From Asaia lannensis NBRC 102526 (GTDB lineage: Bacteria; Pseudomonadota; Alphaproteobacteria; Acetobacterales; Acetobacteraceae): a stretch of 64,000 nucleotides of DNA. The stretch lies in NCBI RefSeq assembly GCF_024054035.1, contig NZ_JAMXQU010000002.1, positions 248,001 through 312,000 on the forward strand, given 5' to 3'. This document shows, piece after piece, positions 1 through 64,000 of the stretch. Under the pieces are notes generated by a model. That model was given only the letters and a program-made list of their open reading frames with translations. It did not search any database and had not been told where the DNA came from. A program made the translations under genes and the position numbers. The stretch's first letter is position 1; the number at the start of each line of letters is the position of its first letter.

Positions 1-1178
1 GACAGCCCAACCCAATCGGCAAGGACACCTTGGAATATGGCGGCCGCACCTCCTGCTATCGCCATGATAAGCCAGCCCGCTCCCTGCTCGGTCTGGGGAC
101 CGAGCCCAGCAATGCCAAGGGAGAAGATGGTGGGAAACATGATCGAGTGACACAGCCCCGTCAGGATCAGCGCCCACATGGCAAGATGCCCGGTTGAAGC
201 GATAACCACGAGCACGAGCATAGCTCCAGACAGACTGACCAGGGCCAGAAGCAGATGAGGGCTGATGCGTCGCATCAGGAAAGCACCGAGAAAACGCCCG
301 GCCATAGCTCCTCCCCAGAAGAACGCCACGTAATGCGCTGCCTCGGCATGCGACATGTCGCCAATCGATTTCTGCGAGATGAAACTGACAAGTGTGCTGC
401 CAATGCCGATTTCGCAAATCATGTAGAGAAAAATGGCCGGCACGCCCCAGAAGAGATTGCGATGACGCCATATGCTGCGCTTATCGCCCCGGTTTACCGA
501 TCTGTTTTCACCGGGTGAAATCGCAGGCAGCGGAAAACGCCATACGATTACGGCCATCAGCAAAAGCACGGCAGCAATCAGCGCATAAGGGAGTTGCACC
601 ATCTGGGCGTCCTGCATTCGCTGGCCGATTGTCTCCACAACTCTGCCTGCACCACCCGTCTCGTGACTGCGTGCAAAAATCAGAACGCCGCCGAAGAGCG
701 GTGCCAGCGTTGTGCCGAGGGCGTTGAAAGCCTGCACGAGGGTCAGCCGGCTCGAAGCGGAGCCAGCATCTCCGATCACCACGATATAAGGATTGGCCGC
801 CACCTGGAGCAGCGTGATAGCGGCCGCAAGCAGAAACAGCGCAACGAGGAAAAACCCGTATGAGAAAAAAGCGCTGGCCGGGATGAAAAGCAGACAGGAT
901 ACGGCCATGCCCACAAGGCCCAGAATAACGGACGCCTTGTATCCCAATACTGAAACCAGCCTCGATGCCGGCAGCGAAATCACCAGATAACCGAGATAGA
1001 AACAGAACTGGACCAGCAACGAAGCCGTGTAATTGAGCGAAAAGGCCGCCTTGAGGTGAGGTACGAGAATGTCGTTCAGGACAGTCGCAAAGCCCCACAT
1101 AAAAAAAACGCTGGCAAGTAAAGCGAGTGCCGCGACAGACGAGCCTGCACGCCCCTGCGACGATGATGGGAAAGACAT
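1..1178 (-). CDS. FucP-type sugar:H+ symporter, MFS family (3' end cut by window edge)
   Basis: The frame is open from an ATG at 1178 to the left edge, so only the C-terminus is missing (392 codons seen). Translation gives an N-terminal hydrophobic helix with MWGFATVLNDILVPHL, then GYLVISLPASRLVSVLGYK, followed by regularly spaced membrane helices. This is the pattern of the fucose permease / glucose-galactose transporter branch of the major facilitator superfamily, which imports a sugar with protons across the inner membrane. The middle loop contains RSVNRGDKRSIWRHRNLFWG, as expected between helices 6 and 7. Substrate cannot be told from sequence. A palindromic site lies about 16 bases upstream of the start. 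Family assignment is strong; specificity is unknown. Confidence 0.9.
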   Translation of the reverse strand, partial: MSFPSSSQGRAGSSVAALALLASVFFMWGFATVLNDILVPHLKAAFSLNYTASLLVQFCFYLGYLVISLPASRLVSVLGYKASVILGLVGMAVSCLLFIPASAFFSYGFFLVALFLLAAAITLLQVAANPYIVVIGDAGSASSRLTLVQAFNALGTTLAPLFGGVLIFARSHETGGAGRVVETIGQRMQDAQMVQLPYALIAAVLLLMAVIVWRFPLPAISPGENRSVNRGDKRSIWRHRNLFWGVPAIFLYMICEIGIGSTLVSFISQKSIGDMSHAEAAHYVAFFWGGAMAGRFLGAFLMRRISPHLLLALVSLSGAMLVLVVIASTGHLAMWALILTGLCHSIMFPTIFSLGIAGLGPQTEQGAGWLIMAIAGGAAAIFQGVLADWVGL

Positions 1179-1193
1179 CGATACCCCTCGATA

Positions 1194-1213
1194 AACCGGT
1201 CCCGCGACCGGTT
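1194..1213 (-). promoter_or_regulatory. Inverted repeat upstream of the sugar permease (candidate operator)
   Basis: AACCGGT and ACCGGTT flank a six-base spacer (cccgcg). Each half contains the self-palindrome ACCGGT. The site sits 16-35 bases before the permease ATG. LacI- and GntR-type sugar regulators often bind dyads of this kind, but no regulator gene is visible here, so the binding role is inference. An AT-rich stretch at 1251-1285 further upstream could hold the promoter. Confidence 0.4.
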
Positions 1214-1358
1214 GATCGGGGGAGAAAGCCCGAGCCTATCGGATGAATTTCATGTAATATAATAGATATTCAGGCATTTTATATGGCGATTCGATTATCT
1301 TTCCCGAAGGGGCAGACAGGATACGCTTCCCATCTGTCCCTTCGAAACCGCCGCCTTG

Positions 1359-4300
1359 TCAGGCAGAGAGCGCCTGTTCGACCTTGGGCAGTTCATAGCC
1401 GATGATGCGTGCATAATCGCGCGGAACGACCTGCCAGAACTGCGACACTACGCGATCCCAGCGATGAAGCAGTTCAGCGGCAAAGGCGCTGCCTGTTTCA
1501 TCGGCATGACGCTGAACCAGCGCGCGCAGCTTTTCCTCCCATTCGCTCCCCTGCTCGACACGCCCCCAGAGGAGTGTGTCCGGATTGACGCGGCGTTCGA
1601 ACGCGTTGTCCTTGTCCAGAACGAACGCCATGCCACCCGTGAAACCGGCGCCGAAATTATCGCCGATCTGCCCAAGGATCACGACCGTACCCCCGGTCAT
1701 GTATTCGCAGCCGTTCGACCCGCATCCTTCGACCACGGCCGTTGCACCCGAGTTACGTACGGCAAAGCGCTCACCCGCCTGACCGGCCGCAAAAAGCGTC
1801 CCGGCAGTCGCGCCGTAAAGCACGGTATTGCCGATGATCGCATTATCTTCAGACCGCCAGGGCGCGGTCGGTGACGGGCGCACGACAATCGTGCCGCCCG
1901 AAAGCCCCTTGCCCACGTAGTCGTTCGCGTCGCCCACCACGTCGAGCTTGAGACCCTGCACCGCGAAAGCCCCGAGCGACTGACCGGCCGATCCACGCAG
2001 ACGCAGGGTCAGATGACCTTCCGGCAGGGTTTTCATGCCGAATTTACGCGTGATCAGCGAAGAGACACGCGTCCCGATCGCGCGATGCGTGTTCTGCACC
2101 GTGTAATGCAGATGCAGCTTCTCGCGATGGTCGAAAAGCGGTGTCGCATCGGCAATGACCTGCGCATCCAGCGTTTCGGGCACCTCATTGCGGCCATCAC
2201 GGGTGCAATAACGTGCGTCCGGCCCCGGATCGGCCTGAACCAGAAGGGAGTTCAGATCCAGATCGTCCAGATATTCAGCGCCGCGCGATACCTGACGAAG
2301 AAGATCGGTACGTCCGATAATCTCTTCCATGCTCCTGAAGCCGAGCTCGGCCAGAATATTGCGCACATCTTCTGCGATGAAAGAGAAGAGGTTGATCACC
2401 TTCTCCGGCGTGCCTTCGAACTTGGCACGCAGCGCTTCGTCCTGAACGCACACGCCAACCGGGCAGGTATTGGAGTGACACTGACGCACCATGATGCAGC
2501 CCATGGCGACAAGCGCTGCCGTACCGATGCCGAATTCCTCGGCACCCAGCATGGCTGCCATCACCACATCGCGCCCGGTCTTGAGACCGCCATCGGTACG
2601 CAGGGTGACCCTATGGCGCAATCGATTGAGCGTCAGCACCTGGTTGGCCTCAGTCAGCCCCATTTCCCAGGGCAGGCCTGCATATTTGATCGAGGATTGC
2701 GGGCTGGCCCCCGTGCCACCGCAATGGCCCGAAATCATGATGGCATCCGCCTTGGCCTTGGCCACGCCAGCGGCAATCGTGCCGATACCGGTGCGGGCCA
2801 CAAGCTTGACCGTCACGGTTGCTTCCGGATTGATCTGCTTCAGATCGTAGATGAGCTGCGCCAGATCCTCGATGGAATAGATATCGTGATGCGGCGGCGG
2901 CGAAATGAGGGTCACACCCGGCGTGGCATGGCGCAGCTTGCCGATGAGCTCCGTCACCTTGAAACCGGGCAACTGCCCGCCCTCACCCGGCTTGGCACCC
3001 TGAGCGACCTTGATCTCGATCTCGCTGCAGTTGTTCAGATATTCTGCCGTAACACCGAAGCGTCCAGAGGCCACCTGCTTGATTTTCGAGCTGGCGTTAT
3101 CGCCATTCTCGCGCGGCGTGAAACGTGACGCATCCTCACCGCCCTCACCCGAATCAGACTTCGCGCCGATACGGTTCATGGCAATGGCCAGCGTCTCATG
3201 CGCTTCGGGGCTGAGTGCGCCCAGCGAAATACCGGGCGCCACCAGACGACGACGGATCGCCGTGATGCTCTCAACATCCTCCACCGGGATCGGCTCGCGC
3301 ACGCGGCGGAAATCGAGCAGATCGCGCAAAGCTGTCGGCGGCTGGCGACGCACAGCGTCGGCATAGCGCTTGAACAGCGAGAAGCTGTCGGTCGAGACGG
3401 CTGTCTGCAGCATATGGATGAGCTGGCCGTTGAACGCGTGGACCTCGCCCTTTCGGCGCAACTTGTACAGACCGCCGATGGGCAGTGCATCGACACCGCC
3501 TGCATAGGCCGTTTCATGGGCGCGCAGCACATTGCGTGCCAGACCGGGCAGACCGATACCCGAGATGCGCGACGGCATACCGGGGAAGAACTCAGCTACC
3601 AGCGCACGCGACAGGCCGATCGCCTCGAAATTATATCCGCCACGATAGGCCGACACGATCGAAATGCCGGATTTCGACATGATCTTGAGCAGGCCCTTGT
3701 CGAGCGCCTTGCGGTAACGCTCTACGGCCTCGCGCAGGGTCAGATCACCGAACAGGCCGCGCTGCAGACGGTCTGCGATACATTCCTGAGCAAGATACGG
3801 ATTTACCGTGGTGGCCCCCACGCCAACCGTCACCGCCATGCCATGCACGTCCATCACATCTGAGGAACGGACATTGAGCGAGGTGAAGGTGCGCAGCGAC
3901 TGGCGAACGAGGTGGATATGCACGGCAGCCGTTGCGAGAACCATCGGAATCGCAACACGCTCTTCATTCTGTCCCTCATCCGAAAGGAAGAGATGCGTGC
4001 AACCGCCGCGCACATAATCTTCAGCCTCATGGCGGATGCGTGCAATAGCGTCGCGCAACCCGGCTTCGCCATCGGCAGCGCGGAAGGTGCAATCGACCGT
4101 TGCTCCGTCCTTGCCGCAGAAATTGCGCAGCGCCTCGAACTCACCCGTGGTGAGGACCGGGCTCGGCAGTTGCAGCAGATCGCACTGTTCGGGTGACTGA
4201 TCGAGGATATTGCCCAGATTGCCGAGGCGCGTGACGAGGCTCATCACGTTCATTTCGCGCAGGGAATCGATGGGCGGGTTCGTGACCTGGCTGAAGCCCT

Positions 4301-5879
4301 GACGGAAGTAATGCGCAAGCCCGCGATAGGTGCTCGACAGAACCTGAAGCGGCGTGTCGTCGCCCATCGAACCGATCGCCTCTGCCGAGGTCTCGACCAT
4401 GGGGTGGAGAATGGTCTCCATTTCCTCATGGGTCAGGCTCATCGCCAGCTGACGACGACGCAGCTGATCGGGCGTGAACAGCACCGGCTCGGCCACATCG
4501 GCACGCACCACCGAGCTGATATTGCGGATGTTCTTGGTCCAGGACGTGAAGTCCTGACGTCCGGCAAGCAGATCGAGCAGTTCCTGCGGCGCGTAGAGCC
4601 TGGCCTCCTGCAGGTCCAGACCCAGCGTCTCGCCCGGCCCGAGGCGCCCCTTCATGCGTGTATTGGCATCCTGCACCCGAACCATACCGGCTTCGGAGCC
4701 CACAATCAGCAGGTCATCCTGCGTGATGGTATAGCGCAGAGGGCGCAGACCGGCGCGGTCGAGACCCGCCACGACCCAGCGGCCATCGGTTGCACAGATT
4801 GCAGCCGGACCGTCCCAGGGCTCCATCACCGCATTGCAATACGAAAACAGGGCACGATGCTTGTCGGTCATGGCCGAATTGCCACCGGCGCTGGCCGGGA
4901 CCATCAGCGTCTTGGCCATGGGCGCATCGCGCCCGGCATGGGTCAGCAGCTCGAACACGTTGTCGAACATGGCCGTGTCGGAGCCCGCTGCCTGAACGAC
5001 CGGCTTGAGGTCGCTCATATAGGGGTCGAGCTCGGCATTCGCGAGACGCGTCTCGTGACTGCGCATCCAGTTCACATTGCCCGAAAGCGTATTGATCTCG
5101 CCATTATGCGCCAGACGACGGAAGGGCTGGGCCAGCTTCCATGTCGGGAAGGTGTTGGTCGAATAGCGCTGATGGTAGATCGCAAAGCGCGAGACGAAAC
5201 GCTCATCGAGAAGATCGGGATAGAAATCCGTCAGGTTCTCGGCGAGGAACATACCCTTGTAGATGAGCGAGCGGCAGGACAGCGAACACACATAGAGATC
5301 GACCTGCGCCGCCGCGGCAGCCTTTTCGATACGACGACGGATCACATAGAGATCGCGCTCGAAATCGGCTTCGGAACTGCCCAGACGGTTACGCACCATG
5401 ATCTGTTCGATCTCGGGACGCGTCGCATTGGCCTTCTCACCGATACAGGCCGTGTCGATCGGCACCTGACGCCAGCCATAGATGCCATAGCCAAAATCGA
5501 GAATCTCGCTTTCAATGATCGCCCGTCCGGCTTCCTGCGACGCCAGATCGGTCTTGGGCAGGAAGATCATGCCAACGGCAATGCGACCCTCGATATGGTC
5601 GTCACCCGCGCTGTGAATGGCCTCGGCAAAGAAATCCTGCGGGATTTCGACATGGATACCGGCGCCATCGCCGGTCTTGCCATCGGCATCGACCGCGCCA
5701 CGATGCCACAGGGCTTTCAGCGCCGCGATACCGGCAAGCACGACATCGCGACGACGCTTGCCGTCCAGCGCTGCCACGAGACCGACACCGCAGGCATCAC
5801 GCTCCATGGTCGGATCGTAAAGGCCTTCGAGGGCGCGGACATTATCCTGATAGGACTGGATGAAGCTCTTCTCGGTCAT
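1359..5879 (-). CDS. gltB: Glutamate synthase (NADPH) large subunit
   Basis: Large subunit of glutamate synthase. It removes the amide nitrogen of glutamine and transfers it to 2-oxoglutarate, using electrons passed on by GltD. The 1506-residue length is normal. Cys30, in ERDACGVG, should become the N-terminal nucleophile after removal of a 29-residue propeptide. The central and FMN-binding synthase domains follow (PGEGGQLPG, SPPPHHDIYSIEDLAQLI). The 3Fe-4S cysteines are Cys1128, Cys1134 and Cys1139 in a C-x5-C-x4-C pattern. The C-terminal glycine-rich GXGXG beta-helix domain is complete. It follows gltD with a five-base gap, so the two are co-transcribed. Confidence 0.98.
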   Translation of the reverse strand: MTEKSFIQSYQDNVRALEGLYDPTMERDACGVGLVAALDGKRRRDVVLAGIAALKALWHRGAVDADGKTGDGAGIHVEIPQDFFAEAIHSAGDDHIEGRIAVGMIFLPKTDLASQEAGRAIIESEILDFGYGIYGWRQVPIDTACIGEKANATRPEIEQIMVRNRLGSSEADFERDLYVIRRRIEKAAAAAQVDLYVCSLSCRSLIYKGMFLAENLTDFYPDLLDERFVSRFAIYHQRYSTNTFPTWKLAQPFRRLAHNGEINTLSGNVNWMRSHETRLANAELDPYMSDLKPVVQAAGSDTAMFDNVFELLTHAGRDAPMAKTLMVPASAGGNSAMTDKHRALFSYCNAVMEPWDGPAAICATDGRWVVAGLDRAGLRPLRYTITQDDLLIVGSEAGMVRVQDANTRMKGRLGPGETLGLDLQEARLYAPQELLDLLAGRQDFTSWTKNIRNISSVVRADVAEPVLFTPDQLRRRQLAMSLTHEEMETILHPMVETSAEAIGSMGDDTPLQVLSSTYRGLAHYFRQGFSQVTNPPIDSLREMNVMSLVTRLGNLGNILDQSPEQCDLLQLPSPVLTTGEFEALRNFCGKDGATVDCTFRAADGEAGLRDAIARIRHEAEDYVRGGCTHLFLSDEGQNEERVAIPMVLATAAVHIHLVRQSLRTFTSLNVRSSDVMDVHGMAVTVGVGATTVNPYLAQECIADRLQRGLFGDLTLREAVERYRKALDKGLLKIMSKSGISIVSAYRGGYNFEAIGLSRALVAEFFPGMPSRISGIGLPGLARNVLRAHETAYAGGVDALPIGGLYKLRRKGEVHAFNGQLIHMLQTAVSTDSFSLFKRYADAVRRQPPTALRDLLDFRRVREPIPVEDVESITAIRRRLVAPGISLGALSPEAHETLAIAMNRIGAKSDSGEGGEDASRFTPRENGDNASSKIKQVASGRFGVTAEYLNNCSEIEIKVAQGAKPGEGGQLPGFKVTELIGKLRHATPGVTLISPPPHHDIYSIEDLAQLIYDLKQINPEATVTVKLVARTGIGTIAAGVAKAKADAIMISGHCGGTGASPQSSIKYAGLPWEMGLTEANQVLTLNRLRHRVTLRTDGGLKTGRDVVMAAMLGAEEFGIGTAALVAMGCIMVRQCHSNTCPVGVCVQDEALRAKFEGTPEKVINLFSFIAEDVRNILAELGFRSMEEIIGRTDLLRQVSRGAEYLDDLDLNSLLVQADPGPDARYCTRDGRNEVPETLDAQVIADATPLFDHREKLHLHYTVQNTHRAIGTRVSSLITRKFGMKTLPEGHLTLRLRGSAGQSLGAFAVQGLKLDVVGDANDYVGKGLSGGTIVVRPSPTAPWRSEDNAIIGNTVLYGATAGTLFAAGQAGERFAVRNSGATAVVEGCGSNGCEYMTGGTVVILGQIGDNFGAGFTGGMAFVLDKDNAFERRVNPDTLLWGRVEQGSEWEEKLRALVQRHADETGSAFAAELLHRWDRVVSQFWQVVPRDYARIIGYELPKVEQALSA

Positions 5880-5884
5880 GGCCC

Positions 5885-7345
5885 TTACTCCGCCGCCACT
5901 GCGCGTGCGGCCTGATCTGCTGTCATGCTCTCATGTGCTGAAAGATACTGGTGCATTTCTGCTGCGGCTTCGCGCCCGTCACGTATGGCCCAGACGACCA
6001 GAGACGCGCCGCGCACGATATCGCCACCGGCAAACACGCCCGGCACGCTGGTTTCAAATCGTCCTGGCGTAACCTTGAGCGTGCCCCATTTGGTCACTGC
6101 CAGCTCAGGCGCGTTCCAGTCGCCCGGCAGGTCCTCGGGGTCGAAACCCAGTGCCTTGATGACCAGATCGGCCTCGATCGTGAAGCTGCTGTCCGGCACG
6201 GCCTCGACCGACTGGCGACCGGATGCGTCAGGCAGGCTCAGGCGCATTTTGTGGGCGCGTACACCCGTCACCGTTGTGTCGCCCAGAAATGCTTCTGGCG
6301 CGGCCAGCCAGGCGAAATTCACGCCTTCTTCCTCGGCATTTTTCACTTCCTGGACCGAGCCCGGCATATTGGCGCGGTCGCGTCGGTAGAGACAGGTTAC
6401 CTTCTCGGCCCCCTGACGAATGGAGGTGCGCACGCAATCCATGGCCGTGTCGCCACCACCGATCACAACCACATGCTTGCCTTTCGCATGCAGCACGGCG
6501 TCATCGCCTGGCGTTTCATGATAACCGCGACGGTTGGAGGCGGTAAGGAAGTCGAGCGCCTGAACCACGCCCCCCAGACCGCTACCCGGCACGGAAACCT
6601 CACGCGAACGGTAGACGCCGGTGCCGAGAAAGACCGCGTCATGCTTCTCACGCAGCGCCTCGAAAGACAGGCCACTCTCACCCTCACCGATAGGGGTGGA
6701 GAGATGGAACACGATGCCCTGCTCTTCCATCAACGCATGACGGCGGGCCAGAACGTGCTTTTCAAGCTTGAAGCTCGGAATTCCGTACACCATCAGCCCG
6801 CCGACACGGTCATGACGATCATAGACATGAACCTGATAGCCGAGTGCGCGCAGCCATTCCGCGGCAGCCAGACCGGCCGGGCCTGCCCCGACCACACCGA
6901 TGCTCTGCGCCCGCTCGCGCGATGGCATACGTGGCTTGACCCAACCCTGATCGAAGGCGGTCTCGGTAATGAATTTCTCGACCGCACCGATGGTCACGCT
7001 CTCGAAATCCCTCTCGATCACGCAATTACCCTCGCAAAGGCGGTCCTGGGGGCAGATACGTCCGCAGATTTCCGGAAAGGTATTGGTGGCAGAGGATAGC
7101 CGATAGGCTTCTTCCAGACGGTTCTCGGCCGTGAGCTTCAGCCAGTCGGGAATATTATTGCCGAGCGGACAATGAACCGAGCAGAAGGGCACACCGCACT
7201 GGGAGCATCGGCTGGCCTGACGTTCGGCATGCTCGACAGCGAAACCGCGATAGATTTCACCGAAATCCTCGCGTCGTTCGGCGGCCGCGCGCTTTTCAGG
7301 CATCTCTTGCGGCAATGAGACAAACTGCAGCATCCGTTCGGCCAC
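5885..7345 (-). CDS. gltD: Glutamate synthase (NADPH) small subunit
   Basis: Beta subunit of glutamate synthase. It takes electrons from NADPH through FAD and 4Fe-4S clusters and feeds them to GltB. The N-terminal cysteine region (CSQCGVPFCSVHCPLGNNIP, then CGRICPQDRLCEGNC) binds the clusters. VGAGPAGLAAAEWLRALGY is the FAD Rossmann motif and VVIGGGDTAMDCVRTSIRQGA the NADPH motif. At 486 residues it is full length. Translation is placed at a GTG (7345) because GGGGAGA lies a few bases before it; an in-frame ATG four codons later is the alternative. It is the first gene of the gltD-gltB pair. The 178-base upstream gap holds two GGACC copies ten bases apart (7507-7521). Confidence 0.98.
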   Translation of the reverse strand: MAERMLQFVSLPQEMPEKRAAAERREDFGEIYRGFAVEHAERQASRCSQCGVPFCSVHCPLGNNIPDWLKLTAENRLEEAYRLSSATNTFPEICGRICPQDRLCEGNCVIERDFESVTIGAVEKFITETAFDQGWVKPRMPSRERAQSIGVVGAGPAGLAAAEWLRALGYQVHVYDRHDRVGGLMVYGIPSFKLEKHVLARRHALMEEQGIVFHLSTPIGEGESGLSFEALREKHDAVFLGTGVYRSREVSVPGSGLGGVVQALDFLTASNRRGYHETPGDDAVLHAKGKHVVVIGGGDTAMDCVRTSIRQGAEKVTCLYRRDRANMPGSVQEVKNAEEEGVNFAWLAAPEAFLGDTTVTGVRAHKMRLSLPDASGRQSVEAVPDSSFTIEADLVIKALGFDPEDLPGDWNAPELAVTKWGTLKVTPGRFETSVPGVFAGGDIVRGASLVVWAIRDGREAAAEMHQYLSAHESMTADQAARAVAAE

Positions 7346-7523
7346 GTCGCGTTCTCCCCTGGGCGAGCCGGCACGTCGCGCGCCGCTCTAAAAAACATGA
7401 CGGACAGGTAAGACAAGCGCACCAACCACATAAGTCAGCAATACTTACCTTTACCCGCTCATATTCACGGGTTCGAGAAAAATTTCGCGTTATATGTCCA
7501 ATAATAGGACCGTTTCGGACCTT

Positions 7524-8486
7524 TTATTTGCGAATAGTTCTCAACGCCCTAATTTTGCTGAGATAGGGAGTGGCGACATCATACAGGCTGTCCGGCACGA
7601 TTCCGAGGGTTTCGAGCGTCTCGGCACCGGTTGTCACAACATTGTCTTGCGACAGCATGGCAAGCTGATCGCGGGTCAGCACCTTACCCGGGAGCTTCTC
7701 CAGAACGCGCGCCTGCAATCCGGCCAGCGCTTCGGGCACGGCAACAAGGCGCGGCGTGCGACCGACCGCCTCAGCGACGAAACGCATGATATCTTCCATT
7801 GCAAGACTGTCGGGACCGCCCAGCTCGAACACCCTCCCCGCATACGCATCCTGCGTCAGGCACAGCATCGCCGCGCGCGCCACATTCTCCACAAAGACGG
7901 GTTGCAGATGCGTTCTGGGGAAATAGACAGGCAATACGGGCAATACGCGCGCCATCAGCCCGAACAGCGTGAGAAAACTGTCTCCCGGGCCGAAAACGAC
8001 ACTGGGCCGCAAGATCGCCGCCTTCCCGAAAGCCTCACGAACAAGACGTTCGCCCTCGGCCTTGCTTCTTCCATAAAGCGAGGGCGCGTGACGCGACGCG
8101 CCAATGGCCGATACCTGCACTAAGCGTTCGACACCGGCCTCGGCCGCCTGCTGCGCGACCATGCCGGGCGCCTCGGCATTCATCTGGCTGAAGGTCGCAC
8201 CGTTCTTTTCGGTCAGGATGGAAACAAGATTGATTGCAGCCTGTGCCCCCTGCAGGGCAGCGCGCACCGATTGCGCATCTGTGACAGACGCATAGACAGG
8301 CAGAACGCTTCCCGTCCTCGCTGCGCTGTCTCCACCGACGCCCTGTAGCGAGGCAGCTTTTTGCGGGGCACGCGAAGCCACCCGCACCGTATAGCCGCCT
8401 TTCACCAGTTGTCTGACCAGCGCGCGGCCTATGAAACCGTTCCCACCGAAAACCGTGACGACAGAACCTTCCGGAGTGCGTTCCAT
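7524..8486 (-). CDS. NDUFA9-like NAD(P)-binding protein (extended short-chain dehydrogenase fold)
   Basis: A 320-residue atypical short-chain dehydrogenase of the NDUFA9/complex I 39-kDa subunit family. VVTVFGGNGFIGRALVRQL near the N-terminus is the nucleotide-binding loop, followed by RVASRAP. LYGRSKAEGERLVREA carries the Y-x3-K pair, and ILRPSVVFGPGDSFL is typical of this family. Such proteins in alphaproteobacteria are linked to complex I assembly or quinone handling, but a role here is not shown. The start at 8486 is chosen over a longer frame because AGAGGA lies about seven bases before it. Two small hairpins (CCGGT/ACCGG and GGGGG/CCCCC, 8511-8539) lie in the leader. Confidence 0.88.
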   Translation of the reverse strand: MERTPEGSVVTVFGGNGFIGRALVRQLVKGGYTVRVASRAPQKAASLQGVGGDSAARTGSVLPVYASVTDAQSVRAALQGAQAAINLVSILTEKNGATFSQMNAEAPGMVAQQAAEAGVERLVQVSAIGASRHAPSLYGRSKAEGERLVREAFGKAAILRPSVVFGPGDSFLTLFGLMARVLPVLPVYFPRTHLQPVFVENVARAAMLCLTQDAYAGRVFELGGPDSLAMEDIMRFVAEAVGRTPRLVAVPEALAGLQARVLEKLPGKVLTRDQLAMLSQDNVVTTGAETLETLGIVPDSLYDVATPYLSKIRALRTIRK

Positions 8487-8517
8487 AAAAAATTCCTCTT
8501 TTTTTTCAAAGGGGGTG

Positions 8518-8546
8518 TTGACGCCCCCGGTCAGGACCGGTAAACG
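8518..8546 (+). promoter_or_regulatory. Candidate sigma-70 promoter for tRNA-Leu
   Basis: TTGACG (8518-8523), a 17-base spacer and TAAACG (8541-8546) give a good -35, ideal spacing and a weak -10. It sits about 50 bases before the tRNA. The layout resembles the rpmH promoter in this window (TTGACA, 17 bases, TAAAAG). It overlaps the leader of the divergent NDUFA9-like gene. Confidence 0.45.
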
Positions 8547-8598
8547 CCACCTCACCGAACGGGATGCCTAAAAAAAAGGCGCCCCGGACAGCCTCTGA

Positions 8599-8685
8599 GC
8601 CCAGATGGCGGAATTGGTAGACGCGCAGGTTTCAGGTACCTGTGTCCGCAAGGACGTGGAAGTTCGAGTCTTCTTCTGGGCACCA
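8599..8685 (+). tRNA. tRNA-Leu (anticodon CAG)
   Basis: An 87-base tRNA with encoded CCA. The acceptor stem is GCCCAGA with TCTGGGC, and the discriminator base is A. The anticodon stem CAGGT/ACCTG encloses the loop TTCAGGT, giving CAG. The long variable arm (GTCCGCAAGGAC) is of the class II type expected for leucine. The T loop reads TTCGAGT. It decodes CUG, the main leucine codon in GC-rich genomes. Confidence 0.97.
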
Positions 8686-8690
8686 TACGA

Positions 8691-8732
8691 AAAACGGAAA
8701 AGCCGACGAGAAATCGTCGGCTTCCGTTTTTT
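8691..8732 (+). terminator. Rho-independent terminator after tRNA-Leu
   Basis: GCCGACGA and TCGTCGGC pair around a GAAA tetraloop. The stem continues through CGG/CCG after a two-base bulge into an A tract on the left and a T tract on the right. It starts six bases after the tRNA end. Confidence 0.85.
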
Positions 8733-8753
8733 CTAGCCCCAGGGTTTCCGAAC

Positions 8754-9401
8754 ATGGCAGCACCGAGCGCTTCAATTTATCTCTATGATGGCGATCTGCC
8801 CGATAATTTCGATCTGGGTCCGGTTGTTGCGGTCGATACCGAAGCCATGGGTCTCAATCCTCATCGTGACCGACTCTGCCTCGTGCAGCTCTCTGCAGGC
8901 GATGGCGAGGCCCATCTCGTTCAGATACGCCCGAAATCGCTTGGCGGGCGCTATGAGGACTGCCCGAACCTGAAGGCTCTTCTTTCGGATGAGAGCGTCA
9001 CCAAGCTCATGCATTTCGCCCGGTTCGATGTAGCCCTGCTCCAGCATGCTCTGGGAATCACCGTGGCGCCGGTGATCTGCACGAAAATCGCCGCGCGTCT
9101 CGTACGCACGTTCACAGACCGCCACGGTCTGGCTCATCTATGCCGCGAAATGCTGGGGGTCGATCTGGCCAAGCAGCAGCAGACATCGGATTGGGGTGCC
9201 GAAACCCTGACGCCCGAACAGCTGAGCTATGCAGCGTCGGATGTCCTGCATCTTCATGCTCTGTGGGCCAAACTCGAAGCCCTGCTCATTCGCGAAGGTC
9301 GTCGCGATCTTGCTCAGGCCTGCTACGATTTCCTCCCCGCGCGCGGGCGTCTCGACATTCTCGGCTATGAAGAACCCGACATCTTTTCGCACCGCGCCTG
9401 A
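8754..9401 (+). CDS. rnd: Ribonuclease D-type 3'-5' exonuclease
   Basis: A 215-residue DEDDy-type exonuclease. VAVDTEAMG holds the first acidic pair (Asp28, Glu30), LMHFARFDVALLQHAL the third site, and YAASDVLHLHALW the Tyr/Asp of the last motif. The fold is RNase D, which trims 3' ends of tRNA precursors and other RNAs using two metal ions. The C-terminal HRDC domain of E. coli RNase D is absent, as in many short alphaproteobacterial versions, so tRNA specificity is less certain. It stands directly after the tRNA-Leu terminator. No strong ribosome binding site is seen before the ATG. Confidence 0.85.
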   Translation: MAAPSASIYLYDGDLPDNFDLGPVVAVDTEAMGLNPHRDRLCLVQLSAGDGEAHLVQIRPKSLGGRYEDCPNLKALLSDESVTKLMHFARFDVALLQHALGITVAPVICTKIAARLVRTFTDRHGLAHLCREMLGVDLAKQQQTSDWGAETLTPEQLSYAASDVLHLHALWAKLEALLIREGRRDLAQACYDFLPARGRLDILGYEEPDIFSHRA

Positions 9402-9514
9402 GACGCTTTTCCCACGGCTCCACATACCTGCCCATGCGCTGCGATGCCCTTAAAAGGCCGCGGTCGGGGTGGCAGGGTGATTGACCTGAGACCAGCAAAG
9501 CGGGAAGAGAACGC

Positions 9515-10549
9515 ATGATCGAGCTCCCCTCCTCCAGCTCCGACGTCGTGACCGAGGGCCAGACCGGGCATCGCACCGCTCTGGACAGCGCCCAGGCCAC
9601 GCTCGCTGCAGAAGCAAGCGGCCTGTCCGCCCTGCAATCCGCCCTCGCCACGCCCGATGCCATGGGTGACGCCTTCACGAAGGCCGTTGCCTGCATCGCA
9701 GCCACAGAAGGGCGCGTCGTCGTCGCAGGTATCGGCAAATCCGGTCATATCGGCCGCAAAATCCAGGCAACGCTCGCGTCGACCGGCACATCGGCCATTT
9801 TCGTGCATCCTGCCGAAGCCGCTCACGGCGATCTGGGCATGATCGAAGCACGCGATGTGATGCTGCTTCTCTCCCAGTCGGGTGAAACGAGCGAACTCGC
9901 CGCACTTCTCGAACATGCAGCGCGCCATGCCCTGCCCGTTATCGGCATGACATCATCGCCAGCCTCGACCCTTGCGCGCGCAAGCACCGTTGTTCTGTGC
10001 CTGCCACGCACCAAGGAGGCCTGCCCCATGGGGCTCGCCCCCACAACCAGCACGATCATGCAGCTTGCGCTGGGCGATGCCCTTGCAATCGCCCTGTTGG
10101 AACGTCGCGGCTTCACCGCGCATGATTTCAGCGCCTTCCATCCCGGTGGATCGCTTGGCGCCCTGTTGCGCCCGGTGCGCAGGCTGATGCACGATGGCCC
10201 GGCCATGCCTCTGGGTACGGCTGACATGACCCTGTCCAGCGTCATTATCGAGATGACGCGCAAGGCCTTCGGCTGCATCGGCATTCTTGACGATCAGGGC
10301 GTACTGATCGGGCTGGTCAGCGATGGCGATCTTCGTCCTGCATTGATGCGCGATCTGGACAGAACGACAGCAGGTGAAATCATGAACAGGGCGCCCATCA
10401 CCACACGAGGCGAGGTACTTGCCCAGGAGGTCATTCATCTGATGACGGCACGACGCAAGGCGATCAACAGCCTCTTTGTGGTGGATGAATGCCATCGCCC
10501 TGTCGGCATCATCCATCTTCACGATCTGCTGCGGACAGGCATCGCATGA
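9515..10549 (+). CDS. kdsD: D-arabinose 5-phosphate isomerase (KdsD/KpsF/GutQ family)
   Basis: Converts ribulose 5-phosphate to arabinose 5-phosphate, the first step to Kdo in the LPS inner core. The SIS domain occupies about residues 50-185, with VVVAGIGKSGHIGRK and LLSQSGETSELAALL. HPGGSLG follows at about residue 209, and two CBS domains fill the rest (about 225-344). Length is 344, normal for the family (E. coli 328). GGGAAGAG lies just before the ATG. It overlaps lptC by ATGA, heading the LPS export operon, which supports KdsD rather than GutQ. Confidence 0.93.
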   Translation: MIELPSSSSDVVTEGQTGHRTALDSAQATLAAEASGLSALQSALATPDAMGDAFTKAVACIAATEGRVVVAGIGKSGHIGRKIQATLASTGTSAIFVHPAEAAHGDLGMIEARDVMLLLSQSGETSELAALLEHAARHALPVIGMTSSPASTLARASTVVLCLPRTKEACPMGLAPTTSTIMQLALGDALAIALLERRGFTAHDFSAFHPGGSLGALLRPVRRLMHDGPAMPLGTADMTLSSVIIEMTRKAFGCIGILDDQGVLIGLVSDGDLRPALMRDLDRTTAGEIMNRAPITTRGEVLAQEVIHLMTARRKAINSLFVVDECHRPVGIIHLHDLLRTGIA

Positions 10550-11361
10550 CGCAGACCGGAAACGACACATCATCCGGCCAGAAGCCGGGCAATCCTCCCG
10601 GCGCAGCGCCCTCCGACGCGACGCGCAAACCACAGCGCGAGGACTTCGCGCGGGATGCCGCAAAACTTGCCGCACTTCGCGAGGCGATGCGCGAACAGGG
10701 CCAGTCCCGACAGCGCAATATCCCGACTTCGTCGGACCTTGCGTCACGGCGACGCCTGCTCGATACGGCAAAATGGGCATTACCGCTCTGTGCTGCGCTG
10801 CTTCTCGGGTCTATCGCCGTCTGGCCGGAAATTGCCCGATGGCTGAGCGCCAACAAGGCCGTTATGCGTGAAATGGCCCAGATGCATGTCGAAAGCGGCA
10901 ATCTGGAAGGCGCCGTCTATCGTGGACTCGACGCCCATAACCGCCCTTACATGATCACGTCGCGTATCGCCCATCAGAATGGACCCGATCGGGTCGATCT
11001 GGTGGATCCGGTTGCCGATACCCATATGGCCGGTGGCGGGTGGGCAGAAATCAGGGCCGACAAGGGCGTCTACATGCAGCATGAGCAGACGCTCAATCTG
11101 ACGGGGCATGTGGTTCTCTATCGCGATGATGGAACCCTTCTCAACGGACTGACGGCCGATATCGACCTCCATCGCAGTGTGATCGCCTCGAATGACTGGG
11201 TCCATGCCGAGGGACCATTTGGCATCCTCGACGCGCAAGGCTATTTTATCGATCAGCACGCGAATCTCCTGCAATTCGTCGGACCGCAGCGTGTCATCCG
11301 TCATGATGACCGTCAGGATGCCATGCCGTCTCTCACTTCACCTGCACACAAGGCTCCATGA
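10546..11361 (+). CDS. lptC: LPS export periplasmic/inner-membrane protein LptC
   Basis: LptC passes LPS from the LptB2FG transporter to LptA. The 271 residues split into a charged cytoplasmic N-terminus of about 65 residues, one membrane helix (ALPLCAALLLGSIAVWPEI) and a periplasmic beta-jellyroll domain. The latter contains MTSRIAHQNG and DKGVYMQHEQTLNLTGHVVL, matching the LptC/OstA-like pattern of a repeated strand ending in G-V. The start at 10546 is chosen because the ATG overlaps the kdsD stop (ATGA). The N-terminal cytoplasmic tail is longer than in E. coli LptC (191 residues in all). Confidence 0.9.
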   Translation: MTQTGNDTSSGQKPGNPPGAAPSDATRKPQREDFARDAAKLAALREAMREQGQSRQRNIPTSSDLASRRRLLDTAKWALPLCAALLLGSIAVWPEIARWLSANKAVMREMAQMHVESGNLEGAVYRGLDAHNRPYMITSRIAHQNGPDRVDLVDPVADTHMAGGGWAEIRADKGVYMQHEQTLNLTGHVVLYRDDGTLLNGLTADIDLHRSVIASNDWVHAEGPFGILDAQGYFIDQHANLLQFVGPQRVIRHDDRQDAMPSLTSPAHKAP

Positions 11362-12335
11362 TGCGTCGCCTCCTCCCTGCCCTGGCCCTGACTTCGTTGC
11401 TGACAGGCCTCCCCCTTCCCGGCGCACCGTCTCTTGGCCTTGCGGGATCGCAGGCTTTCGCCCAGGCGCTGGACATGTCTCATGGCGAGCAGGTGACGAT
11501 CAGCTCGGCCGGCCCCCAGACCTACGATCACGATGCGCAGACCGTGACATTCGTGGATCGCGCGCGCGCCGTGCGTGGCGATGTGACGATCGATGCCGAT
11601 CAGCTCATCGGGTTCCTGCGCAAGAAGGCCCCCGATCCGAATGCCCCCCAACCCGCGCCGGATGAAAAGAAATCGGGCGATGACGGTGCCATGGGTGGCT
11701 CGATGGAGCTCTACCGCATGGAAGCCATCGGCCACGTCCATATCTATACCAGCACGGATCAGGCCTGGGGTGACAAGGCGCTCTACGATATCGATCAGGC
11801 TGTCATGGTCATGACAGGCAAGGCGCTCAGGCTTACCACGCCTCAGGACGTGATGACGGCACGCGATGTCATGGAATACCATGCCAATACACGCATGTCG
11901 GTCGGCCGTGGCGATGCGACCGTCACCACCAATGACGGCAAACGCATCAAGGCAGATGTTCTGGTTGCCTTCAGCAAACCCGACTCCACACAGCCCGCCG
12001 GCTCCAAACCCGCGGCCACCCCTGCATCGGGCGGCGACGGAACGGCGCGCAGCTCGAAGCTGGACCGCGCCTATGCGTGGGGACATGTGGTGCTGCGTAC
12101 GCCGAACGAGACCGCAACGGGTGACAGAGGGGTTTATGTGTTCGATACGCAAATGGCCCGTCTGATCGGCCATGTGCATGTCACGAGTGGTCAGAACCAG
12201 AATAACGGGGCTTCGGCCATCGTGAACATGAAGACCGGTGTTGCCATCATGAACCCCGCCCCGGGACAGCGCATCGAAGGACTTGTGATCCCCAATGAAG
12301 CCGCAAGCAGCAAGCCCGGAGATGCGCATCCATGA
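11358..12335 (+). CDS. lptA: LPS transport periplasmic bridge protein LptA
   Basis: LptA polymerises into the periplasmic bridge that carries LPS to the outer membrane. A signal peptide (MMRRLLPALALTSLLTG..., cleavage near AFAQA) precedes OstA-type repeats: TYDHDAQTVTFVDRARAVRGDVTIDADQL, then AIGHVHIYTSTDQAWGDKALYDI and a third repeat ending AWGHVVL. At 325 residues it is much longer than E. coli LptA (185). The extra length includes a Pro/Lys/Gly-rich insert (residues about 92-115) and a Ser/Pro/Ala-rich linker (about 209-235). Both ends overlap neighbours by ATGA (lptC, lptB). Confidence 0.93.
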   Translation: MMRRLLPALALTSLLTGLPLPGAPSLGLAGSQAFAQALDMSHGEQVTISSAGPQTYDHDAQTVTFVDRARAVRGDVTIDADQLIGFLRKKAPDPNAPQPAPDEKKSGDDGAMGGSMELYRMEAIGHVHIYTSTDQAWGDKALYDIDQAVMVMTGKALRLTTPQDVMTARDVMEYHANTRMSVGRGDATVTTNDGKRIKADVLVAFSKPDSTQPAGSKPAATPASGGDGTARSSKLDRAYAWGHVVLRTPNETATGDRGVYVFDTQMARLIGHVHVTSGQNQNNGASAIVNMKTGVAIMNPAPGQRIEGLVIPNEAASSKPGDAHP

Positions 12336-13108
12336 GCGATAACGAGACCCTTATCCTGCAGGAAGTGCATGACGATCCCGCGCTGGTAACCGGACTGATC
12401 GCTCATGGCATCGGCAAGAGCTACAAAAAGCGTCAGGTGGTGCGGAATGTTTCGCTTCAGGTGCAGCGTGGCGAGGCCGTGGGGCTGCTCGGCCCAAACG
12501 GCGCCGGCAAGACGACCAGCTTCTACATGATCGTCGGGCTGGTTCAGCCCGATACCGGCACGATCACCCTCGACGGAGCCGATATCACACAGCTGCCCAT
12601 GTATCGACGTGCCCGGCTGGGGATCGGCTATCTGCCTCAGGAAGCGAGCATCTTCCGCGGACTGAATGTCGAGCAGAATATTCTGGCCGCTCTTGAAGTG
12701 GTCGAACCCGATTACGAGCGGCGCCAGACCATGCTCGACGGTCTGCTTGCCGAGTTCGGCATATCGCATCTGCGCCATTCGCCGTCTCTCGCCCTGTCGG
12801 GTGGCGAACGCCGCCGTCTGGAAATTGCACGTGCTCTGGCAAGCCAGCCGAACTACATCCTGCTCGATGAACCTCTGGCCGGCATCGACCCGATCGCCGT
12901 GGGCGAAATACGCGATCTCGTGTCGCATCTGAAGGATCGCGGGATCGGCGTGCTGATTACCGATCACAACGTTCGCGAAACGCTTGAGGTCATCGATCGG
13001 GCCTATATCATGCATTCGGGTCAGGTGCTGATGGAAGGCATCCCCGAGGAGATCGTGGCGAATGAGGACGTGCGGCGCGTCTATCTGGGAGAAAACTTCT
13101 CCCTCTGA
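12332..13108 (+). CDS. lptB: LPS export ABC transporter ATPase LptB
   Basis: Cytoplasmic ATPase that drives LPS extraction from the inner membrane. Walker A is GPNGAGKTT, the signature LSGGERRRLEIARAL, Walker B ILLDEPLAGIDP and the switch histidine ITDHNVRETL. Q-loop and structural motifs (GYLPQEASIFRGLNVEQNI) are those of LptB specifically. Length is 258 residues. It overlaps lptA by ATGA and lies six bases before rpoN, the standard proteobacterial order. Confidence 0.97.
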   Translation: MSDNETLILQEVHDDPALVTGLIAHGIGKSYKKRQVVRNVSLQVQRGEAVGLLGPNGAGKTTSFYMIVGLVQPDTGTITLDGADITQLPMYRRARLGIGYLPQEASIFRGLNVEQNILAALEVVEPDYERRQTMLDGLLAEFGISHLRHSPSLALSGGERRRLEIARALASQPNYILLDEPLAGIDPIAVGEIRDLVSHLKDRGIGVLITDHNVRETLEVIDRAYIMHSGQVLMEGIPEEIVANEDVRRVYLGENFSL

Positions 13109-13114
13109 TTTACT

Positions 13115-14542
13115 GTGACGCGCCTTTCCCTTCAGGCGCGTCAGACCACCGGTCTGGTCATGACGGCGGAGCTGCAACAGGCGATCGGCCTGCTGCAGCT
13201 TTCCAATCAGGAATTACTTACCGAACTGACTGCACTGGCTGAGGCCAACCCGCTTCTGGTGGTCGGCCCTTCCGATGGTGAGGCAGCCTCGCCCGAAAGC
13301 CCCCTTGCCTACGCAGAGGAGATGCGTGGCGAGGATTTGCCCGATGATCTCACGCGCGACGAGTCCGACTGGCGTGAGGCCTCTGCCTGGGAGGACGACC
13401 CTCTGCTCCGTCACGGCACCTGTGACAGCGAGGAGGCGGAACATCAGGACCCGGCTTCACGCCCCGAATCGGGAACCGGCCTGTTTCTCGAACAGATCCG
13501 CTTCGCTTTTACCGATGAAACGGATCGCGCGATCGCTCTGGCATTGCTGGAGGCTCTGGATGAGACGGGCCGACTGGATACGACAATCGCCCAGCTTGCC
13601 GGAACGCTGCGCGTATCGCCCACGCGTATCGATAGCGTGCGAAGCCGGATGCTCGCTTTCGAACCGCCGGGCTGCTTTGCGTTCACGCTGGCAGAGTGTC
13701 TTGCGGCGCAGTTTCGAGCGCGCAACCGTTATGACCCGGCGGTCGCGACGATGCTCGATCATCTCGACTGGCTGGCACGTGGCGAGCATGAGAAACTGCG
13801 CAAGGCATGTGGGCTCGATGCGCAGGATTATGCCGAGCTTCTGCGGGAGTTGCGCAGTTGCGACCCGCGTCCAGGGACAGGACTTGGCCCACACACGCCC
13901 GAGGCCGAGCCGGATCTCTTTATCCATCAGACGCGCGATGGTCCCGTCGTGACACTCAACCAAGCAACATGGCCGAGCCTGACCGTTGACGAGCGCCTGT
14001 ACCAGCGCCTGATGCAGGCGGATGCGCAGGCGCGGTCATGGACGGATGAAAAACATGCGCAGGCGCGCAGCATCCTGCGTGCTGTCGAGCAACGGGCGCG
14101 CTCGCTTCTTCTGGTCTGTCAGGCTATCGCAACGCATCAGAGCGGCTTCCTGTCGGACGGGGCATCCTGCCTGCGCCCCCTGACACTATCGCAGGTTGCA
14201 ATGTCGACAGGGCTGCATGAAAGCACCGTGAGCCGTGTGACGGCAACACGCAGCATCGGAACGCCTCTGGGCGTGCTACCCCTTCGTCGCTTCTTCTCGA
14301 CAGGTCTTGGAGAGAGTCAGGATCAGACGAGCGCTGAAAGCGTCAGGAGCCGCATCAGACAGATCATCTCGACCGAGACAGGAGAAGCGATCATGTCGGA
14401 CGAAGCCATCACGCAGCAGCTACAGGAGAGTGGCATCGCCATTCAGCGCCGCACGGTCGCAAAGTATCGCGAGGCGCTCGGTATAGCCGGATCGGCGCAG
14501 CGCCGACGGGAGTTCAGAATGAAATCCCGACTGACTGGCTGA
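13115..14542 (+). CDS. rpoN: RNA polymerase sigma-54 factor
   Basis: Sigma-54 directs RNA polymerase to -24/-12 promoters and needs AAA+ activators. Region I shows SLQARQTTGLVMTAELQQAI and LLQLSNQELLTELTALAEANPLL. The core-binding and DNA-binding domains follow, and the RpoN box is QRRTVAKYRE near the C-terminus (consensus ARRTVAKYRE). The 475-residue length is normal. Translation starts at a GTG (13115) close to the lptB stop. The usual followers hpf and ptsN are absent; the next gene is on the other strand. Confidence 0.95.
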   Translation: MTRLSLQARQTTGLVMTAELQQAIGLLQLSNQELLTELTALAEANPLLVVGPSDGEAASPESPLAYAEEMRGEDLPDDLTRDESDWREASAWEDDPLLRHGTCDSEEAEHQDPASRPESGTGLFLEQIRFAFTDETDRAIALALLEALDETGRLDTTIAQLAGTLRVSPTRIDSVRSRMLAFEPPGCFAFTLAECLAAQFRARNRYDPAVATMLDHLDWLARGEHEKLRKACGLDAQDYAELLRELRSCDPRPGTGLGPHTPEAEPDLFIHQTRDGPVVTLNQATWPSLTVDERLYQRLMQADAQARSWTDEKHAQARSILRAVEQRARSLLLVCQAIATHQSGFLSDGASCLRPLTLSQVAMSTGLHESTVSRVTATRSIGTPLGVLPLRRFFSTGLGESQDQTSAESVRSRIRQIISTETGEAIMSDEAITQQLQESGIAIQRRTVAKYREALGIAGSAQRRREFRMKSRLTG

Positions 14543-14633
14543 TCACCCCTGAGAGGGCGGGCATGCCCCGCGGACACGTCCGGCGGATACGAAAGGCAGC
14601 TGCCTGAGAGGCGTCCCGCCGAGGCAAGCGCGA

Positions 14634-14990
14634 TCAGATGGCAGCGATGGCCGTAATCTCGACCGACCAGTCCGGGTTGACGAGCCTCGCCTCGACGGTC
14701 GCGCGCGCAGGCTTATGGTCGTGATCCATCCACGCATCCCAGGCACGGTTCATCGAGTCGATCTCGGTGATGTCGGTCATGAAGATCTGAACGGAGAGCA
14801 GACGGGTCTTGTCTGTACCTGCCTCGGCCAGCAGCGCATCGATCTGACGCAGGATATCCGCCGTCTGCCCCTCTGTATCCAGAGAGGCATCGTCGGCAAC
14901 CTGCCCGGCGAGATAAAGCGTGTTGCCGTGCCGAACCGCGCCACTCAGGCGATGCTCTTCAGCAAAACGCTGGATATCGGCACCGGTCAT
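14634..14990 (-). CDS. RidA/YjgF family enamine/imine deaminase
   Basis: A 118-residue RidA-superfamily protein, which hydrolyses reactive enamine/imine intermediates such as 2-aminoacrylate made by PLP enzymes. NTLYLAGQVADD, the IDALLAEAGTDKTRLLSVQIFM segment and KPARATVEARL are family landmarks; the Arg of ARATVE aligns with the catalytic arginine. It lies one base after the DUF1150 gene stop, so it is probably the last gene of the hsp20-DUF1150-ridA group. The subfamily is uncertain. Confidence 0.9.
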   Translation of the reverse strand: MTGADIQRFAEEHRLSGAVRHGNTLYLAGQVADDASLDTEGQTADILRQIDALLAEAGTDKTRLLSVQIFMTDITEIDSMNRAWDAWMDHDHKPARATVEARLVNPDWSVEITAIAAI

Positions 14991-14991
14991 A

Positions 14992-15246
14992 TCAGTGCAC
15001 CCATGCCGGGATCATCTCATGATCCACAATCGCCTCGAATGCGCTCGAACGGTCTTCGGCCAGCGCCATGGGGGTGCCATCGGCAGCGTGGATCGCAAAA
15101 GCGGCCTCGCCCTCGTACATAACGGGTTTCACATAAGCCACATGGCTCATGCCGAATTCCTTGAGGTCCTGATGGGACATGCGGCGCAGATCGGCAACGG
15201 GCGCCACTCCGGGGCTCTTTTCGGCATCGCGAACGGTTTTTCTCAT
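14992..15246 (-). CDS. DUF1150 family protein
   Basis: An 84-residue small acidic protein with DLRRMSHQDLKEFGMSHVAYVKPV and FAIHAADGTPMALAEDRSSAFEAI, the pattern of DUF1150 proteins found beside small heat-shock genes in alphaproteobacteria. Function is unknown. The start at 15246 is preferred over a longer frame because AGAGAG lies upstream and the extra N-terminal residues look like read-through. It follows hsp20 on the same strand with a 219-base gap. Confidence 0.82.
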   Translation of the reverse strand: MRKTVRDAEKSPGVAPVADLRRMSHQDLKEFGMSHVAYVKPVMYEGEAAFAIHAADGTPMALAEDRSSAFEAIVDHEMIPAWVH

Positions 15247-15465
15247 AAAATACTCTCTTTCTCGCACGCAACAGGGCGGTCGGCACCCGCTGCGGCAGTC
15301 TTGTCGATGATATCGCGTCGGTGAGGTCTCACAGTCATGACACACAACACATCCGGCATGATCGCCCTGCGAAATGCGCCCAGAGCCCGGACGAATTCAT
15401 GTTTCCGCCCGATCCTGTTTCCCGTGTGACCTCACTCCCTGCGCCGCTTTACGCCCAATCCTCGC

Positions 15466-15963
15466 TCATTCGTCGTCGAGGTCGCGTATGGCCCGCGTAC
15501 GGCGGGGTTTGGGGACCTCGATATGGGTCGCACGCGGAACGGTATGATCGCGTCGGCCCGAGCTGATCTCGATGCGCTTGACCCTCACCTCGGGCTGAGG
15601 GCGGAACAGGTCGATATGCAACAGGCCGTTATCGAGCCACGCCTCGCCAATCTCGATATTCTCTGCCAGAACGAACGCCTTCTGGAACTGTCGGGCAGCA
15701 ATGCCGCGATGCAGGAAAACGCGCCCCTGACTGTCATCGGTCTGGCGCCCGCGGATCACAAGCTGGTTGTCTTCCTGCGTGATATGCAGATCGTCCATGA
15801 CGAAGCCGGCAACGGCAAGCGTGATGCGCAGTGTCGTCTGGTTAAGCTGTTCGATATTATAGGGCGGGTATCCGTCCGAAGCCGTTTTGGAGGCCCGTTC
15901 GAGCATTTGTTCGAGGTGGTCGAAACCGAGAAACATGGGTGACGTAAACAGACGGCCTGACAT
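15466..15963 (-). CDS. Small heat-shock protein Hsp20 (alpha-crystallin domain)
   Basis: A 165-residue holdase chaperone. The alpha-crystallin domain runs from about residue 33 to 128, starting with YPPYNIEQLNQTTLRITLAVAGF and containing the ending LDNGLLHIDL. The C-terminal tail carries RVKRIEI, the I-x-I anchor used in oligomer assembly. A strong GAGGAGG lies before the ATG, and a candidate heat-shock promoter is upstream. It is close to the IbpA/HspD class of alphaproteobacteria. Confidence 0.94.
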   Translation of the reverse strand: MSGRLFTSPMFLGFDHLEQMLERASKTASDGYPPYNIEQLNQTTLRITLAVAGFVMDDLHITQEDNQLVIRGRQTDDSQGRVFLHRGIAARQFQKAFVLAENIEIGEAWLDNGLLHIDLFRPQPEVRVKRIEISSGRRDHTVPRATHIEVPKPRRTRAIRDLDDE

Positions 15964-16031
15964 GAAGCCTCCTCATGGAGCGAGACGGTAAAGCGATCGA
16001 GCCCATTGAGCGGCACAGGATCGTGTGTCCG

Positions 16032-16060
16032 ATATGGTCATGTTTTCAGCCAGGTGCAAG
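16032..16060 (-). promoter_or_regulatory. Candidate heat-shock (sigma-32) promoter for hsp20
   Basis: On the - strand CTTGCAC is followed after 15 bases by ACCATAT, close to the sigma-32 consensus (CTTGAAA, 11-15 bases, CCCATNT). It lies about 70 bases before the hsp20 ATG. The match is by eye only, but the position and the heat-shock gene make it plausible. Confidence 0.45.
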
Positions 16061-16151
16061 CGATGCAGGGGCATGCAAAGGTGGTTCTTTAGGCAATTGC
16101 CCAGGTTTTGAACTGGTTTTCCGTTGGGCGACCGATTACATCCGCATCATC

Positions 16152-16697
16152 ATGACAGCGCTCTCCTTTCTTGCGGACATCGATTCCGTTGCCCCCACGC
16201 CGATCCTCGTTGCGCCCCAGCCCGTGCTGCGCGCCGTAGCCCGCGAGGTCACACCCGATGACATGGCGCTGGTGAAGTCTCACCTGCCGGGCATGTTCTC
16301 CGCGATGTACAAAGCACCGGGGATCGGTCTTGCCGCACCGCAAATCGGTCTCGGACTGCGTTTTGCCCTGGTTGACGTCGCCGATGAAGGCGAACGCAAC
16401 CCGATGGTGCTGATCAATCCGGAGATCATCGAGGAATCCGAACAGCTTGCCGCGCGCGAGGAAGGCTGCCTCTCCCTGCCCAACCAGTATGCCGAGGTCA
16501 TCCGCCCGCTCAGCGTGCGCATGCGTTATCGCACGATCGAGGGGACAGTCGAGGAAATGGAAGCCGACGATCTGCTCGCAACCTGCCTGCAACACGAGAT
16601 CGATCATCTCGATGGCATCCTGTTCGTCGACCATCTGTCAAAGCTCAAGCGCAACATGATCATGCGTCGCCTCGCCAAGGAACAGAAAGGCCGCTGA
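16152..16697 (+). CDS. def: Peptide deformylase
   Basis: Removes the N-formyl group from nascent proteins. All three metal-site motifs are present: GIGLAAPQIG, EEGCLSLP (Cys ligand) and QHEIDHLDG (two His ligands and the catalytic Glu). The 181-residue form starts at 16152; an upstream ATG in the same frame gives an implausible 59-residue extension. There is no strong ribosome binding site at either start. It heads a def-fmt-truA group and is three bases from fmt. Confidence 0.96.
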   Translation: MTALSFLADIDSVAPTPILVAPQPVLRAVAREVTPDDMALVKSHLPGMFSAMYKAPGIGLAAPQIGLGLRFALVDVADEGERNPMVLINPEIIEESEQLAAREEGCLSLPNQYAEVIRPLSVRMRYRTIEGTVEEMEADDLLATCLQHEIDHLDGILFVDHLSKLKRNMIMRRLAKEQKGR

Positions 16698-16700
16698 ACC

Positions 16701-17639
16701 ATGCGTGTGGTTTTCATGGGAACACCGGACTTCTCGGTTCCCGTTCTGGAAGCCCTGCGTCAGGCCGGGCATGACATCGTACAGGTCTACACCCAGCCCC
16801 CGCGCCCTGCCGGGCGCGGCAAGGCCCTGCGCCCCTCCCCCGTGCAGAACGCTGCGGAACAGGCCGGAATTCCCGTACGCTCACCGGTGCGAATCAGAAA
16901 CAATGAGGACGAGCTCGCATTTTTCGAGTCCCTCAAGCCGGATATCGCCATCGTCGTGGCATACGGGCTCATCCTGCCCCAGCGCATGCTCGATGCCCCT
17001 GCACTGGGCTGTCTGAACATCCATGCAAGCCTCTTGCCGCGCTGGCGCGGCGCGTCACCGATCCAGTCCGCCATACTGGCGGGTGACAGACGCTCGGGTG
17101 TGGCGATCATGCAGATGGATGCCGGGCTGGATACAGGCGATGTTCTTGCCGAAGCCGCCATCGATCTTGCCGCCGACGAAACGGCGTCGTCCCTTCATGA
17201 CCGGCTGAGCCTGCTCGGAGCGGAGCTACTGATCGAGACCCTGACACGGCCCTTCGCTCCTGTGCCGCAGCCGGACCAGGGTGTGACTTACGCGGAAAAA
17301 CTGACGCGTGAGACGGGGCGTATCGACTGGTCGCGCCCCGCGGCAGAAATCGACAGGCAGATACGTGGGCTCACACCGTGGCCCGGGGCATTCACCACGC
17401 AGGACGGCGTCGTGATCAAGATCGGTGAAGCGCGCCTTGTTCCCATGGCTGCAAATGACGCCGCAGACGCGCTTCCCGCAGGCACTGCGTGTGACGATGC
17501 TCTTACAATCCGTTGCGGCAAGAATGCGATCCAGATCCTGCGTCTGCAACGTCCCGGCAAGGCCATGATGTCTGCCTCGGACTATCTGCGCGGCACGCCC
17601 GTGCCGAAAGGGACCGCTTTCGGGGGCGCGTCACGATGA
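16701..17639 (+). CDS. fmt: Methionyl-tRNA formyltransferase
   Basis: Formylates initiator Met-tRNA with 10-formyl-THF. The N-terminal Rossmann domain begins VVFMGTPDFSVPVLEAL. HASLLPRWRGASPIQ contains the SLLPxxRG formyl-donor motif with the catalytic His/Asn region, and MDAGLDTGDVL follows. The C-terminal domain (from about residue 205) binds the tRNA. Length is 312. It pairs functionally with def, which undoes the modification, and overlaps truA by ATGA. Confidence 0.97.
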   Translation: MRVVFMGTPDFSVPVLEALRQAGHDIVQVYTQPPRPAGRGKALRPSPVQNAAEQAGIPVRSPVRIRNNEDELAFFESLKPDIAIVVAYGLILPQRMLDAPALGCLNIHASLLPRWRGASPIQSAILAGDRRSGVAIMQMDAGLDTGDVLAEAAIDLAADETASSLHDRLSLLGAELLIETLTRPFAPVPQPDQGVTYAEKLTRETGRIDWSRPAAEIDRQIRGLTPWPGAFTTQDGVVIKIGEARLVPMAANDAADALPAGTACDDALTIRCGKNAIQILRLQRPGKAMMSASDYLRGTPVPKGTAFGGASR

Positions 17640-18424
17640 ACGATGGACCGGCCAGCTTCTATCGTCGCTGGGCGCTGAAAATCGAATATGACGGTACCGG
17701 CCTTGTAGGCTGGCAGCGGCAGAATAACGGCCTGTCCGTTCAGGAACTGCTTGAAGAGGCGGCCTCGCGTCTCGTGGGCGATGCGCCGGTGATGAGTGCT
17801 ACGGCAGGTCGTACCGATGCCGGCGTCCATGCTTCTGCCATGGTCGTACAGCTCGACCTGCCGGACGATCCCCGTCTCGATGCCAGACAGATACGCGATG
17901 GCATCAGCTTTCATCTCAAGCCGCATCGTGTTGCCATTTGCGCAGCCGTCGCAGCCCCTGAGAACTGGCATGCCCGGTTCTCTGCCATATCGCGTCGCTA
18001 TTGCTACACGATCCTCAATCGCCCGACACGTCCAGTGCTCGATCTCAACCATGTCTGGCATGTCAAACGCCCCCTCGACGCCAGCGCCATGCATGAGGCG
18101 GGGCAGAGCCTTCTGGGACGGCACGATTTCTCTTCGTTCAGAGCCGCGTCATGCCAGGCGAGCGGGCCCATCCGAACGCTCGACAGACTGGATGTTGCAA
18201 GAGACGGCGATCACATACGTATTGATGTTGAGGCGCGCTCATTCCTGCACCATCAGGTGCGCAACCTTGCAGGGTCGCTGCAACTGGTCGGCAGCGGGCA
18301 ATGGCCGGTTGCGAAACTGAAAGAGGTACTGGACGCCTGCGACCGTCGTCTGGCAGGCCCTACGGCACCGCCGGAAGGACTGTGCCTCACCCATGTCGGC
18401 TATCCGGAAGATCCATTCGTCTGA
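17636..18424 (+). CDS. truA: tRNA pseudouridine(38-40) synthase
   Basis: Makes pseudouridine at positions 38-40 of the anticodon stem. The N-terminus RWALKIEYDGTGLVGWQRQ and the active-site motif AGRTDAGVHA (catalytic Asp) identify TruA. HDFSSFRAASCQA and FLHHQVRNLAGSL are further family blocks. The 262-residue start at 17636 overlaps the fmt stop (ATGA). Confidence 0.96.
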   Translation: MNDGPASFYRRWALKIEYDGTGLVGWQRQNNGLSVQELLEEAASRLVGDAPVMSATAGRTDAGVHASAMVVQLDLPDDPRLDARQIRDGISFHLKPHRVAICAAVAAPENWHARFSAISRRYCYTILNRPTRPVLDLNHVWHVKRPLDASAMHEAGQSLLGRHDFSSFRAASCQASGPIRTLDRLDVARDGDHIRIDVEARSFLHHQVRNLAGSLQLVGSGQWPVAKLKEVLDACDRRLAGPTAPPEGLCLTHVGYPEDPFV

Positions 18425-18485
18425 GGCCATCGCGCCCCAGACAGGCCAGACAGACGAGTAGATCCGTATGGAAAGCAAGGCTTGT

Positions 18486-18512
18486 GGAAGGCACCGTGCT
18501 ACGGCACCTTCC
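18486..18512. terminator. Hairpin between convergent truA and membrane-protein genes
   Basis: GGAAGG/CCTTCC outer arms and CCGT/ACGG inner arms form a stem with two mismatches. It sits between two convergent genes. There is no T tract, so its role as terminator is only likely from position. Confidence 0.35.
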
Positions 18513-18520
18513 CGGTGGTC

Positions 18521-19150
18521 TCAGGGCTTGGGCAGAGGCCCCATAAGCTCCTTGAGCGCGTTGTAATGCGGCGGCAGAAGCAATGCGATCAGGTAGAGCG
18601 AGGCCACTGCAAGGTTGATGACAATCACCAGCACTGCCGACTTGCCGCCACCGATGCGCAACCCGCTTTTCGCGACAAACCAGGCCAGCCAGAACTCATA
18701 GATCTCGATACCGATCATGATAACGGCCAGAGCCGGACGCGACTTCACGATGCCCGGCATAACGATCTGCGCAAAACTCAGGACGAGCAGCGACAGGATC
18801 ATCGGGAGCCATGCGGCCCAGAGCTGGGCCGTCGCATAGCGCAGCCAGATCCGGTCGCGCTTCCATAATGTCGCCAGCAGCTGGGACACCACCAGACGCA
18901 CCAGAAGCGCAGAGACGAGAATGAGGACCTTCGTCACCTCGGTCGCATCGTAGCCCTGTACGAATTGCGAGAGTGCAAGCACAAGGAACAGGGCCGCACT
19001 GGGCGCGATGGCGGACAAGAGGGCCTCAGGCGTGTTGCGAAACGCCGCCATTCCCTGGGCATCGCCACGTCCGAGTTGCAGGACGCCGCGCATGATACGC
19101 GCGGCAGCCGCCGAAGGTGTTTCTGTCGGTGTCGGTGATGCAGGTTTCAC
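18521..19150 (-). CDS. Integral membrane protein of unknown function, coupled to dapE
   Basis: A 209-residue protein I do not recognise with certainty. After a soluble N-terminus of about 45 residues there are about five hydrophobic segments: ALLSAIAPSAALFLVLALSQF, VTKVLILVSALLVRLVVSQLL, LWAAWLPMILSLLVLSFAQIV, LAVIMIGIEIYEFWLAWFVA and AVLVIVINLAVASLYLIALLL. The arrangement recalls Yip1-type membrane proteins, but that is a guess. Its GTG start overlaps the dapE stop (GTGA), so it should be translated with dapE and could matter to the same process or simply share its transcript. Confidence 0.8.
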   Translation of the reverse strand: MKPASPTPTETPSAAAARIMRGVLQLGRGDAQGMAAFRNTPEALLSAIAPSAALFLVLALSQFVQGYDATEVTKVLILVSALLVRLVVSQLLATLWKRDRIWLRYATAQLWAAWLPMILSLLVLSFAQIVMPGIVKSRPALAVIMIGIEIYEFWLAWFVAKSGLRIGGGKSAVLVIVINLAVASLYLIALLLPPHYNALKELMGPLPKP

Positions 19151-20277
19151 AATCCGAAAGCCTCAAGAAAATCGCGATAGATCCTGACGAGCGCCTCAAG
19201 ATCGGCAACAGCCACGCACTCATCCGCCTTGTGCATCGTCGCACCGACAAGACCGAACTCGGCAACCGGGAAATACGAGGCGATAAACCGCGCATCCGAC
19301 GTCCCGCCACCGGTATCGAGCTTCGGTTTGCGCCCCGTATGGCGCTCGATCACTTCCGAGAGGGAGGCGACCGCCTGGCCGGGTGCCGTCAGGAAAGCCT
19401 CACCGCTGATGCTGGCTTTTACATGCGCATTGGGCGCATGGCGCGCCACGCACGCCTCGATCCAGCGCACCAGCGCCTCGCCACGATGCTCGGTGTTGAA
19501 CCGGATATTCAGCAGCGCGCTCGCCTTGGCAGGAATGATATTGGTTGCTGCATTGCCCACATCGACACTGACCACCTGCAGCGACGACGGGGCAAAATGC
19601 GCGTTCCCCTCATCCAGTACGCGGCCGGTCAGTTCACTGAGGATCGCAAGCAGGCGGTGAACGGGGTTATCGGCAAGATGGGGGTAAGCCACATGACCCT
19701 GAACCCCTTCCACAGTGATCCAGACATTCAGGCTACCGCGTCGGCCGATCTTGATGACCTCGCCCATCTGCGACGGGTTGGTCGGTTCGCCCAGAAGACA
19801 GAAATCGGGGCGATGCCCATGGTCCATCATCCAGAGCAGCACTTCTTTCGTGCCGAAATTGGCAGGGCCTTCCTCATCGCCTGTAATCAGGAGACTGATC
19901 GACCCTCTGAGAGGACGCTCGGCCAGCAGGGAGGCCGTAGCGGCAACAAAGGCGGCGATACCGCCCTTCATGTCTGCGATGCCGCGCCCATAGAGCATTC
20001 CGGCTTCGCTTATCCCGGCAAATGGATCATGTGCCCAGCCGGAACCGGGGGGCACCACGTCGGTATGCCCTGCGAAACACAGATGCGGCCCGTCATTGCC
20101 CAGACGCGCAAAGAGATTGGGCGTCTGGGCCCCTGCTGGCCCACGATCCACACGCTCGGTCTTGAAACCGAGCGCGCTGAGGGCGTCGGTCAGTACCGCC
20201 ATGGCCCCGTCATCGGCAGGAGTCACGGATTGGCAGGCAATCAGCTTGCCTGCCAGGGTCACGACATCGATGCTCAC
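19147..20277 (-). CDS. dapE: Succinyl-diaminopimelate desuccinylase
   Basis: Zn-dependent hydrolase of the succinylase route to meso-DAP and lysine; it removes succinate from N-succinyl-LL-DAP. Metal-site motifs are FAGHTDVVPPG (His, catalytic Asp), GRGIADMKGGIA (bridging Asp) and TGDEEGPA (catalytic Glu). The dimerisation domain and a C-terminal GGGTSDARF complete the 376-residue enzyme. It starts with GTG two bases after dapD and is followed by the membrane protein with a GTGA overlap. Confidence 0.97.
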   Translation of the reverse strand: MSIDVVTLAGKLIACQSVTPADDGAMAVLTDALSALGFKTERVDRGPAGAQTPNLFARLGNDGPHLCFAGHTDVVPPGSGWAHDPFAGISEAGMLYGRGIADMKGGIAAFVAATASLLAERPLRGSISLLITGDEEGPANFGTKEVLLWMMDHGHRPDFCLLGEPTNPSQMGEVIKIGRRGSLNVWITVEGVQGHVAYPHLADNPVHRLLAILSELTGRVLDEGNAHFAPSSLQVVSVDVGNAATNIIPAKASALLNIRFNTEHRGEALVRWIEACVARHAPNAHVKASISGEAFLTAPGQAVASLSEVIERHTGRKPKLDTGGGTSDARFIASYFPVAEFGLVGATMHKADECVAVADLEALVRIYRDFLEAFGL

Positions 20278-20279
20278 GA

Positions 20280-21110
<831 letters not shown>

Positions 21111-21318
21111 TGGCGGCCATCCTTTGACAGGGTTACTCGAGTGAGCGGACCATGCTCAGGACGCATGAGGAAGTCAACGACTCTTCCTGACACGAGATGT
21201 TAAGGAGTAATTAAATACCGGCCTTTATACTCGTGCCGATCTGTTGACGGTGGCCCGGCAACGTCGGTCGGATGCCTCTGCCGGTCGTTTCCCACCTTTT
21301 TCCCTGTCAGGACAATGC

Positions 21319-22347
21319 ATGTTGGACGCTGCTTTTTCCGGTCTCATGCACCTTGTTCGCTCTTCGTCCGACCGGGAACGCGATACAGGCTGGCGGCCCA
21401 GACACTACTCCCCCGGTCGGGAAGCTGCTTTTCTGGATAGCCTTCTTGAAACGCTCCGCTCCGCAATATCGGTCCCGGACGGGCTCAAGCGGGCTTTCGA
21501 CCAGTTCTGTCAGGCCACCACGCCCGAGCGCGGGCTGATCATGAGCTCGGGTCCGCTTGTCATCCCCATCCCTACGGAACCGCAGCTGCATATCCTGCAC
21601 TCCTGGCCCGTGCGCGATGGAAACATACGCAGCCGGCTTGGCGGGATACGAACGACCACCAATCTGTGCCTGCGGGCCATTGCCGAAATCAGGCACCAGG
21701 GCGAAATCGGGCTGATCGCCTATTACCCGCGCGGTTTTTCAAGGCGAGCAGCAGATTCATGCCGCCGTATTCTCAACACCCTCGTCCAGACGGCGGCCGC
21801 CATGATCGAGGTCGATCATCGCTATCGCGTTCTGTTGCGCGCCCTGCCCTTCGACCCCCTGACCCATCTGCCGGTCTGGGCCCTGTTCAAGGAAAAAGCG
21901 GAGCGTCGTTTTGCCCGACTGGATCAGGAAAGCCTTCCTGCCACGCTGATGCTGGTCTGCTTCTCGGGACTGCTTACAACACCGAGCGATATTGTGGAGG
22001 CCGAAGAGGCCGTAGAACAGATCGCCCATGTCCGCGATGCGATCAATTTCCTGCAAAGAGCCATACGACCGACCGATCTGATCGGACAACTCGACCGCGA
22101 AAGCTATGTACTCTGGCTGGATGGCGGTGACCGTTTTGCATCAGTCGAACGCGCCGAGATGATCTGCAAGCGCAGATACATGTGTTCAGCGGGGGCCAAT
22201 CCGCTCGTCTCGGTCAAGATCGGCCTCGTCACACGCGAACCGGGCTCGACCGACCCGCTGGATGTGTTTTTCGAGAGAGCCAGACTGGCCCTCTCGATTG
22301 CACAGGAAGACGGGGTCGACTGGCACTTCGCCCATGAGAGCGCGTAA
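21319..22347 (+). CDS. Protein with degenerate GGDEF domain (probably not a cyclase)
   Basis: A 342-residue protein in two parts. Residues about 20-165 are a soluble region with GAF-like features (GLIMSSGPLVIPIP, GLIAYYPRGFSRRAADSCRRIL). From about 178, DPLTHLPVWALFKEKAERRFA matches the opening of a GGDEF domain (DxLTxLxNR), but the Asn-Arg is replaced. At about 250-267, RPTDLIGQLDRESYVLWL aligns with RxxDxxxRxGGDEFxxLL, so the catalytic GGDEF is lost (here LDRES). It should not make c-di-GMP and may sense or scaffold instead. The ATG at 21319 is used; a TTG at 21244 is an in-frame alternative. It lies between two - strand operons. Confidence 0.75.
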   Translation: MLDAAFSGLMHLVRSSSDRERDTGWRPRHYSPGREAAFLDSLLETLRSAISVPDGLKRAFDQFCQATTPERGLIMSSGPLVIPIPTEPQLHILHSWPVRDGNIRSRLGGIRTTTNLCLRAIAEIRHQGEIGLIAYYPRGFSRRAADSCRRILNTLVQTAAAMIEVDHRYRVLLRALPFDPLTHLPVWALFKEKAERRFARLDQESLPATLMLVCFSGLLTTPSDIVEAEEAVEQIAHVRDAINFLQRAIRPTDLIGQLDRESYVLWLDGGDRFASVERAEMICKRRYMCSAGANPLVSVKIGLVTREPGSTDPLDVFFERARLALSIAQEDGVDWHFAHESA

Positions 22348-23271
22348 TCAGGACGCGCGTATCAGCGTCCCCGAGCCCTTGTGGGTGAAGAGTTCGAGCA
22401 GGCAGGCATGAGGAACGCGTCCATCGAGAATGACCGCAGCGCTCGCCCCGGCCTTGACCGCAGCAAGGCAGGTCTCGACCTTGGGTATCATACCACCTGA
22501 AATCGAACCGTCGGCAATGCGTCGGCGCGCCTCATCGGCGGTCAGTTCGGGGATGAGCTTGCCATTTTCGTCGAGAACGCCCGCGACATCAGTCAGCATC
22601 AGGAGACGCGATGCATTGACGCTGCCGGCGATAGCGCCCGCTGCCGTATCCGCATTGATATTATAGGTCTCGCCGTTCTCGCCCACGCCGACAGGCGCAA
22701 TGACCGGAATAAGCCCCGAGCCGAGAAGAGAGAACAGCACGCGCGGGTCGATCTTGACCGGCTCACCCACAAAACCGAGATCCTGCGGTGCCTCTGCTCC
22801 GGAGCGCGCGTCGCGGCTGGTGTGCAGCAGCTTGCGCGCCTGGAGCAATCCACCGTCCTTGCCCGAAATGCCCACGGCAAGCGCACCGGCACGATTGATC
22901 AGATTGGCCACCTGCTTGTTGACGCTGCCCGACAGGACCATCTCGATCACATCGATCGCGGCCTGATCGGTCACACGCAGCCCGTCGACGAACCGGGATT
23001 CAATATTCAGACGCTTGAGCATGGCGCTGATCTGCGGGCCGCCGCCATGCACGACGATGGGATTGATACCCACGAGTTTGAGCAGGGCAATGTCACGCCC
23101 GAAGGCGCTCGACAGATGATCCTTGCCCATGGCGTTTCCGCCGTATTTCACAACGATCGTATCGCCTGCGTAGCGCCGCAGAAACGGCAGGGCACTGGCA
23201 AGGAGGGCTGCCTGCTGCTGGCCCTCGTCATTCATATCGGGGAGCGACAGCTCCGTCAGATCCTTTGTCAT
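22348..23271 (-). CDS. argB: Acetylglutamate kinase
   Basis: Second step of arginine biosynthesis: phosphorylates N-acetylglutamate. VVKYGGNAMG and the substrate region VVHGGGPQISAML lie in the N-terminal half. ITADTAAGAIAGS-like sequence (NINADTAAGAIAGSVNA) and GGMIPKVETCLAAVKAGA are the nucleotide-binding blocks. Length is 307, of the longer, arginine-regulated class. Its ATG overlaps the engB stop (ATGA), so this arginine gene is embedded in the rpmH-yidC transcript. Confidence 0.97.
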   Translation of the reverse strand: MTKDLTELSLPDMNDEGQQQAALLASALPFLRRYAGDTIVVKYGGNAMGKDHLSSAFGRDIALLKLVGINPIVVHGGGPQISAMLKRLNIESRFVDGLRVTDQAAIDVIEMVLSGSVNKQVANLINRAGALAVGISGKDGGLLQARKLLHTSRDARSGAEAPQDLGFVGEPVKIDPRVLFSLLGSGLIPVIAPVGVGENGETYNINADTAAGAIAGSVNASRLLMLTDVAGVLDENGKLIPELTADEARRRIADGSISGGMIPKVETCLAAVKAGASAAVILDGRVPHACLLELFTHKGSGTLIRAS

Positions 23272-23945
23272 CCCTGCATCCCCTCCGGTGAGGTCCCGCC
23301 GATCAGCCGTGCAATCTCGGCGCGCAATGTATCGATGCCGAGGCCGGTCTCGCTGCTTGTCGTTGCGATATGCGGATAGGCGGCAGCATGTCTGGAAAGC
23401 ACGGCCTGAACCTCAGCCATCTTCGCCTTGAGCTTGTTCGGCCCCATCGAATCAGCCTTGGTCAGCACGACCTGAAACAGCACTGCCGCACGGTCGAGCA
23501 TTTCCATCACATCGCGATCGGCCTGTTTGAGCTCTATGCGTGAGTCCAGCAGCAGAAAAACGCGCGTCAGGGTCGGACGACCGCGCAGATAGGCAAACAT
23601 CATCGTCTGCCATTCTTCCTTGACCGACTTGGCTGCCTTGGCAAAGCCATAGCCGGGCATGTCGACAAGAGCGAGACGACCGCCGAGATTGAAGAAATTG
23701 AGCTGCTTCGTCCGTCCCGGTTCCGATGAAGCGCGTGCCAGGCGGTTACGTCCCGTCAGCGCATTGATCAGGCTCGACTTTCCGACATTTGACCGTCCGG
23801 CAAAGGCGATTTCGGGGCCAGCAAGGGGGGGCAGCTGATCGAGCTTCTGCGCCCCGAAGAAAAACTCGCATTCCGACGCGAACAGCAGGCGACCGTCCTC
23901 GATCTGCTGTTCGCTGAAAACTGTCGGATCTTCTTTTTCACTCAC
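23268..23945 (-). CDS. engB: Ribosome biogenesis GTPase EngB (YihA/YsxC)
   Basis: A 225-residue GTPase for assembly of the large ribosomal subunit. G1 is AFAGRSNVGKSSLINAL, the switch-I threonine is in EPGRTKQLNFF, G3 is DMPGYGFA, G4 is TKADSM and G5 is TTSSETG. I place the start at a GTG (23945) that overlaps the yidC stop by GTGA; a longer frame would run well into yidC. It is followed by argB with an ATGA overlap. Confidence 0.94.
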   Translation of the reverse strand: MSEKEDPTVFSEQQIEDGRLLFASECEFFFGAQKLDQLPPLAGPEIAFAGRSNVGKSSLINALTGRNRLARASSEPGRTKQLNFFNLGGRLALVDMPGYGFAKAAKSVKEEWQTMMFAYLRGRPTLTRVFLLLDSRIELKQADRDVMEMLDRAAVLFQVVLTKADSMGPNKLKAKMAEVQAVLSRHAAAYPHIATTSSETGLGIDTLRAEIARLIGGTSPEGMQG

Positions 23946-25708
23946 GACTTGCTGACGGCCTTTCCGCCTTTTTTCTGGGCACGATCGATCTGGCTCTGGA
24001 TCAGCTTCTGCTGACCGTAGCTGAGAACGTTGTTCCATGTGTAATAGATGATGATGCCTGCCGAGATACGTCCCAGGAAGATCGTATAGATAACCGGCAT
24101 GAACTGCATGATCTTCTGCTGCGCCGGGTCCATGCTCACCATGCTCTGACGCTGCATCAGCCAGATGGTAAAGCCGAACAGGATAGGCCAGATGCCGATG
24201 TGCAGCATCTCGGGCATGAAGCTCGGGTTGAAAGGCAGCAGACCGAACAGGTTGAAGATATTGGTCGGATCGGGTGCAGAAAGGTCACGTATCCAGCCAT
24301 AGAACGGTGCGTGACGCATCTCGATGGTGATGTTCAGCACCTTGTAGAGGCAGAACGCCACAGGAGCCTGAATCAGCAGCGGCAGACAGCCACCGGCCGG
24401 GTTGACACCCTCTTCCTTGTACAGCGCCATGATCTGCTGGTTCTGTGCCAGCTGATCGCCCTTGTTATGCTCGCGAATGGCCTGGATACGCGGGGCCAGC
24501 GTGCGCATACGTGCCATTGAGGCAAAGGATTTGGTCGCAAGCGGATACAGGATCAGCTTGATGATAAGCGTCAGGATCAGCAGCGCGATGCCAAAATTGC
24601 CGACATGGCTGTAAAGCCAGTGCAGCACATGGAACATCGGGCGCGTCAGGAACGCGAACCAGCCGAAATCCACTGCCTTGTAGAAATAGGGAATGTGCAG
24701 ATCGTCGGTGTACTGATCGAGAAGATTGACTTCCTTCGCACCCGCAAAAACCATGCTGGTCGTCGCAACGGTCGAACCCGGCGCGATCTGGATCGGCTGG
24801 CTCGACGAGGTATCGACGATATAGGCCCCTTCCTTCGCATCCGGCACGAAGCGATAACGGACGCTCACAGCAGCTTTCTGATCGGGGATGATGGCGGTGA
24901 GCCAGTACTTGTCCGTGATCCCGGCCCAGCCGCCGACACCGTCAGCGGACCAGGCCGTGTTATCCGGCTTGGTCGCGCCCTTGCGCATCGTCTTGTAGGA
25001 TTCCTCGTCCAGCCGGTTGTTCACAACCGAAAGCGGGCCTTCCTGCACAATCATGCCACCGGTCTCGACCGGCTTGTAATCGCGCTCGACGCGCTGGAAC
25101 GGGGTCAGCGCCACAGGAGCGCCCGCCTTGTTCTCGACGCTCTGCGTGATGGCGAAGAGATAGCGACGGTCGAGTTTGATCTCGATTCTGAATACCAGAC
25201 CCTGACCGTTATCCCATTGCATGAATACCGGATGACCGGGTGAGAGCGTCTTGTCGTCGCTCGACCAGTCCGTATTCGAATCAGGCAGTTTCAGCGTCGA
25301 TCCGGCAGGAGCCTGCCACCCGAGCTGAACGAAGCTGGGCTGGGGCCCCTCGCCTGACTCGAGCAGACGCACGAGCGGCGAGTTCTTGTCCAGTGTCTCG
25401 CGATAATGGGTGAGCACCAGGTTATCGAACCGTGCGCCACGCAGATTGAACGAGCCGGTTGCATCCGGCCCCTCGATTGCGATCTGCCCAGCCGGTCCGG
25501 CCGGAACAGCGGGCCCGTTTGCAGGCGCCCCACCGGGTGCCGCGACCGGGAGCGTGGATACCTTGCCTGCCTCAGGCTTCTTGCCCTGGGTCTGCTCGGA
25601 GGTCTGGGTCTCGGCGTCCTTCTTTGCGTGCTGAGGCACGAAATAGTCGAAGCCGATCAAGATCGCGGCCGAGAGACTGGTTGCCACGAGGATGCGCTTG
25701 ATATCCAT
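23942..25708 (-). CDS. yidC: Membrane protein insertase YidC
   Basis: Inserts proteins into the inner membrane, alone or with Sec. At 588 residues it is the Gram-negative type: a first membrane helix (IKRILVATSLSAAILIGFDYF), a large periplasmic beta domain up to about residue 370, then the conserved YidC/Oxa1 core with five helices. LYPLATKSFASMARMRTLAPRIQAI and NPAGGCLPLLIQAPVAFCLYKVL identify the core. A Pro/Ala/Gly-rich stretch follows the first helix. The start at 25708 begins MDIKRIL; longer frames lack this. The gene is 138 bases downstream of yidD. Confidence 0.97.
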   Translation of the reverse strand: MDIKRILVATSLSAAILIGFDYFVPQHAKKDAETQTSEQTQGKKPEAGKVSTLPVAAPGGAPANGPAVPAGPAGQIAIEGPDATGSFNLRGARFDNLVLTHYRETLDKNSPLVRLLESGEGPQPSFVQLGWQAPAGSTLKLPDSNTDWSSDDKTLSPGHPVFMQWDNGQGLVFRIEIKLDRRYLFAITQSVENKAGAPVALTPFQRVERDYKPVETGGMIVQEGPLSVVNNRLDEESYKTMRKGATKPDNTAWSADGVGGWAGITDKYWLTAIIPDQKAAVSVRYRFVPDAKEGAYIVDTSSSQPIQIAPGSTVATTSMVFAGAKEVNLLDQYTDDLHIPYFYKAVDFGWFAFLTRPMFHVLHWLYSHVGNFGIALLILTLIIKLILYPLATKSFASMARMRTLAPRIQAIREHNKGDQLAQNQQIMALYKEEGVNPAGGCLPLLIQAPVAFCLYKVLNITIEMRHAPFYGWIRDLSAPDPTNIFNLFGLLPFNPSFMPEMLHIGIWPILFGFTIWLMQRQSMVSMDPAQQKIMQFMPVIYTIFLGRISAGIIIYYTWNNVLSYGQQKLIQSQIDRAQKKGGKAVSKS

Positions 25709-25846
25709 CAGCCGAATGCCGGTCTTTCCATAAGGATTGAACAAAAAGATGCGACAGACAGTAAACCCTGCCATCGCAGCCGTTGAAGTGACCGAAATCC
25801 GGGCACAAAACAATAGGGCGGGACGGAATTCGATATTTTATGCCCT

Positions 25847-26080
25847 TCAGGGCACAGGATCGATTCCCCCGCTGCAATAGGGATGGCACCGCAACAGGCG
25901 CCGTATCGTCAGCCATGCGCCCTTGAGAATACCGTGCCGAAGCAGGGCTTCTTGCGCATAAGCACTACAGGATGGGTGGAAGCGGCAGTTATTGCCAAGC
26001 TGCGGGCTGATGTAACGCCTGTAGATATGCAGACAGATCAGAAGGCAGGAAAGCAGGGCCTTTCTGCCGAATGCGATCAC
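25847..26080 (-). CDS. yidD: Membrane protein insertion efficiency factor YidD
   Basis: A 77-residue amphipathic membrane-associated protein that helps Yid[16 protein letters not shown] and [18 protein letters not shown] are the conserved Cys-rich blocks. The GTG start overlaps the rnpA stop (GTGA), the usual rpmH-rnpA-yidD-yidC order. Confidence 0.95.
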
Positions 26081-26418
26081 AGGGCCTGCCCTTTTTTCAG
26101 AGCATGGGCAAGATCGCCTATCAGCTTGTCGAAAGGGCGACCTCTGGTCGAATCGCGTCCGATCAGAACGAGATCGACAGCGCTGAGATCGACTTCGCTG
26201 GCCACGCGGGCCAGAGCCGCCCTGAGACGGCGGCGTGTACGGTTACGCACCACGGCGTTCCCGACTTTCTTGGTAACCGTATAGCCTACGCGGGCCGGCG
26301 CTTCCTCGTCGGTCTTCAGAACCTGAAGAACGAGACCGGGTGTAGCGACTTTACGCCCCCGGCTCGCGACGCGGAGAAACTCCGGTCTTTTCCGGAGCTT
26401 GGAAGGCTGGCCCGCCAA
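26077..26418 (-). CDS. rnpA: Ribonuclease P protein component
   Basis: Protein subunit of RNase P, needed for 5' tRNA maturation. [15 protein letters not shown] is the RNR RNA-binding motif, preceded by [13 protein letters not shown]. The start is uncertain. A TTG at 26418 gives [21 protein letters not shown], of the usual family length (113 residues), just after the rpmH stop. An ATG at 26484 gives a 135-residue form that begins inside rpmH in another frame. I prefer the TTG because the extra 22 residues look like rpmH read in a shifted frame. Confidence 0.9.
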
Positions 26419-26425
26419 ATCAGGC

Positions 26426-26560
26426 TCAGGCCGAGAGCTTCTTGCGGCCCTTGGCTCGACGGTTGTTGATGACGCGACGGCCACCGACGGTTTCCATACG
26501 GGCGCGGAAGCCGTGGCGACGCTTGCGGACGAGCTTGGACGGTTGGTAAGTACGCTTCAT
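26426..26560 (-). CDS. rpmH: 50S ribosomal protein L34
   Basis: A 44-residue, very basic protein starting [18 protein letters not shown], the universal L34 signature, and ending [10 protein letters not shown]. The ATG at 26560 follows a GAGGAA site. It is the first gene of the rpmH-rnpA-yidD-yidC-engB-argB series and has a clear promoter about 100 bases upstream. Confidence 0.98.
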
Positions 26561-26659
26561 GGCGTCATTCCTCAAGGCAATGAATGATGGTGAAGCGTCT
26601 TGCACCTCACCCTGACAAGAAGACGACACGAGCTGACGCCATCTTCCTCTGTGCGCGGG

Positions 26660-26688
26660 CTTTTACGGTCCTGGAACCGCCCTGTCAA
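26660..26688 (-). promoter_or_regulatory. Sigma-70 promoter for rpmH
   Basis: On the - strand TTGACA (26688-26683) is a perfect -35, followed after exactly 17 bases by TAAAAG (26665-26660). The rpmH ATG is about 95 bases further on. This is the best promoter match I found in the window, as expected for a ribosomal protein operon. Confidence 0.65.
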
Positions 26689-26708
26689 TCAAATCAAGGA
26701 GTCCGTCC

Positions 26709-26921
26709 ATGACGGTCGAAAACGATCCGGCAGATCATGACGCCGAAACGAGACTGAAGACCCTGCGTCACGATCTGCGCAACGATCTGGCAACGGCACT
26801 TCTGGCTGCCGATCTTCTGGCTGCCAGCAAGGACGAAACCGTCAAACGCCACGCAGGTACAATTGTCGCAGCGCTTGAAAAAGCCACCCAGCGACTCAAG
26901 CGATCGAAACAGGGTCACTAG
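26709..26921 (+). CDS. Small protein with a histidine-kinase H-box-like segment
   Basis: A 70-residue protein I cannot name. RLKTLRHDLRNDLATALLAADLL resembles the H-box of histidine kinase dimerisation domains (HDLRNPL...), with His20 where the phosphorylated histidine would be. The rest is a second helix (TIVAALEKATQRLKR), giving a helical hairpin like a DHp domain without its ATPase. AAGGAG sits eight bases before the ATG, so translation is likely. It is divergent from rpmH. A phosphotransfer role is inference only. Confidence 0.75.
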   Translation: MTVENDPADHDAETRLKTLRHDLRNDLATALLAADLLAASKDETVKRHAGTIVAALEKATQRLKRSKQGH

Positions 26922-26966
26922 GCAGGAGATCTGCCCGGGGCGGAACCCGGGCAGATGCATTCAGGA

Positions 26967-27362
26967 TCAGAAGCTGTCTTTCTGTATGATCTCGATCTTG
27001 TAGCCGTCGGGATCTTCCACAAAAGCGATGATCGTCGTGCCGAACTTTACCGGCCCCGCCTCGCGCGTAACCTTGCCACCGGCGCCGCGCACGGTCTCGA
27101 CCGTCTTGGCCGCATCAGGCACGCCGATTGCAAAATGACCGAAACCGGTGCCGAGTTCATAAGGGGTTTTCTGATCCCAGTTATAGGTCAGCTCGATTTC
27201 AGCCTCGCCATGGGCGTTGTCGTTAAAGCCCATGTAAACAAGGGTGTATCGGCCATCGGGCACTTCGCGCCGGCGGATTTCACGCATGCCGAGCACCTTG
27301 TAGAAAGCGACACTCCGGTCGAGGTCGTAAACACGAATCATCGTGTGCATATAGGTTGCCAT
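26967..27362 (-). CDS. gloA: Lactoylglutathione lyase (glyoxalase I)
   Basis: Converts the methylglyoxal-glutathione hemithioacetal to S-lactoylglutathione. The 131-residue length and metal ligands His6, Glu57, His76 and Glu124 match the E. coli Ni-type enzyme (5, 56, 74, 122). SVAFYKVLGM and FGHFAIGV are family blocks. AGGAGA lies seven bases before the ATG, which settles the start against a longer frame. It follows lpxI on the same strand with a 65-base gap. Confidence 0.97.
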   Translation of the reverse strand: MATYMHTMIRVYDLDRSVAFYKVLGMREIRRREVPDGRYTLVYMGFNDNAHGEAEIELTYNWDQKTPYELGTGFGHFAIGVPDAAKTVETVRGAGGKVTREAGPVKFGTTIIAFVEDPDGYKIEIIQKDSF

Positions 27363-27427
27363 GGGCTTTCTCCTGGAAAATGGGGGCATTGCCGTACCCC
27401 GTGACCTGTGAAGGTCGATATACCGGA

Positions 27428-28285
27428 TCAGTCGGCGATATGCAGGGGGTCGCCCGCCACTTCCGCACTGCTCAGTCCGTAGAGAAACAGCCCTGACCGG
27501 TCGGCGGTTTCTTCGCATTCTTCCGGATCGGTCAGAAGTGTTCCGCCGGTTTCGAAAGCGATGCCGCGCAAGCCTGCTGCGGCCGCATTGAGAACGGTCT
27601 GCGGACCGATCGTCGGCATATCGGCGCGTTTTTCCTGACCGGGCTTGAGCATCTTGATCAGAACGCCCCCCGGCCCCGGCTGACGCAACCCCGATGCACG
27701 CGCCAGCATGGCATCTGTGCCCTCGATGGCTTCCACAGCCAGAACGAGACTGTCCTGCACAACGCAACCCTGCCCGATATCCAGCGCGCCCAGACCGCGA
27801 ATGACGGCAACGCCGCGTGCGATATCACTCCGCGCAAGATCGTCCGGAGAGAAACGACCGAGTGCTCCAAGGCGTCCGAGCGAGCGGGTCAGAAACTCAT
27901 GCGCCCCACGCACCCTGAAGCCTTCTTCACCAAAGATTCGAACGAGCGCTCCGAGCAGTCCATCATCGCCGGAGAACAACGCACGCCCCACACGCGCCAG
28001 AAGTCTGGTCCCTTCCGCATCGGGACGCAGATCGCGCAGGGCCGGTCGTTTGACAGGCCCGATGAGAACGATGTCGCGACATCCTGCCTCGCGCAGCGCA
28101 CGCAGAATCTCGCCTGCAGCAGCGAGACGAACGATTCTGTGCGGCCAGCCCCCGATAAGGGACTGATCGACAAAGTCCTGGAATCCTATGATGAAAACGT
28201 CGCCGCCCTGACGGCGTACTGCCTCGGCCACCTGAGAAGGGAGCGGGCCGCCCCCTGCCAGTATCCCGACAGGGGTGCGTGTCAC
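27428..28285 (-). CDS. lpxI: UDP-2,3-diacylglucosamine pyrophosphatase LpxI
   Basis: Hydrolyses UDP-2,3-diacylglucosamine to lipid X in lipid A synthesis; LpxI replaces LpxH in alphaproteobacteria. VGILAGGGPLPSQVAEAV opens the N-terminal domain, and the C-terminal DUF1009 domain contains GCVVQDSLVLAVEAIEGTDAML and KMLKPGQEKRADMPTIGPQT. Length is 285. Its GTG start overlaps the lpxA stop (GTGA), which supports the lipid A role. Confidence 0.95.
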   Translation of the reverse strand: MTRTPVGILAGGGPLPSQVAEAVRRQGGDVFIIGFQDFVDQSLIGGWPHRIVRLAAAGEILRALREAGCRDIVLIGPVKRPALRDLRPDAEGTRLLARVGRALFSGDDGLLGALVRIFGEEGFRVRGAHEFLTRSLGRLGALGRFSPDDLARSDIARGVAVIRGLGALDIGQGCVVQDSLVLAVEAIEGTDAMLARASGLRQPGPGGVLIKMLKPGQEKRADMPTIGPQTVLNAAAAGLRGIAFETGGTLLTDPEECEETADRSGLFLYGLSSAEVAGDPLHIAD

Positions 28286-29145
28286 GCGCCCTCCGTCTCG
28301 GCGGAAAGCTGTGACGGGCTGGCAGCGCGCACAAGCCCACGTCGGCTCTGCACTTCCATGAAAGCGATGATTTCCTGAATACGCGCGCTGTCGGGGAAAT
28401 CGCGTTTGACCATTGCCAGGCGCGCTTCAAGAACGGCCTCGTGCTTGCCCGTACGCGGGTACAGAATGCGAAATGCGCGACGCATCTGCTGGATCTCTTC
28501 GGCACTTACGCCCTGTCGGCGCAGCCAGATCCAGTGTAACCCCACTAGACGTGCACGATTGCCGAGCACGCTGCCATAGGGAATGACATCGGCTTCCACG
28601 CCACATACACCACCCACCAGCGCCCCACGGCCGATACGAACGAACTGATGCAGCGCCGCGGCACCCATAATGCGCGCGCCATCGCCAATCTCGACATGGC
28701 CACCCATGACGACATTATTGACGATAATCACCCCGTCGCCGATGAGGCAGTCATGGGCAACATGCGCATTGGCCATGATCAGGCAATGCGCGCCGACCTT
28801 CGTCAAAGCCGTGCCCTGCGCCGTGCCACGGTGAATGGTCACGTTCTCACGAATGACCGTATGTTCCCCGACAACGCAGCGCGTCGGCTCTCCCTTGTAT
28901 TTGAGATCCTGAGGCGCAAGACCGACGGTGACGAACGGATAGATTTCGACCTGAGCGCCGATATCCGTCAGGCCATCGATAATGACGCTGGCGTGAAGAC
29001 GCACACCATCACCAAGCGAGACATCGGGACCGACCGAGCACCAGGGCCCGATCGTGACATTCTCGCCTAATGTCGCTTCAGGAGCGACAAGAGCGCTGGG
29101 ATGGATGCTGACGCTGCTGGGCCATTTTGACACGGGACGATCCAC
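28282..29145 (-). CDS. lpxA: UDP-N-acetylglucosamine acyltransferase
   Basis: First enzyme of lipid A synthesis; acylates UDP-GlcNAc at O-3. A left-handed beta-helix fills about residues 10-200 (IHPSALVAPEATLGENVTIGP...), followed by a helical C-terminus. MANAHVAHDCLIGD carries the catalytic His. The 287-residue protein starts at a GTG; a second in-frame GTG four codons on is possible. It lies nine bases after fabZ and overlaps lpxI. Confidence 0.97.
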   Translation of the reverse strand: MDRPVSKWPSSVSIHPSALVAPEATLGENVTIGPWCSVGPDVSLGDGVRLHASVIIDGLTDIGAQVEIYPFVTVGLAPQDLKYKGEPTRCVVGEHTVIRENVTIHRGTAQGTALTKVGAHCLIMANAHVAHDCLIGDGVIIVNNVVMGGHVEIGDGARIMGAAALHQFVRIGRGALVGGVCGVEADVIPYGSVLGNRARLVGLHWIWLRRQGVSAEEIQQMRRAFRILYPRTGKHEAVLEARLAMVKRDFPDSARIQEIIAFMEVQSRRGLVRAASPSQLSAETEGA

Positions 29146-29154
29146 GAAGCTGTA

Positions 29155-29664
29155 TTAACCCATGATCATGGCGCTGAAGGTTGCCTCGGCAACCGAGACA
29201 CCATCGACGCGTGCCACACCCTTGAAACGCCAGACATTGGCGCGGGCGCGCTCCTTGACCACCGTGATATGCAGCTGGTCACCAGGACCGACGGGACGTC
29301 GGAACTTGGCATTCTCGATCGTCATGAAATAGACGAGCTTGCCCTCGAAGGCCTCGCCCAGCGTCAGCACAACGAGTGTCGCTGCCGTCTGCGCCATGGC
29401 CTCGACGATAAGTACGCCCGGCATGACCGGCTGCGCGGGAAAATGCCCGGTAAAGAACGGCTCGTTAATGGTGACGTTCTTGATGCCGGTCGCCGATTCA
29501 CCGAGCTTGATATCGACCATCTTGTCGATCATCAGGAAGGGATAACGATGCGGGATCGCTTCCATGATACGCATGATATCGATGGCTTCGATATCGACCG
29601 CTTGGGTCTGTGCCGTCACTTCCTTGTTTTTATCTTCCGCAGGCGCGTCCAATTTTCCGCTCAC
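29155..29664 (-). CDS. fabZ: 3-hydroxyacyl-ACP dehydratase FabZ
   Basis: Dehydrates 3-hydroxyacyl-ACP in fatty acid elongation and so draws on the same hydroxymyristoyl-ACP pool as LpxA and Lpx[12 protein letters not shown] and [21 protein letters not shown] hold the active-site His and Glu of the hot-dog fold. The 169 residues include an N-terminal tail of about 25 not conserved in the family. The GTG start is weakly supported, and a shorter form is possible. It sits between lpxD and lpxA, the classic order. Confidence 0.96.
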
Positions 29665-29789
29665 TTCCAGTCTGTGGGGAGAGCCCGGTTCCGGCCCTCA
29701 CCCAGCCATCATTTGCATGACGGTATGTTTAACCTGTCCGCCTGCTACTAGCAAAACTCTGTAGCTGTGGCCACCGCTGCGGAACGCCC

Positions 29790-30851
29790 TTATCCTTCAG
29801 CCTTGCCATCCTTCTTCGCCATACGGCGCAGGAAAGCCACATTCCGGAAAAACTCCCGGAACGGCATGGCCGGGCTGCCTATCACATCGGCACCGGCCTC
29901 GACATCGGACATCACGCCGCATTGTGCTCCGACGCGCGCCTTGTCGCCGATCTTGATGTGACCGATCAGCCCCGCCTGTGCGGCAATGGTCACGAAATCG
30001 CCCAGCTCGGTCGAGCCGGAGATACCCGCCTGCGAGACGACGATACAGCAACGCCCGAGCTGGGCATTATGACCGATCTGGACAAGATTATCGATGCGGG
30101 TACCCGCACCGATAACCGTGTCGCGCATGGACCCACGATCGATGGTGGAATTTGCACCGATCTCGACATCATGACCGAGAACGACACGCCCGAGCTGCGG
30201 CACGGTCTCGAACCCTGCGGGTCCGACGGCAAATCCGAACCCGTCCTGACCGATCCGTGCCCCCGGATAGAGCGTCACCCGATCCGCGAGGATCGCATGC
30301 GATAGCGACACATGCGCGCCAACCCGGTTATGCGCCCCAAGTACGACGCCATCGCCAATCGCTGCATGCGCCCCGACAACGCTACCCGCACCGATTTCAG
30401 CATGGGCACCGATCGTAACGTAGGGACCGATTTCGACCCCCTCACCCAGAACGGCCGTCTCGTCGACCAGGGCTGTAGGATGTACACCCGGTCGCGCGGA
30501 AGGCACAGGATGAAAGCGCGAGGCAATGCGCGCCCAGGCAAGATAAGGTGACTTGCTGACCAGGCCGATCACGCCTTCGGGGAGCTTGTCCTTGAAAGCA
30601 GGCCCCAGAATGACCGCACCGGCTTTCGTCTCGGAAAGCAGGGGCAGATAACGCCTGTTATCCAGAAAGCTGACTTCCTGCGGTGTGGCAGCCTGCAAAG
30701 GTGCCACACCACGCAGCATGAGATCCTGCGCACCCTCTCTACCGACGATCTCAGCCTCGGCCCATTCGGCCAGCGCCCTGACGGAGAAAGGACCCTGACG
30801 ACCGAAAAAACGGGGATCGCCGGGAAGTGCGTCGGGAAGTAGAGCGCTCAT
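29790..30851 (-). CDS. lpxD: UDP-3-O-acylglucosamine N-acyltransferase
   Basis: Third step of lipid A synthesis; adds the N-linked acyl chain. An N-terminal UDP-binding domain (to about 110) precedes the beta-helix (VHPTALVDETAVLGEGVEIGPYVTIG...). GARIGQDGFGFA and VQIGHNAQLGR, the latter with the catalytic His, mark LpxD. Length is 353. It lies six bases after ompH, with 125 bases before fabZ in which I see no gene. Confidence 0.97.
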   Translation of the reverse strand: MSALLPDALPGDPRFFGRQGPFSVRALAEWAEAEIVGREGAQDLMLRGVAPLQAATPQEVSFLDNRRYLPLLSETKAGAVILGPAFKDKLPEGVIGLVSKSPYLAWARIASRFHPVPSARPGVHPTALVDETAVLGEGVEIGPYVTIGAHAEIGAGSVVGAHAAIGDGVVLGAHNRVGAHVSLSHAILADRVTLYPGARIGQDGFGFAVGPAGFETVPQLGRVVLGHDVEIGANSTIDRGSMRDTVIGAGTRIDNLVQIGHNAQLGRCCIVVSQAGISGSTELGDFVTIAAQAGLIGHIKIGDKARVGAQCGVMSDVEAGADVIGSPAMPFREFFRNVAFLRRMAKKDGKAEG

Positions 30852-30857
30852 GTCGAA

Positions 30858-31754
30858 TCAGTGCTTCCGGAGGATCGAGGCTGGGGCCTGAGCTGCGGGC
30901 GCGGCCGGGCCGGGACCAACCTGCGAGGTCGAGTCTTCATCGGCGGTCGTCGGCATCTTGCCGGACTTTGCCAGCACTTCCGGGTCCACATCCTCTGCAG
31001 GAATGAAGACATGCGGCAGGACCTTGTTCAGAACTTTCGCGGTTTCTTCCGTGATATCCTGTCCATCGACATGCAACGCAACCTGCTCGCTATGTAAAAC
31101 GAGGTTCATCGTGTGCGATGCAGCAACCTGACGAACGATACGCACGAGTTCACGCTCGATCTGGTTGAGCGACACGTTTGCCGCTTCCTGGATGATACGT
31201 GCACGATTGGCGAAGTCACGCTGGGCCTTTGCACGACGCTCCTGCAGATGACGCTCACGCAGCTGGATCTGTTCGGAGGTCAGCGTGCGGGCGCTTTCCT
31301 GCAGCTTCTGCTGCTCGGCGCGCCAGCCCGCCTGTTCCTTCTGCGCCGCTGCAGCAAGCTTGTCGCGACGCTCACCCAGCACACGCTGTGCTTCAGCTGC
31401 GGCGCTGGACAGACGCATTACCGTGGGGATGCTGATCACACCGATCAGAGCAGCCGGCGGCGGTGCTGCCTTAGGCAGATCCGGTGAGTCGGGAATAGGC
31501 GGCTGAGGCAGAACCGGCGGTGCTTCCGGCTGCTGCATAGGCTCTTCGCCCTCCTGCGCCATGGGCTGCGCGACCGGCGCACGACGCACTGGGCGCGGTG
31601 CAGGCGCTGCGGCTGGCTGGGCCGTCTTGGGAACGAACCAGCCCCCGTTACCGGAGGAATTCTGGGCGGATTGCGCCTGTGCAAGGCTCGGCAGGCTGAC
31701 AGATGCGAGCAGTGCCGAAGCAGCCATAAGACGGGCTGCCGAGAAAATGGACAT
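30858..31754 (-). CDS. OmpH/Skp-family periplasmic chaperone with proline-rich linker
   Basis: A 298-residue OmpH-like protein; Skp holds unfolded outer membrane proteins on their way to BamA. The signal peptide (LMAASALLASVSLPSLAQA) is followed by a long Pro/Ala/Gln-rich linker (about residues 45-100) and then the OmpH core. That core is a helical coiled-coil segment from about 115 to 200 (EAQRVLGERRDKLAAAAQKEQ...). A second Pro/Ala-rich tail ends the protein. Skp is about 160 residues, so both tails are extra. The gene is placed between bamA and lpxD, as Skp is in most proteobacteria. Confidence 0.88.
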   Translation of the reverse strand: MSIFSAARLMAASALLASVSLPSLAQAQSAQNSSGNGGWFVPKTAQPAAAPAPRPVRRAPVAQPMAQEGEEPMQQPEAPPVLPQPPIPDSPDLPKAAPPPAALIGVISIPTVMRLSSAAAEAQRVLGERRDKLAAAAQKEQAGWRAEQQKLQESARTLTSEQIQLRERHLQERRAKAQRDFANRARIIQEAANVSLNQIERELVRIVRQVAASHTMNLVLHSEQVALHVDGQDITEETAKVLNKVLPHVFIPAEDVDPEVLAKSGKMPTTADEDSTSQVGPGPAAPAAQAPASILRKH

Positions 31755-31828
31755 GAAAACCTCTGTTCAAGACCGGGTGGTCATTGCACCCGGTAACGGG
31801 GCAATGACGCGAGACGGTAAGGCTGAGA

Positions 31829-34267
31829 TCAGAATTGCTGCCCGAAGCCAAAACGGATCGGGTAGAGGCGGTCGTTGCGCGATTTGCGGATCGGCACAGC
31901 GGCGTCGATATTCACGAGACCGAACGGGCTCTTCCAGGAAATACCGAGACCCGTGGTCACACGCGGCGTCAGGGTATCGCCCGTCACAGGCGTATATTTA
32001 TCACCGTCTGTCGCAGCATTCGTATAGAGATGCTTTACACGGAGACCGGCGAGACTACCGGCATCGACAAAGTAACGACCCGAAATACCCACATCGTCAC
32101 CCATGGGCAGCGGGAAGTTGAGCTGCGCAGAAGCCGTATAGATGAAGCGCCCACCGATAAGATCTTCCTGACCCGGTTTCGGTGTAGTCTCATTCAGATG
32201 GCCTGAACGCGGGCCTGCACCACCCTGAAGGAAGCCGCGCAGGTTTTCACCACCAAGATAGAAGTTATCGATGATGCTGACATTGCTGCTCTTGGACCAG
32301 TCGCCCATATAGCCCGCACCGCCCTTGAACTGGAGACCCCAGTCATGGCTGCCGGTGATCGAGTCCAGCGGAACGTAATACTGCACGTCGGCTTTGGCAC
32401 GCAGATACTTCACGTTACCGCCTAGACCAGCGAAATCACCACTCACATTGATGACGAAGCCCTTGCGCGGACGCATGCGGTTATCGCGACGGTCATAAGT
32501 CAGTGTCGTGCTGAGCTGTGACAGCAGCGACCAACCGGCAGAATCCTGAACATAGTAGGACGGCACATAAGCATAGCCATAGCTTTCGATATCACTCTGG
32601 CTGAAGATATTGCCAACGTGACGGTCGATCAGCGAGTAGCTCCAGGACTGCGACAGGTAGTTATTATACGAATAACCCATACGCAGCGTCGCGCCGTACC
32701 GGCCTTCCTTATAGGACTGGTAGGTCTGGTAGTTGTTTTCGATACCGAAAATGTCGATACCGGCCACGATATTGCGGTTCAGGAAGTAGGGATCCGTCAA
32801 CGAGAGATCGACCTGCTTCTGATAATACGCAACCGTTCCCGAAATACCGGCATCCATGCCGGTACCGAGCAGATTATGCTGCTTGACCGAGCCGTTACCC
32901 AGAATGCCCACGTCGGTCGAGTAACCGCCACCGAGCGAGAATTCACCCGTGGGCTTTTCGACCACATTGGCAGAAACGTTCACCCTGTCAGGCGCCGAAC
33001 CCTGCGTCTGATCGACGGAGACGGTGCTGAAATAGCCCAGATCCTGCAGGGCAGCCTTGGAATATTTGCGATCGAACGGGGTGTACGGGTCGCCCTCTGC
33101 CATCGGCAGGGCACGACGGATCACCTTGTCCTTTGTCACCGTATTACCGTTGATGTCGATGCGCTCGACATAGACATGCGGCCCCTCGTTCACGTCGAAC
33201 AGCAGATCGACGATACGCTTCTCGGGGTTACGCGCAATCTCGGAGCGCACCATGGCAAAGGGATGACCGGTAGCCTGCAGGCGCTCCTGCATGCCGGTCA
33301 CGTTATTCTGGATCGCCGTGCCGTCGTACCACTGGTGCGGGAACAGATCGATATACTTCTTGAGATCCTTCGCCTCGACATGACGCAGGCTGGAACGGAC
33401 ATCCATCTTGCCGATGCGATAGCGCGGTCCTTCATCGACGGTGAAAGTAATGATGAAGTTCTTGCGATCGGGCGAAAGCTCGCCTGTCGCATTGATCATG
33501 TGGAAATCCACATAGCCATTATGCAGGTAGAAGCGACGCAGCAGTTCCGCATCGTACTTCACACGCTCGGGGTTATACTCGTCCGACGAGGAGAAGAAAC
33601 GATACCATTCCGTCTCTTTCGACGAGATCACCGAAGCCAGACGGGCTTCGCTGAAGGCCTTGTTCCCGACGAAAACGACCTTGTTGATCAGGGTCTGACG
33701 CGCTTCATTGATCTTGAAAATCACGTCGACGCGGTTATGCGACAGCTTGATGATCTGCGGCGTTACCGTTGCGCCGAAACGTGCCTTCGACGCGTAGAGA
33801 TCGAGCAGCTTCTGACGATCGGCCGCGGCAGCCTGCGAGGAGAAGACAGCGCGGGGGCGCATGGCGATCTCCTTGCGGAGATCCTCGTCCTTGACCGCAT
33901 GATTGCCTTCAAAGGCAATACGGTTGACGATCGGGTTCTCGACCAGATCGACCACCAGCGTGCCGCCCGAGCGGCGTAGCGTCACGTCCTTGAACAGGCC
34001 GGTCGCATAAAGCGTCTTGAGGGACCGATCGAGATCGTCCTGGTTGAAACGGTCACCGGGCTGCACCACCATATAGGAGAGCACGGTGCTGGTTTCGATG
34101 CGCGTATTGCCCTTCACATCGATCGCTTCGATCATCTGCCCATTGGCAGAGTGCTGCTCGGCAGCGTGATGATGCGCGGGACGGCGGGTTTTCTGAGCCT
34201 CGGCCTTCCCTGCCCAGACAGGGAGAATGCATACCGAAGCAAGCAGAACGAGACGTTTACCTGACAA
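31829..34267 (-). CDS. bamA: Outer membrane protein assembly factor BamA
   Basis: Core of the beta-barrel assembly machine. After a signal peptide (cleavage near GKAEAQ) come POTRA domains starting at about residue 46 (IEAIDVKGNTRIETSTVLSYM) and repeating to about 430 (VERIDINGNTVTKDKVIRRAL). The C-terminal barrel ends with IRFGFGQQF, the usual terminal Phe. The 812-residue length is normal. The start is a TTG (34267) with AAGGAAC upstream; it is the only start that keeps the signal peptide. Confidence 0.97.
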   Translation of the reverse strand: MSGKRLVLLASVCILPVWAGKAEAQKTRRPAHHHAAEQHSANGQMIEAIDVKGNTRIETSTVLSYMVVQPGDRFNQDDLDRSLKTLYATGLFKDVTLRRSGGTLVVDLVENPIVNRIAFEGNHAVKDEDLRKEIAMRPRAVFSSQAAAADRQKLLDLYASKARFGATVTPQIIKLSHNRVDVIFKINEARQTLINKVVFVGNKAFSEARLASVISSKETEWYRFFSSSDEYNPERVKYDAELLRRFYLHNGYVDFHMINATGELSPDRKNFIITFTVDEGPRYRIGKMDVRSSLRHVEAKDLKKYIDLFPHQWYDGTAIQNNVTGMQERLQATGHPFAMVRSEIARNPEKRIVDLLFDVNEGPHVYVERIDINGNTVTKDKVIRRALPMAEGDPYTPFDRKYSKAALQDLGYFSTVSVDQTQGSAPDRVNVSANVVEKPTGEFSLGGGYSTDVGILGNGSVKQHNLLGTGMDAGISGTVAYYQKQVDLSLTDPYFLNRNIVAGIDIFGIENNYQTYQSYKEGRYGATLRMGYSYNNYLSQSWSYSLIDRHVGNIFSQSDIESYGYAYVPSYYVQDSAGWSLLSQLSTTLTYDRRDNRMRPRKGFVINVSGDFAGLGGNVKYLRAKADVQYYVPLDSITGSHDWGLQFKGGAGYMGDWSKSSNVSIIDNFYLGGENLRGFLQGGAGPRSGHLNETTPKPGQEDLIGGRFIYTASAQLNFPLPMGDDVGISGRYFVDAGSLAGLRVKHLYTNAATDGDKYTPVTGDTLTPRVTTGLGISWKSPFGLVNIDAAVPIRKSRNDRLYPIRFGFGQQF

Positions 34268-34460
34268 GACGGACGTTCCTTAACTTCATCAACCCGACGT
34301 GAAGGTTTATTTCAGACAATTTAATTGTGCGCAACGAAGCTCACGCCGCAGATTTTTCTTATACCTGTCGGACGTATCCGACTTGGACCCCGTGAGCAAG
34401 CACTCCGCCGCATGAACTGTCGTAACACTCTGTGTCACGCAGCGGAGATTTCCGCGTTTT

Positions 34461-35546
34461 CTAACGGAACAGACCGAGATTCGAAAGATCGTTGAAGGTC
34501 GAAAACAGAAAGAGCGCGGCGATAATCGCGAAACCCGCCTGATAGCTGATTTCCTGCACACGGCGTGAAACGGGCTTACCGCGCACGGCCTCGGCAACAT
34601 AGAACACGAGACGACCACCATCGAGCAGCGGAATCGGGAACAGGTTGATCAGACCGAGATTGATCGACAGCAGCGCCATGAAAGACAGGATGCTGGCAAA
34701 GCCGTAATGGGCCACCTGCCCCGACAGCTGGGCAATCCTGATCGTGCCGCCAAGCTCCTTTGCACTGCGGTGACCTGTCACGATCTGCCAGACGCCCTGA
34801 AGGGTCTGGACGGAAACCATCCAGGTTTCCTGCACGCCAGCCTTGACCGCCTGACCGAGACCCATCGGCTTGCCGGGCACAAGCTGGGCCATCACACCGA
34901 TACTGCCCGTATCGGGCGCACCGTTTTTACCCGGCACCCGGTCGAGCGTAATGGGCAGGCTGAGGTCGTGACCGTCGCGCCTGATTCCCAGCGTCGTGTG
35001 TTCTCCCGGCATTTTGACGGCATGCGCCTGAATATCGGCAAAATTGAAAACATCCAGCGACCCGAGGCGGGTGATGACGTCACCCTTTTGCAGCCCGGCC
35101 TTTTCTGCGGCGCTGTGCGGCGCGACCTGGGCAATCTCGTTTTTCAGCTCCGGCTTGCCCACGGAAACATAAAGCACCGTGAACAGCAGCAGAGCGAAAA
35201 TGAAGTTGAACACCGGCCCCATGACAATGACCAGCATGCGCGAGCCAACGGGCTTGTCATGAAAGGTCTGACCGGGAACCCAGGCAGCTTTCTGCTCCGG
35301 TGTTGCATCCTCAGGATCTTCAAAACCATGAGGCTTGACGAAGCCACCCAGCGGAATGGCTGCAATACGCCATTCCGTGCCAGTACGGTCGTGCCAGCGA
35401 TAAAGCGCGGGGCCGAAACCGATGGAAAAAGTATCGACCTTCACGCCTCGCCAGCGTGCGGCGAGGTAATGCCCCATTTCATGCACGAAAACCAGGACGC
35501 CGAGAATCAGGGCGAAGGCCAGGATCGTGACGGCAAATTCATGCAT
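34461..35546 (-). CDS. rseP: Site-2 intramembrane zinc metalloprotease RseP
   Basis: A 361-residue S2P-family protease that cleaves membrane-bound anti-sigma factors and leftover signal peptides. HEMGH at residues 22-26 is the zinc site, in VLVFVHEMGHYLAARW. A PDZ-like domain is seen at about 120-200 (AAEKAGLQKGDVITRLG), and INLFPIPLLDGGRLVF provides the third ligand motif. The ATG at 35546 overlaps the end of dxr by eight bases. A 193-base gap with a 13-base palindrome (34316-34328) separates it from bamA. Confidence 0.95.
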   Translation of the reverse strand: MHEFAVTILAFALILGVLVFVHEMGHYLAARWRGVKVDTFSIGFGPALYRWHDRTGTEWRIAAIPLGGFVKPHGFEDPEDATPEQKAAWVPGQTFHDKPVGSRMLVIVMGPVFNFIFALLLFTVLYVSVGKPELKNEIAQVAPHSAAEKAGLQKGDVITRLGSLDVFNFADIQAHAVKMPGEHTTLGIRRDGHDLSLPITLDRVPGKNGAPDTGSIGVMAQLVPGKPMGLGQAVKAGVQETWMVSVQTLQGVWQIVTGHRSAKELGGTIRIAQLSGQVAHYGFASILSFMALLSINLGLINLFPIPLLDGGRLVFYVAEAVRGKPVSRRVQEISYQAGFAIIAALFLFSTFNDLSNLGLFR

Positions 35547-36741
35547 GAAGCGTCTCCGTGCTGCTCGGGGAATTGCTGCGCTCGCGTGAGACGAAAATCT
35601 CGGCCACGCGTCGGGCTTCGTTATCCCAGTGCAGCACGTCGTCGAGCGTGTCGAGCGTAGGAGCACCGAGCTTGTCCATGGCATAGGCGATCGTATCGCC
35701 AATGCCGAGGAAACCGATGCGACGGGTCAGGAAAGCCTCGACGGCGATCTCGTTTGCGGCAGAGAAAATGGTAGGTGAGGCCGCCCCCGCACAAAGAGCT
35801 TCACGAGCCAGACGGAGCGCGGGGAAACGCACCTCGTCCGGTGCCTCGAAATCCAGACGGGCCAGCGCCGCCAGATCGAGGCGGGGCGCGTTTGTCTGCA
35901 TACGATCCGGCCAGGCCAGGGTGTTTGCAATCGGCACGCGCATGTCCGGCGCGCCCAGCTGGGCGATCAGGCTGCCGTCACGAAACTGAACCATGCCATG
36001 CACAGCCGATTGCGGATGAACAAGCACGTCGATCTGCTCGTTCGTCAGGCCGAAAATGCGCGCAGCCTCGATAACCTCAAGTCCCTTATTGGCCATCGAT
36101 GCGGAGTCGATGGTGATCTTTGCGCCCATGCTCCAGGTCGGATGCTTGAGGGCATGTTCCGGCGTTGCGGCACGCATGGTTTCGATCGACGCGCAGCGGA
36201 ACGGACCGCCGGATGCCGTAAGAACGATCTTCTCGACGCTGTCGATAGGGCTGCCCGTCAGGCTCTGGAATATGGCGTTATGCTCGGAATCGACCGGGAG
36301 CAGCGTTGCCCCGGCTGCCGCAACCTCACGCAGCATGACGTCGCCCGCGCTCACCAGCGCTTCCTTGTTCGCGAGAGCGATCGACCTGCCGTTGCGTGTC
36401 GCAGCCAGTGTAGGCTCCAGACCGGCGGCCCCGGTGATAGCGGCCATGGTCCAGTCTGCCTCCATGGCAGCAGCCTCGATCACCGCCTGACGTCCGCCGG
36501 CGGCACGGACACCGCTCCCGCTCAGGCGGTCCCTCAGCTCGTCCAGCAGGCTCTCGTCATTGATCACCGCGACTTCTGCACGCAGCGCGATTGCCTGCTC
36601 GGCCAGGAGCGCGACGTTACGACCGCCGACCAGAGCCCGGATACGGAAGCGCTCCGGCTCGGCGAGCAGAAGGTCGATCGTCGAGCAGCCAATGCTGCCG
36701 GTGCTGCCAAGAACGGTAATGCTGCGCGGTGAAGCGGTCAT
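35539..36741 (-). CDS. dxr: 1-deoxy-D-xylulose 5-phosphate reductoisomerase
   Basis: Second step of the MEP isoprenoid pathway. VLGSTGSIG (residues 10-18) binds NADPH. Substrate and metal motifs are LLPVDSEHNAIFQ, LTASGGPFR and HPTWSMGAKITIDSASMANKGLEVIEA. Length is 400. The gene supplies IPP/DMAPP used by UppS two genes upstream. Confidence 0.98.
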   Translation of the reverse strand: MTASPRSITVLGSTGSIGCSTIDLLLAEPERFRIRALVGGRNVALLAEQAIALRAEVAVINDESLLDELRDRLSGSGVRAAGGRQAVIEAAAMEADWTMAAITGAAGLEPTLAATRNGRSIALANKEALVSAGDVMLREVAAAGATLLPVDSEHNAIFQSLTGSPIDSVEKIVLTASGGPFRCASIETMRAATPEHALKHPTWSMGAKITIDSASMANKGLEVIEAARIFGLTNEQIDVLVHPQSAVHGMVQFRDGSLIAQLGAPDMRVPIANTLAWPDRMQTNAPRLDLAALARLDFEAPDEVRFPALRLAREALCAGAASPTIFSAANEIAVEAFLTRRIGFLGIGDTIAYAMDKLGAPTLDTLDDVLHWDNEARRVAEIFVSRERSNSPSSTETLHA

Positions 36742-36778
36742 GATCCCAGGATACTCCAGATCAATACGGATAAGCGGA

Positions 36779-37633
36779 TTAGGGAGAAACGAAAAAGTGC
36801 AGGAATGCTGTCAGGATATCGTCCGGCCGGGTCTTCCAGAATACCTGCCCCGGTACGCAAAGCGAAACCAGCGCGGCAAGTGGCGCAGCAGCCAGAAGAC
36901 CGTCGAAACGATCCAGCAAACCGCCATGCCCCGGTATAAGCTTGCCTGAGTCCTTGATACCGACACGGCGCTTTGCAGCACTCTCGGCGAGATCGCCCGA
37001 CTGAGAGGCACAACCGAGGATCATACCCCAGATCAGCCCACCCAGAGGCGTGCCGCTCCCAAAGAAGACTGCGATGGCCATCCCGGCAAGCCCAGCGCAA
37101 ACCAGACCGCCCAGCGCGCCGGAGCGCGTCTTGCCGGGCGATATACGCGGCGCCAGCTTCGGACCACCGAATATACGGCCACTGATATAGGCGCCGCTAT
37201 CGCTCGCAATTACAACGGCAACGATAAACAGAACGACGACAGCTCCGAACGACGGCTCCCTGAGCCATAGCAGGGAAAGTCCTCCCAGACTCGCCACAGC
37301 GACACTGGCCCATTGAGCAGGGCCGAACACCACGGCCGACAGCATGAGTGCCAGGGCTGCACGCCACTCGTTTCTGATAGCGCAGACAAGGCCGACCACG
37401 GGCCAGAGCAACAGCAATGCGCCACGCCAAGTGTATTGCCCCCTGCCCGATGCAACGCCTGCCATGGCCATGCCCTCATAGACGAGGCCGAGACTGACAA
37501 GAAGCAGCATCGCCTCATAGGCGACACCACCCATGACGATGCAGAAAACTGCAACCGGGACGATCACGGCGGCTGAAATCAGCCGCAGGCGAAGATCGGA
37601 CCAGCGCGCATTACGATTGGATGAGGTGTTCAC
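36779..37633 (-). CDS. cdsA: Phosphatidate cytidylyltransferase
   Basis: Makes CDP-diacylglycerol for phospholipid synthesis. The 284-residue protein is highly hydrophobic with about seven or eight membrane segments, and ends in the CdsA signature region KDSGKLIPGHGGLLDRFDGLL. The GTG start overlaps the uppS stop (GTGA). An N-terminal cytoplasmic stretch NRNARWSDLRLRLISA precedes the first helix. Confidence 0.95.
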   Translation of the reverse strand: MNTSSNRNARWSDLRLRLISAAVIVPVAVFCIVMGGVAYEAMLLLVSLGLVYEGMAMAGVASGRGQYTWRGALLLLWPVVGLVCAIRNEWRAALALMLSAVVFGPAQWASVAVASLGGLSLLWLREPSFGAVVVLFIVAVVIASDSGAYISGRIFGGPKLAPRISPGKTRSGALGGLVCAGLAGMAIAVFFGSGTPLGGLIWGMILGCASQSGDLAESAAKRRVGIKDSGKLIPGHGGLLDRFDGLLAAAPLAALVSLCVPGQVFWKTRPDDILTAFLHFFVSP

Positions 37634-38397
37634 AGAGCGCCATCCGGTGCAAGACGCTTGCCGAAACGACGCTCGCGACGTGAGAAATCGAGCATCAGGG
37701 TCTCGAAATGCGTTTCATCGAAATCCGGCCACATTACGTCCAGAAAAGCGAGTTCGGCATAAGCCGATTCCCAGAGCAGGAAGTTGGACAGGCGACGCTC
37801 ACCGCTCGTGCGGACAATCAGATCGGGATCAGGAAAAGGTGAGGTCTGGAGGAAATCGCCAAAAGCCTCCTCCCCTATCGTTTCGGGGTCGATCTCGCCG
37901 CGCATCGCCGCAGCAGCGAGGCTCTTGGCCGCCTTGAGCATGTCGTGGCGCGCGCCGTAAGACAGGGCGAGAATCATGGTGAGCCGTGTATTACGCGCTG
38001 TCAGGGTACGAGCCCGGTCGATTTCTGCCCTCAGACCTGAATCGAAACGACTGAGATCGCCAATGAACTCCAGCCTCACATTCTGCTCGTGAAGCTCTGC
38101 AACCTTGTGCCGCAGATAGAAACGCAGCAGCGATGTCAGATCGGAAACTTCCTCGGTTGTCCGGTTCCAGTTCTCCGAGGAGAAGGCATAGAGCGTCAGA
38201 TAGCGCACATGCGCAGCGATGGCCGCTTTGACACAACGACGCACCGCCTCGGCTCCCGCGCGATGACCGGCCATGACCGGCTTGCCACGCGCCTGCGCCC
38301 AACGCCCGTTGCCGTCCATGATGACGGCAACATGGCGCGGTGCAAGGGCGGGATCAGTATTCGCGGCGGGGGCCGGATGGGCGCGAGAGGATGACAC
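37630..38397 (-). CDS. uppS: Isoprenyl (undecaprenyl) diphosphate synthase
   Basis: Makes undecaprenyl diphosphate, the lipid carrier for peptidoglycan and O-antigen. AVIMDGNGRWAQARGKPVMAGHRAGAEAV is the catalytic N-terminal block, LYAFSSENWNR the second and RTSGERRLSNFLLWESAYAEL the third. The 255-residue protein starts at a GTG nine bases after frr. Confidence 0.97.
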   Translation of the reverse strand: MSSSRAHPAPAANTDPALAPRHVAVIMDGNGRWAQARGKPVMAGHRAGAEAVRRCVKAAIAAHVRYLTLYAFSSENWNRTTEEVSDLTSLLRFYLRHKVAELHEQNVRLEFIGDLSRFDSGLRAEIDRARTLTARNTRLTMILALSYGARHDMLKAAKSLAAAAMRGEIDPETIGEEAFGDFLQTSPFPDPDLIVRTSGERRLSNFLLWESAYAELAFLDVMWPDFDETHFETLMLDFSRRERRFGKRLAPDGAL

Positions 38398-38406
38398 GAT
38401 TGCGGA

Positions 38407-38973
38407 TCAGACCTGCTTGATCTCGCGTTCCTTGTCCGCGAGCATATCGTCAACTTTCTTGACGTACTGATCCGTCAGTTTCTGCACACCGTCGGACCAG
38501 ACCTTCATATCGTCCTGGCTGATCTCGCTCTTTTTCTCATGGGTCTTGATCTGATCCATGCCATCGCGACGCACATTGCGCACCGCAATCTTGCCGTTCT
38601 CGGCATAGCGCCCTGCAGCACGTGCCAGCTCGTTGCGGCGCTCTTCGGTCAGCTGGGGAATGGGCACGCGTACGGTCTGACCGTCGGCAGCCGGATTAAG
38701 ACCGAGCCCGGCATCGCGAATGGCTCGCTCGACAGCACCGACCAGCCCCCGATCCCAGACGGATACGGTAAGCATGCGCGCTTCGGGTACGGCAATCGAT
38801 CCGACCTGTGCCAGAGGCACTTCGCTGCCATAGGCCTCGACGCGCACGGGCTCCAGCAGGTTCGGGCTGGCGCGGCCCGAACGCAGACCGGAGAGATCAC
38901 GACGCAGGCTTTCCATCGCACCGTCCATACGGCGGGTCAGGTCTTCCAGCAGGTCATTCAGCTCAGCAGGCAT
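38407..38973 (-). CDS. frr: Ribosome recycling factor
   Basis: Splits post-termination ribosomes together with [39 protein letters not shown] is the family N-terminal block and [36 protein letters not shown] the central one. The 188 residues are a normal length. It lies 46 bases after pyrH, which is the usual pairing. Confidence 0.98.
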
Positions 38974-39019
38974 TGTTCTCTCCCTAATCGATACTCAAAG
39001 ACTGGTGATTGTGTCCGGC

Positions 39020-39748
39020 TCAGGCCGTTTCGATGATACGCGTAAACCGGCCTTCGCCACGCATGACGCTGGCAAAGGCTCCGGGAGCGTGAATATTGAA
39101 GACGATGATCGGCAGACGGTTCTCGCGTGCCAGCGAAATGGCCGTGGCATCCATCACGTTCAGGTCGCGCGAGAGCACATCCATATAGGACAGCTCGTCA
39201 TAACGCTCTGCATCGGGCACGCGTCGCGGATCGGCGGAGTAAACGCCATCGACCTGTGTGCCCTTGAGGAGCACATCGCATTCCATTTCGTTGGCGCGCA
39301 GGGCGGCCGCCGTATCGGTGGTGAAGAAAGGGTTGCCCGTACCGGCCGCAAAAATCACGACGCGCCCCTTCTCCATATGACGCACGGCGCGACGTCGGAT
39401 ATAGGGCTCGGCAATCGATGACATCTGGATGGCGGACATCACACGGGTATCGATACCGGCTTTTTCAAGCGCATTCTGCATCATCAACGCGTTGATGACG
39501 GTCGCCAGCATGCCGGCATAATCGCCCTGCGCACGGTCCATACCCTTGGCGGCGGCTGCCACACCACGGAAGATATTACCTCCGCCGATCACCAGACAGA
39601 CCTGAACGCCGCTACGCGAGACCGACGCCACGTCATTGGCGATTTCCTCGACGATCTGCGGCTCTATCCCGAAAGAACCCTTGCCCATCAGGGCTTCGCC
39701 CGAAACCTTGAGAAGAACGCGCTTGTAGCGTGCTGAAGTTTCGGTCAT
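39020..39748 (-). CDS. pyrH: UMP kinase
   Basis: Phosphorylates UMP to UDP; a hexameric amino-acid-kinase fold. [13 protein letters not shown] opens the protein, [11 protein letters not shown]-type sequence ([15 protein letters not shown]) follows, and [17 protein letters not shown] is the catalytic block. Length is 242. The gene is preceded here by era, 87 bases away, and not by rpsB-tsf as in most bacteria. Confidence 0.98.
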
Positions 39749-39791
39749 CGCTTCCTCTTTCGCTGCTGCCTCATGAAGGCCATTTCACAAC

Positions 39792-39815
39792 CCGCGCCCC
39801 TCTTATAGGGCGCGG
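39792..39815 (-). terminator. GC-rich hairpin between era and pyrH
   Basis: CCGCGCCC and GGGCGCGG form an eight-base perfect stem around an eight-base loop. It lies 21 bases after the era stop and could end or attenuate the rnc-era transcript. There is no T tract on the - strand. Confidence 0.4.
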
Positions 39816-39835
39816 CGTGTCCTCACAAGAACTTC

Positions 39836-40726
39836 TCAGGCGTCATCCAGGCCGATAGCCCGCAGGCGCGCCTTTTCTTCATCCCACCCGGCGCGCTCAC
39901 GCACATTCAGAAACAGATGACAGGGCCGCTCCAGCAAACGCCCGAGATCGAGACGTGCGCGTTCGCCGATACTGCGAATCTTGCGCCCCCCCTCACCGAT
40001 GAGAATAGCCTTGTGTCCGGGACGCGAGACATAGATCGTCGCATCGATGCGCACCGATCCATCAGGACGTTCCTTGAAGCTCTCGGTCTCGACCGTTGCC
40101 TGATACGGAATTTCCTCATGCGTCTGCATGAAAATCTGTTCGCGCACCAGCTCCGCCGCCAGCAGACGGTCAGGCAGGTCGGTCAGGTCGTCCTCGGGGT
40201 ACAGATACGGTCCCTCAGGCAACTCAGCGGCGAGATAATCGAGCAGATCCTCCACCCCGTCACCTGAGCGCGCGCTGAGCATGAACACATGCTCGACCGA
40301 AAGCTGATCGGTGATCGACTTCGTGAGCGGCAGAAGCTGCTGTGCCCCGACGAGATCGGTCTTGTTCAGCACGAGCCAGACCCGTCGCTTCTGCTTGGCC
40401 AGCGTGTCGATCACCGCCTGCGCCTCTTCACGCAGCCCGGCCTTGGCATCGATCAGCAGGAGCGAGATATCGGCATCCTGCGAACCGGTCCAGGCGGCGG
40501 CAACCATGGCGCGATCGAGCTTGCGCCGCGGCTTGAAAATGCCCGGTGTGTCGACAAGCAGGATCTGTGTGGTCTGACGCATGAGAATGCCCAGCACACG
40601 AAAACGCGTCGTCTGCGCCTTGGGGCTTACAATCGAGAGCTTCGCGCCCGTCATGCGATTGATCAGAGTGGATTTACCGGCATTCGGCGCCCCGACGAGG
40701 GCGACGAAACCACAACGTGTCGTCAT
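39836..40726 (-). CDS. era: GTPase Era
   Basis: GTPase for 16S rRNA maturation and 30S assembly. G1 is GAPNAGKSTLINRM, G3 LVDTPGIFKP and G4 LNKTDLV; the C-terminal KH domain holds HKAILIGEGGRKIRSIGERAR. Length is 296. Its ATG overlaps the rnc stop (ATGA), the common rnc-era pair. Confidence 0.98.
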   Translation of the reverse strand: MTTRCGFVALVGAPNAGKSTLINRMTGAKLSIVSPKAQTTRFRVLGILMRQTTQILLVDTPGIFKPRRKLDRAMVAAAWTGSQDADISLLLIDAKAGLREEAQAVIDTLAKQKRRVWLVLNKTDLVGAQQLLPLTKSITDQLSVEHVFMLSARSGDGVEDLLDYLAAELPEGPYLYPEDDLTDLPDRLLAAELVREQIFMQTHEEIPYQATVETESFKERPDGSVRIDATIYVSRPGHKAILIGEGGRKIRSIGERARLDLGRLLERPCHLFLNVRERAGWDEEKARLRAIGLDDA

Positions 40727-41472
40727 TTTCTGTCCTTCGTGCCTTTGCGGCTACGGTTCAATCGCCGGAGCAGGACAGTCGCTGCCTCGCTCTCGGCCTG
40801 GCGTTTGCTCCCAGCAACGCCCTCACCCGTCTCACCCATAGCAGAAACCGCTACGGTAAAGCGCGGGGCATGAGACGGCCCCTCCATGGAAAGCGTCTCG
40901 TAATCCGGCAGCTTGTAGCCACGCGCCAGAACATATTCCTGAAGTGTCGTCTTGGGATCCTTGGGCGGCGTGATCTGCGATGTCAGCAGATCCTTCCATT
41001 TCTCCCGCACGAAACGACGCGCAGGCTCAAGTCCGGCATCGAGATAGAGCGCCCCCAAAAGGGCCTCCATCGCATCGGCCTGCACATTGGCCAGACTGCG
41101 TATACCGGCCTGCTCTTCATGCTCTGCAATACGCAGCGCGCTGGCAATACCGATGCTCTCGGCAATAGGCGCAAGGGCATTGCGTGAAACCAGGGAAGCA
41201 TGACGTGGCCCGAGAGCCCCCTCAGGCTCATCGGGAAACTGTTCGAGCAGCCACTCGGCCATCAACAGACCCAGCACGCGATCGCCCATGAATTCCAGAC
41301 GCTCGTTCGAGCCCGCCTCGGCAGGACGTGGGGCATTGCGTGGCGCACGCCTACCCTGGCGAGACGACACAGCTGAACGATGCGTCAGCGCCTGACGCAG
41401 CAGGCCCTGATCGGCAAAGCGATGCCCGAGTGCCTCCTGAATCGCTTCGAGATAATTATCCTGACCGCTCAT
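40723..41472 (-). CDS. rnc: Ribonuclease III
   Basis: Double-strand-specific endonuclease for rRNA processing. NERLEFMGDRVLGLLMAEWL is the catalytic motif, with the second acidic pair in NVQADAMEALLGALYLD. The C-terminal double-stranded RNA-binding domain runs from about 165 (TTLQEYVLARGYKLPDYETL). Length is 249. It lies nine bases after lepB and overlaps era. Confidence 0.97.
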   Translation of the reverse strand: MSGQDNYLEAIQEALGHRFADQGLLRQALTHRSAVSSRQGRRAPRNAPRPAEAGSNERLEFMGDRVLGLLMAEWLLEQFPDEPEGALGPRHASLVSRNALAPIAESIGIASALRIAEHEEQAGIRSLANVQADAMEALLGALYLDAGLEPARRFVREKWKDLLTSQITPPKDPKTTLQEYVLARGYKLPDYETLSMEGPSHAPRFTVAVSAMGETGEGVAGSKRQAESEAATVLLRRLNRSRKGTKDRK

Positions 41473-41481
41473 TGCCCGTTC

Positions 41482-42276
41482 TCAGTGCATCGTCGCAAAA
41501 AGATGGCTCCACCGGATTTCGAAAGGCCATTGCCAGAACTGCCAGAGCGGATGCACGGCATCGTAGGAGAAGAATACGAAACGCGCCTTGCCCACCAGAT
41601 TGACCATAGGCACATAGCCGAGATCCACACCGTTATCGCGCTGGAAACGGCTATCGCCACTATTATCGCGATTATCGCCCATTGCGAAGAAATAGCCATC
41701 GGGTACGACGTATTCGCGGGTGTCGTTCTGCTCGCCCTCATCGGTCTGCTTCAGGATCTGATGCGTGACAGGTGGCGCGCCAGCACTGCCGGGGAGCGTT
41801 TCGAGATAGCGTATTCCCGCCTGCGGATAGCGGTTTTCATCCATGGCCGAATAGACACCCAGGGATTTGCGCGGCACCAGGGTGCCATTCAGGTAAAGCT
41901 CGCCCGCGCGCATCTGGACATGATCGCCCGGCAGACCGATGACGCGCTTGATGTAATCGATCGAGTTGTTCTGCGTGTAGCGAAAAACAACAACGTCGCC
42001 GCGATGAGGCGTCGACGCCCAGATACGCCCATCGAACAGATGAGGCGAGAACGGGATCGAGAAACGCGACCAGCCATAATCGTATTTGGTAACGACAATA
42101 TAGTCTCCGACCTGAAGGGTCGGCATCATCGAGGCGCTCGGGATATTGAACGGCTCCACGAAGATCGTCCGTATCGCCATCAGGACCACAATCCAGATGA
42201 CGACAAAGCGTACGATCTCGAGTGGGGTGTCTTCTTTTCGCCTGGAGGCCGTCGCCTCCTGATTTACATCGGTCAT
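41482..42276 (-). CDS. lepB: Signal peptidase I
   Basis: Cleaves signal peptides at the periplasmic side of the inner membrane. One N-terminal helix (FVVIWIVVLMAIRTIFV) precedes IPSASMMPTLQVGDYIVVTKY, with the nucleophile Ser, and YIKRVIGLPGDHVQM, with the general-base Lys. GDNRDNSGDSRF is the box E motif. Length is 264. The gene lies 43 bases after acpS. Confidence 0.97.
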   Translation of the reverse strand: MTDVNQEATASRRKEDTPLEIVRFVVIWIVVLMAIRTIFVEPFNIPSASMMPTLQVGDYIVVTKYDYGWSRFSIPFSPHLFDGRIWASTPHRGDVVVFRYTQNNSIDYIKRVIGLPGDHVQMRAGELYLNGTLVPRKSLGVYSAMDENRYPQAGIRYLETLPGSAGAPPVTHQILKQTDEGEQNDTREYVVPDGYFFAMGDNRDNSGDSRFQRDNGVDLGYVPMVNLVGKARFVFFSYDAVHPLWQFWQWPFEIRWSHLFATMH

Positions 42277-42319
42277 TCTCGGGTCTTAGCGCAGGAGGTG
42301 GGGTATTGGCGACAGAGTA

Positions 42320-42730
42320 TCATGAAGTTCGGGGAACTGACTGCACGATCACATAGGCAAGGGCATAGGGCGCTTCATCGCTCAGACTGAGCATGATCTC
42401 CGCCTGCTGCTCCGGCAGAGCCAGTGCCGCAAGGCAGATTGCTGCCTGACCGCTCAGATGCAGCAGGGGTTTACCCATATCGTCATGACGCACCTCGATG
42501 TCCGTCAGATGGATACCATCGCGAAACCCGGTACCCAGCGCCTTGACGCAAGCCTCCTTGGCGGCCCAGCGCTTGGCAAAAATGCCGATACGCCCCTCCC
42601 CCTGCCGCGTCTGTGCATAGGCGATTTCAGATGTCGTAAAGCTTCTGGTCAGAAAGCGATCGCCTGAGCGTTCGATCGCACGCGCAATACGACGCATGTC
42701 GCACAGATCGGTCCCTATGCCCCGTATCAT
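42320..42730 (-). CDS. acpS: Holo-[acyl-carrier-protein] synthase
   Basis: Attaches 4'-phosphopantetheine to ACP. GIGTDLCDMRRIARAI and FAKRWAAKEACVKALGTGFRDGIHLTDIEV hold the Mg- and CoA-binding residues. The 136-residue length fits. It lies seven bases after the rsh stop; alphaproteobacteria usually have acpS-lepB-rnc-era in this order. Confidence 0.96.
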   Translation of the reverse strand: MIRGIGTDLCDMRRIARAIERSGDRFLTRSFTTSEIAYAQTRQGEGRIGIFAKRWAAKEACVKALGTGFRDGIHLTDIEVRHDDMGKPLLHLSGQAAICLAALALPEQQAEIMLSLSDEAPYALAYVIVQSVPRTS

Positions 42731-42737
42731 CGATCGG

Positions 42738-44993
42738 TCAGTTCCGTGCGCGCTCGACCTGCATCACACCCTGCGCGGAACGCAGGGCTGCGATCATCGC
42801 CGAAAGATGACGTACGTCGCGCACTTCGAGATCGACCAGGATCTCCATGAAATCGAGCTGCCTGTTGAGGATGCGCAGATTGACGACGCTGCCATTATGT
42901 TTCGACGCCGTGTTGGTCAGCGTCGTCAGCACGCTCGATTCATTGGCAGCAATCACGCTTACACGACCGATATGCGGGGCCGAACGCTCACCCTGCGAGA
43001 GGGCTTCGTAATCCCAGTCGATCTCGAGGAAGCGCTCCGGAGTCGAGGAAAAGGCGCTCAGATTCTGGCAGGCGCGCTGATGGATCGTGACACCCTTTCC
43101 CTGAGCGATAATCCCGACGATCGGATCGCCGGGCAGCGGGTGACAGCACCCGGCAAAATGCGTCGCGATACCGGAGCCGATTCCGGTAATGATCGATCCG
43201 GTTTTGGTCCCGTAACGTGGCGCCGTTCCGACGCCACCAGCAAGACGTCCCGACAGTCCGGGCACCATGCGCGGTGCACGATGGGTCTGTCGGAGCTCCG
43301 GATAGGCGGCATTGACGACATCGCGCGGTCCGAGCTGACCGTTGCCAACTGCCACATAAAGATCGTCGATGCTCGGCTGACGCAGATCGCGCAGCAGGGT
43401 CTCGAGCACTTTTTCGCTGCCATCGACACCTTCCTGACGGAAGGCTTTGGCCAGCGCCGTGCGGCCTGTATCGAGATTGACCTGACGCTGCTGCAGGGCA
43501 ACGTGACGCCGGATACGCGCACGCGCCTTACCGGTAACGACAAAACGTTCCCACGAGGCGGATGGCGTGCCGCCTCGCGCGGTCATGATCTCGACCTGAT
43601 CGCCATTCTGCAGTTCGTGGCGCAGGGGCATCAGACGACCGTTGATCTTTGCGCCAACGCAGGCGTCGCCAACCTGACTGTGCACAGCATAAGCAAAATC
43701 GACCGGCGTTGCCCGACGCGGCAGGGAAATCAGCTGGCCTTTGGGCGTGAAGCAGAAAACCTGGTCCTGATAGAGTTCAAGCTTTGTGTTTTCCAGGAAC
43801 TCGTCAGGTGCCTCGGAATCCTCGAGAATTTCGAGCAGATCCTGCACCCAGCGCAGCTTGTTGAGCCCAAGTGCATTGACTTCGGTATTCGACGCCTCGG
43901 CATCGTCGCGCTCTTTATACGCCCAATGCGCCGCGACGCCGTTTTCGGCGAAATTATGCATATCCGCCGTGCGGATCTGGATCTCGATTTTCTGATTGCG
44001 CGGCTGACGAAGCGTAACGCCCGTATGAAGACTCTGATAGCCGTTGGCCTTGGGCGTCGAGATGTAATCCTTGAAGCGCCCGGCAATCATCGGATACGCG
44101 CCATGAATGGCACCAAGCGCCGCATAACAGGCATCGCGGCTCGGCACGATCACACGAAATGCCATGATATCGGACAGCTGCTCGAACGCCACATTGCGTT
44201 TCTGCATTTTGGCCCAGATGGAATAGGGCGATTTTTCGCGGCCAGTGATATCGACATGAGGCAGCCCCACCTCGGCACAGAGTGCTTTGAGCTCCTGCTT
44301 GATCTGCTCGATAATATCCGCGCCATGGCCGCGCAGAAAGTTGAGACGTGCCCGAATGGTGGCATCGGCCTCCGGTTCGAGCTGTTCGAACGACAGGTTC
44401 TGCAACTCTGTCTTGACGCGGTCCATACCTATGCGCTCAGCCAGAGGCGCGTAGATATCCATGGTCTCGCGCGCAATGCGAAGGCGCCTGTCCTGACGCT
44501 GCACGTAATGGAGCGTGCGCATGTTATGCAGCCGGTCTGCCAGCTTGACGATCAGAACGCGTATGTCACGCGACATGGCCAGAACGAGCTTGCGGAAGTT
44601 TTCGGCCTGCTTGGTTCTGTCCGACTGCAGTTCGAGACGGGTGAGCTTGGTTACGCCATCGACCAGACTGGCCACCGTCTCGCCAAAACGTTCCTTGAGG
44701 AACGCATGGGTAATTCCGGTATCCTCGACCGTGTCATGAAGCAAGCCAACCATGATGGAAGGCACATCCATGCGAAACCCGGCAAGGATATTGGCAACCG
44801 CGATAGGATGAATGATGTAGGGCTCGCCGTTATCGCGCTTCTGTTCACGATGGGCCTTCTCGGCCACGGCATAGGCTTCTTCGATGCGGGAAAGATCCGC
44901 CTGTGGATCGTAAGCCGCGACGCGGCGCAGCAAACCGCTGATCGAGGGTATGGCTGGAGCCGTATCGGCGCCGGGGAGAAGGGTGTCAGACAT
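42738..44993 (-). CDS. Bifunctional (p)ppGpp synthetase/hydrolase (RelA/SpoT)
   Basis: Controls the stringent response. The N-terminal HD domain has VGLLHDTVEDTGITHAFL and VKLADRLHNMRTL, so hydrolase residues look intact. The synthetase domain has GRFKDYISTPKANGYQSLHT; the RFKD motif is of the bifunctional type, unlike the EFDD of RelA. TGS (about residues 400-460) and C-terminal ACT domains follow. Length is 751, the only such gene in this window, next to rpoZ as in other alphaproteobacteria. Confidence 0.96.
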   Translation of the reverse strand: MSDTLLPGADTAPAIPSISGLLRRVAAYDPQADLSRIEEAYAVAEKAHREQKRDNGEPYIIHPIAVANILAGFRMDVPSIMVGLLHDTVEDTGITHAFLKERFGETVASLVDGVTKLTRLELQSDRTKQAENFRKLVLAMSRDIRVLIVKLADRLHNMRTLHYVQRQDRRLRIARETMDIYAPLAERIGMDRVKTELQNLSFEQLEPEADATIRARLNFLRGHGADIIEQIKQELKALCAEVGLPHVDITGREKSPYSIWAKMQKRNVAFEQLSDIMAFRVIVPSRDACYAALGAIHGAYPMIAGRFKDYISTPKANGYQSLHTGVTLRQPRNQKIEIQIRTADMHNFAENGVAAHWAYKERDDAEASNTEVNALGLNKLRWVQDLLEILEDSEAPDEFLENTKLELYQDQVFCFTPKGQLISLPRRATPVDFAYAVHSQVGDACVGAKINGRLMPLRHELQNGDQVEIMTARGGTPSASWERFVVTGKARARIRRHVALQQRQVNLDTGRTALAKAFRQEGVDGSEKVLETLLRDLRQPSIDDLYVAVGNGQLGPRDVVNAAYPELRQTHRAPRMVPGLSGRLAGGVGTAPRYGTKTGSIITGIGSGIATHFAGCCHPLPGDPIVGIIAQGKGVTIHQRACQNLSAFSSTPERFLEIDWDYEALSQGERSAPHIGRVSVIAANESSVLTTLTNTASKHNGSVVNLRILNRQLDFMEILVDLEVRDVRHLSAMIAALRSAQGVMQVERARN

Positions 44994-45067
44994 GCCGGTA
45001 CTCTCTCCCGTTCAGAACGTCATCTCGTATCGATGCCGGGCCCCGAAACGGCCCGGCAGATGCAAAC

Positions 45068-45466
45068 TCAGCGGCGACCACGTCCCCCGAATTCGGCTTC
45101 GAACGAAGCATCGAGCTCGGCAGACGACATGGTCTCGGCCATATGCGCGTGCTCTTCTTCGGAAGACACATCCTGCAGACCGAAGATGTTCTGATCGGTC
45201 GGGATCAGATCCATGACTTCCTCGTCTACAGGCTCGGGCTCGGGTGCACGGGCGAGCGAACGCACGATACCGTCCTTGAGGGCGCCGAGATTGACCTTGT
45301 CTTCAGCGATTTCGCGCAGGGCGACGACAGGGTTCTTGTCATTATCGCGGTCGATCGTCATTTCCTCACCGCGCGACAGGGCACGGGCGCGCTGTGCAGC
45401 AAGGAGAACGAGCTCGAAACGGTTCGGGACCTTCTCGATGCAGTCTTCGACGGTTACGCGTGCCAT
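45068..45466 (-). CDS. rpoZ: RNA polymerase omega subunit
   Basis: Helps assemble RNA polymerase. [30 protein letters not shown] is diagnostic, and [12 protein letters not shown]-like sequence ([13 protein letters not shown]) follows. The 132 residues exceed E. coli omega (91) through an acidic C-terminal tail ([24 protein letters not shown]). The ATG at 45466 follows GGGAAG. Its product binds the ppGpp site with beta', which fits its place before rsh. Confidence 0.96.
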
Positions 45467-45772
45467 AAATTCTTCCCAATCAATATCCGCGGAGCGACGT
45501 GAATTGGGCAAACTATCATAACGCCATCGCCGGAGCAAACATTCCCGTCCATGGGCAATTCCGGGTCGCGCTGAAAGCCACTCCCGCAAGCATAGTGCGT
45601 CAGGGACTTCCGTATCATCTGCCGGTTGCGGGCATAAGGAGAATTACACAAAGTCAATATTATCCAACCTGTGGGTCACTATATTAATGATTCAGTTTTC
45701 GTTAAGCTTTCCACGAAGATTTGGATGCCTATTCAAACGGTTCGCACTACCGATTTTACAAATGGATCTGAC
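45467..45772. other. Divergent intergenic region (rpoZ/NYN protein)
   Basis: About 306 bases without a supported gene. The half near rpoZ is of normal GC and has a good -10 (TATGAT, - strand, 45520-45515) but no clear -35. From about 45640 to 45790 the DNA is strikingly AT-rich compared with the rest of the window. I see no convincing + strand promoter. Confidence 0.6.
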
Positions 45773-46378
45773 ATGTTAGACAAAAATGAAAAAACCTCAG
45801 TATTTATCGATGGGTCCAGCCTGTATTACACAGCAAAATCCCTCGGGTTTGAGGTCGACTATCGCAGACTTCTTAGATACTTCAAGTCAGGAACCCGCCT
45901 TCTTAGGGCTCATTACTATGCCGCGATTCCAGAGACCGAGGATTACTCGCCACTGAAACCTCTGACGGACTGGTTGGCCTATAACGGTTACATGCTGGTC
46001 ACCAAAACAGCGCGCGAATTCACCGATCAGTCCGGGCGTCGGCGCCTCAAGGGCAATATGGATGTCGAGCTCGCCATCGACCTGATGGAGCTTGCAGACC
46101 ATATGGATCACGCCGTGATTTTCAGCGGGGATGCCGATCTGCGTCGTGCAGTAGAAGCCATACAGCGCCGCGGCGTACGCGTGACGGCCATCTCCTCGCT
46201 GCGCGCCTCGCCCTCTCTGATCGGTGACGATCTACGGCGTCAGGTCGACCAGTTTGTCGAACTGGGCGATATTGCGAGCGAATTCACCCGTCGTCAGGCA
46301 GAAAACCAGGCGAGACCGCGCTCAGCCCCCGTACGGCATCCGGCCGATGTCATGCTCGACGATGAAATGGACGACTGA
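45773..46378 (+). CDS. NYN-domain (LabA/DUF88-type) putative RNase
   Basis: A PIN-like NYN domain protein of 201 residues. SVFIDGSSLYYTAKSLGFEVDY carries the first acidic residue, GNMDVELAIDLMELAD the second, and HAVIFSGDADLRRAVEAIQRRGVRV the third set. These form a metal-dependent nuclease site in the family. The C-terminus is charged and acidic (MLDDEMDD). The start at 45773 is chosen by comparison with family N-termini; in-frame alternatives at 45725 (ATG) and 45671 (GTG) exist. Its target RNA is unknown. Confidence 0.88.
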   Translation: MLDKNEKTSVFIDGSSLYYTAKSLGFEVDYRRLLRYFKSGTRLLRAHYYAAIPETEDYSPLKPLTDWLAYNGYMLVTKTAREFTDQSGRRRLKGNMDVELAIDLMELADHMDHAVIFSGDADLRRAVEAIQRRGVRVTAISSLRASPSLIGDDLRRQVDQFVELGDIASEFTRRQAENQARPRSAPVRHPADVMLDDEMDD

Positions 46379-46410
46379 CGTCCAGACCAAAACGAACCAA
46401 GTCCGCTGCC

Positions 46411-46866
46411 ATGGACAGCATGCCCCCCCTATCCGGCGATACCGCCGTCCTCGTCGTAAGCCTCGAAAAGCTCACGGCGTCCCAGCGTCTTAAACTGCTA
46501 GGGCATATCACCCGGCCCAGCGCGTCCGGAAAGAGCAACGCCATGCTCTGCCATCACCTCAACCGGTGCACAGCAACGGGTCCGGCCTCCCTCCTGCCCG
46601 ATGCGCTGGAAAAACTTTCCTGCCTGCTCAAAACAGTCACCAATCTTGAAATGGTCGTGACTTTCGGAGTGAGCGCCCATCTTGCGACTGTCGAGGCTTA
46701 CGGCATGTCCTGGGCTCGTGTGCCTTTCAGACCGGGAAAAATCACGGTTCTTCCCGACGGACTTATGCTCGCCAATCTGGCTGCACCGGTTCGGCAACAC
46801 ATTGACACATTAAAGGCGCTCATCGCAGAAACAGTCCCGGTTTCCGAACCGGTGCCGACGGTCTGA
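46411..46866 (+). CDS. Small protein resembling the C-terminal half of a uracil-DNA glycosylase
   Basis: A 151-residue protein with no certain family. The stretch NAMLCHHLNRC, LEMVVTFGVSAHLATVEAYG and the FRPGKITVLPDG-ANLAAPVRQHIDT pattern resemble the second half of family 4/5 uracil-DNA glycosylases (N-x3-C..N, VVxLGxxAH, then the HPSRQN loop). The N-terminal half with GEAPG and the iron-sulfur cysteines is missing, and the HPS motif reads AAPVRQH. It may be a remnant or a diverged non-enzymatic protein. No strong ribosome binding site is visible. Confidence 0.55.
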   Translation: MDSMPPLSGDTAVLVVSLEKLTASQRLKLLGHITRPSASGKSNAMLCHHLNRCTATGPASLLPDALEKLSCLLKTVTNLEMVVTFGVSAHLATVEAYGMSWARVPFRPGKITVLPDGLMLANLAAPVRQHIDTLKALIAETVPVSEPVPTV

Positions 46867-46939
46867 TCCCGCCTGTCCGCAACTCGCGGCACTCTCCGGG
46901 CTTTACTGTTCGGCATGAGGCAGTGAGAGGACATTTCGC

Positions 46940-47839
46940 ATGAGCGAGCGCAATTCAGGTAAGATCGGTTTTGTCGGCTACGGCGCCATGGGCGCGCTGA
47001 TGGGATGCAACCTGCGACAGGCAGGGTTCGAGGTCAGCGCCTATACGCCGTCCGGGCGACAGCAGGATGAGGCAACGCCAGTGGCCAAGACGGCACGCGC
47101 TCTCGCCGAGGCATCTGACATACTCGTTCTCTGCGTGCCCAATGATGCGGCCGTTTTCGCATCAGCAGAGGGCGAGGACGGCTTTCTTGCTGGCGCGCGC
47201 CCGGGCACGCTCGTGATCAACTGCAGTACCGTGTCTCCCGAGGCGACAGCAAAACTGAGCGAGCTTGCACAGGACAAGAGCCTGCATTTCGTCGATGCCC
47301 CCATGTCAGGAAGCACGCCGGAAGCCGAAAAGGGGGAACTGGTGATGCTGGTCGGCGCAACGTCACAGGATCTCGACCGCGCGCGCCCGGTGCTCGACGC
47401 CATTGGCAAGCTGACGATTCATGCCGGTGAGGTCGGTGCAGGCACACGCCTGAAGCTCGTCATCAACGGCATCATGGGTGCGACGCTCAATGTCATTGCC
47501 GAGGCCGTCGGTTACGGTCTGAGCAGCGGTTTGAACCGCGATATGCTCTATGAGGCACTGTCTCAGGTTGCCGTCATTTCACCCCATCACAAGCGCAAGC
47601 TGGGCGCCGCCCAGAAAGGCGATTTCAGCCCGCAATTCCCGACGCGTCTGATGTCGAAGGATATGGGCCTGCTCATCGACGCTGCGCGTCGCACGCACAG
47701 TTTCTGCCCCGCCATTGCCATCGCCGATCAGGCACTTGCCCTTTCGGCAAAGCGTCATGCCAATGACGACTACGCCGCATTACTGGGAGCGATCGAGAAA
47801 AGCGTCGTGCAGAGCCATGACGATACCGGCACCCCCTGA
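46940..47839 (+). CDS. NAD(P)-dependent beta-hydroxyacid dehydrogenase (HIBADH family)
   Basis: A 299-residue member of the 3-hydroxyisobutyrate/tartronate semialdehyde reductase family. KIGFVGYGAMGALMGCNLRQAGFEV is the nucleotide-binding loop, FVDAPMSGSTPEAEKGEL the substrate motif, and GAGTRLKLVINGIMGATLNVIAEA carries the catalytic Lys. MSKDMGLLIDAAR is also conserved. GAGAGGAC precedes the ATG. The substrate cannot be told. Confidence 0.92.
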   Translation: MSERNSGKIGFVGYGAMGALMGCNLRQAGFEVSAYTPSGRQQDEATPVAKTARALAEASDILVLCVPNDAAVFASAEGEDGFLAGARPGTLVINCSTVSPEATAKLSELAQDKSLHFVDAPMSGSTPEAEKGELVMLVGATSQDLDRARPVLDAIGKLTIHAGEVGAGTRLKLVINGIMGATLNVIAEAVGYGLSSGLNRDMLYEALSQVAVISPHHKRKLGAAQKGDFSPQFPTRLMSKDMGLLIDAARRTHSFCPAIAIADQALALSAKRHANDDYAALLGAIEKSVVQSHDDTGTP

Positions 47840-47864
47840 AATCGCACCCCTAAATCACTTCACC

Positions 47865-47895
47865 TGCCGAACGGGTTGACGAAACCCATTCGGCA
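47865..47895 (+). promoter_or_regulatory. Long dyad overlapping a candidate sodB promoter
   Basis: TGCCGAA-c-GGGTT and AACCC-a-TTCGGCA form 13-base arms with one mismatch around a five-base centre. A -35 like TTGACG (47876-47881) lies inside the dyad, followed after 17 bases by TAGCTG (47899-47904). sodB starts 60 bases on. The dyad could be an operator for sodB or a terminator of the gene before; there is no T tract. Confidence 0.45.
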
Positions 47896-47963
47896 CCATA
47901 GCTGGCTTTTGTGACCAAGCAGCCTCGCTTGATCCTCACCATGACAGTCCAGGAGACGAGACC

Positions 47964-48572
47964 ATGGCTTTCGAACTGCCGCCCCTCCCTTACAGCTACA
48001 ATGCACTCGCCACCTCCGGCATGTGCCAGGAAACGCTTGAGCTGCACCATGACAAGCATCATCAGGCTTATGTCACGGCGCTGAACGGTTTTGTCGAAGC
48101 CAAACCCGAGCTTCAGGGCAAGAGCCTCGAAGAGATCATTCTTGCCGTGAAGGGCGATGCATCCCAGGCGCCTGTGTTCAACAATGCTGGTCAGCACTGG
48201 AACCACACCCTGTTCTGGCAGAACCTTGCCCCGAACGGTGGACAGGTGCCGACGAAGCTGGCTGCGAAGATCGATGAAGATCTCGGCGGTCTCGACGCGT
48301 TCAAGACGGCATTCAAGCAGGCTGCCATCTCGCAGTTCGGCTCCGGCTGGGCCTGGCTCGTTCTCGGCAATGACGGCAAGCTGGCCGTGACCAAGACCGC
48401 CAACGGATCCAACCCGCTGGCAGAAGGCCAGGGTCGCGCGCTCCTGGGCCTGGATGTGTGGGAGCACGCTTATTACCTGGACTTCCGTAACCGTCGTCCG
48501 GATTACATCACCAACTACCTCGACAAGCTTGCCAATTACGAGTTCGCCGAAGCCGAGCTTCTCTCGGCCTGA
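47964..48572 (+). CDS. sodB: Superoxide dismutase (Fe type)
   Basis: Dismutates superoxide. FELPPLPYSYNAL opens the protein; metal ligands are in LHHDKHHQAY, NHTLFW and DVWEHAYYLD. NNAGQHWNHT with the Gln before HW and GSGWAWLVL are typical of the iron form rather than the Mn form, though cambialistic enzymes exist. Length is 202. CAGGAGA precedes the ATG. Confidence 0.96.
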   Translation: MAFELPPLPYSYNALATSGMCQETLELHHDKHHQAYVTALNGFVEAKPELQGKSLEEIILAVKGDASQAPVFNNAGQHWNHTLFWQNLAPNGGQVPTKLAAKIDEDLGGLDAFKTAFKQAAISQFGSGWAWLVLGNDGKLAVTKTANGSNPLAEGQGRALLGLDVWEHAYYLDFRNRRPDYITNYLDKLANYEFAEAELLSA

Positions 48573-48643
48573 TTTCCTCCGGTTGCGCGGTCCGTTCCAG
48601 CCAGGATCGGACGCGCATTAGTCGGATATGAAACAAGCTGGAG

Positions 48644-48687
48644 ATGAAAAAGGACCGGTCTCCCGCAGGGGGCCGGTCCTTTTTCAT
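48644..48687. terminator. Bidirectional terminator between sodB and yajC
   Basis: ATGAAAAAGGACCGG and CCGGTCCTTTTTCAT form a perfect 15-base stem around a 14-base loop, with an A tract on the left and a T tract on the right. It lies between the convergent sodB and yajC and can serve both. Confidence 0.88.
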
Positions 48688-48724
48688 TCCGGATCTGTCC
48701 CGCCCGGTGGCGGAGCAGTTCTTC

Positions 48725-49039
48725 TTACTTTGCTGGCTTTCCGCCATCATTGGCAGGCTTGGCCGTGCTGGTCAGAACCTGCGACACATTTTCGCGCATG
48801 AGCTGGATCTTTACGCCCGGTGCGATTTCGATCTCGATTTCCTTGGTCCCTTCGCGGGCAAGCTGCACCACACCGATAATACCGCCGCTGGTCACGATGC
48901 GATCGCCACGGCGCAGGGCATTCAGCTGTGATTTGAGCTCTTTCTGGCGCGCCTGCTGGGGACGGATGAGCACGAAATAGAATACGACGAACACGAGGAT
49001 CATCGGGAGGAATGAGATAATCCCGCTGTTGGCGAGCAT
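48725..49039 (-). CDS. yajC: Preprotein translocase subunit YajC
   Basis: Single-pass inner-membrane partner of SecDF. One helix (FLPMILVFVVFYFVLI) is followed by RPQQARQKELKSQLNALRRGDRIVTSGGIIGVV, the family signature. The start at 49039 gives MLANSGI and 104 residues; a longer frame adds an unrelated leader. secD and secF are not next to it in the window. Confidence 0.95.
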   Translation of the reverse strand: MLANSGIISFLPMILVFVVFYFVLIRPQQARQKELKSQLNALRRGDRIVTSGGIIGVVQLAREGTKEIEIEIAPGVKIQLMRENVSQVLTSTAKPANDGGKPAK

Positions 49040-49159
49040 GCGTTTATTCCATATGTCGATAGATAAGGGACCGGACGCGCCCGAAAGCCACCCGATTGGC
49101 CCGGACCATAATTGGTCGCGCCCGCACGTCAAGCATAGCCAAGGAGCAAGGGCTTAATC

Positions 49160-50002
49160 ATGGACCCCGTTCTTCTCGAAAAACTCGAACGCATTGCCAG
49201 TGCGCTGGAACGCCTCTCCCCTGCCCCCGCAAGCCCTTCGAGCCTTGAAGGCAGCGATGCATTCATGTGGCAGGGTGCCTCATCCACGCTGCGCGCAGTG
49301 GATCATGTACAGGGCGTCGACCTGTCTCTGTTACGCGGCATTGACAGGCAAACACGCCTCGTACTTGAGAACACACGACATTTTGCATCCGGACGCCCCG
49401 GCAATAATGTGATGCTCTGGGGCGCGCGTGGCATGGGAAAATCATCGCTGGTGAAAGCCTGCTTCGGCGAGGCCAATCGCGAACATCCCCATGCTCTGGT
49501 GCTGATCGAAATCCAGCGTGACGATCTATCCACCCTGCCCCGTCTGCTCGATATTCTGCGTGCCCAGTCCCGACGCTGCATCGTGTTCTGCGACGACCTC
49601 TCTTTCGAAACGCAGGACGCCGATTACAAATCGCTGAAATCGGTGCTGGATGGCGGCATCATGGGTCGCCCCGAGAATGTGCTGTTCTATGCCACGTCCA
49701 ACCGTCGCCATCTCATGCCGCGCGACATGATGGAGAACGAGAGCGGCAGCGCCATCAATCCGCAGGAAGCCGTGGAAGAGAAGGTCTCTCTCTCGGACCG
49801 CTTCGGGCTATGGATCGGCGTACATGGCTGCAATCAGGAAACCTATCTCGCCATCGTCGATGGCTACGCCGCGCATCGCAAGCTGGAAATCTCGCCCGAG
49901 GCGCTTCATCGCCATGCCCTCGAATGGGCCATGGAACGCGGAGGCCGCTCCGGACGTGTCGCATCGCAATTCATCGACCATCTGAGCGCAACGCTGGGAT
50001 AG
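49160..50002 (+). CDS. DUF815-family ATPase
   Basis: A 280-residue AAA-type ATPase of the DUF815 family. NVMLWGARGMGKSSLVKACF is Walker A and CIVFCDDLSFE Walker B. YATSNRRHLMPRDMMENE and LSDRFGLWIGVHGC are also family marks (sensor and arginine-finger regions). The N-terminal 60 residues are helical. Function in the cell is not known; it is widespread in alphaproteobacteria and often lies beside yajC, as here. Confidence 0.92.
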   Translation: MDPVLLEKLERIASALERLSPAPASPSSLEGSDAFMWQGASSTLRAVDHVQGVDLSLLRGIDRQTRLVLENTRHFASGRPGNNVMLWGARGMGKSSLVKACFGEANREHPHALVLIEIQRDDLSTLPRLLDILRAQSRRCIVFCDDLSFETQDADYKSLKSVLDGGIMGRPENVLFYATSNRRHLMPRDMMENESGSAINPQEAVEEKVSLSDRFGLWIGVHGCNQETYLAIVDGYAAHRKLEISPEALHRHALEWAMERGGRSGRVASQFIDHLSATLG

Positions 50003-50018
50003 GGCAACACTGGGATCG

Positions 50019-50059
50019 CGCAAAAGCCGGGCTGACGAAGCGCCAGCCCGGCTTTTGCG
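50019..50059. terminator. Bidirectional terminator between the DUF815 ATPase and TonB receptor
   Basis: CGCAAAAGCCGGGCT and AGCCCGGCTTTTGCG form a perfect 15-base stem with an 11-base loop, between convergent genes. The A/T bases are inside the stem (AAAA/TTTT). Confidence 0.8.
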
Positions 50060-50119
50060 GAAGATGGAAACAGGTAGGGCCTGCCAGGGGAAAAGCTCCC
50101 GGCAAAACCATCCGTTCGA

Positions 50120-52636
50120 TCAGAATGTCGCGTTCAGACGCCCGTAGTAATAGGCGCCATAGATGGGGATACCGGAAGAATCGGTATCGTATACCTTAGG
50201 ACCCAGATAGTTGTTGATCGGGTTCACGTGGCGCGGGCGCTGATTGAAGATATTGTTCGCGCCAATCGCAAGATGCCAGTGCTCGGTGAACCGGTATCCG
50301 ACTTCAAGATCGGTCAGCCAGACCGGGGTATTCTTGAACTCAGCCCATTGCGTGTTCGAGTATTTCAGGTTCGCCGGAGCGAGATCTTCATAGCTCAGAA
50401 GCGATTTGGTTTCCCCATAACGGGTCTGACGCAGGTTCACATCCCACTGATGATAGGTCCAGTAGGCATTCAGGATCAGCTTGCTGCGCGGCGAGCCTGT
50501 GGTGAGATACCCGATGGTCTGGGCATTGGCGGCGGGTTCGCCAAATGCATTGGTGTTGATATGGCTGATACGCGTGCGGTTGAGGTTGAGCATCGCACTC
50601 AGATTGAGCGTGCCGTATTTGTGCAGATGGACCAGATAATCGGTCTGCAGATCGAGACCCTGCGTACGCGTGCTGGCGACGTTCGCAAAGTAGTTTGCCG
50701 TCACATTGTCCAGATCGATGCCGCTCGGCAGATTTACGCCCGTCAGTGCAATGGCATCGAGCGCGGTCTGACCGTTGACCGTGGCCGAGCCGATAATGCG
50801 ATCGCGTATGTTGATCTGATAGACGTCGACCGAGACATGCCAGTTCTTCAGCGGCTCGGCGATGATACCGCCTTCTGCGCTCGTCGATCTTTCAGGTTTC
50901 AGGCGCTGGGCGCCAATCGTCTTGCCCGCTGCACCGACGGTCTGAAGCAGTCCGGTCGCCCCGGTCGGTGACACGTTGAGTGCCGAATAATACTGCTCCG
51001 CCATGGTCGGCGCACGGAAACCGTTGCTGATGGTCGCGCGCACGGCCAGCTTGCTTGTGATGTCGTAACGCGTGGTGACCTTGCCGTTCTCGGTATTGCC
51101 GACATCGGTGTAGTGCTCGAAACGGCCTGCGAAATCGAGATCCCAGTGCGGCAGCGGGTGGAAATCGCCATCCAGATAACCGGCCCAGATATTGCGCTGC
51201 CACTGACCCGCATTCTGGGGCGTCAGGCCCGCAAAACCCTGCGTACCGCCCAGCTCGTAGGAGGCCGGTTCACCCGCCTTGATGTGGTACATTTCAAGAC
51301 GATGCTCAGCACCGAAGGCCAGAGTCATCGGCACTACGTCCGCGATGCGGAAATTACGTCTTGCGTCGAAATTGCTGGTCCACTGGGCAAGCGAATAGCT
51401 TTGACCGCGAACCGTGGTCGGCGAGAAGCCATACGCCTTGTAGTAATTCGGGTTGAATGTGTTCTTGTTCCCGATGTCGTCGTCATCCTGGCCGTAAAGC
51501 GTGCTTAGATCCCAGCTGAAACCGAGAAGGTTATCGCCCTTCAGACCCAGATTGGCCTGAAAGTCGTTTTCCTCAATGGTTTCGAGCGGCGAGAAGCCAT
51601 AGGGATAGGCACTCGGAGCCACAGTCGGCACGCGGTAGTTCTCGTAAGCCTCGGAGTGGCGATGCGCATAGGTAATCAGACCATAGGTCTCGATGCCTTC
51701 GGTAATCCCCTTGCCCCATTCGATGGAAAGATTCTCGCGTGTTTCCTCGGGGTTGGAGAGAATGTTGTTGGAGTTGGCTGGCCAGCTCGAGCTGGGTGTC
51801 CAGCGATGGTCGTCGGTGCTCTTGAGCTTCGAGACCCAGTGATCGGTATGATAGACCTGACCGCTCAGGTGCACGAAGCCGTCATTGCCCCATTTGAGAC
51901 CGCCATCGGCCCCGATCAGATACTGCCAGCCTGTCCCGTTATAGGCATTCGCGCCGGTCTGGGCGACGGTATTGATGCCATGACTGGTTTTCTTGGTGAT
52001 GATGTTCACCACACCTGCGATGGCGTCCGATCCGTACAGCGCTGCCGCACCGTCACGCAGAATTTCGATATGATCGATGGCACCAGCCGGGATCATGTTC
52101 AGATCGACCGGGGTAGAGCCCTGCTGCGGACCCGCATCGGCATAGATATTCGCTGTGGTGTTGCGGCGCTTGCCGTCAACCAGGACCAGAACCTCGTTCG
52201 GGTTGAGACCACGCATACGAATTGCCGATGTCAGCGCGCCTGCATCCGCGCCGTTGGCCGTAACGGTAATCGACGGATCGACGCGGGTGATGGCGTCGGC
52301 CAGATTGAGCTGGCCCGAACGGCGTAGGGTTGCCGAAGAAACGACGGTTACCGGCACCGAGCTGTCACGCGCCTTGCGGTTAAAGGCGTGCGTTCCCGTC
52401 ACGATCACCGATTCACCGCTATCGCCACTCGCATCGCGCGCCTTGCGTGTGCGGATTTTGGGAACGGAATGCAAAGCCTGATCGGAACCGATGGAGGTTC
52501 TGTGATGAATACCCTCTGCCTTCTTTGCCTTGTGCGTGGGCTGCTCCGCGGTTTGTGTTTCGGCCAGCGCATAACCGAAGCCGAACGGAAAGGAGAGAAG
52601 GGTCGCGGCCGCCAGTATTCTTCGTTTCGTGAGCAT
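50120..52636 (-). CDS. TonB-dependent outer membrane receptor
   Basis: An 838-residue receptor for import of an iron chelate, sugar or other ligand. A signal peptide (ILAAATLLSFPFGFGYALA) is followed by the plug domain (SSVPVTVVSSATLRRSGQLNLADAI ... RMRGLNPNEVLVLVDGKRRNT ... IEILRDGAAALYGSDAIAGVVNIITKK). The barrel ends YYGRLNATF with the terminal Phe. N-terminal NNPLQ-type detail is not enough to name a ligand. No fur box or riboswitch is evident upstream. It is divergent from the Rieske gene. Confidence 0.95.
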   Translation of the reverse strand: MLTKRRILAAATLLSFPFGFGYALAETQTAEQPTHKAKKAEGIHHRTSIGSDQALHSVPKIRTRKARDASGDSGESVIVTGTHAFNRKARDSSVPVTVVSSATLRRSGQLNLADAITRVDPSITVTANGADAGALTSAIRMRGLNPNEVLVLVDGKRRNTTANIYADAGPQQGSTPVDLNMIPAGAIDHIEILRDGAAALYGSDAIAGVVNIITKKTSHGINTVAQTGANAYNGTGWQYLIGADGGLKWGNDGFVHLSGQVYHTDHWVSKLKSTDDHRWTPSSSWPANSNNILSNPEETRENLSIEWGKGITEGIETYGLITYAHRHSEAYENYRVPTVAPSAYPYGFSPLETIEENDFQANLGLKGDNLLGFSWDLSTLYGQDDDDIGNKNTFNPNYYKAYGFSPTTVRGQSYSLAQWTSNFDARRNFRIADVVPMTLAFGAEHRLEMYHIKAGEPASYELGGTQGFAGLTPQNAGQWQRNIWAGYLDGDFHPLPHWDLDFAGRFEHYTDVGNTENGKVTTRYDITSKLAVRATISNGFRAPTMAEQYYSALNVSPTGATGLLQTVGAAGKTIGAQRLKPERSTSAEGGIIAEPLKNWHVSVDVYQINIRDRIIGSATVNGQTALDAIALTGVNLPSGIDLDNVTANYFANVASTRTQGLDLQTDYLVHLHKYGTLNLSAMLNLNRTRISHINTNAFGEPAANAQTIGYLTTGSPRSKLILNAYWTYHQWDVNLRQTRYGETKSLLSYEDLAPANLKYSNTQWAEFKNTPVWLTDLEVGYRFTEHWHLAIGANNIFNQRPRHVNPINNYLGPKVYDTDSSGIPIYGAYYYGRLNATF

Positions 52637-52990
52637 TTTCTGAGCTGTCTCTCCATGGGAACTTGAACCATGGCCAGTCTAGGCAGCTTCCAAAAAACGT
52701 TACAACATCGAAAAGATATTTTCTTTCGGTATCGGATCGAATGAGGCAAAAAAAACACAGTTTGTCGCATGAAGCCAGCGAAAACACGGTCAGAAACGAA
52801 ACTATCTTCCGGTCTTTGCGCATTTTGCGCATCGAAATTCCATATTGGAGCAAGCCAGCAGAAAGGCGCTGTTCCCTCCCGCCTCAAGCCTGCTAAAGTT
52901 CACCTCAGGAACTTTACAGACGGATTCAGAGCCACGCCCGGGGCCACCAATCGCGATACCTGGCCGTGGGCGGTGCAAACAGGGAAGCTT
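52637..52990. other. Divergent regulatory region (TonB receptor/Rieske oxygenase)
   Basis: About 354 bases without a gene. It holds three symmetrical elements: GAAAA-gata-TTTTC (52710-52723), TGCGCA-ttt-TGCGCA (52817-52831) and a perfect TAAAGTTC/GAACTTTA dyad (52894-52916). The left half is AT-rich. No known riboswitch was recognised. The region probably carries promoters for both genes. Confidence 0.6.
52894..52916 (+). promoter_or_regulatory. Perfect dyad upstream of the Rieske oxygenase gene (candidate operator)
   Basis: TAAAGTTC and GAACTTTA are exact inverted copies with a seven-base centre (acctcag), about 75 bases before the oxygenase ATG. Symmetry and spacing fit binding of a dimeric regulator. 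No regulator gene is adjacent. Confidence 0.5.
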
Positions 52991-54142
52991 ATGACGGACA
53001 GCCTAACCAACGCCATTCCCCCAATCGCAGATGCCGGCCCGCGCTGCTCAGATGCCACAAGGCTGGGCGAGGACGTTGTCGATCTGCGCCGCGTGAAATG
53101 CGATCCCGATTACTGGTATCCTGTCGCCTGGTCGCACGAACTCAAGAAGGGCAAGACCATCGCCACGCGGTTTGCCGGCCAGCCCATCGCCCTGGTCAGA
53201 CCGCAGGAAGGAAGCGTTTTCGCTCTTGAAGACCGCTGCGCGCACAGACAGGTCCCCCTGAGCAAGGGGCGTGTCGAAGGAGAAGCCGTGCAGTGCTGCT
53301 ATCACGGCTGGGCCTATGGGCGCTCGGGGCGCTGCATCGATGTCCCCTATCTCGGCAAAGGCAAGCTGCCCAATGGCGTGCGCACCTATCCCTGTCGCGA
53401 AGTCGAAGGGCTCATCTTCGTGTTCCCCGGCGACCCCGCCAAGGCTGAGACCACCCCTTTTCCCAAACTCGGTTCGGTCGCCGATCCTGCCTACAAGACG
53501 CGTCGTTTCGGCGAGCATGTGAACTGCCACTACAGCTTCATGCATGAAAACCTGATGGATATGAATCATCAGTTCATGCACTCCAAACAGATGGGCAAGA
53601 TGAAGCCCCGTTATCTGGGTGGCGAAAACGAGCCCCGGATGGTCGAGGCGCGCTACAGCTTTGCCCGCGTGGGCGGTAAGCAGCCCTGGGGTGAAACCCT
53701 GATTTTCGGTGAGCGACGCGATGCGAGCGCGAAATATGCCCATCGCGATGTCATGACCATTCGCACCGAATATCCCTATCAGACGCTGCGTATCCGTACC
53801 GGCGACGAGCCCCCGGTCATGGATCTGTGGATCGTCTATGTGCCGCAGGACAAGGACCATCTGTCCTGTCGTGTTTTCGGCCTGCTGTCGATCCGTCGTC
53901 CCAAGCTCAAGGGCGCGCTCGAACTCGCCTGGCCTCTTCTCGTTGGCTTCACGAACCGCATTTTCGCCGAGGATCGCGAAATCGTGGAACTCGAGCAGCA
54001 GGCCTGGCGCGACCTTGGCGGCGACCGTAATCAGGAAGTGTTCCCGGTGATCAACGCATTGCGCGATCTCCTGCGCCGCGCCGGTATCCAGCCCGATGCC
54101 GAGGCGCCCGAAGCATCGCCGGAGACGCAGGCCGCCGAATAA
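52991..54142 (+). CDS. Rieske non-heme iron oxygenase, alpha subunit-like
   Basis: A 383-residue ring-hydroxylating oxygenase of the single-component/PaO-VanA type. The Rieske centre uses Cys83, His85, Cys102 and His105 (RCAHRQVPLSKG and QCCYHGWAYG). The mononuclear iron site is in the MHENLMDMNHQFMH segment, which has the D-x2-H-x3-H spacing. Substrate is unknown; no reductase partner lies next to it. The start at 52991 follows AGGGAAGC; a longer frame reads through the regulatory region. The C-terminus is Glu/Ala-rich. Confidence 0.9.
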   Translation: MTDSLTNAIPPIADAGPRCSDATRLGEDVVDLRRVKCDPDYWYPVAWSHELKKGKTIATRFAGQPIALVRPQEGSVFALEDRCAHRQVPLSKGRVEGEAVQCCYHGWAYGRSGRCIDVPYLGKGKLPNGVRTYPCREVEGLIFVFPGDPAKAETTPFPKLGSVADPAYKTRRFGEHVNCHYSFMHENLMDMNHQFMHSKQMGKMKPRYLGGENEPRMVEARYSFARVGGKQPWGETLIFGERRDASAKYAHRDVMTIRTEYPYQTLRIRTGDEPPVMDLWIVYVPQDKDHLSCRVFGLLSIRRPKLKGALELAWPLLVGFTNRIFAEDREIVELEQQAWRDLGGDRNQEVFPVINALRDLLRRAGIQPDAEAPEASPETQAAE

Positions 54143-54166
54143 CGGGGGCTATACGCCGGTAATCGT

Positions 54167-54234
54167 CGTCGGGTAAGTCTGCAATCGATCCGTTCTTACC
54201 CGACGCACACTTGCATGATGCTGTTGCATCATGC
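54167..54234. other. Two tandem perfect hairpins between the Rieske and GNAT-Nudix genes
   Basis: CGTCGGGTAAG and CTTACCCGACG (54167-54205) form an 11-base perfect stem with a 17-base loop. Eight bases on, GCATGATGC-tgtt-GCATCATGC (54213-54234) forms a nine-base stem. Neither has a T tract. They may end the Rieske transcript or be a regulatory element of the next gene. Confidence 0.5.
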
Positions 54235-54273
54235 TGCTTCGGCAATCCCGTCAACTCAGGAGATGGGGCCTAT

Positions 54274-55311
54274 ATGGCACTCACCCTTTCCGTTCCACCT
54301 TACACGCTTCGTCCGCTTCGCCTGCCCGATGGGGCCGACGTGCATCGTCTGGTCAATGACTGGAGCGTGGTGCGGATGCTGAGCCACCTGCCCTTTCCCT
54401 ATCCCAGAGAACTGGCCGATCAGTGGATTGCCAGTACGATCGAAAGGCAGACAGCCGGCAAGGCGTGGCATTTCGCCATCTGCGAGGGCGAGACCCTGAT
54501 CGGCTGTATCGGTCTTTCGATCGGTCATTCCGGTGATAGCCTCAAGGGCCAGACTGCAAGGATCGGTTACTGGGTAGGACGCCCCTACTGGCGACGCGGA
54601 ATTGCCCGTGCCTGTGTGGGTCATGTCGTGCGCTGGGCTTTCGACACGCTTTCGGTGGCTGAAATCGTCGCCGATGTCGCAGAGGACAATCTGGCGTCTC
54701 TCGCCCTGCTCGACCGCCTTGGCTTTACCCATGCGGGGGCTACACGCGTTCCGTTTCTGTCGCGCGGTCAGGACCCCTATCCTGTTCTGACCTATCGGCT
54801 CGACCGATCAGCCTGCCCGCCTGCCGAAGAAACCGTCGATCCCCCCCAGGAAACGATACGACCGGAAAGCGCTGCGCCTGAGCGTCCTGCAATCAGCCAG
54901 CCAGCCTCACGCATTCTCCTTATCGTGGCAGGCGTGCTGGTTGATCGGGAGCAACGCATTCTTCTCGCCCGTCGCCCGCCCGGCAAACCGATGGCGGGTC
55001 TGTGGGAGTTCCCGGGAGGGAAAGTCGAATCTCATGAATCGCCCGAGCAGGCGCTCATACGCGAACTCGATGAAGAGCTTGGGATCGATATCGCCGCGGG
55101 CTGCATCGCCCCCTTCACCTTCGTTTCGGAAAATATCGGGGCACGGCATCTGTTGATGCCGCTTTATCTCTGCACGCGATGGCGCGGCACGCCCCTACCG
55201 AAAGAAGGTCAGGAACTCGCCTGGGTCAAAGCGGGGAAGCTGGGCGATTATCCCATGCCTGCCCCGGATCGTCCTCTCGTACCACTCCTCAGGGAGCTGT
55301 TCCCCGAATAG
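54274..55311 (+). CDS. Fused GNAT acetyltransferase and Nudix (MutT-type) hydrolase
   Basis: A 345-residue two-domain protein. Residues about 8-175 are a RimJ/RimL-like GNAT domain (YTLRPLRLPDGADVHRLV, IGYWVGRPYWRRGIARACVGHVV). After a Pro/Glu-rich linker (about 176-205) comes a Nudix domain (about 208-345) with a perfect Nudix box, GGKVESHESPEQALIRELDEELGI. The closing half resembles MutT/CtfA 8-oxo-dGTP pyrophosphatase. The start at 54274 has AGGAG about 11 bases upstream. The two activities could be unrelated in substrate; the GNAT target is unknown. Confidence 0.9.
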   Translation: MALTLSVPPYTLRPLRLPDGADVHRLVNDWSVVRMLSHLPFPYPRELADQWIASTIERQTAGKAWHFAICEGETLIGCIGLSIGHSGDSLKGQTARIGYWVGRPYWRRGIARACVGHVVRWAFDTLSVAEIVADVAEDNLASLALLDRLGFTHAGATRVPFLSRGQDPYPVLTYRLDRSACPPAEETVDPPQETIRPESAAPERPAISQPASRILLIVAGVLVDREQRILLARRPPGKPMAGLWEFPGGKVESHESPEQALIRELDEELGIDIAAGCIAPFTFVSENIGARHLLMPLYLCTRWRGTPLPKEGQELAWVKAGKLGDYPMPAPDRPLVPLLRELFPE

Positions 55312-55313
55312 GA

Positions 55314-56225
55314 TCAGGATGCCTTCGAAAGCGCGATCTTGTGCTGGGGCAAGCCGGCCTTGTCAGCGCGGAAGGTGAACAGACTGCCCGATTGCGGGTG
55401 ACGGGCGAGATCTTCAGCTGAAAGCCCCTTGCGAGCGGTCGTCACATAGGCGGTCCTGCGATCATCGCCACCGAACGCCATCTTGGTCACATTCGCCGCC
55501 GGTATGGCGAAAGCCGCCCGCTCGACGCCGTCCGGCGCGAAAGAGCGAACATGCCCGCCACCCCAGGTTGAACACCAGACATTGCCTTCGCAATCTGTCA
55601 CCACGCCATCCGGATAGCCCTTTTCTTCCGGTAGACGCGCGAAAATACGCTTGTTCGAGAGTGTACCGTCCGCGCCGATATCGAAGCGGTAGATCACACC
55701 GAGCGGCGTATCGCAGACATAAAGGAACTTGCCATCCGGCGAGACAGCAGGACCATTCGTCACACTGTATCCCGTATCGTGCTGTCGCAGCACAAACCCG
55801 TCCGGACTGTGCTCGATGCTGTAAAGCGATCCACTCGCTGCCTTTTCCGAGTCATCCATCGTCCCGAACCAGCCACGTCCGTACAGATCGACGCAGCCAT
55901 CGTTCAGCCGGTTGCCGGGTTTGTCGCTCTCCACCTCGAGGATTTTATCGAATGTCCCTGTCTTCGGATCGAAGCGATACAGTCCATCGGGAAGCCCCGC
56001 CAGAAAGGTCCCGTCATCGACAGGCATCAGAAAGGCAACCTTGTTCGGCGCGGCCCAGTGATGCGCCTCGCCCAGTTCGGGCACGAACCGATGGACTTTT
56101 CGTCCGTTGATATCGACGAAATAGACGGCGTTTTCGTCCGAGATCCAGACCGGCCCCTCGCCAAGTTCAGCCCGCACATCGTAAGCGCATGTCGCGCAAG
56201 GCTCGTTTGTGGGTTCAGCCATCAT
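55314..56225 (-). CDS. SMP-30/gluconolactonase-family lactonase
   Basis: A 303-residue six-bladed beta-propeller. RAELGEGPVWISDENAVYFVDI holds the metal-ligand Glu, NRLNDGCVDLYGRGWFGTMD the Asn/Asp, and SVTNGPAVSPDGKFLYVCDT and GYPDGVVTDCEGNVWCSTWGG the remaining ligands. Such enzymes open sugar lactones and fit the oxidative sugar metabolism of acetic acid bacteria. There is no signal peptide, so it acts in the cytoplasm. It converges on the GNAT-Nudix gene with only two bases between. Confidence 0.92.
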   Translation of the reverse strand: MMAEPTNEPCATCAYDVRAELGEGPVWISDENAVYFVDINGRKVHRFVPELGEAHHWAAPNKVAFLMPVDDGTFLAGLPDGLYRFDPKTGTFDKILEVESDKPGNRLNDGCVDLYGRGWFGTMDDSEKAASGSLYSIEHSPDGFVLRQHDTGYSVTNGPAVSPDGKFLYVCDTPLGVIYRFDIGADGTLSNKRIFARLPEEKGYPDGVVTDCEGNVWCSTWGGGHVRSFAPDGVERAAFAIPAANVTKMAFGGDDRRTAYVTTARKGLSAEDLARHPQSGSLFTFRADKAGLPQHKIALSKAS

Positions 56226-56327
56226 CTCTCTCCCGCGAAAAAGTCATTCTAACATCAGGGCGTAACGCAACGTCACCCCGTATGGTTGACGATATCGAAC
56301 CCGCTTACAGAACAGAGGGATATTCCC

Positions 56328-57080
56328 ATGACACCGACCGCCTGCCTTCTGATTATCGGCAATGAAATCCTCTCCGGACGTACGCAGGATGCCAATATAC
56401 GCTTCATCGCGACTGGCCTCGCCCAGGCCGGGATCTCACTCGAGGAAGTTCGTGTCATTCCAGACCGGGCAAGGCGTATCATCGATACTGTGGTGACCTG
56501 TCGTGCCCAGTTTGATCATGTCTTCACCACAGGCGGCATCGGACCGACCCATGACGACATCACGGCAGCCTGTGTCGCTGAGGCGATCGGCGTGCCTCTG
56601 GAAATCCATGCCGAGACCTACGCAAAACTGGAGGCCTATCTTGGCAAGGAAAAGTTCAACAAGGCGCGTCAGCGCATGGCCTGGCTTCCCCGCGGCGCCA
56701 TACCGATCGAAAACAGTGTTTCGATCGCGCCGGGCTTTACCATCGCCAATGTACATGTGATGGCAGGCGTTCCCTCGATCATGCAATCGATGTTCAACGC
56801 CCTGCTCCCCACCCTTAAAGGCGGCGCGCCCCTCTGCTCGGTCGCGTGGCACGCCGATCTTCGTGAAGGCACCCTCGCCGAAGGGCTGGAACTGATCCAG
56901 CATGATTTTCCGGAACTCGACCTCGGCTCCTATCCCTTCGAGAGACCCGATGGGCGAAAAGGCGTCTCTCTCGTTGCCAAAGGCTACGAGCAGGACAAGG
57001 TCGCCGAGGCGGGAGCGCGCATATATGCGCTTATCGACTCGCTGGGGGTCACACCGGTCGAGGGCGAACCTGCCCCCTGA
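56328..57080 (+). CDS. CinA-like molybdopterin-binding-fold protein (competence/damage-inducible)
   Basis: A 250-residue protein of the CinA N-terminal (MoaB/MogA-like) type. ACLLIIGNEILSGRTQDANIRFIA, FDHVFTTGGIGPTHDDITAACVAEAIG and HVMAGVPSIMQSMF are characteristic. The C-terminal amidase (PncC) domain of full CinA is missing. The start at 56328 follows AGAGGGA. Stand-alone forms are common; the substrate is uncertain, and CinA-type proteins hydrolyse ADP-ribose or NAD-related compounds in some species. Confidence 0.92.
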   Translation: MTPTACLLIIGNEILSGRTQDANIRFIATGLAQAGISLEEVRVIPDRARRIIDTVVTCRAQFDHVFTTGGIGPTHDDITAACVAEAIGVPLEIHAETYAKLEAYLGKEKFNKARQRMAWLPRGAIPIENSVSIAPGFTIANVHVMAGVPSIMQSMFNALLPTLKGGAPLCSVAWHADLREGTLAEGLELIQHDFPELDLGSYPFERPDGRKGVSLVAKGYEQDKVAEAGARIYALIDSLGVTPVEGEPAP

Positions 57081-57127
57081 ACGGAAGCCTTGAAGGCTCA
57101 GGTTCGAAATCCCGGTTCAGAAACGAC

Positions 57128-57158
57128 AAACCGCCCGGCCTTGAAGACCGGGCGGTTT
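57128..57158. terminator. Terminator between CinA-like gene and accA
   Basis: AAACCGCCCGG and CCGGGCGGTTT form a perfect 11-base stem with a nine-base loop. It follows the CinA-like gene by about 45 bases and faces accA, so it may serve both strands. Confidence 0.75.
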
Positions 57159-57196
57159 GCATGTTGAGGGAAAAACCCACCCTCACAATTTCCGGA

Positions 57197-57236
57197 TCCA
57201 TGTTGCCGTCTCGCTCTCTCGATGCGGCAACATGGA
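57197..57236 (-). terminator. Perfect 12-base inverted repeat just after accA
   Basis: TCCATGTTGCCG and CGGCAACATGGA are exact inverted copies around a 16-base loop, ending nine bases from the accA stop. No T tract follows on the - strand. It is a candidate terminator or RNA 3'-end stabiliser. Confidence 0.45.
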
Positions 57237-57245
57237 GCGATCAGG

Positions 57246-58202
57246 TCACAGAGCGTCGCGACCCATTGCAAGGAACTTCTCGCGACGCTTGGCCACAAGC
57301 TTCTCGCCCTCGAACGGAATCAGTTCGGCGAGTGTCTCACTGATGGCATCGCCGACTGCCGAGATCGCCTCATCCGGAAAACGCTGTGCGCCACCAATAG
57401 GCTCGGGGATGATACGATCGATCAGCTTGAGCTTGAGCAGATCCTGCGCCGTGAGCTTGAGCGCTTCAGCGGCGGTCGAAGCCTGTTTCGGATCGCGCCA
57501 TAGAATCGATGCTGCACCTTCCGGGGCAATGACCGAATAAATCGAATGCTCGAGCATCAGAACGCGGTCACCCGCGCCAAGGGCCACAGCACCACCCGAT
57601 CCGCCTTCGCCGATAATGATCGCCACCAGCGGAACAGGCGCGCGCAGGCAGCAATCGGTGGAGCGTGCAATCGCCTGAGCCTGACCGCGCTCTTCGGCAT
57701 CGATTCCCGGCCAGGCACCGGATGTGTCGATAAAGGTCAGGATAGGCAGACTGAAACGACCGGCCATTTCAACCAGACGCTGTGCCTTGCGATAGCCTTC
57801 GGGCTTGGGCATGCCGAAATTGTGACGCAGACGCGATTCCATGTCGAAACCGCGCTCCGTGCCAATCACCATGACGGCCTGACCGCGAAAACGTGCAAGA
57901 CCGCCGACAATGGCCTGATCGTCATGGCCAAGGCGATCGCCAGCCAGCGGCGTATAGTCCTCAAGCAGACCCCGGAAATAATCGAGGGCACGAGGACGCT
58001 GCGCATGGCGTGCAACCATGACTTTCTGCCACGGCGTCAGCTTGGTGTAAGCCGCACGCAGCTGCTTTTCCGCCTTGTCGGACAGCTTGCCGATTTCGTC
58101 GGCAATGTTGATGCCTTCGCCGTCCTTGGCCATCTGGCGAAGTTCGGCAATCTTGTTTTCAAGCTCGGCAACCGGCTTTTCGAAATCGAGATACTGACGC
58201 AT
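57246..58202 (-). CDS. accA: Acetyl-CoA carboxylase carboxyltransferase subunit alpha
   Basis: With AccD, transfers carboxyl from biotin to acetyl-CoA to make malonyl-CoA. MRQYLDFEKPVAELENKIAELR opens the protein; RNFGMPKPEGYRKAQRLVEMA, FIDTSGAWPGIDAEERGQAQAIA and GEGGSGGAVALGAGDRVLML are the carboxyltransferase blocks. Length is 318. The start at 58202 excludes a cysteine-rich extension. It lies 45 bases downstream of xerD on the same strand. Confidence 0.97.
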   Translation of the reverse strand: MRQYLDFEKPVAELENKIAELRQMAKDGEGINIADEIGKLSDKAEKQLRAAYTKLTPWQKVMVARHAQRPRALDYFRGLLEDYTPLAGDRLGHDDQAIVGGLARFRGQAVMVIGTERGFDMESRLRHNFGMPKPEGYRKAQRLVEMAGRFSLPILTFIDTSGAWPGIDAEERGQAQAIARSTDCCLRAPVPLVAIIIGEGGSGGAVALGAGDRVLMLEHSIYSVIAPEGAASILWRDPKQASTAAEALKLTAQDLLKLKLIDRIIPEPIGGAQRFPDEAISAVGDAISETLAELIPFEGEKLVAKRREKFLAMGRDAL

Positions 58203-58247
58203 GCCCCGCCGATAGCACGGCTTAAGGTTGCACAACAATCCGTTGCT

Positions 58248-59177
58248 TTATGCTGTTGTCTCATCCGAAAGCGGATGATGTCGGGTCAGAACCTGTCTGA
58301 GCCTTTCCTGCATCACATGGGTATAGATCTGGGTCGTCGCGATATCGGCATGACCGAGCAGCATCTGCAGGGCGCGCAGATCGGCACCGCGTTCCAGAAG
58401 ATGGGTAGCAAACGAGTGTCGCAGAACATGGGGCGAGACCTGTTCAGGATCGAGCCCGGCCCGAAGCGATGCCTGAAAAAGGATCTTGTCGAAACCCTGA
58501 CGCGTCAGAGGACGCGAGGGATTACGCCCCGGAAAGAGATAGGGGCTGTCGATATCGCGATCATGATGCAGAAGAGCCAGCGCTGCCTCTCTTGCTGCAT
58601 GCGACACAGGTATCAGGCGTTCACGCCCCCCCTTGCCGCGTATCAGCACCATCGGGGCATCGCGCAGGAACAGGCGCCCCGGCAGGGAAAGCAGTTCCGA
58701 GACGCGCAGCCCCGTTGTGTAGAGAAGCTCGAGAGCAGCGCGGCAGACGAGATCGCGCCGGGGATCGTCATGGCCGGCACAGCCCTTTTCAAGAAGATCC
58801 GTTACCTGCGCTTCCGACAGAAGTTTGGGTAGCGGCGCGTCGAGGCGCGGCATCTGGATGCTCTCGGTCGGATCGGAAGCACACCAGTTCTCACGCAGGG
58901 CAAAACGATAGAACTGTCGCAGGCAGGAAAGACGCCTTGCCGCTGTGCGGGCCGAAAGCCCTGCACTCCCCATAGAGGCGGCGTAGGCGGATACCGCGTC
59001 GCGCTTTGCATCCAGAAGCGCAACGGGATGGCCCGGCACCCAATGGGTCAGGAAACCGATAAAATCCTCGAGATCGGCCATATAGGCCAGTCGTGTGCGA
59101 GGGGCAGCATTACGCTCGGCGGCGAGCATTTCAAGAAAGGCCTCTCCGGCGGGCGGCAGGGCCTTGTCCCGACTCAT
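58248..59177 (-). CDS. xerD: Tyrosine recombinase XerD
   Basis: A 309-residue tyrosine recombinase that resolves chromosome dimers at dif with XerC. The N-terminal SAM-like domain has RLAYMADLEDFIGFL. The catalytic domain shows TTGLRVSELL (Arg), RGKGGRERLIPV (Lys), HVLRHSFATHLL (His-x2-Arg), and LGHADIATTQIYTHV (His and nucleophile Tyr). No mobile element flanks it, which supports the housekeeping role. The start at 59177 excludes a long leader. XerC rather than XerD cannot be fully excluded. Confidence 0.93.
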   Translation of the reverse strand: MSRDKALPPAGEAFLEMLAAERNAAPRTRLAYMADLEDFIGFLTHWVPGHPVALLDAKRDAVSAYAASMGSAGLSARTAARRLSCLRQFYRFALRENWCASDPTESIQMPRLDAPLPKLLSEAQVTDLLEKGCAGHDDPRRDLVCRAALELLYTTGLRVSELLSLPGRLFLRDAPMVLIRGKGGRERLIPVSHAAREAALALLHHDRDIDSPYLFPGRNPSRPLTRQGFDKILFQASLRAGLDPEQVSPHVLRHSFATHLLERGADLRALQMLLGHADIATTQIYTHVMQERLRQVLTRHHPLSDETTA

Positions 59178-59214
59178 GCCACTTCCAGGGGCGCAGTCAG
59201 GGTTAAAGACCCGT

Positions 59215-59463
59215 TCAGTGCTGCAGTCCGGGCGCAGCAGCCGGTTCCGGCAGGGCCGGCAATGCAGGCATCGCACCCGGTGCGCCCGACGTCGCCGGAG
59301 ACGCGGTCGAGGCAGCGAATTGCGCGCCGGGCAGATCCTTGTGAACGATCGTCTGGACCGGCAAAGGCGGATTCATGCCCAGCTTCAGAAATGCCCCGCC
59401 GAGGACCAGCACAACCAGTACGAGAACTGCGGCGGCAATTCTGGGCAAGCTCAACGTCGACAT
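59215..59463 (-). CDS. Small membrane-anchored protein, Pro/Ala-rich, unknown
   Basis: An 82-residue protein I do not recognise. One N-terminal helix (IAAAVLVLVVLVLGGAFLKLG) acts as membrane anchor, followed by NPPLPVQTIVHKDLPGAQFA and a low-complexity Ala/Pro/Ser tail. AGGAG lies six bases before the ATG, which makes translation likely. It lies upstream of xerD on the same strand and is divergent from aroKB. Confidence 0.75.
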   Translation of the reverse strand: MSTLSLPRIAAAVLVLVVLVLGGAFLKLGMNPPLPVQTIVHKDLPGAQFAASTASPATSGAPGAMPALPALPEPAAAPGLQH

Positions 59464-59581
59464 GAAAGCTCCTGCAATAACGAGCGGATAAAAGAGGCAG
59501 ACCCGATACGCCCCGTGTGAAGCCTGTCCGGCAAGGCCTGCTCGGTGGCGAGCTGCTTTCCTCTATGTTAGCCTTGCATGA

Positions 59582-61321
59582 ATGTCACGCCCCACCTTTT
59601 TCTCCGATCGATCCGAAACGATGCCAGATTTACCTGATCCCACACCGGGATCGGCTTTTCTCACACCGTCCCAGCCTGCGGGACTGACCCCGTCCTCAGG
59701 AATTATCGTTCTCGTCGGCCTGATGGGTGCTGGAAAGACGACAATCGGACGTCGCCTTGCGGCTCGACTCGGCCTCGATTTCGTCGATGCCGATCATGAA
59801 ATCGAACGCGCAGCTGGGTGCACCATTGCCGAAATTTTTGCCCGTCATGGTGAACCGGCCTTCAGGGATGGGGAGCGTCGCGTCATCCAGCGCCTGCTTC
59901 AGGGACCGCCCAAGGTGCTCGCGACCGGCGGGGGCGCCTTTATCGATGCCCAGACACGCCATCTGGTCAAGACATCGGCCCGATCGATCTGGCTGCGCTG
60001 CCCGTTGCCTGTCCTCGTCCGACGCGTCTCAGGACGAACCGGCCGCCCCCTTCTCGACAAGGGCAATGTCGAATCCACCCTTGCCGCGCTTCAGGCGCAG
60101 CGCCACCCCATTTATGCAGAGGCCGATATCATCGTGGATTGCGGAGATGACAGCATCGATCACGGTGCCCAACGTATTGTGGAAGCCCTCGACTCCTACG
60201 CTCACCCCCTCAGAGTGCCCGTCACCCTGGATGCGCATCGCTATGAGGTTCTGATAGGCCCGGATCTGATCAGTCGCGCAGGCGCCTATCTTGCCCCGAT
60301 CCTGCCCCAGAAGCGTGTCGTGGTGGTGACAGATGAAACCGTCGCGTCCCTCCATCTTCCCCGACTGATGACCGCTCTGGATGAGACCGGCATTCAGGCC
60401 AAGGCCTTTGTCGTGCCGGTCGGCGAGGAATCGAAGTCGCTCACCCGCTATGCCGCTCTGATCAATGACATTCTCGATTACGGCATCGAACGCCATACGA
60501 CCGTGATCGGACTCGGTGGCGGGGTCGTGGGCGATCTCTCCGGATTTGTAGCCTCGAGCCTGTTGCGCGGCGTGCCTTTCGTGCAGATTCCCACAACCCT
60601 TCTCTCTCAGGTCGATAGTTCCGTAGGGGGCAAGACCGGCCTGAATGCCCGTGCTGGCAAGAATCTGGTCGGGGCGTTCTATCAGCCGCAGATTGTTCTC
60701 GCCGACAGCTCTGCCCTGGCAACACTGTCACGCCGCGAGCGCGTGGCGGGCTATGCCGAAATCGTCAAGGCTGGACTGATCGCTGACCCTGCCCTGTTCG
60801 ACTGGTGCGAAACCCATGGCGAACTCATCCTCGACGGCGATCCTGCCGCACTGAGCGAAGCCGTGCAGCGCGCCTGTGCTTTCAAGGCCAGGGTCGTTAT
60901 GGAAGATGAAAAGGAGACCGCCGCGCAGGACGGTCGCGCACTTCTCAATCTCGGTCATTCCTTCGGTCACGCTCTGGAGGCCCATTACCGTTATGACGGT
61001 CGCCTGCTCCATGGGGAGGCGGTGTCTGTAGGGCTGTGCCTGGCCGGCGCGCTTTCGGTTGCGCTGGGTTACTGTCCGCAAGCCGATCTCGACCGCGTCG
61101 AAGCGCATCTGCGCAGTCTGGGCATGCCTGCCGGGCTCGACTGGTTCGATGAAACCCTGAGCGCAGAAGAGCTGATCGCGTCGATGGCGCGCGACAAAAA
61201 GGTGAAGGACGGACGTCTGTCATTCGTGCTGATGCGCGGAATCGGCAAGGCCTTCACCACCCGTGATGTTGAAATGGACACGGTGCGTGACGTTTTGGTC
61301 CAGGCAGGATGCAGCAAGTGA
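59582..61321 (+). CDS. aroKB: Bifunctional shikimate kinase / 3-dehydroquinate synthase
   Basis: A 579-residue fusion of two steps of the shikimate pathway. The AroK domain spans about residues 38-210: Walker A GLMGAGKTT (46-54), DADHEIERAAGCTIAEIF, RDGERR and ATGGGAF. The AroB domain spans about 215-570: VVVVTDETVASLHL, GLGGGVVGDLSGFVASSLLRGVPFVQIPTTLLSQVDSSVGGKTG and LNLGHSFGHALEAH (zinc ligands). Usually these are two adjacent genes, aroK and aroB; here no stop separates them. The ATG at 59582 is used; another at 59621 is possible. Confidence 0.96.
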   Translation: MSRPTFFSDRSETMPDLPDPTPGSAFLTPSQPAGLTPSSGIIVLVGLMGAGKTTIGRRLAARLGLDFVDADHEIERAAGCTIAEIFARHGEPAFRDGERRVIQRLLQGPPKVLATGGGAFIDAQTRHLVKTSARSIWLRCPLPVLVRRVSGRTGRPLLDKGNVESTLAALQAQRHPIYAEADIIVDCGDDSIDHGAQRIVEALDSYAHPLRVPVTLDAHRYEVLIGPDLISRAGAYLAPILPQKRVVVVTDETVASLHLPRLMTALDETGIQAKAFVVPVGEESKSLTRYAALINDILDYGIERHTTVIGLGGGVVGDLSGFVASSLLRGVPFVQIPTTLLSQVDSSVGGKTGLNARAGKNLVGAFYQPQIVLADSSALATLSRRERVAGYAEIVKAGLIADPALFDWCETHGELILDGDPAALSEAVQRACAFKARVVMEDEKETAAQDGRALLNLGHSFGHALEAHYRYDGRLLHGEAVSVGLCLAGALSVALGYCPQADLDRVEAHLRSLGMPAGLDWFDETLSAEELIASMARDKKVKDGRLSFVLMRGIGKAFTTRDVEMDTVRDVLVQAGCSK

Positions 61322-61632
61322 AATAAGCAGGGCAACAAGGGCTGTTTTCCTTACAAAACAGCCATTCTCCTCACGATCCGTTGATGACACTAATTCCAGT
61401 CAAACCCGCTAGAACAAGTTGCAGCATAAGAAATTGTTAATGAGACGGAATGGAGTGTTGCAGTTTGGACACGGCTATTTCGTCTAATCGTCAAATACCT
61501 ATGGAACTCACTTCCTGAACCGGAACTGACGGCTCTATACGCACTTATGCATCGCGCTGAGCTTGTTGTCGCTTCGCCTCTTCGGAGGGAACACAGCAAG
61601 CTTGAATGGATGAATTTATGAGGACGAAACTA
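61322..61632. other. Intergenic region before the OmpA-family gene
   Basis: About 311 bases without a supported gene. After the aroKB terminator hairpin it contains AT-rich DNA (61380-61450) and a long leader up to the outer membrane protein gene. A GGAGGG at about 61585 is too far from any start to be used. I see no firm promoter. Confidence 0.55.
61341..61364 (+). terminator. Hairpin terminator after aroKB
   Basis: GGCTGTTTT and AAAACAGCC form a perfect nine-base stem with a six-base loop, 19 bases after the aroKB stop. Only a mixed pyrimidine stretch (attctcctc) follows. Confidence 0.6.
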
Positions 61633-62772
61633 ATGCGTCTCCGCACGGCACTTCTGGCCATGACGTCGATGGCAGCCGCCCCGACGATCGCCATGGCGAG
61701 CACCATCACCGGCCCGTATGTCAATATCGGCGGTGGCTACAACTTGGTCCAGCAGCAGCACGGCCGCTTCGCGCCGACCACGCAGGCTGATGGCACGGGC
61801 AGCAACAACGCGAGCAGCTCACGCTTCCGTCACAAGGACGGCTTCACGGGCTTCGGTTCGTTCGGCTGGGGCTTCGGCAACGGTCTGCGCGCTGAAGTTG
61901 AAGGCGTTTACAACTACTCGCAGATCAACCATCGCACGCCGACCGCTGTGCCTGGTTCGACCAGCGGTTCCGACCAGTCCTACGGTGGCTTCATCAACGT
62001 CCTGTACGACATTGATCTGGCCCAGTTCGGCATCAATGCTCCTGTCACGCCGTTCGTCGGTGTCGGTGCAGGTTACCTGTGGCAGCATTACAACCCGATC
62101 ACCACGGCTTACAGCAACGGCGCTGTGAACCGCGTTGGCGGCACGCAGGGTGGCTTCGCCTATCAGGGCATCGTCGGTGCAGCTTACGACATTCCGGGTG
62201 TTCCGGGTCTCGCGCTCACCACCGAATACCGCATGATCGGCCAGACGTTCTCGGACGGCGCATACCGCTCCACCTCCTGGAACAGCAGCGGCCTGCATAA
62301 GGGTCATGTGAACTTCGATCAGCGCTTCAACCACCAGTTCATCCTGGGTCTGCGCTATGCGTTCGATACGGCTCCCCCGCCGCCGCCGCCGGTTGCAGTC
62401 GTTGCTCCGCCTGCAGTTCAGCCTGCCCGCACCTACCTGGTGTTCTTCGATTGGGACAAGTCGAACCTGACGGGCCGCGCTCGTGAGATCGTTGCCCAGG
62501 CAGCTCAGGCTTCCACGCACGTCCAGACGACGCGCATCGAAGTCAACGGCTACACCGACAACTCTGCTGCTCACCCCGGTGCACGCGGCCAGAAGTACAA
62601 CATGGGCCTTTCGGTCCGTCGCGCACAGTCGGTCAAGGCTGAGCTGATCCGTGACGGCGTTCCTGCCGCTGCGATCGACATCCACGGCTATGGCGAGCAG
62701 CATCCGCTGGTCCCGACGGGTCCGAACACCCGTGAGCCGCAGAACCGTCGCGTCGAAATCATCCTTCGCTGA
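61633..62772 (+). CDS. OmpA-family outer membrane protein
   Basis: A 379-residue outer membrane protein. A signal peptide (RTALLAMTSMAAAPTIAMAS) precedes an eight-stranded barrel-like domain beginning GPYVNIGGGYNLVQQQ and running to about residue 250. A Pro/Val linker (PPPPPPVAVVAPPAV) and a C-terminal OmpA peptidoglycan-binding domain follow: YLVFFDWDKSNLTGRAREIVAQAA, VNGYTDNSAAHPGARGQKYNMGLSVRRAQSVK, NRRVEIILR. AGGA eight bases before the ATG supports this start; ATGs at 61606 and 61618 are alternatives. The codon choice looks like that of a highly expressed gene. Confidence 0.94.
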   Translation: MRLRTALLAMTSMAAAPTIAMASTITGPYVNIGGGYNLVQQQHGRFAPTTQADGTGSNNASSSRFRHKDGFTGFGSFGWGFGNGLRAEVEGVYNYSQINHRTPTAVPGSTSGSDQSYGGFINVLYDIDLAQFGINAPVTPFVGVGAGYLWQHYNPITTAYSNGAVNRVGGTQGGFAYQGIVGAAYDIPGVPGLALTTEYRMIGQTFSDGAYRSTSWNSSGLHKGHVNFDQRFNHQFILGLRYAFDTAPPPPPPVAVVAPPAVQPARTYLVFFDWDKSNLTGRAREIVAQAAQASTHVQTTRIEVNGYTDNSAAHPGARGQKYNMGLSVRRAQSVKAELIRDGVPAAAIDIHGYGEQHPLVPTGPNTREPQNRRVEIILR

Positions 62773-62822
62773 TTTCGGCCTGAGAAAGAGGCCTCTTGGG
62801 AGGTCTCTTGATCGGTTCCAGA

Positions 62823-62858
62823 AAAAAGGCCTCCGGCATTCGTGCCGGAGGCCTTTTT
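62823..62858 (+). terminator. Strong terminator after the OmpA-family gene
   Basis: AAAAAGGCCTCCGGCA and TGCCGGAGGCCTTTTT form a perfect 16-base stem closed by a TTCG tetraloop and ending in a T tract. It fits a highly expressed gene. The same symmetry means it could also act on the - strand. Confidence 0.92.
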
Positions 62859-62954
62859 CTTTGCCTGCCTCTTGTATTGACGATCCATGGATTACACGTA
62901 TGTAATGTATGACAGATGATACTCTCCCGACATCGGGCTTCAAGGAGGTTGGTT

Positions 62955-63098
62955 ATGGCTCAGACATATCATATCGACCGTTCGGACCGCATCGGCTTCA
63001 CGCCCTCGGATCGTTCCGACGGAAATATCTTCCTTATGCTGGGTGCGATCGTGGGCGGTCTCTTTGCCATTGGGGCCATTGCCCTGCTGACGCTCTGA
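62955..63098 (+). CDS. 47-residue single-pass membrane peptide
   Basis: A small protein that I do not recognise: a hydrophilic N-terminus (MAQTYHIDRSDRIGFTPSDR) and one C-terminal helix (IFLMLGAIVGGLFAIGAIALL). A perfect AAGGAGG lies eight bases before the ATG at 62955, and terminators flank the gene on both sides (62823-62858 and 63128-63157), so it looks like a complete monocistronic unit. A longer frame from 62916 is less likely. Confidence 0.78.
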   Translation: MAQTYHIDRSDRIGFTPSDRSDGNIFLMLGAIVGGLFAIGAIALLTL

Positions 63099-63127
63099 AC
63101 GAAGCAGTTCAATTCTACTGACCTTAC

Positions 63128-63157
63128 AAAAAAGCCCCGGCATGCCGGGTTTTTTTT
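63128..63157. terminator. Bidirectional terminator between the 47-residue gene and prfC
   Basis: CCCGGCATGCCGGG is a perfect palindrome flanked by an A tract on the left and eight Ts on the right. It lies between convergent genes. Confidence 0.85.
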
Positions 63158-63224
63158 GCTTGCCTTCGTCACATCGAAGACAAGGCAACGGCAATACGGT
63201 CATGAGACCGCAAGGCGCTGACGA

Positions 63225-64000
63225 TCAGCCAATCAGACCGATCTGCTTGATGTCGTGAAAAGCCAGATCGGGGTTCATTTCGACCATGCGGCGCATCATG
63301 AAGTTCGAGCTTGCCAGAAAAACCGGATCGCCATCGAGATCGTCCGCCATGGCCGAGCGATTGGCCATCGAGAATGCCTCGATCTTTGCACGCTCACCGG
63401 TTACCCAGCGTGCAATGGTGTAAGGCGTCGATTCAAACCCGATAGCCACGCCGTATTCACCCTGAAGTCGGGACTGTAGCACGTCGAGCTGAAGCGTTCC
63501 GACAACACCGACAATGGGGGGCAGGCCGTCCTGAGGGCGGAATAGCTGTACCACGCCCTCCTCGGCCAACTCGACCAGGGCCTGACGCAGCTTCTTGGCC
63601 TTCATGGCATCGTCCAGACGGACGCGGCGCAGGATTTCGGGCGCGAAATGAGGTACGCCAGTAAAGCGAAGTTCTTCACTTTCGGAAAGTGTATCGCCGA
63701 TACGCAATGTGCCGTGATTGGGCAGCCCCACTACGTCCCCGGCAAACGCTTCTTCCGCCAACTGACGATCGCGCGCAAAAAAGAACTGCGGCGTGTGAAG
63801 CGCGAACTGCTTGCCGGTACGCACATGCTTCAGGCGCATACCGCGCGTCAGGCGCCCTGAGCAGACGCGTGCAAATGCCATGCGGTCGCGATGGTTCGGA
63901 TCCATATTGGCCTGAATCTTGAAGATCAGCGCCGTGACCTGTTCCTCATCCGCCCTGACCTCACGCGTTTCACTCGGCTGGGCGCGCGGCTCGGGGCCGT
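63225..64000 (-). CDS. prfC: Peptide chain release factor 3 (5' end cut by window edge)
   Basis: The C-terminal 258 codons of RF3, the GTPase that removes RF1/RF2 after termination. The frame is open to the right edge, where it reads ADEEQVTALIFKIQANMDPNHRDRMAFARVCSGRL, the start of the second domain in RF3. ALHTPQFFFARDRQLAEEAFAGDVVGLPNHGTLRIGDTL, LPPIVGVVGTLQLDVLQSRLQGEYG and the C-terminus ALFHDIKQ-like sequence (LAFHDIKQIGLIG) agree. The GTP-binding domain lies outside the window. Confidence 0.95.
   Translation of the reverse strand, partial: GPEPRAQPSETREVRADEEQVTALIFKIQANMDPNHRDRMAFARVCSGRLTRGMRLKHVRTGKQFALHTPQFFFARDRQLAEEAFAGDVVGLPNHGTLRIGDTLSESEELRFTGVPHFAPEILRRVRLDDAMKAKKLRQALVELAEEGVVQLFRPQDGLPPIVGVVGTLQLDVLQSRLQGEYGVAIGFESTPYTIARWVTGERAKIEAFSMANRSAMADDLDGDPVFLASSNFMMRRMVEMNPDLAFHDIKQIGLIG

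Follow-up and report, generated by a model that had tools for sequence, protein, structure and literature searches.

The open reading frame at 21319-22347 of the window, by which we mean the whole stretch of 64,000 nucleotides that was analysed, comes from Asaia, a genus of acetic acid bacteria, and lies among genes that we take, from their protein sequences, to be dapD, dapE, argB and yihA. Upstream and divergent to it is dapD (20280-21110, minus strand), which is followed by dapE, and downstream and convergent to it is argB (22348-23271, minus strand), which is preceded by yihA. The stop codons of the open reading frame and of argB stand back to back. A preliminary description of this DNA placed the gene between two operons. 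The gene is indeed flanked by dapD-dapE and argB-yihA, but the two are halves of one gene row, since argB and dapD are direct neighbours in genomes without the family gene. The gene is thus an antisense gene inside the conserved row yihA-argB-dapD-dapE. The features of the locus are collected in Table 1.

Table 1. Features of the gene, its protein and the adjoining intergenic region (window positions)
Feature	Position	Strand	Basis
CDS, 342 aa, GAF - helix - degenerate GGDEF	21319..22347	+	ATG start at 21319, AGGA 7 bases upstream, TAA stop at 22345-22347
GAF-fold domain, residues 28-141	21400..21741	+	AlphaFold model of residues 28-176; VIA-align
Long helix from GAF to GGDEF, residues 142-175	21742..21843	+	whole-protein model
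Degenerate GGDEF domain, residues 176-342	21844..22344	+	Pfam; profile against PDB sequences; Z 20-21
R200, equivalent of PleD R313, second half of the c-di-GMP inhibition site (I-site)	21916..21918	+	R in 91/91 aligned members
RPTD, RxxD of the I-site; R250 and D253, equivalents of PleD R359 and D362	22066..22077	+	R and D in 91/91 aligned members
DRESY in the place of GGDEF, residues 259-263	22093..22107	+	alignment
R278, Arg typical of the family, one helical turn before the PleD R390 position	22150..22152	+	91/91 aligned members
Divergent intergenic region between dapD (-) and the CDS (+)	21111..21318	.	conserved blocks in 9 Asaia/Swaminathania genomes

Orthologues are found open at the same place in eight other Asaia/Swaminathania genomes, with one further copy that is broken; the gene is shared by Asaia bogorensis, krungthepensis, siamensis, platycodi, astilbis and sp. 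W19 and by Swaminathania salitolerans. In the wider family, dapD is divergently upstream in 81 of the 91 aligned members, and argB is convergent wherever it is seen (36/36 loci). The remaining 10 members, seven with an intact and three with a degenerate GGDEF motif, show no dapD within the stretch read, and several of them are on short stretches. In the intergenic region, a TATA(G/C)T-like -10 element stands ahead of the gene in most of the nine Asaia/Swaminathania genomes. The block by dapD (gcggaccatgctcaggac ... ggaagtcaacga) is near-invariant in these nine genomes and has TTGACT on the dapD strand; it may serve as the promoter of dapD or as a site for a regulator. The sole RNA gene of the window is a tRNA-Leu (cag) at 8599-8685 on the plus strand (Rfam at gathering score, ARAGORN). 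Rfam matched the window once, at 8599-8682 within this tRNA, and the idea of an RNA element at the locus was rejected; so was a phage-derived gene, since PHROGs gave no match at E 0.1.

Predicted in full with AlphaFold, the protein reaches a mean pLDDT of 85.9 and a pTM of 0.78. That the C-terminal part belongs to the GGDEF family, as had been proposed, came from both profile and fold. The Pfam profile PF00990 matches the protein with an E of 2.2e-5 and 24.7 bits against a cut-off of 23.8, the best stretch being residues 243-332; the match is marginal, as a whole-genome scan with the same profile omitted this copy from its list. Searched against PDB sequences, a profile of 60 family members gave a best E of 1.8e-27 to the GGDEF domain 3icl, with PleD at 8e-16, and did better than phmmer with the window protein alone, which returned only a peroxiredoxin (E 0.087). 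The NCBIfam profiles gave weak matches to the window protein only, far below the cut-off, with PleD among them (E 0.21). In structural comparison by VIA-align, residues 176-342 gave Z scores of 21.2 to SadC, 20.9 to PleD (2wb4) and 20.4 to 3bre, with an rmsd of 2.4-2.5 Å over 158 residues to SadC and PleD.

The N-terminal part had been called GAF-like, and its predicted fold bears this out, though no GAF profile exceeds the cut-off. Predicted separately, residues 28-176 have a pLDDT of 87.8 and a pTM of 0.83, and superimpose on the GAF domain of PtsP (3ci6) with a Z score of 12.1 and 3.6 Å over 127 residues. GAF domains or phytochromes predominate among the best 50 rows of this VIA-align comparison; Foldseek alone gave weak matches (best E 4.8e-3). 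Pfam GAF showed no match to the window protein among those listed at E up to 10, a search in which the HMMER filters drop weak matches, and in relatives GAF profiles stay below the cut-off (E 0.086 in L009 and 0.094 in L028). Longer members of the family extend N-terminally beyond the GAF part by some 150 residues or more, an extension that the Asaia protein does not have. Among those of the longer members that were scanned, L028 matched a PAS profile over the cut-off and L018 and L024 below it, and none was found at E 0.1 in L012, L013, L038 and L048. An extra stretch in the helix before RxxD, IAHVRD (residues 235-240, 22021-22038), is present only in the nine Asaia/Swaminathania rows of the 91-row alignment.

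A similarity search with the window protein matched 221 of 397 Acetobacteraceae genomes. The 91 aligned members, which cover part of these genomes, were obtained from 106 ORF hits in 118 loci by dropping 15 hits: the second copies L053-L059 of seven Asaia/Swaminathania records; L105 and L108, which repeat the genes L047 and L087; three pieces of the broken copy L010; and L031, L032 and L116, which are not members of the family. GG(D/E)EF together with the metal-binding Asp is found in 40 members, the motif is lost in 50, and one (L072) has GGDEF without the metal Asp.

In the window protein, D259-R260-E261-S262-Y263 is in register with GGDEF. The preliminary description was right that the motif is lost, but its reading of LDRES is off by one residue, the true motif being DRESY; it was also right that the DxLTxLP frame (DPLTHLP, residues 179-185) and an inhibitory RxxD (RPTD, residues 250-253) are retained. 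DRES[YF] is found in all nine Asaia/Swaminathania proteins aligned, and other genera differ. The PleD residues described as serving metal, substrate or transition state include D327, F331, K332 and E371 (PMC12943098), and their equivalents are replaced by C214, L218, L219 and S262. Of what marks an active diguanylate cyclase, GG(D/E)EF, the metal Asp and the lysine of PleD Lys332, the protein has DRESY, C214 and L219 instead. We infer from these replacements that it has no diguanylate cyclase activity, in support of the earlier suggestion that it cannot make c-di-GMP. The same erosion is seen across the family: equivalents of E371 and K332 are missing in 50/50 degenerate members and that of D327 in 48/50, and 29 different five-residue motifs occur among the 50. 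Partly eroded motifs (GGDVF, GGDIF, AGDVF) are also found at the same locus.

The c-di-GMP inhibition site, on the other hand, is kept. In PleD, this I-site is described as RxxD, R313 given by the neighbouring domain, and R390 (PMC7288161). We mapped R200 to PleD R313 via a PleD relative and via the structural alignment to 1w25, in which the numbering is shifted by 113 where the domain begins. R200, R250, D253 and R278 are present in all 50 degenerate members and in all 41 members of the intact clade described below; most of these sequences were found because they resemble the window protein, which may tip the sample toward RPTD. In the degenerate subtree, which covers 32.5 substitutions per site, 310 sites were ranked by slowness, and R200, R250, R278 and D253 take ranks 2, 3, 4 and 8. 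The five GGDEF positions rank 101, 142, 70, 132 and 53, and the metal site 140. With the I-site under some of the tightest constraint in the protein, the earlier proposal of a sensor or scaffold would narrow toward c-di-GMP binding. The pattern is partly inherited, since the I-site is just as invariant among the 41 members of the intact clade. The position of PleD R390 is not conserved, with Arg in 22/50 degenerate members and M281 in the window protein. That R278 replaces R390 is a guess. In DgcR, the Arg equivalent to R390 is reported to be too distant to take part in the I-site (PMC8041772), so an Arg at this position is not needed in every I-site.

How the family came to this state is suggested by its tree (LG+G4, 303 columns, motif columns left out). 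The 40 intact members group with L072 in a single starred clade (99/99), and its branch separates them from every one of the 50 degenerate members. One intact member of this clade, L028, comes from a different family of the class, which probably places the root within the clade and makes the loss of the motif a single event. One loss and then divergence into 29 motifs is the simplest explanation of these sequences rather than a proof, because L028 is one of the flagged long branches and the drawn root is weak (70/92 for the split beside it).

Taken as a pattern, a degenerate A-site with an intact I-site has been documented in c-di-GMP receptors (PMC3509222, PMC7112168). The window protein combines DRESY at residues 259-263 with RPTD at 250-253, and R200 stands at the place of the second Arg, which in PleD comes from the neighbouring domain; of the residues looked for in a PopA-type receptor, the Arg at the PleD R390 position is missing. 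The balance of the evidence tips, by a modest measure, toward the gene encoding a c-di-GMP receptor derived from a diguanylate cyclase, and the former cyclase would now probably be a receiver of c-di-GMP and not its maker. We argue that the protein could dimerise through its GAF domain and helix, and that a c-di-GMP dimer could bind between the RxxD of one GGDEF domain and R200 of the other. Bound c-di-GMP would then lock the domains in an arrangement that is read by a partner protein, and the GAF domain may add a second input. As the protein has no output domain, it would act via protein contacts, as PopA does.

It is conceivable that the conserved Arg and Asp residues serve the fold or the dimer instead, and that the protein is a scaffold or a GAF sensor which binds no c-di-GMP. 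No ligand role is known for L201, D271, E277, A279, G302, R306 and W335, yet these sites are as slow or as invariant across the degenerate members, and the equivalent of PleD R390 is lost, as this explanation would have it. GGDEF domains outside the family speak against it. Among 103 distinct domains, RxxD is present in 44/73 intact and 5/30 degenerate ones, RxxD together with R200 in 18/73 and 3/30, and the equivalent of R278 is Arg in 11/103 (9/73 intact, 2/30 degenerate); some motifs counted here as degenerate (GDDEF, GGEEY, SGDKF) may be active, and the weakest alignments are unsure. The control set takes the top-scoring match from each of 30 genomes of the class, 29 best matches from 22 family-carrying genomes, four from the window's genome, and 40 regions picked from the middle and weak part of the match list of family-carrying genomes to obtain degenerate ones; 29 of the 30 degenerate domains come from genomes with the family gene. 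Since 25 of the 30 do without RxxD, the I-site residues are not required by the fold.

Members at loci found by dapD searches point the same way. This set has 11 members, four of which are already among the 91 (including two of its eight degenerate ones), and some of its genomes also match the window protein in the similarity search. All eight degenerate members keep R200, R250, D253 and R278, and so do two of the three intact ones (L113 and L114). The third, L241 of genome G190, has an intact GGDEF and has lost the I-site, with GAGE at the RxxD position and R200 deleted; it is possibly, judging from these residues, a cyclase free of product inhibition. With L241 and the 25 outside domains doing without RxxD or R200, neither the GGDEF domain nor this family needs these residues to fold. 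We therefore regard a role in fold or dimer alone as unlikely, though it is the strongest of the competing explanations.

Less probable still is that the protein acts in trans on another cyclase or phosphodiesterase, through mixed dimers formed by GAF, helix and GGDEF, with or without c-di-GMP. Its predicted architecture is of a type that would dimerise, the genome encodes other GGDEF and EAL proteins, and GGDEF/EAL proteins of E. coli have been reported to interact (PMC5635695). The conserved neighbours of the gene, however, are biosynthetic genes and not c-di-GMP enzymes. A degenerate GGDEF domain that senses GTP has been described in Caulobacter CC3396 (PMC7288161), and an acidic residue at the third motif position, E261 in the window protein, is present in 26/50 degenerate members. 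A sensor holding GTP at the old active site was rejected as very improbable, because the equivalents of PleD D327, F331 and K332 are replaced and the motif drifts freely among relatives.

Pairwise dN/dS among the nine Asaia/Swaminathania orthologues (36 pairs) ranges over 0.04-0.21 for the whole gene and 0.03-0.16 for the GGDEF part alone, values that are rough because dS is near saturation in Asaia. The open reading frame is a real gene under purifying selection. A decaying pseudogene, to which the lost active site and a copy split over several frames in one Asaia draft (L010, genome G001) might point, was rejected on these ratios as barely credible, the frame being open in the window and in eight other Asaia/Swaminathania copies, and the break in L010 being a likely draft error since the adjoining argB of G001 is split too.

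PopA of Caulobacter crescentus carries receiver domains where the window protein has a GAF domain. The two are alike, in a match made by description only, in that PopA is described as a c-di-GMP receptor with a degenerate active site and an intact I-site (PMC3509222). PelD of Pseudomonas aeruginosa and Bacillus cereus shares with the window protein a GAF domain and a degenerate GGDEF domain, and its RxxD I-site is reported to bind c-di-GMP (PMC7112168). PelD differs in having a transmembrane region and lying in pel loci, whereas the highest 19-residue hydropathy of the window protein is only 1.47 and its gene lies among dap and arg genes. In addition, a third Arg, R402, is reported to take part in the PelD site (PMC7112168), where the window protein has Met at the R390 position. 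SgmT of Myxococcus xanthus, likewise with GAF and a degenerate GGDEF (GGGVF) with RHPD, is described as a c-di-GMP receptor with an intact I-site (PMC3509222, PMC7112168), but it is a hybrid histidine kinase and the window protein has no kinase. Diguanylate cyclases of the PleD/WspR type have the same GGDEF fold and the same RxxD and R313 residues, and differ in the catalytic residues that the window protein is missing.

The kind of protein proposed here, a receptor with a degenerate GGDEF and an intact I-site, is already known, and the dapD-linked family of GAF-degenerate GGDEF proteins is new. Judged by the titles and abstract openings listed, the open-access papers searched include none on such a family in acetic acid bacteria, and a survey of c-di-GMP genes in alphaproteobacteria (PMC9756655) uses the words degenerate, I-site, dapD and Asaia nowhere in its main text.

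If the proposed role is true, acetic acid bacteria would have an unrecognised receptor family inside a row of lysine/cell-wall (dap) and arginine genes. It was reportedly in acetic acid bacteria that c-di-GMP was found (Ross, 1987), and the family would offer a candidate receptor besides the PilZ protein in these bacteria, including Asaia, a mosquito symbiont. Moreover, the conversion of an enzyme into a receptor for its own product has so far mostly been argued from single proteins. The value of this family is that a series from enzyme to presumed receptor is preserved at one locus, and because that locus holds intact, partly and fully eroded orthologues, the steps could be tested protein by protein. 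We tentatively suggest, as quite possible though short of probable, that a syntenic gene of Acetobacteraceae went from a feedback-inhibited PAS-GAF diguanylate cyclase to a pure c-di-GMP receptor, with the active site lost once and drifting into at least 29 motifs, the PAS part shed in several lineages and the I-site unchanged.

Such a receptor would take its c-di-GMP from other GGDEF enzymes encoded in the genome. Besides this gene, the window's genome carries four GGDEF domains, one PilZ domain and, over the cut-off, three EAL domains. Of 394 Acetobacteraceae genomes searched, all with a completeness of at least 90%, 39 gave no GGDEF match, and the dapD loci of 20 of these were read. None of the 20 has a family ORF beside dapD, and none matched in the search with the window protein. 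In 17 of them argB and dapD are 61-206 bases apart; in the other three (G131, G187, G229), neither argB nor a family ORF was seen in 1.5 kb at dapD. The family gene is also absent from G062, which has one sub-threshold GGDEF match. The 20 genomes fall in seven genera, so that the co-absence agrees with a dependence on c-di-GMP without proving it. The co-loss is one-directional and weaker than hoped: 13 genomes have GGDEF domains yet no family gene, with argB and dapD adjacent (G024, G074, G092, G105, G154, G166, G173, G214, G239, G385, G464, G479 and G486), and in six more with GGDEF domains no family ORF was seen upstream of dapD (G060, G085, G126, G133, G205 and G378). In one of the 13, G024, a GGEEF protein of another kind (L116:2624-3820) lies on the far side of dapD, with no member between argB and dapD. 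The 20 listed genomes without a GGDEF match (G021, G061, G064, G072 and 16 others) are 1.9-3.0 Mb in size, and the GGDEF-less Acetobacteraceae seem to have lost c-di-GMP synthesis.
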